This document shows positions 1 to 64,000 of a DNA stretch of 64,000 nt, one piece after another. Every line of letters starts with the position of its first letter. The stretch's first letter is position 1. The DNA comes from Candidatus Bacteroides merdipullorum. Its GTDB lineage: Bacteria > Bacteroidota > Bacteroidia > Bacteroidales > Bacteroidaceae. Under the pieces are notes generated by a model. It was not told where the DNA came from. It ran no database searches and saw nothing but the letters and a program-made list of their open reading frames with translations. The DNA lies in contig DXCK01000113.1 of assembly GCA_019116045.1 (NCBI GenBank), positions 1 through 64,000 on the forward strand. Reading direction: 5' to 3'. The position numbers and the translations under genes were made by a program.

Positions 1-1236
1 TGGAGATTTTATCATATCTATGAAACTGATACCGTCGAGAGTTTGTATAGTGGTATATTTATTGATACCAGCCATGTCGAGGATTGTGGGGAAGAAATCT
101 TCTATCATTATTCGCTGGTCGTTTTGTGTACCGCCTTTCGTGATGCCTGGCCAATAGACAATCATTGGTTCACGTACTCCTCCCATGAAAGCAGAACCTT
201 TTCCTGCGCGTGCTGGGTAGTTCTGGTCTCGATTGGCTCGTCCTTGTCGTACATTGTTGAGTCCTTGGCCACCGTTGTCAGACATGAATAGGATGATGGT
301 GTTTTTCCCTGTTTCGGGATTTTGTTCTAAATAGTTCAGTAAATCGCCCAAGCTTTTATCCATACCTTCTACTAATGCGGCGTAGCGTGCTTCTTTTTCA
401 TTGAGGGTATCGTTCAGTTGTATGTCATAACGCCCTCGATAGTTGTTGCTGAATCGTTTATCGTCATCGTAAGGAGAATGGACTGCATAATGGGACATAT
501 ACAGATAGAACGGTTTGCCCATTTCAGTAGCACGTTTGATGTTGGCAATGGCTTCACGCGTCAAAGCTTCTGTCAGAAAGATGTCTTGTCCATGGTATTT
601 CTCCAAACCGTGTACGGCAAAGCGTGTGCCTTCTCCGAAGTTCTTAGTCCCAAGGTAGCTTCCCGGAGCTCCATTGGGGCCTCCGCCGATGTTTATGTCA
701 AATCCCATAGTCGCGGGATCTCCGCCTGGCGTGTTGCGTGCGCCGAAATGTGCTTTACCGCAGTGAATAGTGAAATAACCGTTGTCTTTCAGAATTTGGG
801 GTAAAGAAGTGATAGGAGTGGAGTTGTTGATTAGTCCGGCTGTGTTACTCGGTTGAATACCGTTGTAGTTCCAATCAGGCAATGCGATTGTTGAACTGGT
901 GGCATCCGTTTTTTGGTCCTTTTCCAATGTCCAGTTCGTGACACGATGGCGTGAAGCGTTCATGCCAGACATCAAGCTGCATCGTGTAGGGGAAGATATG
1001 GCGCAGGCATAAGCTTCTGTGAACCGGACTCCCATTTGTGCTAAGCGTTCCATGTTGGGGGTGCGGAAGCGTTGGTTCAGGGCTGTCTGTTGATTTTTAT
1101 AGAAAGGGACAGAAGTATCTTGCCAACCCATGTCGTCGACAAGAAAGAGAATTATGTTAGGATGTGCTACCTCTTGGGCGTTCGAAGCCAAGGCGGCTAA
1201 TACTAAACTTGAAAAGGAGAATGTTTTTTTCATCAT
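1..1236 (-). CDS. S-type sulfatase, 3' end cut by window edge
   Basis: Type I (S1 family) sulfatase that should remove sulfate esters from a host glycan in the periplasm. The start is the first of two consecutive ATGs at 1236; about 412 codons are present and the reading frame runs off the left edge, so the C-terminus is missing. A signal peptide precedes a NIILFLVDDMGW metal-binding start, and the sulfatase signature reads SSPTRCSLMSG with the catalytic residue at about Ser81, so it is a serine-type enzyme whose Ser must be oxidised to formylglycine by an anaerobic maturase (family knowledge; none is in the window). A later FMSDNGGQG segment supplies more metal ligands. It is the last visible gene of the susC operon, 19 bp after the other sulfatase. 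The exact sulfate position attacked cannot be read from the sequence. Confidence 0.9.
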   Translation of the reverse strand, partial: MMKKTFSFSSLVLAALASNAQEVAHPNIILFLVDDMGWQDTSVPFYKNQQTALNQRFRTPNMERLAQMGVRFTEAYACAISSPTRCSLMSGMNASRHRVTNWTLEKDQKTDATSSTIALPDWNYNGIQPSNTAGLINNSTPITSLPQILKDNGYFTIHCGKAHFGARNTPGGDPATMGFDINIGGGPNGAPGSYLGTKNFGEGTRFAVHGLEKYHGQDIFLTEALTREAIANIKRATEMGKPFYLYMSHYAVHSPYDDDKRFSNNYRGRYDIQLNDTLNEKEARYAALVEGMDKSLGDLLNYLEQNPETGKNTIILFMSDNGGQGLNNVRQGRANRDQNYPARAGKGSAFMGGVREPMIVYWPGITKGGTQNDQRIMIEDFFPTILDMAGINKYTTIQTLDGISFIDMIKSP

Positions 1237-1255
1237 TTGTCTTAGTATAAATTGA

Positions 1256-2827
1256 TTAAAGGGGTGTTTTTTGAGCGCGTACTTTACGGAGAATGCTTTC
1301 CAATTCAAAAACAGTTTCTGGATGTTGAGTTGCTACGTTTTCTTGTTCATACACGTCGTTTTTCATGTTATATAGTTGCGGTGTAGGGCAGTTACCAGTT
1401 TCTACTTTCGAGCCCCAAGTCATAGTGGGGCCGTCATTGGCTTCTATGTATTTCCATTTAGGTGTACGGACGGACAGCGTATGGTTGGCTGCTTGTTCGA
1501 TGACCCATGGACGTCCTGCATACTTTTTCCCCAATAGCTCCTCTAAATAATTATGACTATCAGGAGCACTCCCTTTGGGTAGGCGTGCGTCAATAAGTGC
1601 AGCCAGCGATGCCATCCAGTCTATTTGCGACATTAAAGCATCCGATTCACTTTGAGGTTTAATGTATTTGGGCCAGCAGGCAATGGCTGGTACCCGTGTG
1701 CCTCCTTCGTAAGCACTGTATTTATAGCCGCGCAAAGGCCCGCTGGGTTTATGATTGCCCAACAATTCTTCTGCCTGGTCCTGATATCCATCATTCACTA
1801 CCGGGCCATTATCGCTGGAGAGGATGATGAGTGTATTGTCGCTTATGCCCAGTTCATCAAGTGTCTGCATGATTTGTCCTACACACCAATCGAATTGTAC
1901 AATGGCGTCTCCGCGCAGTCCCATCGTAGATTTTCCTCTGAAACGTGGGTGAGGGAAACGTGGGACATGTACATCGTTTGTGGCGAAGTAAATAAAGAAA
2001 GGTTTATTGTGGTGCTTCCGTATGAATTGAGTGGCATGGAGGGTGATGGAATCGGCAATATTTTCATCTTTCCACAAGGCCTGTCCGCCACCTTTCATAT
2101 ATCCGATACGGCTGATGCCATTGACTATAGATTGGTCATGTCCATGTTTGGGCGCGGGCTTCAGATTATATAACAGTTCGGGATGTGCTTTACCCGTGGG
2201 CTCACCTGCAAAATTTTGTTTATAGCTGACTTCGATTGGGGGGGCGGAAGCGTCATAATTGGCTACACATCCGTCTTCGATGAATACGCAAGGAACGCGG
2301 TCGGCTGTGGCTGCCATGATGTAATGATGGTCAAAACCCAAGTCTGCAGGTGTGGCTGCCAATGGTGCATTCCAATCTTGTTCACCACTCTTATTACCCA
2401 ATCCGAGATGCCATTTGCCAAACACAGCCGTAGTATATCCAGTGTGTTTGAACATGTCGGCCAAGGTATATTGCCATGGTTGTATTATCATGGCTGCATC
2501 TCCATTGGCGATATCAGTGTCCGGACGGCGCCAAGCATATTCACCTGTCAACAAGGAATAGCGTGAAGGGGTACTGGTCGCTGCTACGGCATGCATGTCG
2601 GTAAAACGGATGCCTTTGGCTGCCAGACGGTCGACATTAGGCGTACGGACTCCTTGAGCGCCATAGCATGATAAATCTCCGTAGCCCAAATCGTCTGCGT
2701 AAATCAGAATGACATTCGGCTTTTCAGGTTCGTCCATCCGTTTGTCCTTCTGGGAAGCCCCTGCTCCCGTTGCTGTTGTGGTAAGCACAGGAGAGAGGAG
2801 GCTTAATGTAAAGAAAAAAGGTTTCAT
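1256..2827 (-). CDS. S-type sulfatase, periplasmic
   Basis: Complete 523-aa type I sulfatase. An N-terminal signal peptide (residues 1 to about 23) is followed by PNVILIYADDLGYGD, the first metal-binding cluster, and by the signature STPSRYSLLTG with catalytic Ser at about residue 85, again the serine type that needs post-translational formylglycine formation. ILSSDNGP later in the protein carries further Ca ligands. Opening with YADDLGYGDLSCYGA and a long mid-region resembles sulfatases annotated as arylsulfatase A-like. It lies 37 bp downstream of the GH2 gene and 19 bp before a second, clearly different sulfatase, so the operon carries two sulfatases that probably act on different sulfate positions. 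Substrate is inferred from context (sulfated Gal or GlcNAc). Confidence 0.92.
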   Translation of the reverse strand: MKPFFFTLSLLSPVLTTTATGAGASQKDKRMDEPEKPNVILIYADDLGYGDLSCYGAQGVRTPNVDRLAAKGIRFTDMHAVAATSTPSRYSLLTGEYAWRRPDTDIANGDAAMIIQPWQYTLADMFKHTGYTTAVFGKWHLGLGNKSGEQDWNAPLAATPADLGFDHHYIMAATADRVPCVFIEDGCVANYDASAPPIEVSYKQNFAGEPTGKAHPELLYNLKPAPKHGHDQSIVNGISRIGYMKGGGQALWKDENIADSITLHATQFIRKHHNKPFFIYFATNDVHVPRFPHPRFRGKSTMGLRGDAIVQFDWCVGQIMQTLDELGISDNTLIILSSDNGPVVNDGYQDQAEELLGNHKPSGPLRGYKYSAYEGGTRVPAIACWPKYIKPQSESDALMSQIDWMASLAALIDARLPKGSAPDSHNYLEELLGKKYAGRPWVIEQAANHTLSVRTPKWKYIEANDGPTMTWGSKVETGNCPTPQLYNMKNDVYEQENVATQHPETVFELESILRKVRAQKTPL

Positions 2828-2864
2828 GGTCGGTCCGTTTTGTATTCCATTTGAAGGTATGGGT

Positions 2865-6461
<3,597 letters not shown>

Positions 6462-6485
6462 TTATGGATTAATGTTCGTTTGCTT

Positions 6486-6540
6486 GAATGGAGAACGAAG
6501 AATGAGGCTGGTCTGCTCACTCTCCATTCTCCATTGAGGC
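6486..6540. repeat. Imperfect palindrome of GAATGGAGA type, dispersed element copy 1
   Basis: In the 108-bp gap between the GH29 and GH2 genes, GAATGGAGA (6486-6494) is answered by TCTCCATTC (6521-6529), with further copies of the unit (AGAATGAG, CTCCATTG) around it. The same unit forms the arms of the element at 21783-21850. It lies inside an operon and has no coding function. Confidence 0.6.
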
Positions 6541-6563
6541 GACCAGTGGCGTCGGTTATTTGC

Positions 6564-8390
6564 TTACCGGTCGAGCGTTATCCCGAGTTCTTTTATGTCT
6601 ACTATGGCCGTTTGCCCGTCAGGAGTAGTGGCCTCCAGGCGGATGAAGCGCGCTTGGGGGACTTCCTTCAGTGTTACGGTTTGCGGCACGGGGTTGTGCA
6701 TGATGTTGCTGAACTCGCCGGGTGTGGACATCGTGTTCCACTGTTGTCCATCTATGCTGGTGCTGAATTGATAGCGGAAGGCCATTGTCGGCCGGGCTTC
6801 GCCGTTCAGCGGGGCATAGGTGAAGGCTTTCAGGGAGACGGCTTTACCCAGGTCTATGGTCAGCGGATTGGCAGATAGCACTTTCCATGAGTCTCGTGGC
6901 AGGTCGTTCCATTGTGTTTCGTCTTGGCTTTCGGACAGGGGAGGAGCGTAGTAGGCGGCCACGTTGCTGATGTTGGCTTTCAGGCGGGTGGACAGCAGTT
7001 TGAGGCGCAGACGGGTAGCTTCTGTTTCGGGAAAGCGTAGCAGGCGTTTGTAACCTATGGTCGTTCCTTGGCCCAGTGTTTGCCATTGTCCGTCCACCAA
7101 GGCTTCTACTTCGAAGCTTTCAACGCGTTGGCCTTTGGAAATATCTTCTTGTAGGAGAACGACGTTGATGCGCGAGCCTTCTTTCAGCGTGTATTCTTGG
7201 CTTTTGCCTCCGGCGGCTGTCCAGAGCGTCTGTCCGTCTGTCACACGGTTGTCGGCAAAGGCACGGCTGCGATAATCGGCAAACTCTTTGAGCCGTTGCA
7301 CGTCGTTCTCGTGGATGAGTCCGCGGCAGTCGGGTGGAATGTTGAGCAAGAGTACGGAGTTGTAGCCTACTGATTGGAAATAGATGTCCGTCAGGTGTTT
7401 CAAGCTTTTCACTTGGTTGTCTTGGTCGGCATGGTAGAACCATCCGGGGCGGATGGATACGTCTACTTCCGACGGATACCAGAACAGTTCGTTGGCTTTG
7501 GCCAGTATGTCTCGGCCACCCAGGTCGGGCGATTTGGGGCGGATGCCCAAGGCGCTGTTGACGCTGTCCGAGCGGGTGTAGATGCCGGGTGCCAGTACGG
7601 TGGCGCTCCATTCGGTTTCGCGGCCTAAGCCTTTTTCGTTGCCTACCCAGCGCACGTCGTCGCCCATGATGGCCATGACGGCTTTAGGCTGTAAGGTCTG
7701 GATGGTTTTGTAGAAGGCTTCCCAGTCGTACACTTGTTTTTTCCCGTTGGGGCCTTCGGCGCATGCGCCGTCAAACCATACTTCGTGCACTTCTCCGTAG
7801 TTGGTCAGCAATTCGGTCAGTTGGTCGATGAAGAACTGGTTGTAGCGGGGCGAGTCGCCGTAGCTTTCGGCGTTGCGGTCCCAGGGCGAGAGGTAGACGC
7901 CAAATTTCATGTCGTATTTGGTGCATGCGTCGCGCAGTTCTTTCACCACGTCGCCTTTCCCGCCTTTCCAGGGCGAGGAGGCTACGCTGTGCTGGGTGGT
8001 TTTGGTGGGCCACAGGCAGAAGCCGTCGTGGTGTTTGGCTGTAAGGATAACCATTCGGAAACCAGCTTCCTTCAGTGTACGCACCCATTGTTCGGTGTCC
8101 AGCTCGGTTGGGTTGAACAAGGCCGGGTCTTCCTTGCCGTCGCCCCATTCGCGGTTGGTAAAGGTATTGATGCCGAAGTGTAGGAAAGCGGTCAGCTCCA
8201 GTTGTTGCCACTCCAGTTGTTGGGGTGAGGGTACGAGACGGGCTGCCATGTCTACTTTTTCTTCCAGGGTAGCTCCTGGCGGAAAGCTGATGTGCTTGAC
8301 GAAGTTCTTTTCGCTTCGCTGTGAGCATCCTTCCAGTGCGGAACAGGCGAGCAAGCACAGCACAATAGCTAACAGATTGATTCTCTTCAT
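6564..8390 (-). CDS. GH29 alpha-L-fucosidase, lipoprotein
   Basis: A 608-aa exo-alpha-L-fucosidase of family GH29. The N-terminus has a lipoprotein signal (ACSALEGCSQ; lipobox Cys about residue 22), so the enzyme is tethered to a membrane, probably facing the periplasm or cell surface. The catalytic barrel begins near LEWQQLELTAFLHFGINTFT; family-typical ILTAKHHDGFCLWPT follows, and the nucleophile is Asp207 in VWFDGAC. About residues 370-608 hold discoidin-like (F5/8 type C) jelly-roll sequence ending in RFIRLEATTPDGQ. It should remove terminal fucose so that the GH2 enzyme can reach galactose. It lies 16 bp after the GH20 gene and is GC-richer than the sulfatases and the HTCS. Confidence 0.93.
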   Translation of the reverse strand: MKRINLLAIVLCLLACSALEGCSQRSEKNFVKHISFPPGATLEEKVDMAARLVPSPQQLEWQQLELTAFLHFGINTFTNREWGDGKEDPALFNPTELDTEQWVRTLKEAGFRMVILTAKHHDGFCLWPTKTTQHSVASSPWKGGKGDVVKELRDACTKYDMKFGVYLSPWDRNAESYGDSPRYNQFFIDQLTELLTNYGEVHEVWFDGACAEGPNGKKQVYDWEAFYKTIQTLQPKAVMAIMGDDVRWVGNEKGLGRETEWSATVLAPGIYTRSDSVNSALGIRPKSPDLGGRDILAKANELFWYPSEVDVSIRPGWFYHADQDNQVKSLKHLTDIYFQSVGYNSVLLLNIPPDCRGLIHENDVQRLKEFADYRSRAFADNRVTDGQTLWTAAGGKSQEYTLKEGSRINVVLLQEDISKGQRVESFEVEALVDGQWQTLGQGTTIGYKRLLRFPETEATRLRLKLLSTRLKANISNVAAYYAPPLSESQDETQWNDLPRDSWKVLSANPLTIDLGKAVSLKAFTYAPLNGEARPTMAFRYQFSTSIDGQQWNTMSTPGEFSNIMHNPVPQTVTLKEVPQARFIRLEATTPDGQTAIVDIKELGITLDR

Positions 8391-8406
8391 GGTTATCTTT
8401 CGTTTG

Positions 8407-10737
8407 TCAGTTGATAATGATTTCGTCTATATACACGCGTGAGGGTTGCCCCGGACGCACGTGGTTGTCTGGGCAGTTGCCGGGAGTGTCCAGTGTGAAA
8501 CGCACGTAGCGTCCTTTTTGCCCGGGAGTGTTCACGGTCAGGTCTTCGATGAAATTGCCTTCCTGGAAGATGTCGCTGTCGGCATATTCCAGCCGTCCGA
8601 TTTCTTTGAAGGTCTGGTTGTCATCGGATACTTCTACAATGACTCTCCTTGGCTTGTGGACTGCCATGCCATAATTGGTGACGCAGCCTACGGTGCATTG
8701 GTCAAAGCTTTCTGTCTGCTGCAAGTCTATCGTGAGCGAGTAGTCCTTGCCCAAGTCGCCCGTGTACCATTCGAAGTCCGTCTGCTTCAGACTGCCTCTC
8801 AGGCCGTTTACCACGATGTCGGCTGCCTGTGGCGTGCCGCTCAGTGGTTTGGCTGTCGCGCGGTTCCATGCCAAGGGGAGAATCAGCAGTTCGCCCATTT
8901 GTTCACCATGGGCAAAGGTAGCGGCTTTTATGGTCATATCCTTGTCTGCGAGTATTTTTTCTTTGTACAGCGTCGACGAGGTGGTGGGCTGGCTGCCGTC
9001 TGTGGTGTAGCGCAGCTCTACGTCCGGGCGTTCACACTCCAGGCTAACTGCCAGTTTTCCTTCCGCAGTGGGGTGGATGCTGTGTTGTATGTTATACATC
9101 GAGTGTGCCGTTACGATTCCTTTTTGAGCCAGGTGGGCCAGGTAGTTGTCCAGACCCTTCAGGAAGGTAGGCCAGTCTTTGCGTCCCTTGGGTGCCCATG
9201 CCGTTTCGGCCAGGGCGGCCAGACGGGGGAAGGTGAGGTAGAACACGTCGTCGGGCTTGCTGCAGAACTCTGTCCACATGCAGGCTTGTACGCCCATCAG
9301 CAGAGGCTCGTATTCCGGTTTCCAGTCGGCTTGCACAGGTTCGTAGTCATAGACGTTCTTCAGTGTGTTGTTGCCAAAGTAGGTAGTCGGTTCAAACCAT
9401 TGTGGCCCTTGGTAGCGTATGAGGTAGAGCACCCGGGCCGGAGCCATGATAAAACGGTGTCCTTGGGCGGCGGCTTTCAGGGCAGCTTTGCCAAAGCCTT
9501 GCCAGCCCAGGATGATGGACTCTTCGGGCAGTTGGCTGTTGGTCAGTTCGTCCCAGCCGATGACCTCTTTGCCGTGGCTGCGCACGTAGTCGGCCATGCG
9601 TCCCATGAAGTACCCTTGCAGGGCTTCTTCGTCTTTCAGGCGTTCGTGGCGGATGCGGGCTTGGCACAGCGGACACTTTTGCCAGTTGTTTTTGTTGGCT
9701 TCGTCTCCTCCCAAATGTATGTAGCGCGAAGGGAATAGGGCCATGACTTCATCCAGCACGTCTTGCAGGAAGGTATAGGCGCGGTCGTTGCCGGCACAGA
9801 ATATGACTTCTGCGTTCCGTCCCCCCAGTCCGGGCAATACGCCGATAAAATCTTTTACTACCGGGCAGGCATATTCCGGATAGGCGGCCAGTGCGGCATT
9901 GGAATGGGCGGGGATGTCAATCTCTGGGATGATTTCAATTTGTCGGTCGGCGGCATAGCGGATGATTTCTTTCATGTCCTCCTGCGTATAGAAGCCGCCT
10001 ACGGGTGTCGGTTCGTCGCGTTTCGGGTTGCGGCGGTCGGGGAAAGGTTGGTTGCCCCGGTCTACGCGCCATGCCCCCACTTCGGTCAGGCGCGGATATT
10101 TCTTAATCTCCAGTCTCCAGCCGTTGTCATCGCTCAGGTGTAAATGCAGGCGGTTGATTTTCAGCATGGCGATGCAATCTATCATGCGCATCACGTCTTC
10201 TTTGGGCAGGAAATAGCGCGATACGTCCAGCATGTAGCCACGGTATCCGAAGCGTGGCTCGTCTTTGATGTTCACGGCGGGGATTGTCCAACGGTTGTCA
10301 ACGGAGTTTTCTCCTTCGATGGACGGAGGAAGTAGCAAGCGTAGGCTTTGCAGGGCATAGAAGAAACCACGGGAATCGGAAGCCTTGATATTGATTTGTT
10401 TAGAGGTTACTTGCAGTTCGTAAGCCTCGGCTTTCAGCGTAGTGTCTTTGAGGAGGCGGATATCACCTTTTTCACCGATTTGTACGGCAGGGGTAAAGCC
10501 GGCTGCGCGAGTGAAAAGGTTGGCAAAGCCTTCGGCTACGCTTCGTTCATCTTCATCGGTGATGCTTAGGACGGTATTTGCCGTGATGCGGAATGTGCCA
10601 TCGCTTTTCTCGCTCGAAAGAGGTTGGGGGACAAGGAAGGCGTCCGTCTTTTCAGATGTTCCGGTACAGGCGGACAGGGCCAGGACGGCAGACAGCACGC
10701 AAATCAACATTCGTTGGATGGTATTCTGGTTCTTCAT
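8407..10737 (-). CDS. GH20 beta-N-acetylhexosaminidase, lipoprotein
   Basis: A 776-aa GH20 enzyme that removes terminal beta-GlcNAc or GalNAc. I chose the ATG at 10737 because it starts MKNQNTIQRM followed by a good lipoprotein signal (VLALSACTG); the open frame extends 46 codons further upstream but that part is not signal-like and runs through the intergenic hairpin. Domains: GH20b-like N-domain (about 30-160), TIM barrel with LHLHLSDDNGWR and the catalytic Asp345-Glu346 pair in HLGGDEANK (substrate-assisted mechanism), a chitobiase C-terminal-like domain (ELRYTTDGSQP) and a discoidin-like domain ending at DEIIIN. First enzyme gene after susCD and 16 bp before the GH29 gene. Confidence 0.93.
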   Translation of the reverse strand: MKNQNTIQRMLICVLSAVLALSACTGTSEKTDAFLVPQPLSSEKSDGTFRITANTVLSITDEDERSVAEGFANLFTRAAGFTPAVQIGEKGDIRLLKDTTLKAEAYELQVTSKQINIKASDSRGFFYALQSLRLLLPPSIEGENSVDNRWTIPAVNIKDEPRFGYRGYMLDVSRYFLPKEDVMRMIDCIAMLKINRLHLHLSDDNGWRLEIKKYPRLTEVGAWRVDRGNQPFPDRRNPKRDEPTPVGGFYTQEDMKEIIRYAADRQIEIIPEIDIPAHSNAALAAYPEYACPVVKDFIGVLPGLGGRNAEVIFCAGNDRAYTFLQDVLDEVMALFPSRYIHLGGDEANKNNWQKCPLCQARIRHERLKDEEALQGYFMGRMADYVRSHGKEVIGWDELTNSQLPEESIILGWQGFGKAALKAAAQGHRFIMAPARVLYLIRYQGPQWFEPTTYFGNNTLKNVYDYEPVQADWKPEYEPLLMGVQACMWTEFCSKPDDVFYLTFPRLAALAETAWAPKGRKDWPTFLKGLDNYLAHLAQKGIVTAHSMYNIQHSIHPTAEGKLAVSLECERPDVELRYTTDGSQPTTSSTLYKEKILADKDMTIKAATFAHGEQMGELLILPLAWNRATAKPLSGTPQAADIVVNGLRGSLKQTDFEWYTGDLGKDYSLTIDLQQTESFDQCTVGCVTNYGMAVHKPRRVIVEVSDDNQTFKEIGRLEYADSDIFQEGNFIEDLTVNTPGQKGRYVRFTLDTPGNCPDNHVRPGQPSRVYIDEIIIN

Positions 10738-10840
10738 TGGAAGCGTTTTTTTAGGTTCATAGTCGTATGGAGGATTTGTCTGGGTCGGGATTTGGGGGTG
10801 TGAGGCGGAGCTTTGTTCCGTTCCGGCCAAAGTATGAGAA

Positions 10841-10886
10841 AGTCCGCACGGTTGCAACTTTGCAACACCTTGCAACCGTGCGGACT
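10841..10886 (-). other. Perfect 17-bp inverted repeat between susD and GH20
   Basis: AGTCCGCACGGTTGCAA (10841-10857) and its exact reverse complement (10870-10886) enclose a 12-nt loop. In the operon transcript this gives a strong hairpin right after the susD stop and about 100 nt before the GH20 start. No T-run follows on the minus strand, so it is not a classic terminator; a 3'-end stabiliser or partial attenuator that keeps susCD mRNA above the enzyme genes is the likeliest role. Confidence 0.85.
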
Positions 10887-10945
10887 ATGTGGCCGGGAGG
10901 AAGCCTGCCGAAGCAAGACTTCTCTCCCGTCAGAGAACAAGGGCG

Positions 10946-12790
10946 TTAATATCCCGGATTGTTTCCGGTGATAGACGGGTTGGCGTCTATTTCCGTCTGC
11001 GGGATGGGGAAGAGCATCATCTTTTCCAGGAATTCGGCCGTCAGGTTTCCGTTGTTGTACAGGCGCTCCGTGAAGCGGTTGTTAGACTCGTTGTAATAGG
11101 CGTTTCCTGCCTGAACCATTTCGTGCTGGTTGTGGTAGTCCAGGAACTCTTTCAAGAACTCCGTTCCGCGCAGGCGGGCCATATCCCAGATGTCCGGCTC
11201 GCCCCACAATTCGAAGATGCGTTCGTAGTACAACTTCTTGCGTACCGTCGTCTGGTCCAGCGTGCTGCTCCAGGCGGCAGGTTCGGTGGCTGCCTTTTCG
11301 CCGGCCGAATTGCGGGCGCGCTCCAATACTTCGTTGGCCAATGCAACTGCCCGCGAGGGGTTGCCTAATTCGTTGTACACGTCCGCCATCAGCAGCAGCA
11401 TTTCGGCGTAACGATATACCATCAGGTTTTTATGGGCAGCCTGGGCAGCTTGGTATTGGTCGAAGGCCTTGCCGAACGAAGGATAAGCGTAGGCATTTCC
11501 TTTGCGCGCAAAAGAATTTTCTGCTTTCTGCAGAGCCGTGATGCGGGCTTTTTCTTGCGGTGTGGCGTCGGCGGGAATCTCCATATTTTTCAACTCATCC
11601 AAGGTCATCCCGTAGGGTACTGTGGCGACAAATTGTTTCAGGACAGGATTCCCGCTGTTGTTCTTGATGGGATTTCCCTCTGCATCCAAAAGATAAACGC
11701 CGGCTACCGTGTAGGTCAGTTTCGGATAGGCATAAGTCGAATCGTTGGGCGACAACTCTAAGCCGACTTGCGGCTTCGGGTTGGCTTGATTGTTGCCGGG
11801 ATAGGTTCTCCATTGCGTCAGGAAAGTGGTCTCCATGCGCGGGTCGCCCGGATAGAAGCCTCTTTGCAGGTCATACGCACTGAACGAGAAAGCATGCGTA
11901 GTCCAGTTGACACCCGTTGTCGAAGCTTGAGGACACAAGCGGTTGCTGCCTCGGTTGTAGGCTGCGGAGGCATTTCCAATGAAGTTTATCTGGAAGATGG
12001 CTTCTTTGGAGCCGGTTACCCATTCGCCAAACAAGTCTGCATAGTTGCTTTCCAGTTCGTACGGGCCGTGTTCATACACGTCGTCAAAGTATGTTTTGGC
12101 GTTTTCCAGGTTTTGCTGCGTGTCGATGCCCAAAACTGCCATTTTGTGGTAAACCTTGCCTAAGTAAGCCTTTACCGTCCAACGGCAGGCGCGTTCATTT
12201 TCTTTTGGCTCTTCGCTGATGGCCAATGCATCTGTCAGGTCTTGTATGATTTGCTTGAATACATCCTCGCGGGGCGTGCGGGGCATAGCGATGCCTTCGG
12301 AGGTAGAAGCTACCGTTTTCAGGGGCACGTCGCCGAAGAGTGTCACCAGGTTGAGGTAAGCTACGGCGCGCAGGAATTTGGCTTCGCCTACGTACTGCGT
12401 GATAAGCTCTTCGCTCAGTCCGCTGCCTTGCATGTTTTCAATGAAAGCATTCGATTCGGAGATAACCTTGTACAAGCCGTCCCACATCGCTCCTATTTGT
12501 CCGATGCTTGGCGTGGGGGTGAGGCTGGTAAACAAGTCTGGGTCGCCAGCATTGCGCTGTGCCCACGCATGTCCGCCCACGGCGATAAGTACTTCTTGCA
12601 TGTTTTGGCCATATACGTTGCTGGTTGCAAAGTAAGAGTAGCAACCGCGCAAGGCCAGATTGGCATTCTCTGGGTTCGAGAATACGATCTCGTTGTTTTG
12701 GCTGTACAGCGGATCTTCATCCAGGCAAGACGTCAGGCTGAAGGCTGCTGCCATCGACAAAATCAAGTATTTATATCCTTTGAATTTCAT
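10946..12790 (-). CDS. SusD-like glycan-binding surface lipoprotein
   Basis: A 614-aa RagB/SusD-family outer-membrane lipoprotein that captures glycan at the cell surface and lids the SusC transporter. The ATG at 12790 (MKFKGYKYLI) is preferred to an in-frame TTG four codons upstream. The signal ends in SLTSCLDEDP, with the lipidated Cys at about residue 22. Typical family segments are present: the early ANLALRGCYSYF helix, AEAKFLRAVAYLNLVTLFGDVPL-type TPR region, and the C-terminal YYERIFELWGEPDIWDMARLRG and FPIPQTEIDANPSITGNNPGY end, which is a hallmark of SusD proteins. It lies 30 bp after susC, as in nearly all PULs. Ligand specificity is not readable. Confidence 0.96.
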   Translation of the reverse strand: MKFKGYKYLILSMAAAFSLTSCLDEDPLYSQNNEIVFSNPENANLALRGCYSYFATSNVYGQNMQEVLIAVGGHAWAQRNAGDPDLFTSLTPTPSIGQIGAMWDGLYKVISESNAFIENMQGSGLSEELITQYVGEAKFLRAVAYLNLVTLFGDVPLKTVASTSEGIAMPRTPREDVFKQIIQDLTDALAISEEPKENERACRWTVKAYLGKVYHKMAVLGIDTQQNLENAKTYFDDVYEHGPYELESNYADLFGEWVTGSKEAIFQINFIGNASAAYNRGSNRLCPQASTTGVNWTTHAFSFSAYDLQRGFYPGDPRMETTFLTQWRTYPGNNQANPKPQVGLELSPNDSTYAYPKLTYTVAGVYLLDAEGNPIKNNSGNPVLKQFVATVPYGMTLDELKNMEIPADATPQEKARITALQKAENSFARKGNAYAYPSFGKAFDQYQAAQAAHKNLMVYRYAEMLLLMADVYNELGNPSRAVALANEVLERARNSAGEKAATEPAAWSSTLDQTTVRKKLYYERIFELWGEPDIWDMARLRGTEFLKEFLDYHNQHEMVQAGNAYYNESNNRFTERLYNNGNLTAEFLEKMMLFPIPQTEIDANPSITGNNPGY

Positions 12791-12820
12791 AATGGTTCTC
12801 AATATTAAAGGTTCATGATG

Positions 12821-15800
12821 TTAGAAGGTGACGTTCAATCCAAATATATATTGGCGAGGTGTGGGATACGAACTCATGTCGATGCCCGGGCGCAGACCGT
12901 CGAAAGCAAAGCTGTTTACTTCGGGGTCGTAGCCGCTGTAATCGGTGATGACGAACGCGTTTTTAACAGATGCAAATACCGATATGTTCTGGAAGCCGAT
13001 TTTGTTCATCCAAGCCTTGGGCAATGCCCAGTTCAGGGTGATGTCCGAGCAGCGCAGGTAGCTGGCATCTTCCACGTAACGGTCGTACACGTATCCGAGC
13101 AATATGTTGCTTGTAGACGACGGATAGAGGTTGGAATGGTTCTCCGGGGTCCACATGCCGTAGAAGGCGTCCTTGCTTACATTGTTGTTGTTCGTTGAGG
13201 GCATGTTGATGTAGCGGTTGTTTGTATTGATGACGTCGCGGTCGTGTACGCCGTTGAAGGCAGCAGACAGGGTCAGGCTCTTCCACGATACAGAAGTCTG
13301 GAAACCGTAGGTAAATCCGGGATTCGGGTTGCCGATGATGGTGCGGTCTTCTGCTGAGATGCTGCCGTCGCCGTCTTGGTCGACGAACTTGACATCGCCG
13401 GCTTTCGGGCTTGTGCCATCCACGGTTGTGTAATAGCCGGTAGAGCCGTCAGCTTTGATAAACTTCACGCCTTCGCTGGTGATGTCTTCTTCCTGCACGA
13501 TGCCTTGTGTCTGTAAGCCGAACAGCAGTCCCGGAGCTTCTCCTTCCAAGAAGATGTTACCCACGCCGAAGTGGTCGCCTATCGAGTTGCCATAGTAACC
13601 TACGCGCTCTCCCAGGCAGCCGAAAGAAGTCGGGTCTAAACCTAAGTTGGTGATTTTGCTCTTGTTCTTGCCGATGTTGGCGCTTACGCTCCATTTCCAG
13701 TCACCTTTGTCGATGATTTGTGCATTCAGCGAGAACTCGACGCCTTTGTTGTCCAGCGAACCTTGGTTGTAGTAGGTCGAACTGAAACCGGCAGAACCGG
13801 GAAGGTCGCGCAGAATGAGCAAGTCGTCAGTCTTCTTCATGTAGATGTCTAACGTACCGCTGAGACGGGAATCGAATATGCCAAAGTCGATACCGAGGTT
13901 CCACGAAGACGTCTTTTCCCATGTCAATCCGTCGTTAGGCAGGTTGCTGACGAGCAATGTGCTCATGCCCTCACCGTTGCCGTTGCCGATGGTGGTGGTA
14001 CTGCCTGAGTAGGTTGAGAAAGTGAAATAAGGGTCTATACTCTGGTTTCCTGTCATACCGTAGCTGGCGCGTATCTTCAGTTGGTGCAGCCAGGTGAGGT
14101 CTTTCATGAACTCTTCTTGTTCTACGCGCCAAGCGATAGAAGCTGAAGGGAAGTAACCCCAACGGTTTCCTTTGGCAAACTTGCTGGAGCCGTCGGCACG
14201 GATAGAAGCGGTTACCAGATACTTGTCGAGGAACGAGAGGTTGACACGTCCCAGGTAGGACAACAGTTGGTAGTCCTTCTGGATGGGCATCTCGTGTATA
14301 ACGCTACCGGCCATGTGGAGACCATTCTCACGCAGGTCGAAAGTAGAAAACTGTGTGCCGCGTGTGTTGGCGTTCAAGAATTTGTATTGGTCGTAAGTGA
14401 CACCGGCAGTGGCGTCCAGATGGAGCAGTTCGCCGAAGTCTTTGGTATAGTTAACCAGGTTTTCTACGTTGATGTTGCTCTTGTCGAGGTCGGAAATGGC
14501 CAGTAATCCATTGTTGTTCATGCCTTGGTAGAGTGACATGCCATACCAGCGTTTGCGGTCGTTGGTGTTCAGGTTGCCGCCGGCGCGGAAGTTGTAGCTC
14601 AAACCGTCGATGATTTGCCACCGCAGGTCTACGCTGGCATTGAAGGTCTTGTCGTTGGCAACGTCTACGTAGTCGTTCAGCCAACTGAGCACGGTTGTGG
14701 TGGTTTCGCCAGTCAGTGACGGGTCATCGTCGGGTAACTGGAACGGAGCATAGTCCAAGGCTGTACGAGAGATAGCAGTGGTCGAACCGCCCAGCGTGCT
14801 ACCGCCGGCCATCATGTTGTTCTGGCGGATAGAGCCGCTCATCGTCATGTTCAGATGAACTTTCTTGGAGATGTCGATGCCCAAGTTAGCGCGCAGGTCA
14901 CCTTGTTGCAAGCCTGTTTGCTTCACGGTGCCGTTGATGTCTTTGAAATTGGCCGAAATGTAGTAGGTGATTTTATCCGTACCGCCGCTCAGAGACACAG
15001 AGTAGTTCTGCGAGAAAGCCGATTGGTAAATCTCTTTCTGCCAGTTGCGATAGTTGATAAGACGATAAGTTTCTGGGTCGTTCGGATCATAATCGGCTAA
15101 AGCATCGCTGAATACATAGCGCATTTCATCTCCTACCTGGTAAAAATAATATTGGCCGTTCTCGATGCGTGAGTTGCGGTAAGCGGCGTATTCTTGCAGG
15201 TTGGTCATCTCCATTAATTTGGACGGCTCTGCAATGGTGAAGTTGGCTGCTACGTTGACTTTCGCTTTGCCTTGGCGGCCTTTCTTGGTCGTGATGAGGA
15301 TGACGCCGTTAGCACCACGCGAACCATAGATGGCGGTAGACGAGGCGTCTTTCAGGATAGTAATGTCTTCGATGTCGGCAGGGTTAAGCGAAGCCAGCGG
15401 GTCTTGGTTGATCTGGTAGTCACCGCTTCCTACAGATGACGAAGCGAACTCTCCGGCAGAGGCCATCGGCACGTTATCGATGACATATAACGGCTGGTTG
15501 TCACCTCGCAGTGAACTGGCGCCACGGATTTGAATGGATGAGGCTGCACCTGTCATGGATGAAGCAGTGCTCACGACCAGACCTGCAACTTTACCGCTTA
15601 ACAGGTTGTCCAGCGATACTGCTTTGGAAGCGTCGTTAGCGTCTGGACGCATCGTGGTCAGTGCGCCTGTTAAGTCTCCTTTACGTGAAGTTCCGTATCC
15701 TACGACAATTACTTCATCCAGCAGTTCTGTGTCTTCTGACAAAACGATGCGATTGCCCGTCAGTTGGCTCACTTTCAGTTCTTGGCTGGCATAACCGATG

Positions 15801-16045
15801 TAGGATGCAATAATGGTATTCCCTACTTCTCCTTTGACACTGAAGTTTCCGTCAATGTCAGTGATACTACCGATAGTAGTTCCTTTCACTTGGATGGAGG
15901 CACCGATGATGCTTTCACCCGATTCGTCGACTACCTTTCCGGTAATCATACCTTGTTGTGCAAACAGCCCTGTGGGAAGTAACAACAAAGAGGTCAACAA
16001 ACATGCGCATAGGTAACGCGCTTTACTAATCTTTGCTAATTTCAT
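12821..16045 (-). CDS. SusC-like TonB-dependent glycan transporter
   Basis: A 1074-aa outer-membrane TonB-dependent transporter that imports oligosaccharides with its SusD partner. After a signal peptide (to about residue 29) comes the carboxypeptidase-D-like domain (GMITGKVVDESGESIIGASI), then a TonB-box region and plug (DEVIVVGYGTSRKGDLTGAL; IQIRGASSLRGDNQPLYVID; DPLASLNPADIEDITILKDA), and a C-terminal 22-strand barrel ending at QYIFGLNVTF, whose final aromatic residue is typical of barrel proteins. There is no N-terminal STN domain, so signalling goes through the HTCS rather than an anti-sigma factor. First gene of the operon, transcribed away from the HTCS gene across a 302-bp gap. Confidence 0.97.
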   Translation of the reverse strand: MKLAKISKARYLCACLLTSLLLLPTGLFAQQGMITGKVVDESGESIIGASIQVKGTTIGSITDIDGNFSVKGEVGNTIIASYIGYASQELKVSQLTGNRIVLSEDTELLDEVIVVGYGTSRKGDLTGALTTMRPDANDASKAVSLDNLLSGKVAGLVVSTASSMTGAASSIQIRGASSLRGDNQPLYVIDNVPMASAGEFASSSVGSGDYQINQDPLASLNPADIEDITILKDASSTAIYGSRGANGVILITTKKGRQGKAKVNVAANFTIAEPSKLMEMTNLQEYAAYRNSRIENGQYYFYQVGDEMRYVFSDALADYDPNDPETYRLINYRNWQKEIYQSAFSQNYSVSLSGGTDKITYYISANFKDINGTVKQTGLQQGDLRANLGIDISKKVHLNMTMSGSIRQNNMMAGGSTLGGSTTAISRTALDYAPFQLPDDDPSLTGETTTTVLSWLNDYVDVANDKTFNASVDLRWQIIDGLSYNFRAGGNLNTNDRKRWYGMSLYQGMNNNGLLAISDLDKSNINVENLVNYTKDFGELLHLDATAGVTYDQYKFLNANTRGTQFSTFDLRENGLHMAGSVIHEMPIQKDYQLLSYLGRVNLSFLDKYLVTASIRADGSSKFAKGNRWGYFPSASIAWRVEQEEFMKDLTWLHQLKIRASYGMTGNQSIDPYFTFSTYSGSTTTIGNGNGEGMSTLLVSNLPNDGLTWEKTSSWNLGIDFGIFDSRLSGTLDIYMKKTDDLLILRDLPGSAGFSSTYYNQGSLDNKGVEFSLNAQIIDKGDWKWSVSANIGKNKSKITNLGLDPTSFGCLGERVGYYGNSIGDHFGVGNIFLEGEAPGLLFGLQTQGIVQEEDITSEGVKFIKADGSTGYYTTVDGTSPKAGDVKFVDQDGDGSISAEDRTIIGNPNPGFTYGFQTSVSWKSLTLSAAFNGVHDRDVINTNNRYINMPSTNNNNVSKDAFYGMWTPENHSNLYPSSTSNILLGYVYDRYVEDASYLRCSDITLNWALPKAWMNKIGFQNISVFASVKNAFVITDYSGYDPEVNSFAFDGLRPGIDMSSYPTPRQYIFGLNVTF

Positions 16046-16102
16046 GGCCTTACTCTCATGATTTTTAGTTGAAACATTTGTTTATAACCGCGGTAATGCG
16101 AC

Positions 16103-16115
16103 AGCAAAGTTTGCT
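16103..16115. promoter_or_regulatory. Palindrome in the susC-HTCS intergenic region, possible operator
   Basis: AGCAAAGTTTGCT is a perfect 13-bp palindrome about 58 bp upstream of susC. Read on the minus strand it contains AAACTTTG, a one-mismatch version of the -7 box, so it may mark the susC promoter and an HTCS contact site. No clear -33 box lies upstream. The rest of the 16046-16315 gap shows no other feature I can support. Confidence 0.3.
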
Positions 16116-16315
16116 TAAATAAGCCAGACTGATGTTTGAAAATCGCTAAAGTTTTTCCAATATTCGATATTTCATTGTTTGAAGCACCTCTGAGAGTATC
16201 TTTCTATGTAAAAACAAACAATAAAATATCTAAAAATGGAAGCCGCTCTTTCTTTCTGTATAGTTGGACTGTGTATTTCTTCGGGTTTCATGCTTCTTTT
16301 TTTGACTAAAATGGC

Positions 16316-16323
16316 TATCTTTG
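16316..16323 (+). promoter_or_regulatory. -7 box of the HTCS gene
   Basis: TATCTTTG matches TAnnTTTG exactly and sits 24 bp before the ATG at 16348, giving a very short leader. It also argues against the in-frame TTG at 16321 as a start codon, because that triplet lies inside the box. Confidence 0.65.
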
Positions 16324-16347
16324 TGGCGTTACGAAATCTTGAAAACG

Positions 16348-19300
16348 ATGGAAAAACACAGGCTTCTGTTCTTATATATATTAATGTGTCTTGGACTTCC
16401 AACGATGACGTTGTCGGCCGAAGACTATCTGTTTAAACAAGTATCTATATCCAAGGGTATGCCGGCTTCCATTCAAAGTGTATATGCTGAAAAGGGAGGC
16501 TTTGTATGGGTAGGTACCAAGAAGGGGTTAGGACGTTTTGACGGCTACGAACTGAAGATGTATACACATGATGCAGACAACCCCTATTCTCTGCCAGGCA
16601 ACGAAGTCTATCAAATAGTAGAGGATAGCCTGCAAAATCTTTGGGTGTTGACCGATGGAGATTTGGCCTTTTACGATAAAAGTTCCGCTCGTTTTTTGAA
16701 ACTCTCGGGCAAGGATGGGGTGAAAGCAACAACATCTTGCCGATGGCCTGGAGGAATGTTCTTTTCTTCGAGGGCGGCTCTCTTTTTTTATGACTATTCA
16801 ACTCGCCAATTGAAGAAAGTGGCTGATTATGGCGGCTGGGGTTCTTTTGTTAAAGAGATTGTTCCATGGGATGACCATACCCTGCTTTGCCTTCGATTGT
16901 GGGAAGGGCTTTCTTTATTGGATATTAGGACTGGGAAAATGAGACCAGCCCCGATGGAACATTCAGAGGGTGTTACACGTATTCTGCTGGATAGCCAGCA
17001 ACGTTTGTGGACTACTTCTTATAATAAAGGGGTATCTTGCTTTGATAGGGAAGGACGTTTACTGGCATCATATACTACGGAAAATTCTGATTTGAGCCAC
17101 AATATTATTCTTTGTATGAGTGAGCATGAAGGTGATATTTGGATGGGGACAGATGGTGGAGGTATCAATATTCTTGATCCGGAAACTGGGCGGATAAGAG
17201 TCCTCACTTATATTCCAGGTGATAAGAACGCTTTACCGGATAATTCTATTCAGAGTCTGTATGCAGATGCAGATAACCTTTGGGTGGGAAGTATCAAAGG
17301 AGGATTGATTAACATTCGTCGTTCTTTCATCCGGTCTTATTCTGATGTCCCACTGAATGCAAACAGTGGCTTGAGTGAGAAAGCCGTGTTGGCTTTTTGC
17401 CAGGAAGAAAAGACTGGTGACATTTGGATTGGTACTGATGGAGGTGGTATTAACCGTTTCGAGCCCAATGCACGTAATTTTGTTCATTATCCGCAGACTT
17501 GGGGAGAGAAGGTGACTTCGATTTGTACTCTTAATGAACGTGAGTTATTGGTTACTTTGTTTTCCAAAGGTATTTTTGCCTTTAATAAACGTACAGGGAC
17601 TTTGCGTAAGATTAATGACATCGATGTCATCGAGCAACAAGCGCTATATGGACGTAAATCAGTTTATGTATATCGCGATACTCCTTCCTCTATTCTAATA
17701 TTATCTTCTCATATCTATCATTATTTCCCAGATACGAGACGGGTGGAACGGCTGACTGCAGAAGGAAGCAATGCAGAAGGTGTTTTCACGATAGTTGGAC
17801 AACAAGGTCCTTATACCTATTTGCATGACATGCGTAGTATTTATAGTTTAGATGGGCGTAATGGCAGTTTGCAAGTTGTCTATTCGGTAGCTTCTCATAT
17901 TATATTGCAGTGCGTGTGCCGGGATGCAGAAGGCAAATTTTGGGTAGGAACGTCGGAGGGGCTGAGTTTGTATGATCCAATGACTCATAGTGTGACTCCT
18001 TTGCAAAATGCTACGTTGAAAGGTGTCCTTTCACTTTTGTATGATAATGGGCGTCGTTTGTGGATTGGAGCAGAAGGTGGTTTGTATGTATGGCTGCCTG
18101 AACGGAAGAAACTTATTTCACTCGATGAATCAGATGGCGTGCAGGCTAATGGATATACAGAACGTGCAGTATTGAATGCTTCGCAAGGAGGTATCTATAT
18201 TGGAGGAATCAATGGCTTCGTATATGTGGATGGCAATGTCGCTGATTTGGAGGTGCCCGACATGCCGTTGCTTTCGTTAGGAGATATCATTGGTGGAGAA
18301 CATAGCCTGTTGGGGGAAGTCGATAAGGATAGTCGTGAATTGATGCATGCTGTTAAGGACGGAACGGTTTCCATTAAGTTGATGACTCACACCGATAACC
18401 GTTTTCGTAAACGTTTGTATCGTTGGCAGATTAATGGTGCTGATAAGCAGGTGGCCGAAGGCGGAGATCCTGAAATCACTTTGCGTGCTCTCTCGCCAGG
18501 TACTTATCGCATTTTGGCCTCATGCAGTACAAAATATAGCGAGTGGATGCCGTGGAATCATATTGTGACTTTTACAGTACCACCTGCTTGGTATCAGACG
18601 TGGTGGTTTGTATTGCTTTGTGCTTTATTCATTGCCAGTGCATTGGTCTATTTTGTATTGCAGGCTATACGACGCAAAGAAGAGAAAATGGTTTTGGCGT
18701 TAAAGGAGCATAAGCAGCAAGTTTATGAAGAAAAAGTACGTTTCTTGATCAACATCAACCATGAATTACGTACGCCGTTGACGTTAATAAGTGCTCCTCT
18801 GAGCCAGATTTTGCAGAAACTCTCTCCTGATGATGCTCTCTACCCACCTTTGAAGAACGTCTTGAAACAAGCGAAGCGAATGAAAAGCTTGTTGAATATG
18901 GTGTTGAGTTTGCGCAAAATGGAAATGAAGGAGACTAAATTGCAGATGAAGCCTCATTTGCTGAATGAATGGCTGAAAGAAACGGCCGATGATTTTTTGT
19001 ATGAGGGAAAGGAACGGAACATAAGCCTAACTTATGAACTGGATGACGCTATCGGAGAGGTCTATTTCGACCAAGAGAAAAATGTAATCATACTGACCAA
19101 TCTAATAGTCAATGCTTTTAAACATAGTCCTGATGGGAGTAGTATCATCTTGCGTACGGAGTTAGTGCAAGAAAGAAATGCTGTGCGTATATCGGTTGTC
19201 GACTGTGGAGATGGTTTGAAGGGAGTAGATGCCGCGCAGTTGTTTACCCGTTTTTATCAAGGAGAAGGGGCAAAAGATGGAGCAGGCATTGGATTGTCTT

Positions 19301-20271
19301 ATTCAAAAATTCTAGTAGAGAAACATCATGGGCAGATTGGCGCTTTTGATAATCCAGATGGGGGAGCTTGTTTCTGGTATGAGTTACCTCTGCGTCAACC
19401 TGCAGAAGATGCAGTTTTCCAGCCAGAGGAGTATTTGAATCATTTAGTACAGTCGGAAGATTATATCAAGCCTGGTACACCGTTGACCGAAGAGGTAGAT
19501 ATGCATAATTATACTTGTCTGTTTGTTGATGACAATCGGGATTTGCAACAGATGATACTTTCCACTTTCATGGGGCGCTTTAAAAAATTGCATGTCGTTT
19601 CGAATGGCCAAGAGGCGTTGGAATGGATACGGCGTGAGATGCCTGACGTTGTAGTAAGTGATTTGATGATGCCTCGTATGGACGGCTATGAGTTGTGCAG
19701 TTGCATTAAGGGTAATCCAGATTTAGCTTATATTCAAGTCATTTTGTTAACCGCACGTACCGATGAGCAAAGTCACATGGATGGATATAAAACCGGAGCG
19801 GATGCTTATGTGGAAAAGCCTTTTGAGCCAGATGATTTGTTGGAGGTGATTCGTAATCGCCTTTTCTTGCGTGAACAACTTAAATCAAGGTATGTGCCAG
19901 TTTCGCCTACGTCTGACAGTCCAGTCTCTTCGGCAGACGATGCTTTCCTTTATAAAATAAACAATATAATTCGTAATCATCTGAGTGAAGAATTGTTGGA
20001 TGTGACGTTCTTGTGCGAACAGATGGGAACCAGCCGCGCTTCGCTTTTTAATCGTGTGAAAGCACTGACAGGCATGGGTCCTAGCAATTACATCAATAAA
20101 CTGCGCATGGAATGTGCGGCCGAAATGTTGCGAAAGACTGAATTGAGTATGACTGAGATTGCCGAACGTACGGGCTTTTCCTCGTCCCGTTATTTTAGTA
20201 CAACATTCAAGAAATACATGGGGGTTACTCCTACGCAATATAAAAGTGATTCTTTTCAACCTGCATCTTGA
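16348..20271 (+). CDS. Hybrid two-component system regulator (HTCS) of the PUL
   Basis: A 1307-aa single-polypeptide sensor and transcription factor. After a signal peptide come two beta-propellers of Reg_prop repeats (for example VWVGTKKGLGRFDGYELK, DIWMGTDGGGINILDP, LWIGAEGGLYVW), a Y_Y_Y domain (about 650-745), one membrane segment (about 755-775), HisKA with His805 in NINHELRTPL, an HATPase domain with GAGIGLSYSK, a receiver with Asp1105 in VVSDLMMPRMDG, and an AraC-type DNA-binding domain at the C-terminus (SRASLFNRVKALTG, FSSSRYFSTTFKKYMG). The periplasmic propellers should bind a product of the target glycan and turn on the divergent susC operon. The gene is AT-richer than the GH20 and GH29 genes. 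Confidence 0.97.
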   Translation: MEKHRLLFLYILMCLGLPTMTLSAEDYLFKQVSISKGMPASIQSVYAEKGGFVWVGTKKGLGRFDGYELKMYTHDADNPYSLPGNEVYQIVEDSLQNLWVLTDGDLAFYDKSSARFLKLSGKDGVKATTSCRWPGGMFFSSRAALFFYDYSTRQLKKVADYGGWGSFVKEIVPWDDHTLLCLRLWEGLSLLDIRTGKMRPAPMEHSEGVTRILLDSQQRLWTTSYNKGVSCFDREGRLLASYTTENSDLSHNIILCMSEHEGDIWMGTDGGGINILDPETGRIRVLTYIPGDKNALPDNSIQSLYADADNLWVGSIKGGLINIRRSFIRSYSDVPLNANSGLSEKAVLAFCQEEKTGDIWIGTDGGGINRFEPNARNFVHYPQTWGEKVTSICTLNERELLVTLFSKGIFAFNKRTGTLRKINDIDVIEQQALYGRKSVYVYRDTPSSILILSSHIYHYFPDTRRVERLTAEGSNAEGVFTIVGQQGPYTYLHDMRSIYSLDGRNGSLQVVYSVASHIILQCVCRDAEGKFWVGTSEGLSLYDPMTHSVTPLQNATLKGVLSLLYDNGRRLWIGAEGGLYVWLPERKKLISLDESDGVQANGYTERAVLNASQGGIYIGGINGFVYVDGNVADLEVPDMPLLSLGDIIGGEHSLLGEVDKDSRELMHAVKDGTVSIKLMTHTDNRFRKRLYRWQINGADKQVAEGGDPEITLRALSPGTYRILASCSTKYSEWMPWNHIVTFTVPPAWYQTWWFVLLCALFIASALVYFVLQAIRRKEEKMVLALKEHKQQVYEEKVRFLININHELRTPLTLISAPLSQILQKLSPDDALYPPLKNVLKQAKRMKSLLNMVLSLRKMEMKETKLQMKPHLLNEWLKETADDFLYEGKERNISLTYELDDAIGEVYFDQEKNVIILTNLIVNAFKHSPDGSSIILRTELVQERNAVRISVVDCGDGLKGVDAAQLFTRFYQGEGAKDGAGIGLSYSKILVEKHHGQIGAFDNPDGGACFWYELPLRQPAEDAVFQPEEYLNHLVQSEDYIKPGTPLTEEVDMHNYTCLFVDDNRDLQQMILSTFMGRFKKLHVVSNGQEALEWIRREMPDVVVSDLMMPRMDGYELCSCIKGNPDLAYIQVILLTARTDEQSHMDGYKTGADAYVEKPFEPDDLLEVIRNRLFLREQLKSRYVPVSPTSDSPVSSADDAFLYKINNIIRNHLSEELLDVTFLCEQMGTSRASLFNRVKALTGMGPSNYINKLRMECAAEMLRKTELSMTEIAERTGFSSSRYFSTTFKKYMGVTPTQYKSDSFQPAS

Positions 20272-20340
20272 AGGTTCCATTTTCGGTAGCTAAGGCTGTC
20301 GCTTGCCAATATGCTTTCGCGGAAATTATATAGGTGGCAA

Positions 20341-20372
20341 TTTGCTCGTTTCGGTGAAAAACTGTACTTTTG
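20341..20372 (+). promoter_or_regulatory. Promoter of tetR-fabG
   Basis: TTTG (20341-20344), 20 nt, then TACTTTTG (20365-20372): both boxes match the Bacteroidetes consensus exactly. Transcription should start near 20378, about 30 nt before the ATG at 20409. This also rules out the in-frame TTG at 20370. Confidence 0.8.
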
Positions 20373-20408
20373 CTCAATTTATTAGCAAAATGTAAGTCAG
20401 AAAGTACT

Positions 20409-20996
20409 ATGACCGTTTCCAAAACTCGTGCCCAATTGGTAGATGTCGCCCGTCGATTGTTCGCAAAGATGGGGGTGGAGAATACCACCATGAATGACAT
20501 TGCTGTGGCTTCGCAGCGGGGACGTCGTACACTCTATACTTATTTTAAAAGTAAAGAGGAGCTTTACCTGGCTGTGGTCGAGTCGGAGTTGGACATTTTG
20601 ACGGATACGATGAAGCGTGTGACGGAGAAGGATATCCGTGCCGACGAGAAGTTGATGGAGATGATTTATACTCATCTGGATACGGTGAAGGAGGTGGTTT
20701 ATCGAAATGGAACTCTCCGTGCAGACTTCTTCCGCGATACGTGGCGTGTGGAAACGGTGCGCAAGCGTTTTGATGCCAATCAGGTATTGTTGTTTAAAGA
20801 AGTATTGCGTGAAGGGATGCAGGCTGGTTTCTTTCGTATCGACGATGTGGATATGACGGCTGAATTGCTGTATTATTGTATTAAAGGTATCGAGGCTCCT
20901 TACATCCGTGGCCATGTGGGCTCGGATTTAGATGATGGGACGCTGGACGTTTACGTGCGTCGTTTGGTGCTTCGGGCTTTAGGTATGAACTTATAA
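20409..20996 (+). CDS. TetR/AcrR-family transcriptional regulator
   Basis: A 195-aa one-component regulator. The N-terminal helix-turn-helix is classical: RAQLVDVARRLFAKMGVENTTMNDIAVASQRGRRTLYTYFKSKEELY (described in pieces; HTH at about residues 25-45). The remaining 140 residues are the helical ligand-binding and dimerisation domain. The gene is 28 bp upstream of fabG and shares its promoter, so it probably controls fatty-acid synthesis or responds to an acyl ligand; that link is inference from position. The ligand is unknown. Confidence 0.9.
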   Translation: MTVSKTRAQLVDVARRLFAKMGVENTTMNDIAVASQRGRRTLYTYFKSKEELYLAVVESELDILTDTMKRVTEKDIRADEKLMEMIYTHLDTVKEVVYRNGTLRADFFRDTWRVETVRKRFDANQVLLFKEVLREGMQAGFFRIDDVDMTAELLYYCIKGIEAPYIRGHVGSDLDDGTLDVYVRRLVLRALGMNL

Positions 20997-21024
20997 TCGG
21001 AATTTTTAATTAATACAGAAAACT

Positions 21025-21771
21025 ATGGGATTATTAGACGGAAAAGTTGCTATCGTGACGGGCGCAGCCCGTGGCATAGGCAAAGCTATTGCGTTGAAGT
21101 TTGCTTCAGAAGGAGCTAATGTGGCATTTACGGATTTGGTGATTGACGAAAATGCTCAGCAGACAGAGAAAGAAATCGCCGCACTTGGTGTTCAGGCTAA
21201 AGGATATGCTTCTAATGCAGCCAATTTTGAAGATACGGCCAAAGTAGTAGAGCAGATCCATAAAGACTTTGGTCGCATTGACATCTTGGTAAACAATGCC
21301 GGAATCACGCGTGACGGCCTGATGATGCGTATGAGTGAGGCTCAGTGGGACATGGTATTGAACGTCAACCTGAAGTCAGCCTTTAACTTCATTCATGCTT
21401 GTACCCCTATTATGATGCGTCAGCGTAGTGGCAGCATCATCAATATGGCATCGGTAGTGGGCGTTCATGGCAATGCCGGTCAGTCTAACTATGCTGCATC
21501 CAAAGCAGGTTTGATTGCCTTGGCAAAGTCCATCGCCCAAGAATTAGGTTCGCGCGGCATCCGTGCCAATGCCATTGCCCCTGGATTTATCATCACAGCC
21601 ATGACAGATGCGTTGTCGGATGAAGTAAAAGCCGAATGGGCTAAGCGTATTCCTTTGCGTCGTGGCGGCACGCCTGAAGATGTGGCCAATATTGCTACTT
21701 TCCTGGCTTCGGACATGTCATCCTACGTTTCCGGTCAAGTTATTCAGGTAGATGGCGGTATGAACATGTAA
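21025..21771 (+). CDS. fabG: 3-oxoacyl-[acyl-carrier-protein] reductase
   Basis: A 248-aa short-chain dehydrogenase of FabG type, which reduces 3-oxoacyl-ACP with NADPH in each cycle of type II fatty-acid synthesis in the cytoplasm. The dinucleotide-binding TGAARGIGKAIA motif is at about residues 12-23, NNAG at about 90, and the catalytic Ser143, Tyr156 and Lys160 are in place (NMASVVG; NYAASKAG). The length and the C-terminal SSYVSGQVIQVDGGMNM end are those of FabG. It is cotranscribed with the TetR gene. A FabG paralogue with another substrate is possible, but the similarity pattern is that of the housekeeping enzyme. Confidence 0.93.
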   Translation: MGLLDGKVAIVTGAARGIGKAIALKFASEGANVAFTDLVIDENAQQTEKEIAALGVQAKGYASNAANFEDTAKVVEQIHKDFGRIDILVNNAGITRDGLMMRMSEAQWDMVLNVNLKSAFNFIHACTPIMMRQRSGSIINMASVVGVHGNAGQSNYAASKAGLIALAKSIAQELGSRGIRANAIAPGFIITAMTDALSDEVKAEWAKRIPLRRGGTPEDVANIATFLASDMSSYVSGQVIQVDGGMNM

Positions 21772-21782
21772 TTTCCGTTAGT

Positions 21783-21850
21783 GAAGAATGGAGAATGAAG
21801 GATAAAGGCTCTGGTGCGGAAACCGGCCTGTTTTTAATTCTCCATTCTTC
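21783..21850. repeat. 14-bp inverted repeat with T-run, dispersed element copy 2 and likely terminator
   Basis: GAAGAATGGAGAAT (21783-21796) and its exact reverse complement (21837-21850) flank a 40-nt loop, followed by TTTTTTTATTTTT. It can end the tetR-fabG transcript. Its arms share the GAATGGAGA unit with the element at 6486-6540, so it appears to be one member of a dispersed repeat family that has been used as a terminator. Confidence 0.75.
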
Positions 21851-21870
21851 TTTTTTTATTTTTCTTTAAA

Positions 21871-22539
21871 ATGACAGTTGTTTACGAAGACAACCACATT
21901 ATCATAGTCAACAAGACCGCTTCCGAGATCGTTCAGGGAGACAAAACGGGCGATACACCTTTGTCAGAAACTGTGAAACAGTATTTGAAAGAAAAGTATG
22001 CCAAGCCCGGCAATGTCTTTATCGGTGTCACCCACCGGCTGGATCGTCCCGTGAGCGGTCTGGTTGTTTTTGCCAAGACCAGCAAAGCATTGACACGGTT
22101 GAATGAAATGTTCAGAGGTGGTGAGGTACAGAAGACTTATTGGGCTGTGGTGAAAAACCGGCCGTCTCTGGTCGAAGGCGAATTGGTGCACTATCTGGTG
22201 CGCAACGAGAAGCAGAACAAAAGCTACGCTTACGATACTGAACGTCCTGGCAGCAAGAAGGCTGTACTGCATTATCGTCTTATCGGCCGTTCACAAAACT
22301 ATTTTTTGCTGGAGGTGGATCTGAAGACCGGCCGCCATCATCAAATCCGTTGCCAGTTGGCCAAGATGGGTTGTCCTATCAAGGGGGATTTGAAATATGG
22401 CTTTCCCCGTTCCAACCCCGACGGTAGCATCTGTCTGCATGCTCGCCGCGTCTGTTTTGTCCATCCGGTTTCCAAACAGTTGATAGATGTGGAAGCGCCG
22501 CTTCCGTCGGGAAACTTATGGAGCGGCTTCGAACTTTAA
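21871..22539 (+). CDS. RluA-family pseudouridine synthase
   Basis: A 222-aa pseudouridine synthase of the RluA/RsuA superfamily, which isomerises uridine in rRNA or tRNA. The motif THRLDRPVSGLVVFAKT holds the catalytic Asp58, and LKTGRHHQIRCQLAKMGCPIKGDLKYG is the conserved RNA-binding and active-site segment toward the C-terminus. There is no S4 domain, and the protein is shorter than RluD, closer to RluC/TruC-like compact members. It starts after the terminator-like repeat and is followed 16 bp later by the S9 peptidase gene. The target position in RNA cannot be told from the sequence. Confidence 0.9.
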   Translation: MTVVYEDNHIIIVNKTASEIVQGDKTGDTPLSETVKQYLKEKYAKPGNVFIGVTHRLDRPVSGLVVFAKTSKALTRLNEMFRGGEVQKTYWAVVKNRPSLVEGELVHYLVRNEKQNKSYAYDTERPGSKKAVLHYRLIGRSQNYFLLEVDLKTGRHHQIRCQLAKMGCPIKGDLKYGFPRSNPDGSICLHARRVCFVHPVSKQLIDVEAPLPSGNLWSGFEL

Positions 22540-22555
22540 TAATTGATTAACCCTA

Positions 22556-25084
22556 ATGAAAAGATTTCTTATCGTGTGGGCCATGTCTCTTGTGGCCCTG
22601 GCAGTTTGTTCGCAAGAGAAAGTAACGGAATATGCGATGCGTCCGGCCGTCGTGGTGCGGATGCCTTTGCAAAGTGACAGTATCAATCAGAAAGGCGAGA
22701 AGTTTGGTGCTGCCGAGTTGCTGAAGACCCAGATACCTTTTGACTTTGCCCAGGCCGGACGAGTGTCGGCCGATACGGCTGGCTATGTGACGGTGGAGAA
22801 GCCGCAGACAGATAATTTGCTTTACTTGTTTTCCACCCGTTTTCGGGCCGAACGTTTCATGAAAGGCAGGTTGAGAGTTTCTTCTCCGGCTCGTTTTGAA
22901 GTGTTTGTCAACGGGCGTTCCCAGCGTTCGAAGACTACGGCTGAAGATAGTTTGCCGCAGGTACGCCCTGTCGAGATAGACCTGCGTCTGGAGCCGGAGG
23001 CTGATTATGAAATCGTGGTTAAGCTGCTTGCTACGGCTGGAGATAAGGTACAACCTGTGCTGAAATGTGAGCTGGAAAAAGACGAGGAGTTTTCCGATGT
23101 GGTTTGCCGTATGGCTCCCGACTTGAAACGTCGTCTTTCTTTGTTCGATACCAATTTCGGCAGCCGCGTGGCATCGGTGTCTTTGTCGCCCGACGGCAAG
23201 TATCTGTTGACTCGATACAGTGATAATTATGACCTGAAGCGTTCGCGTTCGCATACGGAGCTGACGGAAGTGAAGTCTGGGCGGGTTTTGTTGCCCAATG
23301 TGGGTGAGAACATGAGCTGGATGCCTCGGGGTAATCGTTTGTATTACACCGTGACGGGCAAGCAAGGGAACGACCTTATGGTCTATGACCCGGCCAGCGG
23401 GCAGGAAGCTGTCTTGTACCGCAACATTCCGGAAGGGTATTTCACTTGGTCGCCCCGTGAAGATTTTCTCATATATACAGAGACCGAGGAGGGCGAAAAG
23501 GTTGACGGCCCTTTGAAGCGTCTGTTGCATCCGGATGACCGTATCCCCGGTTCGCGCAACCGCTTTTACCTGGTGAAATATGATTTGTCGACAGGGCTTT
23601 CCGAACGTTTGACTTATGGCAGCGCCAGTGTTTATTTGAATGACATTTCGCCCGACGGTACGAAGTTGCTTTGCAGCACTCAGAAGCCTAATATCACGAA
23701 ATGCCCTTTCTCGCTCACTTCTGTTTTCCAGCTTGACCTGGCTACTTTGCAGGCCGACACGTTGGTGAAGTGGGATGCTTATGTCAATGGTGCGTCTTAT
23801 TCGCCTGATGGCACCCGCTTGCTCCTGACGGGCAGTCCTTCGGCTTTTGGTGGCATCGGCAAGAACTGCGGTGAGCTGCCCATAGCCAATGACTTTGACG
23901 TGCAGGCTTTCCTGATGGATTTGCAGACTCGCGAGGTCGAGCCTATCACCCGCGATTTTGACCCGGCGATCATTTCTTCTGTTTGGAACCGGGCAGACGG
24001 TTGCATCTATTTCAATACGACAGATCGGGATTGCCAGCATGTGTACCGTTATGTGCCGGACAAGGACGTGTTCGAGATGTTGCCTTTGGAGGAAGATGTG
24101 GTTTATGGTTTTTCTCTGCCCGACGACGATGCTTCGCTCATGGCCTATGTGGGTGGGGGAAACACCAGCGCCGGTGTGGCTTATCTGTATGACCGCAAAA
24201 AGGGGAAGTCTGCTTTGCTGGCCGACCCGATGAAGGAAGCGTTGGACAAGATAGAGCTGGGAGAGATGCAGCCGTGGAACTTTACGGCTGCGGACGGCAC
24301 GCTGATTGAAGGCATGATGTGTCTGCCGCCCGACTTCGACCCGCAGAAGAAATATCCCCTCATTGTTTATTATTATGGCGGTACGACGCCCACTACGCGT
24401 GGCCTGACCAGCCCTTACAGTCCGCAGCTTTTCGCTTCGCGCGATTATGTGGTCTATGTCATCAATCCCAGTGGTGCCATCGGTTACGGGCAGGAGTTTT
24501 CGGCCCGCCACGTTAATGCGTGGGGCGACTGGACCGCCGACGAGATTATCGAGGGGACAAAGAAGTTTTGTGACGCCCATCCGTTTGTCGATGCCAAGCG
24601 CATCGGTTGCTTGGGCGCATCGTATGGTGGCTTCATGACGATGTACCTCCAGACGAAGACCGACCTTTTTGCCGCCGCTGTTTCACACGCAGGCATAAGC
24701 AACGTGACCAGCTATTGGGGCGAGGGCTATTGGGGCTATTCGTACAACGGAGTTGCGGCGGCCGATAGCTATCCGTGGAATCGTCCTGACCTGTTTACCA
24801 AGCATGGCGCTTTGTTCAATGCGGACAAGATTAATACGCCTCTCTTGCTGCTGCACGGAACGGTGGACACCAACGTGCCTATCGGCGAGAGTATCCAGTT
24901 GTATAATGCGTTGAAGATTTTGGGTAAACCCGTGGAATTTATTACGGTGGAGGGAGAGAACCATTTCATCAGCGATTACGAAAAACGTGTCCTCTGGCAC
25001 AATTCTATCATGGCTTGGTTTGCCCGCTGGTTGCAGGACAGTCCCCAGTGGTGGGACGACCTCTATCCGGAGCGTCATTGGTAG
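22556..25084 (+). CDS. S9 family prolyl oligopeptidase (DPP-like), exported
   Basis: An 842-aa serine peptidase of family S9. A signal peptide (about residues 1-19) sends it to the periplasm. The N-terminal part includes a jelly-roll-like stretch, then a beta-propeller built of repeats such as SLSPDGKYLLTRYSD and ASYSPDGTRLLLTG. The C-terminal alpha/beta-hydrolase domain starts near PLIVYYYGGTTP and carries the triad Ser689 (GASYGGF), Asp771 (GTVDTNVP) and His803 (GENHFI). Such enzymes in Bacteroidetes cleave dipeptides or short peptides after Pro or Ala during peptide feeding. Only 16 bp separate it from the pseudouridine synthase gene, so the two may be cotranscribed. Exact specificity is unknown. 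Confidence 0.92.
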   Translation: MKRFLIVWAMSLVALAVCSQEKVTEYAMRPAVVVRMPLQSDSINQKGEKFGAAELLKTQIPFDFAQAGRVSADTAGYVTVEKPQTDNLLYLFSTRFRAERFMKGRLRVSSPARFEVFVNGRSQRSKTTAEDSLPQVRPVEIDLRLEPEADYEIVVKLLATAGDKVQPVLKCELEKDEEFSDVVCRMAPDLKRRLSLFDTNFGSRVASVSLSPDGKYLLTRYSDNYDLKRSRSHTELTEVKSGRVLLPNVGENMSWMPRGNRLYYTVTGKQGNDLMVYDPASGQEAVLYRNIPEGYFTWSPREDFLIYTETEEGEKVDGPLKRLLHPDDRIPGSRNRFYLVKYDLSTGLSERLTYGSASVYLNDISPDGTKLLCSTQKPNITKCPFSLTSVFQLDLATLQADTLVKWDAYVNGASYSPDGTRLLLTGSPSAFGGIGKNCGELPIANDFDVQAFLMDLQTREVEPITRDFDPAIISSVWNRADGCIYFNTTDRDCQHVYRYVPDKDVFEMLPLEEDVVYGFSLPDDDASLMAYVGGGNTSAGVAYLYDRKKGKSALLADPMKEALDKIELGEMQPWNFTAADGTLIEGMMCLPPDFDPQKKYPLIVYYYGGTTPTTRGLTSPYSPQLFASRDYVVYVINPSGAIGYGQEFSARHVNAWGDWTADEIIEGTKKFCDAHPFVDAKRIGCLGASYGGFMTMYLQTKTDLFAAAVSHAGISNVTSYWGEGYWGYSYNGVAAADSYPWNRPDLFTKHGALFNADKINTPLLLLHGTVDTNVPIGESIQLYNALKILGKPVEFITVEGENHFISDYEKRVLWHNSIMAWFARWLQDSPQWWDDLYPERHW

Positions 25085-25105
25085 CCGGTTGGCAGGCAGG
25101 CATAC

Positions 25106-25149
25106 AAAAAACCGTTCCCTCGAATAGACAAGCTGGGAACGGTTTTTTT
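25106..25149 (+). terminator. Rho-independent terminator after the S9 peptidase
   Basis: AAAAAACCGTTCCC (25106-25119) pairs with GGGAACGGTTTTTT (from 25135), ending in seven Ts. The A-rich left arm makes it work in both directions. Confidence 0.92.
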
Positions 25150-25591
25150 GTGTTAGTATGCTTACTCTTCTTCGGCCTCTCTCTGCAATCTTTACGCATG
25201 ACTCCCCTTTTCGGGGCTGTTTCGGCCTCCCTCCCGTGCTGTTGGCCGTATTGCCAACCTGCAACGGGAAGAAGAACCACCACAAACAAACATAAACAGG
25301 ACTGCTTACTTTTTTACTAACTCTTTAGGTCAACTCTTTTTTGTAGGTCTAAAAAACTATGCTTAAAGTTGGATTTAATAAGGTATCTGTATATATTTTC
25401 TCTCAAATACTGTGCCACGTTAGGCAATCGCCTGTTCTTTGCCGTTTTTTTCGGCTTTCTGTACCCAAAAAGTTAGGGTTCGGCAGAGGTTTCCTTCTTC
25501 CGGGCAACGGATTCCCTTCTTTCGGACAGGAGCCATGCTCCTTCCGGATGATAGCTATGTGCTTAAAAAAGAGAAGGATAGTGAGCCGTGG
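25150..25591. other. Intergenic stretch without a recognisable gene
   Basis: About 440 bp between the S9 terminator and the terminator of the response-regulator gene. Open frames cross it on both strands, but none has a signal, a family motif or a promoter, and codon use is unlike the neighbours. I see nothing functional here. Confidence 0.6.
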
Positions 25592-25624
25592 AAAAAGAAT
25601 CCGCCGGCAGTGGGGTGTCGGCGG
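25592..25624 (-). terminator. Terminator of the NtrC-type regulator gene
   Basis: On the minus strand CCGCCG pairs with CGGCGG (25601-25606 with 25619-25624) and is followed by ATTCTTTTTCC. It lies about 90 bp after the stop codon. Confidence 0.7.
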
Positions 25625-25653
25625 AAAAGTGGTTTGTGGAAAAGGAGGGTGCA

Positions 25654-25703
25654 GTGTGGAAAGTTGTGGAAAGTGTGGAATGTGTTGTGGAATTATTCCA
25701 CAC
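25654..25703. repeat. Short direct repeats of TGTGGAA ending in a palindrome
   Basis: Four copies of a 10-11 bp unit (GTGTGGAAAG, TTGTGGAAAG, TGTGGAATG, TTGTGGAAT) run up to TGTGGAAT-T-ATTCCACA, a 17-bp palindrome at 25686-25702. It lies immediately after the stop of the regulator gene at 25714. It could be a binding-site array or a relic of slipped replication. Confidence 0.6.
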
Positions 25704-25713
25704 CTCTTCCTTC

Positions 25714-27042
25714 TTATGCCTCAATGCCGTAGGCTTTCAACTTGTTGTAAAGCGTCTTTCGGTCGATGCCCAGCAGTTGGGCGGCTCGGCTTTTGTTGTT
25801 TCCCGTTTGCCGCAAGGCTTCGATGATGTGTTGCTTCTCTGCCTCTTCGTTGCGCAGTGGCAAGTAGGCCGATGTGGGTGTGGCCTCGGGCAAGTCGCTC
25901 AAGTCGGCCGGCGTGATGTAGGCCCCGGTGGCCAGCAGCGTGGCGCGCCGGATGGCATTTTTCATTTGCCGCAGGTTGCCGGGCCAGGGATAGTCCATCA
26001 GCAGTTGGGCGGCGCGTTCGTCAAACCCTGCCACTTCCTTGCCCATCTCTCGGTTGGCTTGGCTCAGGAAAGAACGTGCGAAGAGCATGATGTCTTCTTT
26101 CCGGTCTTTCAGCGTCGGGATGCGCAGGGTGAACTCGTTGATGCGGTGATACAAGTCTTCGCGGAACAGGCCTTTTTCGATGGCCACCTCCAGGTTTTCG
26201 TTGGTGGCAGACACCAGACGCACGTCCACTTGGATTTCTTTTCCCGACCCCACGGGGCGCACCTTCCGCTCTTGCAGGGCGCGCAGCAGTTGTACCTGTA
26301 CTTCATAGCTTAGGTTTCCTATTTCATCCAGGAAAATCGTACCGCCGTTAGCTTCGACAAAAGCACCCGTCTTGTCGCTTGTGGCTCCTGTGAAAGCTCC
26401 CTTTACGTGCCCGAAAAACTCCGATGCCGCCAGCTCCTTGGGGATAGACCCGCAGTCGATGGCTATGAACGGACTGCCGGCGCGTTTGCTCAGCCGGTGG
26501 ATGCGGTGGGCTACATATTCCTTGCCAGTCCCGCTGGCACCGTTGATAAGGACAGACATGTTGGTGGGTGCCACCAGTCGGACATAGTTGTACAGTTGGC
26601 GGGCAGCCTCACTTTGCCCCTCAATGAAGTCCGTCGTTTCCTCTGTCGTTGGTGTTTTGAGCTTGGCTGCCGCAGGCTGCGTGCCGGTGTCCAGGGCTTC
26701 GCCTATTTTTTTTAGCAGCTCGTCCGGGTTGACAGGCTTGGACACATAGTCCCGTGCCCCCATCTTCATGGCCTGCACAGCCGACTGGATGTCGGCATAT
26801 CCCGTCATGATGATGAGCGGTATGGACTTTTGCTCGTCTGCCAGCCACCGGAGCAGGTCTGTCCCGTCGTGGTCGGGCAGGCGCAGGTCGGACAGGATTA
26901 AATCCACGTTTTCCGTTTCGAGGTGTTTCCGGGCACGGGCCACATTGCTGGCCGAGGCTACTTGGAACCCCTTCTTCCCCAGCCACGTCTTCAGCATCAT
27001 GCCATAGGTGATATCGTCTTCTACGATTAAAATGGATTTCAT
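25714..27042 (-). CDS. Sigma54-dependent NtrC-type response regulator
   Basis: A 442-aa enhancer-binding response regulator. The ATG at 27042 starts MKSILIVEDDITYG, the canonical receiver beginning; upstream in-frame codons cross the promoter. Receiver domain about 1-118 with phospho-Asp in LILSDLRLPDHDG, then a sigma54 AAA+ domain (about 140-370) with Walker A GASGTGKE, the sigma54-contact loop GAFTGA, Walker B-like GGTIFLDEIGN and arginine-finger region, and a C-terminal Fis-type HTH (NNKSRAAQLLGIDRKTLYNKLKAYG). It activates promoters read by RpoN holoenzyme. No histidine kinase gene is next to it, although such regulators are usually paired; the next kinase is 3.7 kb away and in another transcript. 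Confidence 0.95.
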   Translation of the reverse strand: MKSILIVEDDITYGMMLKTWLGKKGFQVASASNVARARKHLETENVDLILSDLRLPDHDGTDLLRWLADEQKSIPLIIMTGYADIQSAVQAMKMGARDYVSKPVNPDELLKKIGEALDTGTQPAAAKLKTPTTEETTDFIEGQSEAARQLYNYVRLVAPTNMSVLINGASGTGKEYVAHRIHRLSKRAGSPFIAIDCGSIPKELAASEFFGHVKGAFTGATSDKTGAFVEANGGTIFLDEIGNLSYEVQVQLLRALQERKVRPVGSGKEIQVDVRLVSATNENLEVAIEKGLFREDLYHRINEFTLRIPTLKDRKEDIMLFARSFLSQANREMGKEVAGFDERAAQLLMDYPWPGNLRQMKNAIRRATLLATGAYITPADLSDLPEATPTSAYLPLRNEEAEKQHIIEALRQTGNNKSRAAQLLGIDRKTLYNKLKAYGIEA

Positions 27043-27071
27043 TGCCTTCACTTTAGGTTTTCTTTTGCCAA

Positions 27072-27079
27072 CAAAGGTA
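27072..27079 (-). promoter_or_regulatory. -7 box of the NtrC-type regulator gene
   Basis: TACCTTTG on the minus strand, 29 bp before the ATG at 27042. No good -33 box is visible. It lies back to back with the promoter of the cyclophilin operon. Confidence 0.6.
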
Positions 27080-27100
27080 AGAGGTTTTGACTGAAAGTCG

Positions 27101-27108
27101 TATATTTG
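27101..27108 (+). promoter_or_regulatory. -7 box of the cyclophilin-M16-MATE operon
   Basis: TATATTTG matches the -7 consensus and lies 26 bp before the ATG at 27135. The nearest TTTG (27086-27089) is only 11 nt upstream, too close for a normal -33 box. Confidence 0.55.
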
Positions 27109-27134
27109 CAGGCTTAAATTAAACAAAAAGGTAA

Positions 27135-27974
27135 ATGAAGCGAAACATCATTGTCATATTAACCATACTCGTTTGCGGCTTGACAGCCTGCAAACCGGGA
27201 ACAAATCAAGGTAAAATGGAAAAAGAAACCAAACTGAAAATCGAAACTACAGCAGGTGACATCGTGGTGAAGCTCTACAACGAAACACCGAAACACCGTG
27301 ACAACTTTATCAAGCTGGCCAAGGAAGGTATGTATGACGGAACCCTGTTTCACCGCGTCATCAAAGACTTCATGATTCAAGCGGGCGACCCTCAGAGCAA
27401 GAATGCACCGAAAGGTAAGTCGCTTGGCGCAGGCGACGTGGGCTATACCATCCCTGCCGAGTTCGTTTATCCGAAATACTTTCACAAGCGAGGTGCCTTG
27501 TCGGCTGCCCGTCAAGGCGATAACGTCAATCCCGAGAAAGCATCATCTGGCTGCCAATTCTACATCGTGACGGGTAAGGTGTATAACGACTCGTCGCTGG
27601 CAAACATGCAGGAACAGATTAACCAGATGCATTTGCAGAACGCGTTCAATGCGCTGGCGCAAAAGCACATGAAAGACATCTACAAGATGCGCCGTGAGAA
27701 TGATCAGGAGGGGTTGATGAAGTTGCAAGATGAACTGATTGAACAGGCTGAGGCACAGATGGCCGGGAAACCTCGTTTTGAGTTTACGCCTGAGCAATGG
27801 CAGGCATACACCACAGTCGGAGGAACGCCCCACCTGGACGGCGAGTACACCGTTTTCGGCGAAGTCTTGGAGGGCATGGATGTGGTAGACAAAATACAGC
27901 GCGTCAAGACCGACCGCAACGATCGCCCTGAAGAAAATGTTGTCATCAGTAAAGTGACTGTCCTTGAAGATTAA
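27135..27974 (+). CDS. Cyclophilin-type peptidyl-prolyl isomerase, lipoprotein
   Basis: A 279-aa peptidyl-prolyl cis-trans isomerase that should help fold exported proteins. The N-terminus is a lipoprotein signal (LVCGLTACKPG, Cys about residue 19). The cyclophilin fold starts at KIETTAGDIVVKLYNETPKHRDNF and holds FHRVIKDFMIQAGDP, GALSAARQGDNVNPEKASSGCQFYI and the C-terminal YTVFGEVLEGMDVVDKI. Compared with compact cyclophilins there is a helical insertion of about 70 residues (about 155-225, rich in Gln, Glu and Lys) between the FYIVTG strand and the last strands. Its stop codon overlaps the start of the M16 gene by 11 bp, so translation is coupled. Confidence 0.93.
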   Translation: MKRNIIVILTILVCGLTACKPGTNQGKMEKETKLKIETTAGDIVVKLYNETPKHRDNFIKLAKEGMYDGTLFHRVIKDFMIQAGDPQSKNAPKGKSLGAGDVGYTIPAEFVYPKYFHKRGALSAARQGDNVNPEKASSGCQFYIVTGKVYNDSSLANMQEQINQMHLQNAFNALAQKHMKDIYKMRRENDQEGLMKLQDELIEQAEAQMAGKPRFEFTPEQWQAYTTVGGTPHLDGEYTVFGEVLEGMDVVDKIQRVKTDRNDRPEENVVISKVTVLED

Positions 27975-29202
27975 TCACCATATACTGGACAACGGCTTGC
28001 GACTGGTGCATCACGAAGACACCGGTACGCAGATGGTGGCACTGAACATTGTCTACGACGTCGGGGCGCGCGATGAACACCCTGATCATACAGGCTTTGC
28101 TCATTTGTTCGAGCATCTGATGTTCGGAGGGTCGAAGCACATTCCCGACTATGACGTACCCTTGCAATTGGCTGGCGGTGAGAACAACGCTTGGACCAAC
28201 AATGACATTACCAATTACTATCTGACTGTGCCTGCCACGAACGTCGAGATTGGCTTCTGGTTGGAATCTGACCGGATGCTGGAACTGGCCTTCAGTCCAC
28301 GTAGTCTGGAGGTGCAGCGTGGGGTGGTGATGGAAGAGTTCAGACAACGTTGCCTGAATCAGCCTTACGGTGATGCGGGTCATTTGCTGCGTCCGTTGGC
28401 TTATCGCGTACATCCGTATCGTTGGCCCACCATTGGCAAGGATTTGTCTCATATCGCTAATGCTACGCTGGACGAGGTGAAAGAATTCTTCTTCCGTCAT
28501 TATGCACCCAACAATGCTGTGCTGGCCGTGACGGGCCATCTGTCGTGGGACGAGACGCGCCGTCTGGCCGATAAATGGTTCGGCCCTATCCCGCGCCGCG
28601 ACATTGCGCGGCGGGTTTTGCCGCAAGAACCAGAACAGATGGAAGAACGTCGCCTGACAGTAGAACGCAATGTACCGCTCGATGCTTTGTACATGGCCTT
28701 TCGTATGTGCGGGCGTGGCGAGGCAGATTATTATGCCTTCGATGCTTTGTCTGACGTCTTGAGCAACGGGCGTTCCAGTCGGTTGACGCAGCATCTGGTG
28801 CAAGAGCGAAAGCTTTTCTCGAACATCGATGCTTACGTCTCCGGTTCGCGTGATTCGGGACTCTTGTATGTTAACGGAAAACCTTCGTCGGGCGTTACCT
28901 TGGAAGAGGCTGAGGCTGCCGTGTGGGAAGAGTTGGAGCGCTTGGCTCAGGAACCTGTGGACGAACGGGAATTGGAGAAGGTAAAAAACAAGTTCGAGTC
29001 AACGCAGATTTTCGGTAATATTAATTACTTGAATGTGGCTACCAACTTGGCTTGGTTTGAACTGACCGGGAAGGCTGAAGATATCGACCGCGAGGTAGAG
29101 CGTTATCGTGCTGTGGATGCTGGGCAATTGCAGGCAGTTGCTCGACGGGCGTTCCGGCGAACGAATGTTAATGTTTTGTATTATAGAACTCACGCTAAAT
29201 AA
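27964..29202 (+). CDS. M16 zinc peptidase (pitrilysin family), TTG start
   Basis: A 412-aa metallopeptidase of family M16. The inverted zinc motif His47-x-x-Glu50-His51 is in FAHLFEHLMFGG, and the third ligand Glu lies in RGVVMEEFRQR about 75 residues on. It has one full M16 catalytic plus C-terminal half, as in mitochondrial-processing-peptidase-like single-unit enzymes. The start must be non-ATG: an in-frame TGA lies at 27955, the first later ATG would delete the first beta-strands, and TTG at 27964 gives the expected MKINHHILDNGLRLVHHED. The 11-bp overlap with the cyclophilin gene points to translational reinitiation. There is no signal peptide, so it is probably cytoplasmic. Confidence 0.92.
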   Translation: MKINHHILDNGLRLVHHEDTGTQMVALNIVYDVGARDEHPDHTGFAHLFEHLMFGGSKHIPDYDVPLQLAGGENNAWTNNDITNYYLTVPATNVEIGFWLESDRMLELAFSPRSLEVQRGVVMEEFRQRCLNQPYGDAGHLLRPLAYRVHPYRWPTIGKDLSHIANATLDEVKEFFFRHYAPNNAVLAVTGHLSWDETRRLADKWFGPIPRRDIARRVLPQEPEQMEERRLTVERNVPLDALYMAFRMCGRGEADYYAFDALSDVLSNGRSSRLTQHLVQERKLFSNIDAYVSGSRDSGLLYVNGKPSSGVTLEEAEAAVWEELERLAQEPVDERELEKVKNKFESTQIFGNINYLNVATNLAWFELTGKAEDIDREVERYRAVDAGQLQAVARRAFRRTNVNVLYYRTHAK

Positions 29203-30552
29203 ATGAACCGATTGTTGCAGACGTACGGTGCACATTACCGGACTTTGTTTTCTTTGGGGATGCCTATCGTGGTGGGCCAGTTGGGAGTTATAGTTCTTGG
29301 CTTTGCCGATACGTTGATGATTGGGCATCACAGCACGCCGGAACTGGGGGCGGCCTCGTTCGTGAATAATATGTTCAACCTTTGTATTATTTTCAGTACG
29401 GGGTTTAGTTATGGCTTGACACCTGTTGTCGGCAGCTTTTATGGGCGTGGACAGTGGGCTGAGGCAGGAAGCGCACTGCGTGCCAGCTTGGTAGCCAATG
29501 TATGGGTGGCTCTATTGGAAATGGCTGTGATGGGTATTCTTTATTTTAATATTGAGCGTCTGGGTCAGCCCGAAGAGTTACTTCCTCTTATCAAACCTTA
29601 CTATTTGGTATTGCTGGTTTCGTTGCTCTTTGTCATGTTGTTTAATGCTTTCAAACAGTTTACCGATGGTATTACAGACACAAGTACAGCGATGTGGATT
29701 CTGTTGGGGGGGAATGCAATGAACATCGTAGGGAATTATATTCTTATTAATGGTAAGCTTGGTCTGCCCGAGTTAGGGTTGCTGGGGGCGGGGCTGAGTA
29801 CGTTGTTGTCACGCGTCATGATGGTGGTCGTCTTTGCGTGGATAGTGCTTCGTGCGCGCCGTTTCCGTCGTTATCGGGTAGGCCTGTTGCGGCGTCCCTG
29901 GTCTTCGGTGTTGTTCCGTCGTCTCAATGCGTTGGGGTGGCCAGTCGGGTTGCAGATGGGGATGGAGACTGCGTCTTTCAGCCTGAGTGTGATAATGGTA
30001 GGCTGGTTGGGCACGGTTGCTTTAGCTTCGCACCAGATTATGCTGACCATTTCTCAGTTCACCTTTATGATGTATTATGGCATGGGCGCGGCGGTGGCCG
30101 TGAGGGTCAGCAATTATCATGGACGAGGGGATGTCGTGAACGTGCGTCGTTCGGCTTATGCGGGCTTTCACCTGATAATGGCAATGGCTGTTGTGTTGTC
30201 GTTGATTGTTTTCGTATGTCGTCCCTGGGTCGCAGGCTGGTTTACGGACAGTGCAGAAGTGGCCGTGCTGGTACCAGCTTTGTTTGTACCTTTTCTCATC
30301 TATCAGTTTGGAGACGGATTGCAGATAACGTTTGCCAATGCTTTGCGCGGTACGTCGGATGTGCGACCGATGATGTTTATTGCTTTCATTGCTTATTTTG
30401 TTGTATCCTTGCCTGTGGGCTACTTGTTCGCTTTTGTGCTGAATTGGGAGCTGGTGGGCATTTGGATGGCCTTTCCTTTCGGTTTGACTACGGCGGGTGT
30501 GCTGTTTTGGTTACGTTTTCGTCGTCGTACACATGCAGATGTGCGGTGCTGA
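29203..30552 (+). CDS. MATE-family efflux transporter
   Basis: A 449-aa inner-membrane multidrug/cation antiporter of the MATE (NorM/MatE) family. About twelve hydrophobic segments are visible. Typical family spots are SLGMPIVVGQLGVIVLGFADTLMIGHHS in TM1, GFSYGLTPVVGSFYGRG in TM2 and the second-half repeat GWPVGLQMGMETASF with GAAVAVRVSNYHGRG. The ATG follows the M16 stop codon directly, with no gap, so the gene is the third member of the cyclophilin operon. The substrate is not predictable from sequence. Confidence 0.94.
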   Translation: MNRLLQTYGAHYRTLFSLGMPIVVGQLGVIVLGFADTLMIGHHSTPELGAASFVNNMFNLCIIFSTGFSYGLTPVVGSFYGRGQWAEAGSALRASLVANVWVALLEMAVMGILYFNIERLGQPEELLPLIKPYYLVLLVSLLFVMLFNAFKQFTDGITDTSTAMWILLGGNAMNIVGNYILINGKLGLPELGLLGAGLSTLLSRVMMVVVFAWIVLRARRFRRYRVGLLRRPWSSVLFRRLNALGWPVGLQMGMETASFSLSVIMVGWLGTVALASHQIMLTISQFTFMMYYGMGAAVAVRVSNYHGRGDVVNVRRSAYAGFHLIMAMAVVLSLIVFVCRPWVAGWFTDSAEVAVLVPALFVPFLIYQFGDGLQITFANALRGTSDVRPMMFIAFIAYFVVSLPVGYLFAFVLNWELVGIWMAFPFGLTTAGVLFWLRFRRRTHADVRC

Positions 30553-30681
30553 AGGCATTGTCATCATTTGCGTTATGCTTTGTCAGACTTTGAGAGCTTG
30601 TAATATGTCGGCGTATGGCAGATGTATTTTTGTCGTGTACGGCTATGTCTGTTTTCAAACGGAAGATGTAAACCTTCGTTT

Positions 30682-30717
30682 AGCCTCCTTTGAAAAGTAG
30701 GTGTCAGACAGGAGGCT
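30682..30717 (+). terminator. Weak hairpin after the MATE gene
   Basis: AGCCTCCT (30682-30689) pairs with AGGAGGCT (30710-30717) and is followed by TGCTCTTGTTTTTT. It would end the cyclophilin operon just before the promoter of the hybrid kinase. Between 30553 and 30681 I see no gene. Confidence 0.5.
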
Positions 30718-30734
30718 TGCTCTTGTTTTTTCTG

Positions 30735-30742
30735 TATATTTG
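30735..30742 (+). promoter_or_regulatory. -7 box of the hybrid kinase gene
   Basis: TATATTTG, 27 bp before the ATG at 30770; no clear -33 box. The in-frame GTG at 30701 lies upstream of it and cannot be the start. Confidence 0.6.
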
Positions 30743-30769
30743 CTCCGGAATACATTTCTACCTACGCTT

Positions 30770-33052
30770 ATGAATAATGTATCGAGGCTAAAAGTCGTGG
30801 TCGGTTATACGGTGATGCTGGCCGTGTTGTTCTTTTCTCTTTACTTTGTCCACCGTGAAATGGCCAATCTGACGCAGTCCGAAGGACAAAGCACTCAGTG
30901 GATGGACAGTCTTTCGACACTGTTGCAAGAAAAAGATGCCAATACTGTTCGCATTTTACGTACGCTGGCCGAGGTGAACGATAGTCTTATCTCAGCCTCA
31001 TGGGCCGAGCGTATCATCACCAGCCGTGATACGGTAGTGGTGCGTCCGCGCGTACAGCATCGGCGCGTGGTCCATACGGACACGGTCGTTACGCAGCCTG
31101 TTGTTCCTCGGGGATTTTTCCGGAGGCTGCGTGATGCTTTTGTACCATCCAAGCAAGATTCGGCAGTGCAGGTAAAGACTTCCGTCGAGTACGCTACCGA
31201 TACTTTGCTGGAGGTTTACAACCCTTTGGACACTTTGCAGGCGCGTCTTAAAGCTGTTGTTGAGCGCGAACGTGAAGCCAATACACTTATTCATAAACGG
31301 AAGCGTCGCCTGCAACAAGTCAATACTCAATTGTCGGCACGTATAGATACCCTTTTGCGTCATTACGAAGAGAATGCTTTGGAGCGAGCCAAGGCCGATG
31401 CTACCTATCGTCAAGAAGTTCGCTTACAGTCGGCACAGATAGTGGGAGGCATCGCCGTAGGCGCTGTTTTACTGGCAGCTTTGTTCCTTGCTTTGATAGG
31501 GAGGGACATCACCCGCAGTAACCGATACCGGAACGAACTGGAAGAAGCGCGCCGACGGGCAGAAGACTTGCTGGCCATTCGTGAGAAAATGATGCTGGCC
31601 ATTACTCATGATTTCAAAGCACCTTTGGGCTCTATCATCGGCTATACTGACTTGCTGGAGCGGCAGGCGGCGATGGACGGGCAGCAACGCTCATACCTGG
31701 AGAACATGCGCGCATCGTCACAACATTTATTGAAACTGGTGACTGACCTGCTTGACTTTCATCGGTTGGAACAACATAAGGCTGACATCAACCGTGTGCC
31801 CTTTTGTCCAGCCGACCTTTTAGATGCTATCTGCGTTAGTTTTCGGCCTCTCACTGTCGAAAAAGGCTTGCAACTGCATTGCTGTCTGGCACCCGAATTG
31901 TCTGGTACATACGTTTGCGATCCTTTACGTTTGCGACAGATTGTAACCAACCTCCTTTCTAACGCCGTTAAGTTTACTGACCGAGGTACTATCACCCTGA
32001 CGGCTGGCTACGAAGAAAACCGACTCGTTTTGGCTGTTTCCGATACGGGAAGAGGCATGGAACCAGCCGATCGAGAACGTATCTTTCATGAATTTACCCG
32101 TCTGCCTGGTGCTCAGGGAGAAGAAGGTTTCGGTTTGGGACTGTCTATTGTTAAGATGCTGGTACAGCTATTGGGAGGAACCATCGAAGTAGAAAGTACG
32201 TTAGGAAAAGGGAGTACCTTTACCGTACGTATTCCTATGTCATATACTGCAGAAGCGCTACCTGTTCCTTCTGTCACAGTTCCCGATGCTTCTCCGGCTT
32301 TGTCCTATGCCCCATCCAATATGTCTGCCCACTTCCGTCGTCTGCTGCTGATAGATGATGACCGTATCCAATTATCATTAACGGCTGCCATGCTGAAACA
32401 GAAAGGTATTGACACCGTTACTTGCTTACAGGTAGATGACTTGCTGGATGCTTTGCGTACAACTCATTTCGATGCCTTGTTGACAGATGTGCAAATGCCT
32501 GCTCTCAATGGTTTTGAACTCCTGCAACTTTTGCGCGCTTCGAACATTCCCCAGGCACGAACTATCCCAGTCATTGCTATTACGGCACGCAGTGATATGC
32601 AACGAAATGAATTCACCTCGCATGGATTTACGGGATGCTTGCACAAACCCTTCAGCGCGCAAGAACTTATGGAAGAACTAGAACATCTGGGACAGTTAGA
32701 TTTCTCAGCTCTTACGACTTTTTCGACAGATGACCCGGAAGAAGCTCAGTCCATACTTCGTACTTTTGCTGATGAGACCCGACTTAATGTAGAACGTATC
32801 CATCGTGCGCTGGATGAAGAAGATGTCGGGGCACTGGCTGCCGTAGCTCATAAGATGCTTCCTCTTTTTACTTTGATAGGTGCAACGGCTTTGGTTTCGT
32901 TGTTGAGGCAATTGGAAGCTTCTGCCAACCTCTCGTGGGAAGAAAGTTTGAAAATAACAGCTACGCAGGCATTAAGCGAAATAGAAACAGTATTGCAACA
33001 GTTGGAACAGATAGTTTTTCTGCCTTCTGGACATACTATTTCCGGAAAATAA
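30770..33052 (+). CDS. Hybrid sensor histidine kinase with receiver and Hpt domains
   Basis: A 760-aa membrane phosphorelay protein. The ATG at 30770 gives MNNVSRLKVVVGYTVMLAVLF, a first transmembrane helix. A periplasmic, Arg/Glu-rich and largely coiled-coil sensor region (about 30-220) follows, then a second membrane helix (about 223-245), HisKA with His280 in AITHDFKAPLGS, HATPase with SDTGRGM and GFGLGLSIVK, a receiver with Asp573 in LLTDVQMPALNGFELL, and a C-terminal Hpt-like domain with His694 in AVAHKMLPLF. All relay steps except the output are in one chain, so a separate response regulator must exist; none is adjacent. The TamB gene starts 35 bp later. The signal is unknown. Confidence 0.94.
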   Translation: MNNVSRLKVVVGYTVMLAVLFFSLYFVHREMANLTQSEGQSTQWMDSLSTLLQEKDANTVRILRTLAEVNDSLISASWAERIITSRDTVVVRPRVQHRRVVHTDTVVTQPVVPRGFFRRLRDAFVPSKQDSAVQVKTSVEYATDTLLEVYNPLDTLQARLKAVVEREREANTLIHKRKRRLQQVNTQLSARIDTLLRHYEENALERAKADATYRQEVRLQSAQIVGGIAVGAVLLAALFLALIGRDITRSNRYRNELEEARRRAEDLLAIREKMMLAITHDFKAPLGSIIGYTDLLERQAAMDGQQRSYLENMRASSQHLLKLVTDLLDFHRLEQHKADINRVPFCPADLLDAICVSFRPLTVEKGLQLHCCLAPELSGTYVCDPLRLRQIVTNLLSNAVKFTDRGTITLTAGYEENRLVLAVSDTGRGMEPADRERIFHEFTRLPGAQGEEGFGLGLSIVKMLVQLLGGTIEVESTLGKGSTFTVRIPMSYTAEALPVPSVTVPDASPALSYAPSNMSAHFRRLLLIDDDRIQLSLTAAMLKQKGIDTVTCLQVDDLLDALRTTHFDALLTDVQMPALNGFELLQLLRASNIPQARTIPVIAITARSDMQRNEFTSHGFTGCLHKPFSAQELMEELEHLGQLDFSALTTFSTDDPEEAQSILRTFADETRLNVERIHRALDEEDVGALAAVAHKMLPLFTLIGATALVSLLRQLEASANLSWEESLKITATQALSEIETVLQQLEQIVFLPSGHTISGK

Positions 33053-33087
33053 TTGCTTACTTTGTGTACTGTTAACTCATACGACGT

Positions 33088-36000
33088 ATGGCCGAAGAAA
33101 TCGTTGTAAAGAAAAGACTCTGGTTACGGATAGCTTTGTGGGTATTACTGACGCCGCTTGCGCTATTTCTCTTGCTGATGGCATTGCTTTATGTGCCACC
33201 TGTACAAGACTTTATTCGCCAGAAAGCAACAACCTTAGCCGGGGAAGCCAGTGGTATGGATATTTCCGTCCAGCGCATAGATTTACGTTTCCCGTTGAAT
33301 CTGTTGGTGCGTGGTGTGCAAGTATCACAGCCTGTTGACGAACAACATTCTGATACATTGCTTACTTTAGGGAGCCTGAGTGTGCGCGTGCAAGCTTGGC
33401 CATTGCTGCGCGGGCAAGTAGAGGTTGACGGTATACTGCTACGGGATGCCACAGTCCATTCTTCCAATCTTTTAGAAGGAATGAGATTGGACGGTACGTT
33501 AGGACGTTTTTTTCTGCGCAGTCATGGCATAGACCTGGGTGATGAGAGTGTGGTATTAAATAATGTGGAACTGGAAGATACCCGCCTCTCTTTGTCCCTG
33601 TCAGATACTACAGCTACTGTGCCAGACACCACCTCGACCACTGTACGTTGGAAACTGTTGCTCCATACGCTCCAGTTGAAGAATGTGTCTGTAGATTTGA
33701 ACATGCCATTGGACACACTTTCCCTTTCCGCTCGTTTGCGAGAAGCTCGTATTGAAGAAGCATGTGCCGACCTTGGACGGCAAGCGTATGCATGTGAATT
33801 GTTCCGCTTGTCTGGAACCTCGTTGACTTATGACAGCGGACCGGTTGATACGTTGTCTTCTGTTGCCGCGGGTTTTGACCCTCGGCATATCGCTTTACGT
33901 GATTTGAATATTGGCATAGATTCAGTGCGTTATGCTGGCCGTGAGATGAATGCTGTCATTCGTGAGTTCTCTTTGAACGAACATTCTGGCTTGAATATTA
34001 CTTCTTTATCCGGTCGACTTGTGGCCGATTCTACTCAAATACGTATTCCTTCACTACGTTTGTCAACGCCTCACAGTGAAATAGACCTTTCGGCACAAAC
34101 TTATTGGGAGCTTATTGATATTCCCACTACGGGGCGGCTTATAGCCCGCCTTGATGCTCGTATAGGCAAACAAGATGTATTGTTGTTGGCTGGAAGCTTG
34201 CCTGATAGTTTTAAGGAAGCTTATCCGGCGCACCCATTGGTGGTTCATGCAGGAACAGTGGGAAATCTCCGACAGATGCAGATAAGCCGCTTTACCATCG
34301 ACTTGCCGGGCGCTTTCTCGATGAGTGCCGGAGGCGAACTTTGGAATCTGACGGATAGTCTGGCTCGTAGCATCAACATGGATTTGGAGATGCAGACGCG
34401 CGATTTGAACTTTCTGACCGCCTTGGGAGGTGTTACACCGGATGGTTCGCTGGTCATTCCGGACAGTATGCGTCTGGATGCACGGCTTTCTATGAAGGGT
34501 AATGACTGTATTGCCTCCCTTGATTTGCGGGAACGAAGAGGAACGTTAAACCTGAATGCCGATTATGATTTGGCCGAAGAACGCTATCGGATAGATTTGC
34601 AAGCCGATTCTTTGCAATTGCATCATTTTTTGCCTAAAGATTCCCTTTATGAGTTTTCGGCTACGCTTTTGGCACGTGGTCAAGGTTTGGATTTCTCTTC
34701 TCCACATACGTCGGCTCATGTGGATATGTCCCTTAAACAATTGCAATATGCTAATTGGAATTTCTCAGGCATTGCCTTGCAAGCTGCCCTGAAACATTCG
34801 TGGGCCACGGTCAAATTGAATAGTGATAATTCTCTTCTTCGTATGCATTTAGATGGTGGTCTGCATTTGGATAGGTCGTATATGGACGGGCAGTTAGCTT
34901 TGAACTTGAAAGATGTCGACCTGCATAGCCTTGGGATTCTTCCTGCGCCACTGGGGCATCCGCTGGAGTTGGGTTTGACGGCTGAGGCGCGACGTGATTC
35001 CATCAAACTGCACATCGGGGCTGGAGATTTGGACTTTGACTTCAAAGCCCAAAGTACCTTGAAGCGTTTGCTGGAGAAATCAGACGAATTTATGACCTTA
35101 CTGATGCAGCAGTGGGAGCTTCGTCGCTTGGATCATGCTGCTTTGCGTCGGGTGTTGCCGTCGGCAGGCATGCAGTTGACGGCCGGCCGCAACAATCCTG
35201 TCGGTTATTATCTGGCTTCTCAAGGCACTGCTTTCAACCGTCTCAAGTTGCAGTTTGGCTTTACTCCCGAATGGGGTATTAACGGACGGGCCGCGCTTGA
35301 GGGCTTGAGGACGGATTCTTTGCAACTGGATACAATCTTTTTTGCCGCCCATCAGGATACTACGCGGATGAGGTTGCAGGGGGGCATTATTAATGGTCCT
35401 CGTAATCCTCACTTTACGTTCCGCAGTACAGTGACCGGTGAAATCCGCAACGAAGACGCAGAACTGACTCTGGACTTTACCGATGCCAAAGGACGCACCG
35501 GTGTCTTGCTTGGGGTTAATGCCCGGCCTTTGACAGAGGGAAATGGGAAAGGTAATGGTGTCTTGCTCCGGTTGACGCCTGAAGAACCGGTTATTGCCTA
35601 TCGCAAGTTCCATTTTGCGGAAGGGCGGAATAGTTTGTATTTGCATAAGAATATGCGTGTTTACGCCAATATCGATATGCAAGGAGGAGACGGGATGGGT
35701 TTTCGCATGCAGTCTGATGTGCGTGACACCGTTTCTTTGCAAAACGTAAACGTGGAGCTGAGTCGTTTCCGGTTGAGTGAGTTGAGCGAAGTGCTTCCTT
35801 ATCTGCCGCAGTTGACAGGGCTTTTCACGGTGGAAGGAAATTATATACAGACTGCCGATGCTTTTCAGGTCGCAGCAGAGGCGGACATCGATTCGCTGAC
35901 TTATGAAGGAAGGCCTGTGGGTGACTTGGGTGTGGGTGTCACTTGGCTGCCCGATTCGGGAGAAAACCACTTCCTTAGTGCATACCTGGCTTGCAACGAC

Positions 36001-37656
36001 CGCCAGGTGGCTACGGTAGAAGGGCGGTTGGGAGATGCACAAGGCGCCGATGCTTTTGCATTGGATGCTTCGTTTGAACGTTTGCCGTTGGACATGGCCA
36101 ATGCTTTCGTCCCAGACGGCATGGTCACTCTGAAAGGACACTTGAATGGAGGGGTCGCTTTGCGGGGTTCGACGGAGAAGCCCGATTTGCAAGGCAGCAT
36201 CCAGTTGGACACGGCGTCGGTCTTTGTTCGTCAGTTGGGAGCACGTTACTATTTTGATGGTCGTCCTGTGACGATTGCAGGCAACACGTTATCCTTCGAT
36301 AAGTTCTCTATCTTTACTACCAACCGTAATCCGTTTGTCATTGACGGTTCGGTCAGCTTTGCTCAGTTGGACCGGCCGACGGCCAACCTGACGTTGCGGG
36401 CTGCCAACTACAATTTGCTGGATGCCCCGCATACACGGGAGAGCCTGGTTTATGGTAAGGTTTTCGTAGACATGGATGCTTCGATTCGTGGCCCGTTGGA
36501 CGCCTTGACCATGCGTGGAAGCATGAGTTTGTTGGGAAATACGAACGTGACTTATGTGCTGACTGATTCTCCCTTGACGGTAGAAGACCGTTTGAGCGGT
36601 TTAGTGACATTCACTTCTTTTGCTGACAGTGTAGGGACGGATACGCTGCAAGTGGCGGCTGTCCCCTTGGGAGGTATGGAGATTTATATGGGCGTGCACA
36701 TTGACAATGCCGTGCGGCTGCGGGCCGACTTGAGCCCCGCGGGCGATAAATATATTGAGTTGGAGGGAGGCGGAGACCTGAATTTGCAGTACACGGCGCA
36801 GGGCGACATGAACTTGACTGGCCGCTATACGTTGACCGGGGGTGTGATGAAATATTCGCTGCCCATTATTCCGCTGAAGGCCTTCAACTTCAATACGGGC
36901 AGCTATGTCGATTGGCGGGGAGACCTGATGAACCCGGCGCTGGACCTGACGGCGACGGAGCGTGTGCGTGCCTCGGTAGGTGGGGAAGATGATGCCACGC
37001 GCATGGTTAACTTTGATGTCAGTATCGGCATCAAAGGACAGTTGGAGTCGCCCGACCTGATTTTCGACATCGCCGCCCCGGAAGATGCTACGGTGCAGAA
37101 CGAGCTCCAAGCCATGGGGGCCGAGGAGCGCAGCAAGCAGGCCATCGCTATGCTGGCTACGGGTATCTACCTGAACAGCGGGGCAAAGGGGGGAGGCCTT
37201 TCGATGGGGGCTGCTCTGAACAGCGTGTTGCAGAGTCAAATCAATGCGTTGGCCGGCTCGGTGAAGGGGGCCAGCATCAGTGTGGGAGTAGAAGACCGGA
37301 CGTCGGCCGAGACAGGGGCTACGCAGACGGATTATAGTTTCCGCTACTCGCAGCGTTTCTTCAACGACCGTTTCCAGGTGGTCATAGGCGGCAAGGTGTC
37401 GACCGGGGCCAATGCCACGAATTCGGCAGAATCGTTCATCGACAACATATCTTTGGAGTATCGGTTGGACAATTCGGGTACCCGCTACATCCGAGTGTTC
37501 CACAATAAGAATTACGAAAGCGTGTTGGACGGCGAAATCACAGAGACGGGGCTCGGCCTGGTGCTGAGGCGCAAGATGGATCGCCTGGGAGAACTTTTCA
37601 TCTTCCGGCGGAAACGTCCGGTTCCGCCTGGGGAAGAGAAGGCGTCGTCCCAATAG
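33088..37656 (+). CDS. tamB: TamB-like translocation and assembly module protein
   Basis: A 1522-aa AsmA/TamB-type bridging protein. A single N-terminal membrane anchor (about residues 12-32) is followed by the AsmA-like beginning (VQDFIRQKATTLAGEASGMDISVQRIDLRFPLNLLVRGVQV in pieces) and more than a thousand residues of repeating amphipathic beta-strand sequence, the hydrophobic groove that spans the periplasm. The C-terminal DUF490/TamB domain (about 1080-1480) includes LNLQYTAQGDMNLTGRYTLTGGVMKYSLP and ends in SFRYSQRFFNDRFQVVIGGKV. It works with an outer-membrane BamA-family partner, here the next gene, in lipid transport or outer-membrane protein insertion (both roles are proposed for the family). 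A possible weak -7 box, TTACTTTG, lies at 33057-33064. Confidence 0.93.
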   Translation: MAEEIVVKKRLWLRIALWVLLTPLALFLLLMALLYVPPVQDFIRQKATTLAGEASGMDISVQRIDLRFPLNLLVRGVQVSQPVDEQHSDTLLTLGSLSVRVQAWPLLRGQVEVDGILLRDATVHSSNLLEGMRLDGTLGRFFLRSHGIDLGDESVVLNNVELEDTRLSLSLSDTTATVPDTTSTTVRWKLLLHTLQLKNVSVDLNMPLDTLSLSARLREARIEEACADLGRQAYACELFRLSGTSLTYDSGPVDTLSSVAAGFDPRHIALRDLNIGIDSVRYAGREMNAVIREFSLNEHSGLNITSLSGRLVADSTQIRIPSLRLSTPHSEIDLSAQTYWELIDIPTTGRLIARLDARIGKQDVLLLAGSLPDSFKEAYPAHPLVVHAGTVGNLRQMQISRFTIDLPGAFSMSAGGELWNLTDSLARSINMDLEMQTRDLNFLTALGGVTPDGSLVIPDSMRLDARLSMKGNDCIASLDLRERRGTLNLNADYDLAEERYRIDLQADSLQLHHFLPKDSLYEFSATLLARGQGLDFSSPHTSAHVDMSLKQLQYANWNFSGIALQAALKHSWATVKLNSDNSLLRMHLDGGLHLDRSYMDGQLALNLKDVDLHSLGILPAPLGHPLELGLTAEARRDSIKLHIGAGDLDFDFKAQSTLKRLLEKSDEFMTLLMQQWELRRLDHAALRRVLPSAGMQLTAGRNNPVGYYLASQGTAFNRLKLQFGFTPEWGINGRAALEGLRTDSLQLDTIFFAAHQDTTRMRLQGGIINGPRNPHFTFRSTVTGEIRNEDAELTLDFTDAKGRTGVLLGVNARPLTEGNGKGNGVLLRLTPEEPVIAYRKFHFAEGRNSLYLHKNMRVYANIDMQGGDGMGFRMQSDVRDTVSLQNVNVELSRFRLSELSEVLPYLPQLTGLFTVEGNYIQTADAFQVAAEADIDSLTYEGRPVGDLGVGVTWLPDSGENHFLSAYLACNDRQVATVEGRLGDAQGADAFALDASFERLPLDMANAFVPDGMVTLKGHLNGGVALRGSTEKPDLQGSIQLDTASVFVRQLGARYYFDGRPVTIAGNTLSFDKFSIFTTNRNPFVIDGSVSFAQLDRPTANLTLRAANYNLLDAPHTRESLVYGKVFVDMDASIRGPLDALTMRGSMSLLGNTNVTYVLTDSPLTVEDRLSGLVTFTSFADSVGTDTLQVAAVPLGGMEIYMGVHIDNAVRLRADLSPAGDKYIELEGGGDLNLQYTAQGDMNLTGRYTLTGGVMKYSLPIIPLKAFNFNTGSYVDWRGDLMNPALDLTATERVRASVGGEDDATRMVNFDVSIGIKGQLESPDLIFDIAAPEDATVQNELQAMGAEERSKQAIAMLATGIYLNSGAKGGGLSMGAALNSVLQSQINALAGSVKGASISVGVEDRTSAETGATQTDYSFRYSQRFFNDRFQVVIGGKVSTGANATNSAESFIDNISLEYRLDNSGTRYIRVFHNKNYESVLDGEITETGLGLVLRRKMDRLGELFIFRRKRPVPPGEEKASSQ

Positions 37657-37686
37657 CCGGACACGAGCTTCGACCGACGTGGCAGA

Positions 37687-37763
37687 CGCTTTTCCTTCTT
37701 GTCCGCAACGCCCTCGGCCGGTCTGGGAGAAAGCCCTCCCCGTCGTTCGGAAGAAGGAAAGCG
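37687..37763 (+). other. Inverted repeat between tamB and tamL
   Basis: CGCTTTTCCTTCTT (37687-37700) can pair with AAGAAGGAAAGCG (37751-37763), with one bulged T, around a 50-nt GC-rich loop. It lies within the 163-bp gap of an apparent operon. No T-run follows, so mRNA processing or partial attenuation is likelier than full termination. Confidence 0.6.
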
Positions 37764-37819
37764 GCGATGAAGGGCAGAGCCTCACGAATGAAACAATTAC
37801 ATATAATCACTCATTGCGT

Positions 37820-40195
37820 ATGAAACACAGTATTTGGGGCCGACGGTTGCGGCACTTCTTCATCATAATCTGTAGCCTTCTGTTGGTGTCTTGTTCCACC
37901 ACCAGAAACTTGCCGGAAGGCGAGGTGCTCTACATTGGGCAGCGGCCGACGCTGGTGGATAATCCGCAACCGACATCCGTGGGCGAAACTGCCTTGGAAG
38001 AAGTCGAGGCCGCCTTGGCCAAGGCTCCCAATAATTCGCTGTTGGGCAGTACTTCAGTGCGCGTCCCTTTTCCCGTAGGATTGTGGGTTTACAATGGCTT
38101 CCAGAAGTATGAGAAAGGTTTGGGGCGATGGATTTTCAACCGCTTTGCAGCCGACCCCGTATTGCTTTCGACAGTCAATCCCGACATACGTACGCAGGCA
38201 GCCACCAACCTGCTGCACGACTACGGCTACCTGCGGGGCACGGTAGACTATGAAGTCTTCCCTTCGAAGAAAGACTCGCTCAAGGCCCGCGTGCAGTATG
38301 CAGTCCACATGGGAGAACCGTTCTTCATCGACACGGTGGACTATCGGGGTTTCTCGCCTCGCACCTTGGCCATCATGCGATTAAGCCGCCGGCGTTCACT
38401 TATCAGTTCCGGCGAGCAGTTCAATGTGCCCGATTTGGATGGCGAGCGCACTCGCCTGAGCAACCTGCTGCGTAACGTAGGTTGCTATTACTTCCGTCCC
38501 GATTACCTGACCTACCAGGCCGATACGATGCAAGTGCCAGGACACGTCTCATTGCGCCTGATGCCTGTGGCCGGTATGCCCGCCGTGGCCGAGAAGCCCT
38601 TCCGGTTGGGGCGAAAATCGTTCTATTTGTTGGGCAAAAACGGTGAAACGCCCGACGACAGCCTGAAGTACAAAGACCTGACCATCTACTATCACGATAA
38701 GCTTCGTGTGCGTCCCAACATGTTGTACCGCTGGATGGACTATCAGAACTTCCGTTACAAACGCCAGGTGGAAGACAGTGCGGGAATCGACCGCCGCCGT
38801 TCGGCAGCTTCGCTTTACAGCCTTTACCGGCAGACGCGTGTGCAAGAGCGACTGGCCAACGTCGGTATCTTTAAGTATACAGAGATGCAGTTCTTGCCGC
38901 GCGACTCGGCTTTCGTGTCAGACACGCTGGATGTTCACATTATTGCTTCGTTGGACAAACCTTACGATGCCGAGCTGGACTTCAACATCAAGATGAAAAG
39001 CAATAACCAGACGGGACCGGGCGCTGTATTTACTTTGACGAAAAACAACATCTTTGGTGGTGGTGAGAAATGGAACGTCGAATTGAAAGGCTCTTATGAA
39101 TGGCAGACGGGAAAAGACCGTTCTTCGGCCATGAACAGCTACGAACTGGGCGTTGCCACTTCGTTGGTATTCCCTCGCGTAGTTTTTCCCCGCCTGGGCG
39201 GCAATGAGTATGACTTTCCGGCCACCACGACTTTCCGCCTTTATGTCGACCAGATGAGCCGGGCGCGCTATTATAAACTCCTGGCCTTTGGCGGCAATGC
39301 CACGTATGACTTTCAGCCCCGGGCCACCTCTAAACATAGCTTTACGCCTTTCCGCTTGACGTTTAACGTCCTTCGTGACCCTACTGCCGAGTTCCAGCAA
39401 TTGCAGCAAGAGAACCCTGCACTCTACGTCAGCTTGCGTAATCAGTTCATCCCGGCCATGGAGTATACGTACACCTTCGACAACAGTTCGTTGCCCCACA
39501 AGCGTAACCCTCTGTGGTGGCAGACCACGGTGACTTCAGCAGGCAATGTGACTTCCGTGATTTATCGCATGTTGGGCCAGCCCTTCAGCGAACAAGGCAA
39601 GATGTTGTTGGGAGTCCCCTTCGCACAGTTCTTGAAACTGAACACAGAGTTGCGTTACAACATGCGCATAGACCGCAACCAATCTCTGGCCTCACGCCTG
39701 GCTTTAGGAGCCATCTGGTCGTATGGCAATGCCACGACGGCACCCTATACCGAGCAGTTCTATATCGGCGGCGCCAACAGTGTGCGTGCCTTTGCCGCGC
39801 GCAACATTGGTCCGGGAGGCTATCCAGCCGACGAGAACGATACTTATTCCTTCATCAACCACGTGGGAGACATCCGTTTCGAGGCCAACCTGGAGTATCG
39901 CTTCCGCATCATCAGCGACCTGCACGGGGCAGTGTTCCTCGATGCTGGTAACGTGTGGCTGATGCGTAGCGACCCCGCCCGTCCTGGAGGTGAATTTCGC
40001 TTGAAGGACTTCCCCCGGCAAATAGCCTTGGGAACAGGTGTTGGCGTGCGTTACGATTTAGGCTTTCTGGTGTTTCGCCTCGATTGGGGTATCGCTTTGC
40101 ACGAACCCTACGACACGGGCAAGTCTGGATACTATAATGTGCGCAAGTTCATGGACGGCACCGCACTGCACTTCGCCATCGGATATCCTTTCTGA
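37820..40195 (+). CDS. tamL: BamA/TamA-family outer-membrane lipoprotein (TamL)
   Basis: A 791-aa outer-membrane assembly protein. The ATG at 37820 gives a lipoprotein signal (IIICSLLLVSCSTTRNLPEGE, Cys about residue 21); upstream in-frame codons cross the intergenic hairpin. POTRA-like modules cover about 25-400 (FIDTVDYRGFSPRTL; IFKYTEMQFLPRDSAFVSDTLDVHI). The C-terminal barrel (about 410-791) includes GNEYDFPATTTFRLYVDQMSRARYY and the Omp85-type strand end GGANSVRAFAARNIGPGGY, and finishes with HFAIGYPF, a terminal Phe. Lipidated BamA relatives paired with TamB are a known Bacteroidetes feature, and the adjacent tamB supports this name. It should act as the outer-membrane end of the TamB bridge. 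Confidence 0.92.
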   Translation: MKHSIWGRRLRHFFIIICSLLLVSCSTTRNLPEGEVLYIGQRPTLVDNPQPTSVGETALEEVEAALAKAPNNSLLGSTSVRVPFPVGLWVYNGFQKYEKGLGRWIFNRFAADPVLLSTVNPDIRTQAATNLLHDYGYLRGTVDYEVFPSKKDSLKARVQYAVHMGEPFFIDTVDYRGFSPRTLAIMRLSRRRSLISSGEQFNVPDLDGERTRLSNLLRNVGCYYFRPDYLTYQADTMQVPGHVSLRLMPVAGMPAVAEKPFRLGRKSFYLLGKNGETPDDSLKYKDLTIYYHDKLRVRPNMLYRWMDYQNFRYKRQVEDSAGIDRRRSAASLYSLYRQTRVQERLANVGIFKYTEMQFLPRDSAFVSDTLDVHIIASLDKPYDAELDFNIKMKSNNQTGPGAVFTLTKNNIFGGGEKWNVELKGSYEWQTGKDRSSAMNSYELGVATSLVFPRVVFPRLGGNEYDFPATTTFRLYVDQMSRARYYKLLAFGGNATYDFQPRATSKHSFTPFRLTFNVLRDPTAEFQQLQQENPALYVSLRNQFIPAMEYTYTFDNSSLPHKRNPLWWQTTVTSAGNVTSVIYRMLGQPFSEQGKMLLGVPFAQFLKLNTELRYNMRIDRNQSLASRLALGAIWSYGNATTAPYTEQFYIGGANSVRAFAARNIGPGGYPADENDTYSFINHVGDIRFEANLEYRFRIISDLHGAVFLDAGNVWLMRSDPARPGGEFRLKDFPRQIALGTGVGVRYDLGFLVFRLDWGIALHEPYDTGKSGYYNVRKFMDGTALHFAIGYPF

Positions 40196-40237
40196 GTCTT
40201 TTTCTTGGGATTGAGTATTACGTATATAATTATTTTG

Positions 40238-40245
40238 TACATTTG
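40238..40245 (+). promoter_or_regulatory. -7 box of the nucleotidyltransferase gene
   Basis: TACATTTG, 81 bp before the ATG at 40327; TTGA at 40211-40214 is a weak -33 candidate. It implies a leader of about 75 nt. Confidence 0.55.
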
Positions 40246-40326
40246 CACGGGGCTATCGGGCGAACCGTCCCTGCATGACAAGCGATACAGATATGAATAT
40301 CATTATAAACCATTAATTTTACTGCA

Positions 40327-41238
40327 ATGAAACCTACTCTATTCCTGTTGGCTGCCGGCATGGGCAGTCGCTACGGCGGTCTGAAGCAGTTGGACGGCCT
40401 GGGCCCCAACGGCGAGACTATCATGGATTACTCTATTTACGACGCTATTCACGCCGGATTCGGCAAGCTGGTCTTTGTTATCCGCAAGGATTTTGAGAAA
40501 GACTTCCGTGATAAAATCATCTCCAAATACGAGGGGCATATCCCTTGCGAACTGGTGTTTCAGTCGCTCGATGCCCTGCCCGAAGGCTTCACCTGTCCCG
40601 AAGGCCGGACCAAACCCTGGGGTACGAACCATGCTGTCCTGATGGGCGAGCCAGTCATCCGTGAACCGTTTGCCGTCATCAACTGCGACGATTTCTATGG
40701 CCGCGATTCGTTCCAAGTGATGGGACGTTTCCTCTCTGCCTTGCCCGAAGGCTCGAAGAATACGTATGCCATGGTAGGATTCCGTGTGGGCAATACGCTG
40801 AGTGAAAGCGGAACGGTGTCGCGCGGCATCTGCGGAACGGACGAGAAGCGTATGTTGACCTCGGTCGTAGAGCGTACGAAGATTCAGCGTATGGACGGCG
40901 AGGTGAAGTATCTTGATGATGACGACCAGTGGGTGGCCACTCCGGAAACCACGCCCGTCAGCATGAACTTCTGGGGCTTTACGCCTGACTATTTCGCTTA
41001 CAGTGCGGATTACTTCAAGGGCTTCTTGGCCGACCCGAAGAACATGGCAAACCTGAAAAGCGAGTTCTTCATCCCGCTCATGGTGGACAAACTTATCAAA
41101 GAGGGGACGGCTACTGTCGAAGTGCTCGACACCACCAGCAAGTGGTTCGGCGTCACTTATCCCGAAGACCGCCCGGCCGTGGTGGCCAAGATTAAGGCGC
41201 TGGTAGAGGCTGGTGAATATCCCGACAAACTGTTCTGA
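40327..41238 (+). CDS. Sugar-phosphate nucleotidyltransferase-like protein
   Basis: A 303-aa protein with the nucleotidyltransferase (GT-A-like) fold. The N-terminus PTLFLLAAGMGSRYGGLKQL is the NTP-binding signature of sugar-1-phosphate nucleotidyltransferases, and GPNGETIMDYSIYDA is the usual continuation. AVINCDDFYGRDSF contains the acidic metal-binding pair, and TPVSMNFWGFTPDYF and GVTYPEDRPAVVAKI are further conserved points of a Bacteroidetes-wide family annotated only as nucleotidyltransferase. Its sugar is not known. It stands alone between its own promoter and a strong terminator. Confidence 0.85.
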   Translation: MKPTLFLLAAGMGSRYGGLKQLDGLGPNGETIMDYSIYDAIHAGFGKLVFVIRKDFEKDFRDKIISKYEGHIPCELVFQSLDALPEGFTCPEGRTKPWGTNHAVLMGEPVIREPFAVINCDDFYGRDSFQVMGRFLSALPEGSKNTYAMVGFRVGNTLSESGTVSRGICGTDEKRMLTSVVERTKIQRMDGEVKYLDDDDQWVATPETTPVSMNFWGFTPDYFAYSADYFKGFLADPKNMANLKSEFFIPLMVDKLIKEGTATVEVLDTTSKWFGVTYPEDRPAVVAKIKALVEAGEYPDKLF

Positions 41239-41267
41239 CTGCCCCTTTAGGCAACATAAACGGAAAG

Positions 41268-41312
41268 AGACCGCCTGCATATACACCCGGAAGAGGTGTT
41301 TGCAGGCGGTCT
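41268..41312 (+). terminator. Terminator after the nucleotidyltransferase gene
   Basis: AGACCGCCTGCA (41268-41279) pairs exactly with TGCAGGCGGTCT (41301-41312), with extra pairing of ACACC and GGTGT inside the loop and TTTCTGTGTT after it. Confidence 0.85.
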
Positions 41313-41374
41313 TTCTGTGTTAAAGAAACAGAAAAGATGAGCCTTGTCCGGTTACAACTTATTCTTTCATTTCC

Positions 41375-41382
41375 TACCTTTG
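41375..41382 (+). promoter_or_regulatory. -7 box before the 31-aa ORF and tolC pseudogene
   Basis: TACCTTTG, exact consensus, 20 bp before the ATG at 41403. The start would be near 41388. Confidence 0.65.
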
Positions 41383-41402
41383 CACCCGAAATCAACAGTT
41401 AT

Positions 41403-41498
41403 ATGAGCCGTATGAAAGAATCATCTTACAGCAAGTCTGCTATCTACAAGAACAAGATTCACTTCTTCCATGCCTGGGGTGCGTGCGCTCAGATTTAA
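41403..41498 (+). CDS. 31-aa small ORF, possible leader peptide
   Basis: ATG to TAA, 31 residues, beginning MSRMKESSYSKS and ending NKIHFFHAWGACAQI. It has a consensus -7 box 20 bp upstream and precedes the tolC remnant by 100 bp. The peptide is polar and Ser/Lys-rich at the start and aromatic and His-rich at the end, with one Trp and one Cys just before the stop; there is no signal peptide or membrane helix. I do not recognise it. The position and the distinctive C-terminal end are compatible with a regulatory leader or arrest peptide for the efflux operon that once followed, but a free small protein is equally possible. The 41499-41598 gap also holds a small GCTTTC/GAAAGC hairpin. Confidence 0.5.
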   Translation: MSRMKESSYSKSAIYKNKIHFFHAWGACAQI

Positions 41499-41598
41499 AA
41501 GTCCCTCTTCCATTCCTGCCACATTCCATTGATTGTCGCGGGGCTTTCGGCGGAAAGCTTGTGTACAACAGTATCTAATTCTTAATCATTATTTTAGT

Positions 41599-42488
41599 AT
41601 GAGCAAAAGAAACAGGCTCATAGTGCTGTGTAGTGCGGCACTGTGCAGCTACTACATGTATGCCCAACAACGTACGATGGGCATGGAAGAGATGTTTCGC
41701 CTGGCTGATGCCAACAGTAAGAGCATACAGGCTTACAAGACAGGCAAGGAGGCTGCCGACGAAGCCCTGAAAGCGGCCAAGGCACAACGCTTGCCCGACA
41801 TTACGGCCTCGGTGTCGGCTTCTTACCTGGGCGACGGGCGCTTGTGGGACAGGGATTTCGGTCATGGAGTCCGTATCGACATGCCTCACTTCGGCAATAA
41901 CCTGGTCATAGAGGCTCGGCAGGTGGTTTATGCGGGCGGAGCCATCAGCAGTGGTATCGGGCTGGCCGAGCTGGGACGTGAACTGGCCGAGCTGGACTGG
42001 CAGAAAAACCGCTAGGAAGTGCGCTTCTTGTTGGCGGCTATTATTTGGAACTCTACAAGCTGGATAACCAGAAGAAGGTGGTGCGGCATAATCTGCAACT
42101 GACCGAACGCGTCATAGACAACGTCAGGGCCCGGCATGAGCAGGGTACTGCCCTGAAAAACGACATCACCCGCTACGAGTTGCAACGGGAGACGCTGAAG
42201 CTGCAGTTAGCACAGATTGCGGATGCGCGCCAGATTGTGAACCATCAACTGGTGACCACGCTGCACCTGCCGGCCGGTACCGACATTTGCCCGGACACCA
42301 CGTTGCTGAACAAAGAGGTGCAGACGTTGGCGGAAGAGGACTGGCAGAAGCTGGCCACGCGGACGCATCTGGGCCTGCGGCAGTCGGTGGCGTTGCTGCT
42401 GCTGTTGCTGCTGTATGACGCGCCGGTGCGGCGGAGTCTGAAGCTGATGCCGCTGTGGACGCGCGTGCGCCGCGAGGCTGAGGGGTAA
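41599..42488 (+). pseudogene. Decayed TolC-family outer-membrane efflux protein
   Basis: The first part (41599-42015) begins with a signal peptide (MSKRNRLIVLCSAALCSYYMYAQ in pieces) and reads as a TolC/OEP protein: EMFRLADANSKSIQAYKTGKEAADEALKAAKAQRLPDI. It ends at an in-frame TAG (42013-42015) where the family usually has another residue (DWQKNR-stop-EVRF). The sequence then continues in a different frame from about 42024 (YYLELYKLDNQKKVV through THLGLRQS), so a frameshift follows the nonsense codon. After LGLRQS the homology stops, and a CTG-rich tail leads to a stop at 42488, so roughly the C-terminal half is gone. The membrane-fusion and RND pump genes that normally accompany such a gene are absent. 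This is a dead remnant of an efflux operon. Confidence 0.85.
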
Positions 42489-42493
42489 AAGAG

Positions 42494-42520
42494 CGGGGGG
42501 CGCGGTTGCCGCGCCCCCCG
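42494..42520 (-). terminator. Terminator of the HU-like gene
   Basis: CGGGGGGCGCGG (42494-42505), a 3-nt loop and its perfect complement (42509-42520). On the minus strand it is followed by CTCTTTT, so it serves the HU-like gene ending at 42559. Confidence 0.8.
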
Positions 42521-42558
42521 TGGGTGTGTCCTCCGGCTCCCCACTGGCCGGGGGATGG

Positions 42559-43044
42559 TTAGCCGAACGTGCCTTGTCCGCTGTCGTCGTCATCCTCGCC
42601 GCCGGTGCCGGGGGTGGTGCCATCGACGGCTTGTGCGGGGATGTCTTCGCTGAGCAGTTCCCAGAAGACGTCTTCGGCGATGAGGCTTCGCGATACGATT
42701 TGTCCCTTGCTGCCGCGGGCGGTTTCAGGGATGAAGCGCACGCGCGTGCCGGTAATCTGCTTGGCGCTGACCTCATCGGCCGTGTCCACACCGTTGCCTT
42801 CGGCGTCGATGGTGTAGTAGAACGTGCCCACGCCTTCCAGCTTGACCGTGCGGCCTTCGTTCATAAACTGCCCCAGCACGCCGCCCAGCAGGTCGAGCAC
42901 GGAGATGACGTCGCCCGTGCTGAGCGATGACAGGGCCGAGAGTCTGCGCGCCACTTCCTTGGTGGTGACTGGTTTTCCGATGGTGGTAGCTACCGGGTAC
43001 CACTTGCCGTTGGATTTCATTTGTTTCTTAGTAAAGTATCCCAT
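42559..43044 (-). CDS. HU-like DNA-binding protein
   Basis: A 161-aa nucleoid-type protein of the HU/IHF superfamily, in the long Bacteroidetes subfamily (HU-related, about 120-160 residues). The ATG at 43044 gives MGYFTKKQMKSNGKWYPVA; the frame is open further upstream but crosses the tandem repeat array. Residues 20-110 carry the HU fold: PVTTKEVARRLSALSSLSTGDV, then LDLLGGVLGQFMNEGRTVKLEGVGTFYYTI, and RVRFIPETARG. The C-terminal tail GTGGEDDDDSGQGTFG is acidic and probably disordered. Such proteins are often plentiful and sometimes linked to surface-glycan or phage loci; here it stands alone with its own promoter and terminator. Confidence 0.88.
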   Translation of the reverse strand: MGYFTKKQMKSNGKWYPVATTIGKPVTTKEVARRLSALSSLSTGDVISVLDLLGGVLGQFMNEGRTVKLEGVGTFYYTIDAEGNGVDTADEVSAKQITGTRVRFIPETARGSKGQIVSRSLIAEDVFWELLSEDIPAQAVDGTTPGTGGEDDDDSGQGTFG

Positions 43045-43096
43045 AGTGTAATGATTTATTATCATCGCCGGCGGCCGTCCCTGGCATCCTCCCCAC

Positions 43097-43162
43097 CTTT
43101 TGTGGGAAAAGGTGGGGACTTTTGTAGGAAAAGGTGGGGAGTTTTGTGGGAAAAGGTGGGGA
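43097..43162. repeat. Three tandem 22-bp units in the HU-like gene leader
   Basis: Units at 43097-43118, 43119-43140 and 43141-43162 read CTTTTGTGGGAAAAGGTGGG followed by GA, with one difference in each of units 2 and 3. A partial fourth copy follows on the right (CTTTTCC). The array lies between the HU-like gene promoter (43262-43269) and its ATG, so it is part of a leader of about 210 nt. Confidence 0.9.
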
Positions 43163-43261
43163 CTTTTCCTCTCCCCCTCCACAACCCCTTGTAGGGCCGT
43201 CGCCGGTTCAGATAGGTTATGTAATAAAGTTTGAATCTCTGGCCCCCGCAGGGACCTGTCG

Positions 43262-43269
43262 CAAAGATA
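43262..43269 (-). promoter_or_regulatory. -7 box of the HU-like gene
   Basis: TATCTTTG on the minus strand, about 220 bp before the ATG at 43044. The -33 box is not clear. Confidence 0.55.
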
Positions 43270-43333
43270 GTCTTTTCCGGCGATAATCCAAGCACCGGGG
43301 CAAACTTTTTTCGGCATTTTTTTGCGCAACCCC

Positions 43334-43364
43334 TTGCATAATCCGCAGAAAAGCCCTTACTTTG
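43334..43364 (+). promoter_or_regulatory. Probable carB promoter
   Basis: TTGC (43334-43337), 19 nt, TTACTTTG (43357-43364). Each box has one mismatch to consensus. It implies a leader of about 215 nt before carB. Confidence 0.5.
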
Positions 43365-43412
43365 CACCCAACAACATAGTTATTCATGTTCATAAGAAAT
43401 CGTATTCGTCCA

Positions 43413-43467
43413 CTTCTCGACTCTGCCGTTCCGACGGAACGAGAGGGGCTTGATTTTTTCTTTTTTT
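43413..43467 (+). promoter_or_regulatory. Attenuator-like hairpin and U-tract in the carB leader
   Basis: CTTCTCG (43413-43419) can pair with CGAGAGG (43440-43446), with an inner TTCC/GGAA stem (43429-43432 with 43436-43439). Seven nucleotides later come T6-C-T7 (43454-43467). An open frame from ATG 43386 (MFIRNRIRPLLD) translates this tract as LDFFFFCTF and runs 71 codons to 43601, overlapping the carB start. The layout of leader frame, hairpin and U-run recalls UTP-sensing attenuation of pyrimidine operons, but this is inference. Confidence 0.4.
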
Positions 43468-43585
43468 GCACTTTTCTAATTTATACAAACCTTCTGATGC
43501 GTCGTCCCCGTGAGGGGGTGGCGCATTTCTTTTCCCAGGAGACAATAGCTAACCCATTGATAGACATAAAAACACCCAGAGATTT

Positions 43586-46500
43586 ATGGAACAAACATTG
43601 AAGAAAGTGCTCGTCCTCGGGTCGGGCGCACTCAAAATCGGTCAGGCCGGCGAGTTCGACTACTCCGGCTCGCAGGCCCTGAAAGCCCTGCGCGAAGAAG
43701 GCATCCAGTCCGTACTGGTCAACCCTAACATCGCCACCATCCAGACCTCGGAAGGCATCGCCGACCAGGTCTACTTCCTCCCCGTCACCCCTGAGTTCGT
43801 CACACGCATCATCGAAAAGGAGCGCCCAGACGGCATCCTCCTGGCCTTCGGCGGGCAAACGGCGCTGAACTGCGGCACCGAGCTCTACCAGTCGGGCGTG
43901 CTCCAGCGCTACGGAGTCCGCGTGCTGGGCACCTCCGTCGAGGCCATCATGAACACCGAAGACCGCGACCTCTTCGTGCGCAAGCTCGACGAAATCCCCA
44001 TGAAGACCCCCAAGAGCCACGCCGTCGAGACCATGGCCGACGCCCTCAAGGCGGCTCACGACATAGGCTACCCCGTCATGGTGCGCTCCGCCTACGCCCT
44101 CGGCGGCCAGGGCAGTGGCATCTGCCCCGACGAGGAAACCTTCCTCCGCCTGGCCGAAAGCGCCTTTACCTTCTCACGCCAGATACTGGTGGAGGAGAGC
44201 CTGAAGGGATGGAAGGAGATAGAGTTCGAGGTCATACGCGACGCCAATGACCACTGCTTCACCGTGGCTTCGATGGAAAACTTCGACCCCCTGGGCATCC
44301 ACACCGGCGAGAGCATCGTGGTCGCACCCACCTGCTCGCTCACTCCCGACCAGGTCGAGACCCTGCAAGAGCTGTCCCGCCGCTGTGTGCGCCACCTGGG
44401 CATCGTGGGCGAGTGCAACATACAGTATGCCTTCAACGCCGACACCGGCGACTACCGTGTCATAGAGGTCAACGCACGCCTCAGCCGTTCCTCCGCCTTG
44501 GCCTCGAAGGCAACGGGCTACCCCCTGGCCTTCGTCGCCGCCAAGATAGCCCTGGGCTACACGTTGGACCAGATAGGAGAGATGGGCACCCCCAACTCCG
44601 CCTACGTTGCCCCCTCGCTCGACTACCTCATCTGCAAAATCCCACGCTGGGACCTCACCAAGTTCGTCGGCGTTAGCCGCGAGATTGGCTCCAGCATGAA
44701 GTCGGTGGGAGAAATCATGTCCATCGGACGCTCCTTCGAAGAAATCATACAGAAGGGCCTCCGCATGATAGGCCAAGGCATGCACGGGTTCGTGGGCAAC
44801 GAGGGACTGACCTTCGACGACCTCGACCACGAGCTGGCCCATCCCACCGACCTGCGCATCTTCGCCATCGCACAGGCGCTGGAAGAGGGCTACACCATCG
44901 ACCGCATATACGAGCTCACCCGCATAGACCCCTGGTTTATCCAGCGGCTGAAGAACATCGTCGACTACAAGGCAGTCCTCTCACAGTACGACCGCATCGA
45001 AGACCTCCCCGCCGACGTCCTGCGCCAAGCCAAGCGCTTAGGCTTCTCAGACTTCCAGATTGCACGCTTCGTCCTCCATCCCGAGGGCAACATGGAGCGC
45101 GAGAATCTCCAGGTGCGCGCACGCCGCAAAGAGCTTGGCATCCTGCCCGCCGTCAAGCGCATCAACACCGTTGCCTCCGAGCATCCCGAGCTGACCAACT
45201 ATCTCTACATGACCTATGAGGCAGAGGGCTACGACGTCAACTACTATAAGAACGAGAAGTCCGTCGTCATACTCGGCTCCGGTGCCTACCGCATCGGCTC
45301 CTCCGTCGAGTTTGACTGGTGCAGTGTCAATGCCGTACAGACGGCACGCAAGCTGGGATACAAGTCCATCATGATCAACTACAACCCGGAGACAGTCTCC
45401 ACCGACTACGACATGTGCGACCGTCTCTACTTCGACGAGCTGTCGTTCGAGCGCGTCCTGGACGTCATCGACCTCGAACAGCCGCGCGGTGTCATCGTCT
45501 CCGTGGGCGGGCAGATCCCCAACAATCTGGCCATGAAGCTCTACCGCCAGTCGGTTCCCGTGCTGGGTACGTCGCCCGTCAGTATCGACCGTGCCGAGAA
45601 CCGCAACAAGTTCAGCCACATGCTGGACATGCTCGGCATCGACCAACCCGCCTGGCAAGAACTGACCAGCCTGGACGACGTCAAGGCTTTCATCCAGAAG
45701 GTGGGCTACCCCGTCCTGGTGCGTCCCAGCTACGTCCTGTCAGGCGCAGCCATGAACGTCTGCTACGACGAGGAAGAACTCGAGGAGTTTCTCCGCATGG
45801 CCGCCAAGGTGTCGAAGGAATACCCCGTGGTCGTGTCGCAGTTCCTCCAGAACACAAAGGAGATTGAGTTCGACGCCGTGGCCCAGAATGGCGAGATTGT
45901 AGAGTATGCCATCTCCGAGCACATCGAGTTTGCGGGCGTACACAGCGGCGACGCCACCCTGGTCTTTCCCGCGCAGAAGATATACTTCGCCACGGCACGC
46001 CGCATCAAGCAGATCAGCCGCCGCATCGCCAAAGAGCTGAACATCTCCGGCCCGTTCAACATACAGTACCTGGCCCGCAACAACGAAGTCAAGGTCATTG
46101 AGTGCAACCTCCGTGCCTCGCGCTCCTTCCCCTTCGTCAGCAAGGTGCTGAAACGCAACTTCATTGAGACGGCCACCCGCATCATGCTCGACGCTCCCTA
46201 CACCCGTCCCGACAAGTCGGCCTTCGACATTGACTGGATAGGCGTCAAGGCCAGCCAGTTCTCCTTCTCACGCCTGCACAAGGCAGACCCCGTCCTTGGT
46301 GTGGACATGTCCTCGACGGGCGAGGTTGGCTGCCTGGGCGACAGCTTCGACGAGGCACTGTTGAATGCCATGATTGCCACAGGCTTCAAGATTCCCCAGC
46401 CGGAGAAGGGCGTGATGGTGTCCAGCGGCGCCATGAAGTCCAAGGTGGATTTGTTGGATGCCACCCGCATGTTGCATGCCAAAGGGTATAAGATTTATGC

Positions 46501-46813
46501 CACCGCCGGCACCTCGGCCTTCCTCAACGCCCACGGGGTGGAGACGACACCCGTCTACTGGCCCGACGAGAAGCCCGATGCCGAGAACAACGTGATGCGC
46601 ATGATTGCCAACCACGCCTTCGACCTCATCGTGAATATCCCCAAGAATCACACGAAGCGTGAGCTGACCAATGGCTACAAGATACGCCGTGCGGCCATCG
46701 ACCACAACATACCGCTCATCACCAACGCCCGGTTGGCAAGTGCCTTCATCGAGGCCTTCTGCAACCTCAAGCCGGAGGACATCGCCATCAAGAGTTGGCA
46801 GGAATACAAGTAA
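43586..46813 (+). CDS. carB: Carbamoyl-phosphate synthase large subunit
   Basis: A 1075-aa enzyme that makes carbamoyl phosphate from bicarbonate, ammonia (from CarA) and two ATP, feeding pyrimidine and arginine synthesis in the cytoplasm. Full length for the family. It has two homologous ATP-grasp halves: the first from VLVLGSGALKIGQAGEFDYSG, with VRSAYALGGQGSG and ECNIQYAFN; the second from VVILGSGAYRIGSSVEFDWC, with VRPSYVLSGAAMNV and GPFNIQYLARN. The last 150 residues are the MGS-like allosteric domain (DATRMLHAKGYKIYATAGTSAFL), which binds UMP-type effectors in relatives. carA is not next to it on either side. Codon use is strikingly GC-ending, suggesting high expression. Confidence 0.98.
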   Translation: MEQTLKKVLVLGSGALKIGQAGEFDYSGSQALKALREEGIQSVLVNPNIATIQTSEGIADQVYFLPVTPEFVTRIIEKERPDGILLAFGGQTALNCGTELYQSGVLQRYGVRVLGTSVEAIMNTEDRDLFVRKLDEIPMKTPKSHAVETMADALKAAHDIGYPVMVRSAYALGGQGSGICPDEETFLRLAESAFTFSRQILVEESLKGWKEIEFEVIRDANDHCFTVASMENFDPLGIHTGESIVVAPTCSLTPDQVETLQELSRRCVRHLGIVGECNIQYAFNADTGDYRVIEVNARLSRSSALASKATGYPLAFVAAKIALGYTLDQIGEMGTPNSAYVAPSLDYLICKIPRWDLTKFVGVSREIGSSMKSVGEIMSIGRSFEEIIQKGLRMIGQGMHGFVGNEGLTFDDLDHELAHPTDLRIFAIAQALEEGYTIDRIYELTRIDPWFIQRLKNIVDYKAVLSQYDRIEDLPADVLRQAKRLGFSDFQIARFVLHPEGNMERENLQVRARRKELGILPAVKRINTVASEHPELTNYLYMTYEAEGYDVNYYKNEKSVVILGSGAYRIGSSVEFDWCSVNAVQTARKLGYKSIMINYNPETVSTDYDMCDRLYFDELSFERVLDVIDLEQPRGVIVSVGGQIPNNLAMKLYRQSVPVLGTSPVSIDRAENRNKFSHMLDMLGIDQPAWQELTSLDDVKAFIQKVGYPVLVRPSYVLSGAAMNVCYDEEELEEFLRMAAKVSKEYPVVVSQFLQNTKEIEFDAVAQNGEIVEYAISEHIEFAGVHSGDATLVFPAQKIYFATARRIKQISRRIAKELNISGPFNIQYLARNNEVKVIECNLRASRSFPFVSKVLKRNFIETATRIMLDAPYTRPDKSAFDIDWIGVKASQFSFSRLHKADPVLGVDMSSTGEVGCLGDSFDEALLNAMIATGFKIPQPEKGVMVSSGAMKSKVDLLDATRMLHAKGYKIYATAGTSAFLNAHGVETTPVYWPDEKPDAENNVMRMIANHAFDLIVNIPKNHTKRELTNGYKIRRAAIDHNIPLITNARLASAFIEAFCNLKPEDIAIKSWQEYK

Positions 46814-46833
46814 CTCTTGTGCAGTTATTGAAT

Positions 46834-46916
46834 GTGCGGATTGCGCGGATTCGTCATGGATGTGCCTGTGTGAAGCTCATCTCGTGCGAGCGTCTGCGTA
46901 ATCCGCACCTTTTTTG
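46834..46916 (+). terminator. Terminator of carB
   Basis: GTGCGGATTGCGC (46834-46846) pairs with GCGTAATCCGCAC (46896-46908), one G-U or mismatch position, followed by CTTTTTTTG. The loop is about 50 nt. It overlaps the end of the convergent GH16 gene closely. Confidence 0.8.
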
Positions 46917-46920
46917 TTGG

Positions 46921-47712
46921 TCATTCACGCAACCGGTACACTTTTACCCAGTCTACCGACATCTCCACGGGCAGTTCCTCTGGACGTGCTTTCCCCACCC
47001 ACGGGCCTTCTATCTGCATATCCACCAGCAGATAGTACGGCGTCCCGAAAGGATATTGCCCCGGCTGGTCTGTCTCAATACGCGGATAGGTGAATGTTTT
47101 TCTTCCGTTGATTGAGAATATCAGGCTGTCCGGCAGGATTTCTACTGCATAAGTGTTGTAATCGTCGCGGTTGATGGCTCCGGTGGCTTCATGGGGAGGG
47201 ATGCTGTCATTCTTCAATATGTAGGTATAATGGGAGTGCACGGTCTGATAAACGAAGGTATCGTGGTTTAAGTGTTCCATGATGTCTATTTCTCCTCCGT
47301 CGGGCCACTTGGCATTTTCAGGCAGCATCCAGATGGCAGGCCAGGCCCCTTGTGCTCGGCCAAACTTGGCACGTACTTCCACTTTGCCATGCCTTATGTT
47401 GAACTTTCCCTTGGTGTATAATCCTCCGGTGAGGTAGCGTGCTGTGTCTTGAGCCACCGTTCCGTTGTTACAGATGCCACGCAATATCAGGTTTCCATCT
47501 TCCATGGCATATAGAGTATCAGCGTTGGACATGTGGCGGTTCCAGTTTGCCTTTCCCCGGGGGATTTTGCTCCAATATGCTTCGTTGAAGGTGCTTTCGT
47601 CAAAATGATCCTCCCAAATCAATTCATACGTTGCCTGCTGAGCTTGGCTGGCCAGGGCGAGGCAACATCCGCATAAGGCAGCCACGATTCTTTTTCTTCC
47701 CATAATAAACAT
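46921..47712 (-). CDS. GH16 endo-beta-glucanase-like hydrolase
   Basis: A 263-aa secreted enzyme of family GH16, which cuts beta-1,3/1,4-linked glucans or galactans. Starts are possible at 47712 or at the third-next ATG 47703 (MGRKRIVAALCGCC), both leading into the same signal peptide, cut near SQAQQ. The catalytic motif is GEIDIMEH with Glu141, Asp143 and Glu146. Upstream, GAWPAIWMLPENAKWPDGG is the usual GH16 lead-in to the active site, and VDWVKVYRLRE closes the jelly-roll. The EIDIMEH form is that of laminarinase-like and lichenase-like members. It is a single gene with its own -7 box, not part of a PUL. Substrate is open. Confidence 0.93.
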   Translation of the reverse strand: MFIMGRKRIVAALCGCCLALASQAQQATYELIWEDHFDESTFNEAYWSKIPRGKANWNRHMSNADTLYAMEDGNLILRGICNNGTVAQDTARYLTGGLYTKGKFNIRHGKVEVRAKFGRAQGAWPAIWMLPENAKWPDGGEIDIMEHLNHDTFVYQTVHSHYTYILKNDSIPPHEATGAINRDDYNTYAVEILPDSLIFSINGRKTFTYPRIETDQPGQYPFGTPYYLLVDMQIEGPWVGKARPEELPVEMSVDWVKVYRLRE

Positions 47713-47742
47713 CTCTTATTGTCTTACTTTACTTTGATGCTT

Positions 47743-47750
47743 CAAAGGTA
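47743..47750 (-). promoter_or_regulatory. -7 box of the GH16 gene
   Basis: TACCTTTG on the minus strand, 30 bp before the ATG at 47712; no convincing -33 box. The stretch 47751-47973 is AT-rich and holds nothing else I can identify. Confidence 0.6.
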
Positions 47751-47973
47751 AGCTAAAGGGAAAGTTTTTCTTGTTGTTGAAAGCTAAAAAGCTATAAAAG
47801 CAAAGATTCATCAACCTGTGGTAATGCTGTCAGAGAAGAAATAAATAGAGAGAAATCAGAGTGAAGGTAACTTTTCCTTTCGTTGTGTACATAAAAGCGA
47901 AATAATTAATATGTTGAAAAACAGTATCTAAGGAGAAATAATGGAAAAAGGAGAAAAAATAATAGGAAAAAGT

Positions 47974-48004
47974 TTTGGTAGTCTCAAAATAAGCCGTACC
48001 TTTG
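47974..48004 (+). promoter_or_regulatory. Promoter of the tRNA-Val pair
   Basis: TTTG (47974-47977), 19 nt, TACCTTTG (47997-48004): a perfect consensus promoter, 26 bp before the first tRNA. Confidence 0.85.
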
Positions 48005-48030
48005 CATCGCTTTTGAAACGGAAGTGTAAC

Positions 48031-48108
48031 GGACGTTTAGCTCAGCTGGTTCAGAGCGTCTGCCTTACAAGCAGAGGGTCGGCGGTTCGAATCCGTCAAC
48101 GTCCACCA
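48031..48108 (+). tRNA. tRNA-Val (anticodon TAC), copy 1, CCA encoded
   Basis: The cloverleaf folds fully: acceptor GGACGTT/AACGTCC, D-arm with AGCTCAGCTGGT, anticodon stem CTGC-GCAG around the loop CTTACAA (anticodon TAC, reading GUA/GUG), and T-arm GGCGGTTCGAATCCGTC. The discriminator is A48105, and CCA is encoded at 48106-48108. Confidence 0.97.
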
Positions 48109-48139
48109 GCAACGAAATACACTTCTAGAAACAAAAGAC

Positions 48140-48214
48140 GGACGTTTAGCTCAGCTGGTTCAGAGCGTCTGCCTTACAAGCAGAGGGTCGGCGGTTCGAA
48201 TCCGTCAACGTCCA
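48140..48214 (+). tRNA. tRNA-Val (anticodon TAC), copy 2, no encoded CCA
   Basis: The 75-nt body is identical to copy 1, 31 bp downstream in the same transcript. The bases after the discriminator A are CTA instead of CCA, so the tail must be added by nucleotidyltransferase. Confidence 0.97.
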
Positions 48215-48243
48215 CTAGTTGTATTTGAAATATGCCATAATGG

Positions 48244-48279
48244 ATAGTCTTGCAAGTGATTTGTAAGGCTATTTTTTTT
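48244..48279 (+). terminator. Terminator of the tRNA-Val transcript
   Basis: ATAGTCTTGCAA (48244-48255) pairs with TTGTAAGGCTAT (48261-48272) using two G-U pairs around a 5-nt loop, followed by eight Ts. It sits against the end of the convergent radA gene. Confidence 0.88.
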
Positions 48280-48283
48280 GTCC

Positions 48284-49651
48284 TTATCCGAAGAGGCAGC
48301 GGAAGGCTTCTTCTACCTTGCGCACGGGTACCAGTTCTATCTTTATCTTTGCCGTATTCAGTCCTTGCAGGTTCTGCCGGGGCAGGATGAATTGGCGGAA
48401 ACCTAGCTTCTCTGCTTCGCCGATGCGCTGTTCTATGCGGTTTATGGGGCGGATTTCGCCTGATAGGCCCACTTCGCCAGCCATGCATACTTCAGCCTCG
48501 ATGGCGGCATCCATGTTGCTGCTCAGTATGGCACTGATGACTGCCAGGTCGATGGCCGGGTCGTTCACTTTCAATCCGCCGGCAATGTTCAGAAATACGT
48601 CCTTCTGTGCCAGTTTGAAGCCTACACGCTTTTCCAACACAGCCAGCAGCATGTTCATGCGTCGTGTGTCAAAGCCGGTGGCCGAGCGTTGCGGGTTGCC
48701 GTAGACTGCGCTGCTCACCAGTGCCTGCGTTTCGATGAGGAAGGGGCGTATGCCCTCGATGGCCGAAGCAATGGCCACGCCACTCATGCCCTCGTGATCC
48801 TGGCTGAGTAGGAGTTCCGACGGGTTGCTCACCTGGCGCAATCCATCCTGCCGCATTTCGTAGATGCCCAGTTCCGCTGTGCTGCCGAAGCGATTCTTGA
48901 TGCTACGTAAGATGCGGTACATGTAGTGTTGGTCACCCTCGAATTGCAGCACCGTGTCTACGATGTGCTCCAGCACTTTGGGACCGGCGATGCTCCCTTC
49001 TTTGTTGATATGCCCGATGAGGATGACGGGCGTGTGGCTCTCTTTGGCGAAGCGCAGAATGGAGGCGGCACATTCCCTTACCTGGGCAATGCTGCCCGGT
49101 GATGATTCCAGGCTTTCGGTCGATATGGTCTGTATGGAGTCGATAATGACCAGGTCGGGTTGCGTGTTCTTGATATGTACGAAGATTTGCTCCAGTGAAG
49201 TCTCGCAGGCAATGAGGCAATCGCTCGATGTGTGGGTTAGTCGGTCGGCACGCAACTTCAGCTGGCGGGCGCTTTCTTCGCCCGATATGTAGAGGATGCG
49301 CTTTTCGGGCATCCGCAGCACGGTTTGCAGGATAAGTGTGGACTTGCCAATGCCTGGTTCTCCGCCCAGCAGTACCAGCGAGCCGCGTACCAGCCCGCCG
49401 CCCAACACGCGGTTCAGTTCATCGTCGTGCATGTCGATGCGTGGTTCGTCATCGGCATTGATTTCGTTTAGTGTCACCGGCTTTGACTTTGTTTTGGCTA
49501 GTCCGGTCAATGAGGGGCGTGCCGCAGGCTCCTTGCGCACGATTTCTTCGACGAAGGTGTTCCATTGTCCGCACGAAGGACATTTGCCTTGCCACTTGGG
49601 CGATTCTTGCCCGCAGTTGCTGCATACATATACGGTCTTCTCTTTTGCCAT
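48284..49651 (-). CDS. radA: DNA repair protein RadA
   Basis: A 455-aa RecA-like ATPase that drives branch migration of recombination intermediates in the cytoplasm. The N-terminal C4 zinc finger has Cys10, Cys13, Cys24 and Cys27 (YVCSNCGQESPKWQGKCPSCG). Walker A GGEPGIGKST is at about 96-105, Walker B-like DLVIIDSIQT at about 166-175, the RadA-specific KNRFG motif at 252-256, and a Lon-protease-like domain covers the C-terminal third (AGEVGLSGEIRPI). Length and order are those of bacterial RadA. Single gene with its own -7 box. Confidence 0.97.
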   Translation of the reverse strand: MAKEKTVYVCSNCGQESPKWQGKCPSCGQWNTFVEEIVRKEPAARPSLTGLAKTKSKPVTLNEINADDEPRIDMHDDELNRVLGGGLVRGSLVLLGGEPGIGKSTLILQTVLRMPEKRILYISGEESARQLKLRADRLTHTSSDCLIACETSLEQIFVHIKNTQPDLVIIDSIQTISTESLESSPGSIAQVRECAASILRFAKESHTPVILIGHINKEGSIAGPKVLEHIVDTVLQFEGDQHYMYRILRSIKNRFGSTAELGIYEMRQDGLRQVSNPSELLLSQDHEGMSGVAIASAIEGIRPFLIETQALVSSAVYGNPQRSATGFDTRRMNMLLAVLEKRVGFKLAQKDVFLNIAGGLKVNDPAIDLAVISAILSSNMDAAIEAEVCMAGEVGLSGEIRPINRIEQRIGEAEKLGFRQFILPRQNLQGLNTAKIKIELVPVRKVEEAFRCLFG

Positions 49652-49670
49652 TTCGTTGCTTATTTGTGGT

Positions 49671-49678
49671 CAAAGGTA
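49671..49678 (-). promoter_or_regulatory. -7 box of radA
   Basis: TACCTTTG on the minus strand, 19 bp before the ATG at 49651; the leader would be nearly absent. Confidence 0.6.
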
Positions 49679-49763
49679 CGATTAATATGGGTAGTTTCCT
49701 CCATATTCTGCACTTTTATCGCAAAAAAGTGGGATGAAGTGATAGATTGTATGCTTTTATTGC

Positions 49764-49771
49764 TACATTTG
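49764..49771 (+). promoter_or_regulatory. -7 box of the threonine operon
   Basis: TACATTTG, 37 bp before the leader ORF at 49809 and 235 bp before thrA. No clear -33 box. Confidence 0.6.
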
Positions 49772-49808
49772 CAACATCTTATTCATCAGAAACGATAGAA
49801 ACCAGGCT

Positions 49809-49868
49809 ATGGACAAGTATTATCCGCATACCGTCACATCAATGCGCACCATGACCCTTCGGGGTTAG
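49809..49868 (+). CDS. Putative Thr-containing leader peptide of the threonine operon
   Basis: ATG to TAG, 19 residues: MDKYYPHTVTSMRTMTLRG. Four of the nine residues 8-16 are Thr, and it lies between a -7 box and a terminator-like hairpin in front of thrA, the expected place for an attenuation leader. The last codons form an ACCC-TTCG-GGGT hairpin (49854-49865) with a stable UUCG tetraloop, a candidate pause site. No Ile run is present, unlike the enteric thrL. Coding is inferred, not proven. Confidence 0.5.
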   Translation: MDKYYPHTVTSMRTMTLRG

Positions 49869-49920
49869 GGATAGTATTTCGTGTTTCTACGTGTTACACA
49901 TTATTTTCGGTTTTTCCTTT

Positions 49921-49961
49921 CCTCCGTCTGCGGAGGCTGCCCGGCAGGAACGGGCTTTTTT
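49921..49961 (+). promoter_or_regulatory. Tandem hairpins with T-run, candidate thr attenuator
   Basis: Hairpin CCTCCG-TCTG-CGGAGG (49921-49936), then GCCCG (49939-49943) pairing with CGGGC (49951-49955) and six Ts. An alternative CTGC/GCAG pairing (49937-49946) competes with the second stem. The terminator stem is only 5 bp but GC-only. thrA starts 45 bp later. Confidence 0.55.
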
Positions 49962-50006
49962 CCTACATATTATTTACATACAGTAACTTCATTAAAACAG
50001 CATAGG

Positions 50007-52445
50007 ATGAAAGTAATGAAATTCGGCGGAACGTCGGTAGGTTCCGTGGAGAGCATATTGAGTGTGAAACGCATTGTCGAGGCGGAAGCCGGTCGTGAAC
50101 CGGTCATCGTAGTGGTGTCGGCGCTTGGCGGCATTACGGACAAGTTGATAAAGACCTCGCGCATGGCGGCGGCAGGCGATGCGGCGTATGAGGACGAGTT
50201 CCGCGAAATCGTGAGCCGGCACGTGGAGATGGTGAAGCGGGTGATTCCAGAGTTTGACGCGCAGATGACCATGCAGCGCCGGGTGGGGGAGTTGCTCAAT
50301 GAACTGAAGGATATCTTCCAGGGCATCTATCTCATCAAAGACCTGTCGCAGAAGACGTCGGACACGATTGTGAGCTACGGCGAACGCCTTTCGTCCATCA
50401 TTGCCGCCCAACTGACGGGGGCGCGGTGGTATGACTCGCGCAGCTTCATCAAGACGGAGAAGAAGTTTTCGAAGCATGTGTTGGACACGGAGTTGACGAA
50501 CCGGCTGGTGCGCGAGACCTTCAGTGAACTGCCTCCGCTGGTGCTGGTGCCGGGCTTCATTGCCACAGACAAGGACACGGGTGAAGTGACCAACCTGGGT
50601 CGGGGCGGGTCGGACTACACGGCGGCAATCATCGCGGCGGCGCTGGATGCGGACAGCCTGGAGATTTGGACGGACGTGGACGGATTCATGACGGCCGACC
50701 CCAGGGTCATCTCTACGGCCTATACCATCAATGAACTGAGTTACGTGGAGGCGACGGAGTTGTGCAACTTCGGCGCGAAGGTGGTCTATCCGCCGACAAT
50801 CTATCCCGTGTGCCACAAGAACATACCTATCCTTATCAAAAACACCTTTAACCCGGCGGGAGCGGGAACGGTCATCAAGCAGACCGTGAGCAGTCCGCAG
50901 GGCAAAGCCATCAAGGGCATCTCATCCATCAACGATACGAGCCTCATCACGGTGCAGGGCCTGGGCATGGTGGGGGTGATTGGCGTGAACTACCGCATCT
51001 TCAAGGCTCTGGCGAAGAATGGCATCAGCGTCTTCCTGGTGTCGCAGGCGTCGTCGGAGAACTCTACGTCCATCGGTGTGCGCAATGCCGACGCTGACCT
51101 GGCGTGCAGTGTGCTGACGGAGGAGTTTGCCAAGGAGATTGAGATGGGCGAGATATCGCCCATGCAGGTGGAGCGCGACTTGGCCACGGTGGCCATCGTG
51201 GGCGAGAACATGAAGCATACGCCGGGCATCGCGGGCAAGCTGTTCGGCACGCTGGGGCGGAACGGCATCAACGTCATTGCCTGCGCACAGGGGGCGAGCG
51301 AGACCAATATTTCGTTTGTGGTGGACAGCAGGTATCTGCGCAAGTCGCTCAACGTCATCCACGACTCGTTCTTCCTGTCCGAATACCAGGTGCTGAACCT
51401 CTTCATCTGCGGCATCGGCACGGTGGGTGGCAAGCTCATCGAGCAGATTCGTAGCCAGCGGCAGCGGCTGATGCAGGAAAACGGCCTGCAACTGAACGTG
51501 GTGGGCATTGCCGACGCCTCGCGCTCGATGTTCAGCCGTGAGGGCTTCGATCTGTCACGTTTCCGCGAGGAGCTGAAGGAGAAGGGGCAGGAGAGCGACA
51601 CGCAGCGCCTGCGCGACGGCGTCATTGGCATGAACATATTCAACAGCGTCTTCGTCGACTGCACGGCCAGCCCCGACGTGGCGGGCATCTACGAGGAGTT
51701 GTTGCGGCACAACATCTCCGTCGTGGCGGCCAACAAGATTGCCGCATCCAGCGAGTACGAGAATTACCTCCGCCTGAAGCAGACGGCGCGTCAGCGGGGT
51801 GTGAAGTACCTGTTCGAGACCAACGTGGGTGCGGGCCTGCCCATCATCAACACCATCAACGACCTTATCCACAGCGGCGACAAGATTCTGAAGATTGAGG
51901 CCGTGCTGAGCGGCACGCTGAACTACATCTTCAACCAGCTCAGCGCCGACGTGCCTTTCAGCCAGACCATACGCATGGCGCAGCAGGAGCGCTACTCCGA
52001 GCCCGACCCGCGCATCGACCTCAGCGGCAAGGACGTCATCCGCAAGCTCGTCATCCTGGCGCGCGAGGCGGGCTACCGCATCGAGCAGGGCGACGTGGAG
52101 CGGCACCTCTTCGTGCCCGACGACTTCTTCGAGGGGTCGCTGGACGACTTCTGGCGCAAGGTGCCCTCGCTGGACGCCGACTTCGAGGCGCGCCGCCGGC
52201 GGCTGGAGGCCGAGCACAAGCACTGGCGCTTCGTGGCGCGGCTGGACGGCGGACGGGCGTCGGTGGGACTGATGGAGGTGGCCCCCGGGCATCCGTTCTA
52301 CGGGCTGGAGGGCAGCAACAACATCATCCTGCTGACCACCGAGCGCTACCGCGAGTACCCGATGATGATTCAGGGCTACGGCGCGGGAGCCGACGTGACC
52401 GCCGCGGGCGTCTTTGCCGACATCATGAGCATTGCCAATGTCTGA
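50007..52445 (+). CDS. thrA: Bifunctional aspartokinase / homoserine dehydrogenase
   Basis: An 812-aa fusion enzyme for steps 1 and 3 of threonine synthesis. The ATG at 50007 gives MKVMKFGGTSVGS, the universal aspartokinase start; the frame is open upstream but that part is leader. Kinase domain about 1-290 (VVVSALGGITDKL; YGERLSS; WTDVDGFMTADPRVI), two ACT domains about 310-455 (ITVQGLGMVGVIGVNYRIF; VAIVGENMKHTPGIAGKLF), and homoserine dehydrogenase from about 465 (NLFICGIGTVGGKLIEQI; ETNVGAGLPIINTINDLI; VLSGTLNYIFNQL; GKDVIRKLVILARE). Threonine feedback through the ACT domains is expected from the family. First gene of the operon with the homoserine kinase and thrC genes. GC-rich codon use. 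Confidence 0.98.
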   Translation: MKVMKFGGTSVGSVESILSVKRIVEAEAGREPVIVVVSALGGITDKLIKTSRMAAAGDAAYEDEFREIVSRHVEMVKRVIPEFDAQMTMQRRVGELLNELKDIFQGIYLIKDLSQKTSDTIVSYGERLSSIIAAQLTGARWYDSRSFIKTEKKFSKHVLDTELTNRLVRETFSELPPLVLVPGFIATDKDTGEVTNLGRGGSDYTAAIIAAALDADSLEIWTDVDGFMTADPRVISTAYTINELSYVEATELCNFGAKVVYPPTIYPVCHKNIPILIKNTFNPAGAGTVIKQTVSSPQGKAIKGISSINDTSLITVQGLGMVGVIGVNYRIFKALAKNGISVFLVSQASSENSTSIGVRNADADLACSVLTEEFAKEIEMGEISPMQVERDLATVAIVGENMKHTPGIAGKLFGTLGRNGINVIACAQGASETNISFVVDSRYLRKSLNVIHDSFFLSEYQVLNLFICGIGTVGGKLIEQIRSQRQRLMQENGLQLNVVGIADASRSMFSREGFDLSRFREELKEKGQESDTQRLRDGVIGMNIFNSVFVDCTASPDVAGIYEELLRHNISVVAANKIAASSEYENYLRLKQTARQRGVKYLFETNVGAGLPIINTINDLIHSGDKILKIEAVLSGTLNYIFNQLSADVPFSQTIRMAQQERYSEPDPRIDLSGKDVIRKLVILAREAGYRIEQGDVERHLFVPDDFFEGSLDDFWRKVPSLDADFEARRRRLEAEHKHWRFVARLDGGRASVGLMEVAPGHPFYGLEGSNNIILLTTERYREYPMMIQGYGAGADVTAAGVFADIMSIANV

Positions 52446-52576
52446 CCCGACGCTGCCGGAAATGCGCCCCGACGCCGCTAAAAACGCGCCCTGACGCGGT
52501 TAAAAATGCGACCCGACGCATTTTCAACGCCGACCCGACGCGGTTGTAAACGCGACCCGACGTATTTTCAACGCCG
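52445..52576. repeat. Six degenerate 22-bp tandem units between thrA and the kinase gene
   Basis: Units start at 52445, 52467, 52489, 52511, 52533 and 52555. The common form is ACCCGACGCGGTTAAAAA then CGCG; alternate units (4 and 6) share GCATTTTCAACGCCG-like sequence, suggesting a 44-bp higher-order pair. A partial unit follows (ACGGGTCGCAGTT). The array begins on the last base of the thrA stop codon and fills most of the 182-bp gap. Confidence 0.88.
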
Positions 52577-52627
52577 ACGGGTCGCAGTTCAGACCCCCAA
52601 AGTATAACCCTAAAAACAAGAAGCGAT

Positions 52628-53947
52628 ATGAAACACATTATTATATTAGGGGACGGCATGGCCGACCATCCCGTCCCCTCGCTGGGCGGGCGGACGCTGC
52701 TCCAGGACGCTCGTACCCCGTGGATGGATCTGCTGGCGCGCCTGGGGCGCAACGGGCGGCTCGTCACCGTCGCCCCCGGCTTCCACCCCGGCAGCGAAGT
52801 GGCCAACATGTCCGTGCTGGGCTATGACCTGCCCACCGTCTACGAAGGCCGCGGCCCGCTCGAGGCGGCCAGCATCGGCGTCGACCTCGCGCCCGGCGAC
52901 ATGGCCATGCGTTGCAACCTGGTCTGCCTCGAGGGCGACCTGCTGAAGAACCACTCCGCCGGGCACATCACCACGGAGGAGGCCGACACGCTCATCCGCT
53001 TCCTGCAAGAACGGCTGGGCGACGAGCGCGTCCACTTCTACACCGGCGTGCAATACCGCCACCTGCTGGTTATCCGCGGGGGCGAAAAGCGCCTGGACTG
53101 CACGCCGCCGCACGACGTGCCCCTGCAGCCCTGGCGGCCGCTGCTGCCTAAGGCAGCTACGAGCGAAGAGCTACAAGCGACGAGCTACAAGCTACGAGCT
53201 ACAAGTGGTGACGGAGATACGGACGGACTCGTAGCTCGTAGCTCGTCACTCGTAGCTAATACCCCGTCACTCACAGCTAAAGATACCGCCGACCTGCTCG
53301 ACACGCTCATCCTACGCTCGCAAGACCTGCTGCGCGACCATCCGCTGAACAAGCAACGCATCGCCCAAGGCAAAGACCCCGCCAACAGCATCTGGCCCTG
53401 GAGCCCCGGCTACCGTCCGCAGATGGAGCCCTTCTCCGCCCGCTTCCCCCAGGTGAGGAGCGGGGCGGTCATCACCGCCGTCGACCTCATCCGCGGCATC
53501 GGGCGCTATGCCGGACTGCGGCGCATCGACGTGCCCGGCGCCACCGGACTCTATGACACCGATTACGAGGGCAAGGTCCGCGCCGCTCTCGACGCCCTGC
53601 GCACCGACGACTTCGTCTACCTGCACATCGAGGCCAGCGATGAGGCCGGCCACGAGGGGGACATCGCCCTGAAACGCCGGACCATCGAAGACCTCGACCG
53701 CCGTGTCGTCGGCCCCGTCTACGAGGCTGTGAAGGATTGGCCCGAGCCCGTGGCCATCGCTGTCCTGCCCGACCATCCCACGCCCTGCGAGGTGCGCACC
53801 CACACGGCCGAGCCCGTGCCCTTCCTTGTCTGGCATCCCGGCATCGAGCCCGACGCCGTGCAGACCTTCGACGAGGTGGCCGCCTGCGAGGGTTCGTATG
53901 GCCTGCTGAAAGAAGACCAATTCATTAACACATTCATGAACGCTTAG
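52628..53947 (+). CDS. Proposed homoserine kinase (ApgM-like phosphoglycerate mutase family)
   Basis: A 439-aa protein of the alkaline-phosphatase superfamily, often annotated as cofactor-independent phosphoglycerate mutase. Metal-site sequence is present: ILGDGMADHP at the start, SEVANMSVLGYD, and the C-terminal HIEASDEAGHEGD and VLPDHPTPC. The subfamily that sits between thrA and thrC has been proposed to be the missing homoserine kinase, and this gene is exactly there with no thrB in sight, so that role is preferred. The gene is odd: residues about 176-217 (ATSEELQATSYKLRATSG and beyond) are encoded by an inserted palindromic repeat between LLPKA and DTADLLDTLILRS, where relatives have only a short linker. 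The frame is intact, so the protein is probably still active with a surface loop. Confidence 0.85.
   Translation: MKHIIILGDGMADHPVPSLGGRTLLQDARTPWMDLLARLGRNGRLVTVAPGFHPGSEVANMSVLGYDLPTVYEGRGPLEAASIGVDLAPGDMAMRCNLVCLEGDLLKNHSAGHITTEEADTLIRFLQERLGDERVHFYTGVQYRHLLVIRGGEKRLDCTPPHDVPLQPWRPLLPKAATSEELQATSYKLRATSGDGDTDGLVARSSSLVANTPSLTAKDTADLLDTLILRSQDLLRDHPLNKQRIAQGKDPANSIWPWSPGYRPQMEPFSARFPQVRSGAVITAVDLIRGIGRYAGLRRIDVPGATGLYDTDYEGKVRAALDALRTDDFVYLHIEASDEAGHEGDIALKRRTIEDLDRRVVGPVYEAVKDWPEPVAIAVLPDHPTPCEVRTHTAEPVPFLVWHPGIEPDAVQTFDEVAACEGSYGLLKEDQFINTFMNA
53155..53278. repeat. Palindromic repeat element inserted in frame in the kinase gene
   Basis: The left half has five GAGCTAC or AGCTAC(G/A)AG units; the right half has four CTCGTAGCT or CTCGTCACT units in the opposite sense. 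The core arms 53169-53198 and 53228-53257 are complementary at 27 of 30 positions, with a 29-nt loop. The element has no stop codon in the frame of the gene and adds about 42 residues. It resembles the simple palindromic elements of Bacteroidetes intergenic regions, but here it is inside a coding sequence. Confidence 0.85.
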
Positions 53948-53951
53948 ACTT

Positions 53952-55256
53952 ATGAACTATTACAGCACCAACCACCAGTCGCCCGCCGCCACCCTTCAGG
54001 AAGCCGTGGTGCGCGGACTCGCCCCCGACAAGGGCCTCTATATGCCGGAGCATATCCGTCCGCTCCCGCCCGAGTTCTACGAACAGATTGACCGCATGAC
54101 CCTGCCCGACATCGCCTGCCGCGTGGCCGACGCCTTCTTTGGCGACGACATCCCCAGCGATACGCTGCACGAACTGGTGCGCGACACGATGAGCTTCGAC
54201 ATACCGCTCGTGCCCGTCGCTGACCACATCCACGCGCTCGAGCTCTTCCACGGCCCCACGCTGGCCTTCAAAGACGTGGGCGCCCGCTTCATGGCCCGCC
54301 TGTTGGGCTACTTCATCCGCCGCGAGGGTGCGGGCGAGGTCAATGTCCTCGTGGCCACGTCGGGCGACACGGGCAGTGCCGTGGCCAACGGCTTCTTGGG
54401 CGTGGAGGGCATCCGCGTCTACGTGCTCTACCCCAAGGGCAAGGTCAGCGAGATACAGGAGAAGCAGTTCACCACCCTGGGCCGCAACATTACGGCCATC
54501 GAAGTGGACGGCACCTTCGACGATTGCCAGGCCTTGGTGAAGGACGCCTTCATGGATGCCGACCTCAACGCCCACATGCGCCTGACCAGTGCCAACAGCA
54601 TCAACGTGGCACGCTTCCTGCCGCAGTCGTTCTACTACTTCCATGCCTACGCCCAGTTGAAGCGCGCCGGTCGTGCCGACGGCGGGGTGGTGGTGTGCGT
54701 GCCCAGCGGCAACTTCGGCAACATCACCGCAGGGCTGTTTGCCGCCCGCATGGGCCTGCCCGTCAGCCGCTTCATTGCCGCCAACAACCGCAACGACATC
54801 TTCTATCAGTACCTGCGCACGGGTGTCTATTCGCCCCGTCCCAGCATCGCCACCATCGCCAACGCCATGGACGTGGGCGCGCCCAGCAATTTCGCCCGCA
54901 TCCTGGCCCTCTACGACGGTAGCCACGACGCCATCTCGGCCGACATCAGCGGTGCCACGTACACCGACGAGCAGATTGCCGACACCGTGCGCGCCACGTG
55001 GCAGCAGCACCGCTATCTGCTCGACCCGCACGGCGCCTGCGGCTACCGTGCTTTGCAGGAGGGGCTACGTCCCGGCGAGACGGGCATCTTTCTGGAGACC
55101 GCCCATCCGGCCAAGTTCAAGGACACGGTGGAGCGCATCATCGGGCAGCCCGTCGACATCCCCGCCAAGCTCCGCGCTTTCATGCAGGGCACCAAGCAGA
55201 GCGTGCCGATGCCGAAGGACTTCCCCGCCTTCAAGGCCTATCTGATGGGGCAGTGA
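53952..55256 (+). CDS. thrC: Threonine synthase
   Basis: A 434-aa PLP enzyme that converts O-phosphohomoserine to threonine, the last step of the pathway. It begins with MNYYSTNHQSPAATLQEAVVRGLAPDKGLYMPE, the usual ThrC N-terminus (in pieces), has the PLP lysine Lys107 in HGPTLAFKDVGARF, the phosphate-binding VATSGDTGSAVANGF and the later VPSGNFGNITAGL. Long (class II, bacterial) type. It starts 4 bp after the kinase stop codon, so the two are tightly coupled. GC-rich codon use as in the rest of the operon. Confidence 0.98.
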   Translation: MNYYSTNHQSPAATLQEAVVRGLAPDKGLYMPEHIRPLPPEFYEQIDRMTLPDIACRVADAFFGDDIPSDTLHELVRDTMSFDIPLVPVADHIHALELFHGPTLAFKDVGARFMARLLGYFIRREGAGEVNVLVATSGDTGSAVANGFLGVEGIRVYVLYPKGKVSEIQEKQFTTLGRNITAIEVDGTFDDCQALVKDAFMDADLNAHMRLTSANSINVARFLPQSFYYFHAYAQLKRAGRADGGVVVCVPSGNFGNITAGLFAARMGLPVSRFIAANNRNDIFYQYLRTGVYSPRPSIATIANAMDVGAPSNFARILALYDGSHDAISADISGATYTDEQIADTVRATWQQHRYLLDPHGACGYRALQEGLRPGETGIFLETAHPAKFKDTVERIIGQPVDIPAKLRAFMQGTKQSVPMPKDFPAFKAYLMGQ

Positions 55257-55270
55257 TGGCGGATTTATTA

Positions 55271-55390
55271 CCCAGCAGGGGCGCAGGGTTACTATCCAGC
55301 AGGGGCGCAGGGTTACTACCCAGCGGGGGTGCAGGGTTACGCCCCAGCGGGGGTGCAGGGTTATGCCCCTGCGGGGGCGCTGGATAAACG
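55271..55390. repeat. Five 24-bp tandem units between thrC and mscS
   Basis: Units start at 55271, 55295, 55319, 55343 and 55367; the first four are nearly identical (CCCAGCAGGGGCGCAGGGTT plus 4 nt, or CCCAGCGGGGGTGCAGGGTT), and the fifth is degenerate (CCCTGCGGGGGCGCTGGATA). CCCAGC and GCTGGG-type halves could also pair between units. Confidence 0.92.
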
Positions 55391-55416
55391 GAATCAATAG
55401 GAACCAATAAACAACA

Positions 55417-56301
55417 ATGAATCATATGTATCTGACATCCTTTTTACTGACGGCGGCCGCACCCGCCCAGGCCGCACAAGACGGGGCTGACAAAGTGCAA
55501 CAAGTCATACAGCACCTCATAGACGGCGGCGTCGACATCGGCGGGCGCATCCTGGGGGCGCTGGTCATCTTCCTCATCGGGCGTTTCCTCATCTCCTTCC
55601 TCAACAAACTGGTGCGGCGCATCCTGGAGCGGCGCAAGGTCGATGCCGGCATCCGCAGCTTCGTGGAGAGCCTGGTGAACATCCTGCTGATGGTACTGCT
55701 CATCGTGGCCATCGTGGACAAGCTGGGCATCGAGACCACCTCCTTCGCCGCCCTGCTGGCTTCGGCCGGTGTGGCCGTGGGCATGGCCCTGAGCGGCAAC
55801 CTGCAGAACTTCGCCGGCGGGCTCATCATCCTGCTGTTCCGCCCCTACAAGGTGGGCGACTGGATAGAGTGCCAGGGCGAGAGCGGCTCGGTGAAGGAGA
55901 TACAAATCTTCCACACCATCCTGACCACGGCCGACAACAAGACGGTTTACATCCCCAACGGCTCGGCGTCGAGCGGCGTGGTGGTGAATTACAGCAACGA
56001 GGAAACCCGCCGCGTAGACTGGGTGGTCGGCGTGGAATACGGTGAAGACTATTCCCGGGTGGAGGAGGCGGCACGCCGCATCGTCGCGGCCGACAAACGC
56101 ATCCTCGACACGCCCGCGCCCTTCATCGCCCTGGATGCCCTGGATGCCAGCAGCGTCAATATCCGCATCCGCGTGTGGGTGAAGAACGCCGACTATTGGG
56201 GCGTGTACTACGATGTGCAGCGCGCCATCTACGACGAGTTCAACAAGGCCGGCATCGGCTTCCCCTTCCCGCAACTCACGGTGCATCAGGCCAAGGACTG
56301 A
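55417..56301 (+). CDS. mscS: Small-conductance mechanosensitive channel (MscS family)
   Basis: A 294-aa inner-membrane channel that opens under membrane tension during hypo-osmotic shock. The N-terminus is Ala-rich and signal-like (SFLLTAAAPAQAAQ), followed by three membrane helices at about 45-65, 85-108 and the pore helix TM3 (SFAALLASAGVAVGMALSGNLQNFAGG), then the beta-domain starting at RPYKVGDWIECQGESGSV, with the conserved TADNKTVYIPNGSASSGVVVNYS. The C-terminal alpha/beta domain ends at FPQLTVHQAKD. Length matches E. coli MscS. Separated from thrC by the 24-bp repeat array, so it may be read from the thr transcript or a hidden promoter. Confidence 0.95.
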   Translation: MNHMYLTSFLLTAAAPAQAAQDGADKVQQVIQHLIDGGVDIGGRILGALVIFLIGRFLISFLNKLVRRILERRKVDAGIRSFVESLVNILLMVLLIVAIVDKLGIETTSFAALLASAGVAVGMALSGNLQNFAGGLIILLFRPYKVGDWIECQGESGSVKEIQIFHTILTTADNKTVYIPNGSASSGVVVNYSNEETRRVDWVVGVEYGEDYSRVEEAARRIVAADKRILDTPAPFIALDALDASSVNIRIRVWVKNADYWGVYYDVQRAIYDEFNKAGIGFPFPQLTVHQAKD

Positions 56302-56334
56302 GCGCTGTCAGGGTGCTGTCTCTTTGGGGTCTGC

Positions 56335-58347
56335 TCACGGATGTTGGGCAGGCCCCTTTGTTTTTGGGCGGTCTAATATCAATTCGTGTTTGACCAGATA
56401 CTCGGCTGTTTGCAGCATACTGAAGGCATAACTTTTCAACCAAACAAAAGCTGAGTCGCTAGGTTGTCCGGGTCTGCAAAGGCTGTCGGTATGGAAACAG
56501 CGTTCAACTTTCGTCTCCGGGTTGTAAATATACAGATGAAGGGAATCTCTTGCAGCAACCAAATCGTCTGCCGTATAAAATATGCATGGTCGTTTTTCAC
56601 GCAGCAGGTCAACTCCCAGGTTGTTTTGCACATAGTCGATGCCCAACAGATGTAACAGAGTCGGGGCTACATCTACTTGCCCACAGAAGTCCGTTCGCAG
56701 TTCCGGTGCAATGCCTTTGCCGAAGAACATCAGAGGGATGTGGTTATAGGATTCCGGTAATTCACATTCAGGCGTTGTTACCAGTTTGCCGTGGTCGCCC
56801 AAGAATACAAAAATCGTATTCTCGAACCAAGGTTCGCGGGAGGCTTGTTGCATGAAGTTGCCGATAGACCAGTCTGCATATTCCACAATCTGCTCCTCTT
56901 TCTTGCAACTGCGTGGTTGAAAGTAGGGTGGAATGACATAAGGCGGATGGTTGCTGATGGTCAGTAGTACGGCGAAAAAAGGTTGGTCGCTGTCGGCTTT
57001 TTGTCGCAATACAGGCAATGCATATTGGAAAAGGTAATCATCCTGCACCCCGAAATGATTGGCTATTTTGTCTGCCGGATAATCTTCTTGCGAATATATT
57101 TCGTCGAAGCCATTCGTACGGAAGAAGCCGTTCATGTTGTCGTATTGCGATTCGTGAGTCATGAAGAAAAGGTTCCGGTATCCATGTTCTTTTAATACGG
57201 TAGGCAGTCCTGCATAACGGCGAATAGACGAATCCTTCATAGCGTTACGCTTCATGATGGCCGGGAATGAATAGAGTGTAGAGTACATGCCGTGGTTGGT
57301 ATGTATGCCAGACGAATAGCAATTGGAGAAATGTAATGATCGGGCGTAAATAGAGTCTAAATGAGGCGTTAGGCCCTTATCGGCTCCGAAGCTGTCCATC
57401 AGATGAGCAGACATCGATTCCATCAGGACGATGATTACGTTCTTCTTCTCTTCCCTTTGCGGATTGTCCACTTGTTGAGCTATGGGGGAGATGTTCGTTA
57501 TGCCAGGCCGTTGTAGCAAGTGCTGTACATTTTTTACAGCCTTGGTTTCGATTGCTAGCTGCAACCACTGATGTCCGTCACGATGTTCGTCTATTGTGCT
57601 GCTCAACAGATTGAATACCGGGTTTATGCCTACTTGATTTAAGAAGGGGTCTTCGCAATAAAAGGCCTGGCTTACTTTGATAGGATTATATCCGCAACGT
57701 CCGCGAATACCAAAGATACATAGACCGATGCAGACTGCGCCACTGAGAAATATGATACCTCGGCTTGTCCAGTCCATTGTAGTTGCAGAGCTCATGTTTT
57801 TGCATCGTTGGTAAGCCCAATTTGCCTGTTTCCACATAATCCAGCTCCAAAGAACAGTCGTGACCACGGCTAATAAGAGGTATGGGTAATAAGAGCTTTC
57901 TTCCAGCACCATACCGGCTGTGGTTGTTCCGTACTCGAACCAATTGAATATGGATGAATTGATTACTTTAAAGAAGTAGGCGAAATAAGGGATATTGGCA
58001 GCCGCGACGAAAGAAGCCAGTCCGTAGAAGATGGAAAAGAAAATAGCTGTAGCGCGGAACAATGCTCGTGGAAGCCAGTTCAGTAACGCGCTAATCCAAA
58101 GCACAGCTAATGGGGTCAATAGCACGTAGCAGGCTATCACATTGTCAAACCATAAGCCATAAAGGAAAGAGCGGGATTGCAGCAAGTATTCATGTTGGAT
58201 GGTCTGCGGAAACTCGTAGTCGCTCGCGAAGAAGAATATCAGGCGAAATAATGAGAATAAGGATAGTGCCATTACATGCACACTCAGCAGGTAGATAAAT
58301 ATAGTACCACCTTTTTTAAGCAGAGCTTTGGGTTGAAAATCTAACAT
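56335..58347 (-). CDS. LTA-synthase-like membrane phosphotransferase
   Basis: A 670-aa inner-membrane protein of the LtaS/OpgB type (alkaline-phosphatase superfamily). Five hydrophobic helices occupy about residues 1-230, then a large periplasmic domain starts at NVIIVLMESMSAHLMDSFGADKG with the first metal ligand Glu. The catalytic threonine is probably Thr350 in GIHTNHGMYSTLYS, and FVFLGDHGKLV near the end gives the other metal ligands. Relatives move phosphoglycerol or phosphoethanolamine groups onto glycans or lipids; in a Gram-negative Bacteroidetes the acceptor is unknown. Single gene with its own promoter, converging with mscS at a 33-bp gap. Confidence 0.9.
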   Translation of the reverse strand: MLDFQPKALLKKGGTIFIYLLSVHVMALSLFSLFRLIFFFASDYEFPQTIQHEYLLQSRSFLYGLWFDNVIACYVLLTPLAVLWISALLNWLPRALFRATAIFFSIFYGLASFVAAANIPYFAYFFKVINSSIFNWFEYGTTTAGMVLEESSYYPYLLLAVVTTVLWSWIMWKQANWAYQRCKNMSSATTMDWTSRGIIFLSGAVCIGLCIFGIRGRCGYNPIKVSQAFYCEDPFLNQVGINPVFNLLSSTIDEHRDGHQWLQLAIETKAVKNVQHLLQRPGITNISPIAQQVDNPQREEKKNVIIVLMESMSAHLMDSFGADKGLTPHLDSIYARSLHFSNCYSSGIHTNHGMYSTLYSFPAIMKRNAMKDSSIRRYAGLPTVLKEHGYRNLFFMTHESQYDNMNGFFRTNGFDEIYSQEDYPADKIANHFGVQDDYLFQYALPVLRQKADSDQPFFAVLLTISNHPPYVIPPYFQPRSCKKEEQIVEYADWSIGNFMQQASREPWFENTIFVFLGDHGKLVTTPECELPESYNHIPLMFFGKGIAPELRTDFCGQVDVAPTLLHLLGIDYVQNNLGVDLLREKRPCIFYTADDLVAARDSLHLYIYNPETKVERCFHTDSLCRPGQPSDSAFVWLKSYAFSMLQTAEYLVKHELILDRPKTKGPAQHP

Positions 58348-58379
58348 AGGAACTCTCTTTATTTTTGAAAAAACGGCTG

Positions 58380-58410
58380 CAAAGCTATGAATTTATGGTT
58401 ACATTTCCAA
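58380..58410 (-). promoter_or_regulatory. Promoter of the LTA-synthase-like gene
   Basis: On the minus strand TTGG (58410-58407), 19 nt, TAGCTTTG (58387-58380), 33 bp before the ATG at 58347. Confidence 0.65.
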
Positions 58411-58791
58411 TAAATCTTTGTGTCAGAATCCGGGAATAGGCTAAAAACAGCGTTCTCCTCTGTTTTTTTATCATTTCGCAATTGCGTTTCTTTGGATTTT
58501 ACGTTATCAGGCCGTTCGAAATCTCTTTCGTGAAGTTGGAGGGGGTAATTCTATTTCCTGTGTTATTTGAGTTTCTGTGGTAGCTCTGCAAATGTATTTT
58601 TTATGCTGCTGCTTTCTTGTATAATTCGGCAAATCCGTTGTGCTGAAGAATAGTTCCTGGTGAAAGTGTTGGATTGAGTATATGAAGCTTTCGTAGTTTT
58701 GGTTAGAGAATGTCTATGATGGGAAAGTAGAGGTATAGGAGTCTTTATATGTATAAAGAACCATTCTTCATAGTCGTAGCGTGAAAAGAAA
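58411..58791. other. Intergenic stretch without a recognisable gene
   Basis: About 380 AT-rich bases between the LTA-synthase-like promoter and the tRNA-Met terminator. A 93-codon minus-strand frame crosses it, but it runs through the tRNA terminator and has no family features. I see nothing functional. Confidence 0.6.
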
Positions 58792-58830
58792 AAAAGGCAT
58801 TTGTAAAGCGTAAGCTTGCAAATACCTTTT
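58792..58830 (-). terminator. Terminator of tRNA-Met
   Basis: On the minus strand AAAAGGTATTTG pairs with CAAATGCCTTTT (58830-58819 with 58803-58792), one G-U pair, ending in seven Ts. Confidence 0.88.
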
Positions 58831-58852
58831 CTTAATGTCTTCAATTAACTTG

Positions 58853-58926
58853 TAGCGGGACCCGGGATTGAACCGGGGACCTCATGATTATGAATCATGC
58901 GCTCTAACCAGCTGAGCTATCCCGCC
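58853..58926 (-). tRNA. tRNA-Met (anticodon CAT)
   Basis: Full cloverleaf on the minus strand: acceptor GGCGGGA/TCCCGCT, D-arm TAGCTCAGCTGGTTAGAGC, anticodon loop with CAT between ATGAT and ATCAT, and T-arm CCCGGTTCAATCCCGGG. It lacks the initiator features (C1-A72 mismatch, three G-C pairs in the anticodon stem), so it is most likely elongator tRNA-Met; a lysidine-modified tRNA-Ile cannot be excluded by sequence alone. CCA is not encoded. Confidence 0.93.
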
Positions 58927-58947
58927 ATCATTTCTCGTTTGCGGGTG

Positions 58948-58978
58948 CAAAGATAGAGCATTTGTTTGAATTGGCAAA
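58948..58978 (-). promoter_or_regulatory. Promoter of tRNA-Met
   Basis: On the minus strand TTTG (58978-58975), 19 nt, TATCTTTG (58955-58948), 21 bp before the tRNA. Perfect consensus with the same spacing as the tRNA-Val promoter. Confidence 0.85.
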
Positions 58979-59105
58979 CAGATTGCCGCATTTTTTTCGC
59001 TTTTTTCTGCTTCTCCCTTTTCCTGTCAGGCGATGCCTGGCCGTTAGGACGCTGTTTTTTAGTCGTTTGTATCGCCAGGCAAATGTCGGGGAGGGTGTTT
59101 CCTTC

Positions 59106-59171
59106 TTGCCCGCACGAAACGCGGCTCTTGCCCACATGAAGCGCGGCCCTTGTCCGGACGGAGCGTCATGC
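59106..59171. repeat. Three degenerate 22-bp tandem units
   Basis: Units at 59106-59127, 59128-59149 and 59150-59171: TTGCCCGCACGAAACGCGGC plus TC, TTGCCCACATGAAGCGCGGC plus CC, and TTGTCCGGACGGAGCGTCAT plus GC. It lies in the 400-bp gap between tRNA-Met and the START-like gene, which otherwise holds only the tRNA promoter. Confidence 0.75.
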
Positions 59172-59326
59172 TTTGGGTGGCGGCGAGCGTTCCGATGGCA
59201 TACTTCTCTTGCTTCAAACGTGAAAAATACTGTCGAATGTATAAAATGAGGAGAATTATATGTCTGGATAAGGAAAAAGTTTATATCTTGGCGGCGCGAA
59301 AGGAAATGACTTTTCTGAAAGACGCC

Positions 59327-59713
59327 ATGGAACGTAAAAAAATACATTTAGAATATCTATTAAACGCTACTTCGAAGAATATCCTATGGGATGCAATCAG
59401 TACACCGACTGGCCTGGAAGGATGGTTTGCCGATAAAGTACTGTCCGATGATAAATTTGTGACCTTCTGTTGGGGGAAAACAGAGAAACGTGAAGCTGAA
59501 ATAGTGGCTATACGCACTTATTCCTTTATCCGTTTTCGTTGGTTGGACGCCCCCCAAGAACGAGAGTATTTTGAACTGAAGATGACAAATAATGAGTTGA
59601 CCAATGACTATGTGTTGGAAATCACAGATTTTGCTGCTGCCGATGAAGTGGATGATGTGTGCGATTTGTGGGAGTATGAAGTGGATACATTGCGCAGGAC
59701 GTGTGGTTTTTAG
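59327..59713 (+). CDS. START-like (AHSA1-type) domain protein
   Basis: A 128-aa protein filled by one START-like helix-grip fold: KIHLEYLLNATSKNILWDAISTPTGLEGWFAD is the usual opening (in pieces), and the C-terminal DDVCDLWEYEVDTLRRTCGF is the long helix. The ATG at 59327 is chosen because it begins this fold; the frame is open upstream but that stretch contains the repeat array. Such small proteins are widespread in Bacteroidetes next to membrane-lipid genes and may bind a hydrophobic ligand; the function is not known. It lies 76 bp before the LptF/G-type gene, which has its own -7 box. Confidence 0.85.
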   Translation: MERKKIHLEYLLNATSKNILWDAISTPTGLEGWFADKVLSDDKFVTFCWGKTEKREAEIVAIRTYSFIRFRWLDAPQEREYFELKMTNNELTNDYVLEITDFAAADEVDDVCDLWEYEVDTLRRTCGF

Positions 59714-59755
59714 TTAACTTTCTGCCAAAAATTTCCCTCCCTCCCGTTTTTGTAC

Positions 59756-59763
59756 TACTTTTG
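59756..59763 (+). promoter_or_regulatory. -7 box of the LptF/G-type gene
   Basis: TACTTTTG, 26 bp before the ATG at 59790, with TTTC (59732-59735) 20 nt upstream as a near-match -33 box. Confidence 0.6.
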
Positions 59764-59789
59764 CATCTTCAATAGAGACTACGAGACGA

Positions 59790-61691
59790 ATGCCCATGTT
59801 GCGTATAAAAAAGTTAGATATATTCATATTGAAGAGCTTCTGCCTGCTCTTTGCCGGCACTTTTTTCATCTGCCTGTTCATCTTCATGATGCAATTCCTA
59901 TGGCGATATGTCGATGAAATGGTAGGTAAAGGATTGGAAATGACTGTTCTTGCGCAGTTCTTTTTCTATTCGGCCTTGGTGCTGGTGCCTGTCTCTTTGC
60001 CCTTGGCCGTTTTGTTGGCGGCGCTTATTACCTTTGGTAATTTTGGAGAGCGCTTTGAATTACTGGCTATGAAAGCCGCCGGAATCCCCTTGCTGCGCAT
60101 CATGCGTCCGCTTATCATCTTTATTGCGTGCGTCTCTTGTGTTTCTTTCTATTTTCAGAATGTCATAGGGCCTAAAGCCCAAGTCAAACTAAACACTTTG
60201 CTCATTTCTATGAAGCAGAAGTCGCCTGAAGTAGACATTCCCGAAGGAGCCTTTTATGACGAGATAAAAGATTATAACCTTTACGTGAAGCATAAAAATC
60301 GGGATACAGGCATGCTGTATGACGTGCTGATATACAATTTTGAGAAAGGCTTTGAAAACGCTCAGATTATCAAGGCTGATTCCGGACGCCTGGAAATGAC
60401 TGCCGATAAGCAACACCTCTATCTGCATTTGTACAGCGGTGAACAGTTCGAAAATTTGAAAGACCAGAGCGTAAGTCGGAAAAACGTGCCCTACCGGCGG
60501 GAAGCTTTCCGTGAGAAACATGCCATTATTGAGTTTAACTCAGATTTCAATATGGCCGATGAGGGTATCATGAGCAACCAGGCATCCAGTAAAAATATGC
60601 GCACACTACAAGTGGGGATTGATTCGATGCAGATGCGTACTGACAGCATCGGGCGTGCCTATTACAAAGAAGCTATGGCGAATGTCTACAACGTTACTTC
60701 CCGGTTGGACCGCAAAGATTCGTTGAAGTTGAAAGAAGCGTTGCCGACATATTACAATATAGATAGCTTGTATGCTGTGGCCACCTTGTCCGAGAAATCC
60801 AAAATCCTGTCGAACACTATTGGGAGGACTGGGAGCATTGAGAGTGACTGGAATTTTAAGAGTTTCAATATCCAGCAGACTGAAGCCAGCTTGCGGCGTC
60901 ACATGACCTCGTGGCATGAAAAGCTGACAATGTCGTTGGCATGTCTCATTTTCTTCTTTATCGGAGCTCCTTTGGGGGGTATTATCCGTAAGGGCGGGCT
61001 GGGTATGCCCGTGGTCGTCTCTGTACTGATTTTCATTGTCTACTATATTATTAATAACACGGGCTTCAAGATGGCTCGCGATGGAAAATGGATTGTCTGG
61101 ATGGGAATGTGGACCAGTACAGCCGTCTTGGCACCGTTAGGTGCTTTCTTTACCTATAAGGCCAATAAGGATTCTGTGGTGCTTAATGCCGATGCTTATA
61201 TCAGTTGGATAAAAAAGATTTTGGGCATACGCAGTGTGCGGCATCTCTATCGCAAGGAGGTCATTATCCATGATCCAGATTATACACGTCTGCCGGGCGA
61301 TTTGCAAATGTTGTCTGAACAATGCCGCGCTTATTCCGAAAGCCATGACTTGAAACGGATGCCCAATTACTTTAAACTTTGGATGAACGTCGGCGAGGAT
61401 GTGGAGGTAGAAGAAATAAGTGCCCGTATGGAGGCTCTTATAGAAGAAATGTCTAATACGAAATCTCCTAAGTTAATAGCTGTGTTGAACAATTATCCCA
61501 TTATTCCGGTCCGTGCCCATGTGCGTCCTTTCCGGCGTTATTGGTTGAATGTGGCATGTGGGATATGCGTTCCGGTCGGATTGTTTTTCTTCTTCCGTAT
61601 TTGGGCTTTCCGGCTTCGCTTGAGTAAAGACATGGAGCGTATTATAAAGGCGGATGACGATGCTATTTATGTCATCAATTCTTTGGAGTGA
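59790..61691 (+). CDS. LptF/LptG-family permease (YjgP/YjgQ)
   Basis: A 633-aa inner-membrane subunit of the LPS-export ABC transporter, which pulls LPS from the inner membrane to the periplasmic bridge. The start MPMLRIKKLDIFILKSFCLLFAGTFFICLFIFMMQFLW (in pieces) is the family's first cytoplasmic helix and TM1; TM2-3 lie at about 55-120, a periplasmic beta-jellyroll at about 130-360, and TM4-6 at about 375-460 (FFIGAPLGGIIRKGGLGMPVVVS). The protein is much longer than E. coli LptF or LptG (about 360 residues): it has an enlarged periplasmic part (about 265-350) and a C-terminal extension of about 170 residues with one more membrane helix near 595-615. Which of LptF or LptG it replaces is not clear. 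Confidence 0.92.
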   Translation: MPMLRIKKLDIFILKSFCLLFAGTFFICLFIFMMQFLWRYVDEMVGKGLEMTVLAQFFFYSALVLVPVSLPLAVLLAALITFGNFGERFELLAMKAAGIPLLRIMRPLIIFIACVSCVSFYFQNVIGPKAQVKLNTLLISMKQKSPEVDIPEGAFYDEIKDYNLYVKHKNRDTGMLYDVLIYNFEKGFENAQIIKADSGRLEMTADKQHLYLHLYSGEQFENLKDQSVSRKNVPYRREAFREKHAIIEFNSDFNMADEGIMSNQASSKNMRTLQVGIDSMQMRTDSIGRAYYKEAMANVYNVTSRLDRKDSLKLKEALPTYYNIDSLYAVATLSEKSKILSNTIGRTGSIESDWNFKSFNIQQTEASLRRHMTSWHEKLTMSLACLIFFFIGAPLGGIIRKGGLGMPVVVSVLIFIVYYIINNTGFKMARDGKWIVWMGMWTSTAVLAPLGAFFTYKANKDSVVLNADAYISWIKKILGIRSVRHLYRKEVIIHDPDYTRLPGDLQMLSEQCRAYSESHDLKRMPNYFKLWMNVGEDVEVEEISARMEALIEEMSNTKSPKLIAVLNNYPIIPVRAHVRPFRRYWLNVACGICVPVGLFFFFRIWAFRLRLSKDMERIIKADDDAIYVINSLE

Positions 61692-61763
61692 AGAATTGCG
61701 GGAATAAAGGCGGCTTTGGAAAACACCGCTGCTGAAAGTTTAATAATTAATAGTTGATGAAAT

Positions 61764-62978
61764 ATGGAAAATATTAAAATGAATTCGATAGAAGAGGCGA
61801 TAGAAGAATTCAAGTCTGGCAACTTTGTCATTGTGGTGGACGATGAGGACCGCGAGAATGAGGGTGACTTGATTATCGCTGCCGAGTTAATCACGCCTGA
61901 GAAGGTGAACTTCATGTTGAAGCACGCACGTGGAGTGTTGTGTGCCCCTATCACGATATCCCGTTGCCAAGAGTTGGATTTACCTCATCAGGTGGTGGAC
62001 AATACGTCGGTGTTAGGGACTCCTTTTACCGTGACCATTGATAAATTGGAAGGTTGTACCACGGGCGTGTCGGCTGCCGACCGTGCAGCTACCATCCGTG
62101 CATTGGCCGACCCGGCATCTACACCTGCTACGTTTGGTCGTCCCGGACACATTAATCCGTTGTATGCTCAAGAAAAAGGGGTCTTGCGTCGTGCTGGACA
62201 TACAGAGGCCACTATCGACCTGGCCCGCCTGGCCGGGCTGTATCCGGCGGGTGCGTTGATGGAGATTATGAGCGACGATGGGACGATGGCCCGCCTGCCG
62301 GAGCTGCGTAAGTTTGCTGACGAGTATGGGTTGAAACTGATTTCTATCCACGACCTGATAGCTTATCGCTTGAAGCAGGAATCTATTGTTGAAAAAGGTG
62401 TGGAGGTGAACATGCCTACGGCTTACGGCGATTTCCGTCTGATAGCTTTCCGCCAGAAGTCAAACGGACTGGAACACGTGGCTTTGTTTAAAGGGGCGTG
62501 GGAGCCGGACGAGCCCATCTTGGTGCGGGTACATTCGTCGTGTGCCACGGGCGACATCTTCGCCTCCAAGCGTTGCGATTGTGGGGAACAGTTGCACAAG
62601 GCCATGCAGATGATTGAAGCCGCCGGCAAAGGCGTGCTGGTTTATCTGAACCAGGAAGGGCGCGGCATCGGCCTGATGGAGAAGATGAAGGCTTATAAAC
62701 TGCAGGAAGACGGCATGGATACGGTGGATGCCAACATCTGCCTGGGGCATCTGGCCGATGAGCGCGACTATGGTGTGGGAGCCCAAATATTGCGGGAACT
62801 GGGTGTGCACAAGATGCGCCTGATGACCAATAACCCCGTAAAACGTGTGGGGCTGGAAGCTTATGGGTTGGAAATCACCGAGAATGTTCCCATCGAGACG
62901 ACTCCCAACCCATATAATGAGCGTTACCTGCGCACGAAGCAAGAGCGCATGGGGCATACGTTGCATTTTAATAAATGA
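61764..62978 (+). CDS. ribBA: Bifunctional DHBP synthase / GTP cyclohydrolase II
   Basis: A 404-aa riboflavin-pathway enzyme. The N-terminal RibB half (about 1-205) makes 3,4-dihydroxy-2-butanone 4-phosphate and has [12 protein letters not shown] and [16 protein letters not shown]. The C-terminal RibA half (about 207-404) opens GTP for the pyrimidine branch and has the zinc cysteines in [29 protein letters not shown] and [16 protein letters not shown]. Both active sites look complete. It is 73 bp after the LptF/G-type gene and 31 bp before the aminotransferase gene, so it is probably in the same transcript. Confidence 0.97.
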
Positions 62979-62995
62979 AAGATTGTTTATAACAT

Positions 62996-63001
62996 AGGAG
63001 G
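62996..63001 (+). promoter_or_regulatory. Consensus Shine-Dalgarno before the aminotransferase
   Basis: AGGAGG, 8 nt before the ATG at 63010. Strong SD sequences are rare in Bacteroidetes, and this is the clearest one I found in the window; it fixes the start codon. Confidence 0.6.
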
Positions 63002-63009
63002 AAAACAAG

Positions 63010-64000
63010 ATGAATCAATTATCAGACCGCGTGAACAGCTTGTCGCCTTCGGCAACGCTGGCCATGTCTCAGAAAAGCGCTGAATTGAAAGCGCAGGGCA
63101 TAGATGTTATTAACCTGAGTGTGGGGGAACCTGATTTCAATACCCCAGACCATATCAAGGAGGCTGCCAAGAAGGCTATCGACGAGAATTATTCCCGTTA
63201 TTCGCCTGTGGCCGGCTATCCGGCTTTGCGCAACGCTATCGTGGCCAAGCTGAAGAATGAAAACGGGCTGGACTATACGGCCGCCCAAATCTCTTGCGCC
63301 AACGGTGCCAAGCAATCAGTCTGCAACACCATCCTTGTCCTGGTCAATCCGGGCGATGAGGTCATCGTGCCCGCTCCCTATTGGGTGAGCTATCCGGAGA
63401 TGGTGAAACTGGCCGAAGGTGTTCCCGTTATCGTGTCTGCCGGCATTGAGCAAGATTTCAAGATGACGCCTGCCCAGTTGGAGGCTGCCATTACGCCGAA
63501 GACCAAAGCGCTGATACTGTGTTCGCCGTCCAATCCTACCGGCTCGGTTTACAGTGCCGAAGAACTGGCAGCTTTGGCCGCCGTGCTTCAGAAGCACCCG
63601 CAGGTCATGGTCATAGCCGATGAGATTTACGAGCATATCAACTACATAGGCCGCCATCACAGCATTGCCCGGGTTCCTGGCATGAAGGAGCGCACGGTGA
63701 TTGTGAACGGTGTGTCCAAGGCATACGCCATGACCGGTTGGCGCATCGGTTTCATTGCTGGACCCGAATGGGTCGTTAAGGCTGTCAATAAGCTGCAAGG
63801 CCAGTATACGTCCGGCCCTTGCTCGGTGTCGCAAAAGGCTGCCGAAGCTGCTTATACCGGCACCCAGGCTCCCGTCGAAGAGATGCGCCAGGCGTTCCAG
63901 CGTCGTCGCGACTTGATTGTTCGTCTGGCCAAGGAAGTGCCCGGCTTCGAAGTGAATGTGCCCGAAGGTGCTTTCTACCTTTTCCCAAAATGCAGTTCCT
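63010..64000 (+). CDS. PLP aminotransferase (aspartate aminotransferase family), 3' end cut
   Basis: The first 330 codons of a class I/II aminotransferase, probably about 397 residues when complete. Start supported by the SD sequence. Family features: SPSATLAMSQKSAELKAQGIDVINLSVGEPDFNTP, YSRYSPVAGYPALR, the substrate/PLP segments CANGAKQSVCN, APYWVSYPEM, SPSNPTGSVY and ADEIYEHINY, and the PLP lysine Lys237 in NGVSKAYAMTGWRIGF. This pattern (type Ib aspartate aminotransferase) interconverts aspartate and oxaloacetate with 2-oxoglutarate, though prephenate or aromatic substrates are possible. The reading frame runs off the right edge. Confidence 0.93.
   Translation, partial: MNQLSDRVNSLSPSATLAMSQKSAELKAQGIDVINLSVGEPDFNTPDHIKEAAKKAIDENYSRYSPVAGYPALRNAIVAKLKNENGLDYTAAQISCANGAKQSVCNTILVLVNPGDEVIVPAPYWVSYPEMVKLAEGVPVIVSAGIEQDFKMTPAQLEAAITPKTKALILCSPSNPTGSVYSAEELAALAAVLQKHPQVMVIADEIYEHINYIGRHHSIARVPGMKERTVIVNGVSKAYAMTGWRIGFIAGPEWVVKAVNKLQGQYTSGPCSVSQKAAEAAYTGTQAPVEEMRQAFQRRRDLIVRLAKEVPGFEVNVPEGAFYLFPKCSS

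Follow-up and report, generated by a model that had tools for sequence, protein, structure and literature searches.

A conserved leader peptide family upstream of tolC-emrA-emrB efflux operons in Bacteroidales, with a probable role in pump control

Arrest of the ribosome at a stop codon is established for the leader peptides TnaC, SpeFL and MsrDL. TnaC leads the tnaCAB operon of E. coli, has L-Trp as its ligand and works together with Rho control, the stalled ribosome shielding a rut site (PMC8429421). SpeFL senses L-ornithine, controls ornithine decarboxylase genes in gamma-proteobacteria and arrests at its stop codon by release factor inhibition (PMC8429421, PMC10314930). MsrDL, the macrolide-sensing leader of the drug-resistance gene msrD, has six residues (MYLIFM), stalls at its stop codon and acts on an intrinsic terminator (PMC10314930). 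Few arrest peptides have been described in Bacteroidota; candidates are the secDF uORFs, which end in NAP-stop or NSP-stop and are tied to protein-localisation genes (PMC10987492). No Bacteroidota arrest peptide controlling drug efflux was found in the literature examined. In Bacteroides thetaiotaomicron, long 5' leaders with short ORFs have been noted (PMC7366714), and Rho is an active termination factor (PMC13269538, PMC10284900).

The leader family described here appears, by analogy of function, to have TnaC, SpeFL and MsrDL as its closest counterparts. No sequence relationship to TnaC was found, and the operon differs from tnaCAB. An additional feature of the present family is the conserved hairpin within tolC, the first structural gene of the operon. 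A profile search of all PDB chains of at least 20 residues returned no TnaC or SpeFL chain, in a search where so short a peptide could be missed. SpeFL, compared by description, resembles the model proposed below in its shortness and its mode of arrest. MsrDL also leads a drug-resistance gene, but has no motif in common with the family. The secDF uORFs likewise have a conserved end abutting the stop, but their motif is a different one and drug efflux is not involved.

The window is the whole 64,000-nt stretch analysed, positions 1 to 64,000 of contig DXCK01000113.1 of Candidatus Bacteroides merdipullorum (GCA_019116045.1). The initial annotation had marked a 31-aa ORF at 41403-41498, with the product MSRMKESSYSKSAIYKNKIHFFHAWGACAQI, about 20 nt past a -7 box and 100 nt ahead of a tolC gene. 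This placement was confirmed, with the tolC remnant starting at 41599, and comparison across genomes identifies the ORF as a real coding sequence. The reported first ATG is at 41403 and a second ATG at 41412. Translation probably starts at the latter, giving 28 aa, because homologues measured from the nearest Met are mostly 24 or 28 aa long. The features of the leader region are as follows.

41351-41356, plus strand, GTTACA, -33 element of the promoter, 24 nt upstream of the -7 box
41375-41382, plus strand, -7 box TACCTTTG of the leader/operon promoter, an exact match to TANNTTTG
41412-41498, plus strand, leader peptide ORF from its likelier start, 28 aa, MKESSYSKSAIYKNKIHFFHAWGACAQI, stop TAA
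41451-41480, plus strand, conserved core NKIHFFHAWG, with exactly five codons between it and the stop
41499-41598, plus strand, spacer from leader stop to tolC start, its first part rich in C, poor in G and rut-like

Homologues were sought at three depths. In a peptide search of 201 family genomes, 13, the window genome included, had a short-frame homologue in the same setting, 55-188 nt 5' of a tolC start; one further weak short-frame match (L015) was without tolC context. A broadened profile matched in 19 of 301 genomes, each match at E < 4e-10 and reaching the last profile position, and the window leader was matched over 41412-41495 at E 2.4e-13. A DNA pattern for NK(I/L/M)HxFHxWG, scanned against 84,980 species genomes, gave 78 loci. 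Approximately 70 of these are leaders, all in Bacteroidales, from Bacteroides, Phocaeicola, Mediterranea, Prevotellaceae, Muribaculaceae, Odoribacter, Butyricimonas, Alistipes and Cryptobacteroides; since the family sequences are related, these counts are not of independent events. Non-leader pattern matches (L082, L095, L112, L113, L133, L135 and L144) were removed, a handful being unrelated chance matches. Three proteins of ~300 aa (L002, L017 and L028), in which YINWxYFFHAWG, a string with a striking likeness to the leader core, occurs close to the N-terminus, were also excluded as long proteins without leader context. The resemblance is probably a coincidence; we take these proteins to resemble the methionine synthase activation domain.

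Pfam and NCBIfam gave no match to the leader peptide, Rfam gave no meaningful match to the leader region, and strings from the family core were absent from the open-access papers searched. The family is unlisted, and within the open-access literature no report of it was found.

Conservation is concentrated at the C-terminal end of the peptide. In 68 of 68 distinct leaders exactly five residues separate the motif NK(I/L/M)HxFHxWG from the stop, which places the stop exactly 15 codons after the N of the motif, a distance left free by the search pattern. The stop codon itself varies (TAG in 33, TAA in 19, TGA in 16), as does the N-terminus in both length and sequence. Diverged leaders in Prevotella-like genomes end in FHKWGRSCQH-stop and FHQWGRENSD-stop with an unchanged FH-to-stop distance, and one diverged leader ends in YHDWGEE-stop with a shorter one. 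The conserved residues stand at a fixed distance from the stop, the putative arrest site. The signs of a non-coding frame named in the initial annotation, lack of any homologue and a non-coding codon pattern, were not seen: homologues were found, and pN/pS at codons left free by the pattern was 0.45 overall, with values of 0.37 for the five-residue tail and 0.72 for the part N-terminal to it. The in-frame value of 0.22 is in part a product of the search pattern itself, and conclusions were not based on it. These substitution patterns indicate that the leader is selected at the amino-acid level.

In intact relatives the gene order is leader, tolC, EmrA-family adaptor and EmrB-like MFS permease. 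The leader is a short, co-oriented ORF directly upstream of the operon in many species, and nearly all leaders at loci with enough sequence lie just 5' of the tolC of a tolC-emrA-emrB operon; at a few loci an intact tolC is not visible, owing to an early contig end or to advanced decay of the operon. Among TolC orthologues with at least 52% identity to the Phocaeicola barnesiae protein, 12 of 13 have the leader. As in EmrAB-TolC multidrug efflux, a TolC-family channel, an EmrA-family adaptor and an EmrB-family MFS permease occur together in one operon. The adaptor and permease matches do not reach the cut-offs that NCBIfam has curated for the two subfamilies, EmrA and EmrB, and the proteins are therefore distant relatives; no regulator gene was seen within the operon. 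The initial annotation had proposed that the peptide be sought ahead of intact tolC-RND operons. Homologues do stand ahead of intact tolC operons, but these are of the EmrAB/MFS type, and an RND pump was rejected. Its suggestion of an arrest or sensor peptide controlling an efflux operon fared better apart from the pump type, being favoured by the family ahead of intact operons, the stop-locked C-terminal motif and the covarying tolC hairpin described below. Comparison leaves the regulatory link to the efflux operon well supported.

The -7 box lies 20-43 nt ahead of the leader ATG in nearly all homologues. In 55 of 69 leader promoters GTYACR precedes the -7 box by exactly 24-25 nt, and this spacing occurs at 69 of 782 TANNTTYG sites overall, leader sites included. 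This element points to an additional, transcriptional layer of control. The window genome has two other GTTACA(18-19)TANNTTTG sites, one of which (L181) lies just 5' of a gene that by eye is AraC-type-regulator-like.

Past the leader stop, the first 60 nt contain 23.6% C and 11.1% G, compared with 19.0% and 18.9% in ordinary upstream regions, and C exceeds G in 64 of 65 family spacers versus 51% of ordinary upstream regions. The region is C-rich and G-poor, as in leaders of the Rho type, a likeness of composition alone.

Two overlapping structures were found at the tolC start.

41599-41621, plus strand, H1, tolC start ATGAGC (41599-41604) complementary to GCTCAT (41616-41621)
41615-41650, plus strand, H2, hairpin inside tolC codons 6-18, arms 41615-41627 and 41637-41650, overlapping H1

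H1 is a perfect 6/6 Watson-Crick match in 49 of 62 homologues, which is reached by 0-5% of the synonymous shuffles of any sequence. Its cells are paired at 97.6% with few changes, and covariation says little on H1 because it varies little. H2 has 13 pairs and spans tolC codons 6-18 or 6-19 across homologues. In 56 aligned sequences, 96.4% of its cells are paired and 9 of the 13 pairs show double-sided changes; 65 compensatory cells were counted against 17.8 +/- 5.8 in shuffled alignments, and none of 500 shuffles was as high. Folding of H2 is also stronger than in shuffles preserving protein and codon usage (mean z -3.6, 62 sequences). Covariation and codon-shuffle controls support the predicted H1 and H2 structures. 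The two share bases, with part of GCUCAU falling in the H2 5' arm, and H2 is usually the preferred structure when the wider region is folded.

Leader and H2 tend to co-occur. No H2 excess was seen in eight TolC relatives without a recognised leader (L156, L160, L167, L168, L172, L173, L175 and L177), and an excess was present at the diverged-leader loci L161, L163, L164 and L169. L162, L165, L171, L174 and L176 have H2 without a leader of the NKIHxFHxWG class; in L162, L165, L171 and L176 no leader is recognised at all, and these four count against the linkage of leader and H2.

Taken together, the ORF is on balance probably a cis-acting regulatory leader peptide of the tolC-emrA-emrB efflux operon, one that would arrest its ribosome at the stop codon and turn the pump on through Rho shielding and the H1/H2 structures. 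The leader would arrest its ribosome at the stop codon in response to a signal, leaving the first part of the C-rich spacer masked by the ribosome. When bare, the spacer would let Rho load and end transcription close to the start of tolC, a place at which H2 could make RNA polymerase pause. H1/H2 switching probably also gates tolC translation, and the net outcome would be a pump expressed when the signal is present. The route from events on the leader to H1/H2 is not evident, because pairing of the leader RNA with the switch arms of tolC shows no excess over synonymous shuffles.

Translational attenuation of the ErmC type, a model independent of Rho in which stalling on the leader directly rearranges the H1/H2 hairpins to expose the tolC start codon, would account for the presence there of two conserved structures that exclude each other. 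We regard it as unlikely: the ErmC type calls for alternate pairing by the leader RNA, and complementarity between leader ORF and switch arms is not conserved, while 52-120 nt usually separate the leader stop from the tolC start, more than a stalled ribosome could span to melt the structures directly. There is a slimmer chance that the leader only supplies translation or reinitiation for tolC, or is an amino-acid-codon attenuator, without specific nascent-peptide arrest. A short ORF close behind the promoter would suit such a role, and leader ORFs can raise downstream translation by reinitiation (PMC4833913); however, the amino-acid motif and its distance to the stop are kept while codons vary, and the leader has no run of codons for one amino acid. 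A small protein acting in trans beside tolC, such as a pump-associated peptide, would explain why the peptide is conserved and why the ORF is still open where the pump is damaged. That reading is slightly less probable again, since the N-terminus varies, conservation is confined to an end locked to the stop, the peptide is linked to a cis RNA structure, and Pfam and NCBIfam hold no match. A chance ORF, suggested by the short length and the lack of Pfam, NCBIfam and Rfam entries, is ruled out for practical purposes by family-wide homology, the substitution pattern and the fixed stop distance.

The operon remnant in the window consists of two parts.

41599-42386, plus strand, tolC pseudogene, codons 1-263 of 436, TAG at 42013-42015, frameshift near 42024, Pfam OEP
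42384-42482, plus strand, emrB C-terminus remnant (codons 490-522), fused to tolC by internal deletion

An internal deletion removed emrA and most of emrB and joined tolC codon 263 to emrB codon 490. What had been annotated as a dead tolC gene is indeed decayed, but is really what the deletion left of the whole operon. The assembly, ~77% complete, yielded no further close copy of emrB. In the window genome the leader and hairpin are intact and the pump is destroyed. In the sister Bacteroides sp. ET71, the leader differs at 1 of 99 nt, the spacer at 11 of 100 and tolC at ~6%, and the operon is damaged differently. The idea that the peptide has a job of its own after decay of the pump was not supported; as the tolC lesions differ between the two genomes, recent pump loss explains the conservation of the leader equally well.

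Operon damage or internal deletions were observed in several lineages (window 41599-42482; L089, L074, L071, L076, L118 and L125). Damaged operons often retain the leader, the tolC start and the emrB end, and many come from MAGs of gut samples, from poultry or elsewhere; with several of the sources metagenome-assembled, some lesions could be assembly errors. As intact motifs were what the scan selected, broken operons are no evidence that leaders persist longer than pumps. Elsewhere in the window, three tandem copies of a unit like GGGAAAAGGTGGGGACTTTT lie at ~43095-43170, upstream of a minus-strand short basic-protein ORF, and GC is 0.59-0.66 at 50001-56000 versus 0.41-0.45 at 16-22 kb and 58-62 kb.

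A second peptide class was seen at L174, where the leader ends in VPFWNYLFD-stop. It is kept in four genomes of one Prevotella-like genus (L186-L189 and L174), with a similar promoter element and a hairpin-bearing tolC start of the same design. The same switch with a different peptide end fits what is expected if the peptide end is the sensor. A GC-rich inverted repeat (e.g. CCACAGCAtcTGCTGTGG) lies just past the stop of these leaders. Further matches to the VPFWNYLFD profile were weak. The peptide MTRHNEKEIFTYYRGGKFSTPIPHTAC, found once before an H2-bearing tolC, was set aside for want of a convincing relative with leader context. Tentatively, and with rather less assurance than for the leader itself, a Bacteroidales-wide family of nascent-peptide sensors may be proposed, with exchangeable C-terminal motifs (NKIHxFHxWGxxxxx-stop and VPFWNYLFD-stop) that would detect drugs or gut metabolites on the ribosome and drive an EmrAB-TolC-type pump via a bistable hairpin covering the start codon of tolC.

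Precise predictions for toeprinting and reporter work follow from the invariant distance to the stop and from the covarying hairpin. With this family, common gut bacteria provide a peptide and an RNA switch that are well defined and open to testing, and the ligand of the leader would reveal the purpose of the pump and what these bacteria sense.
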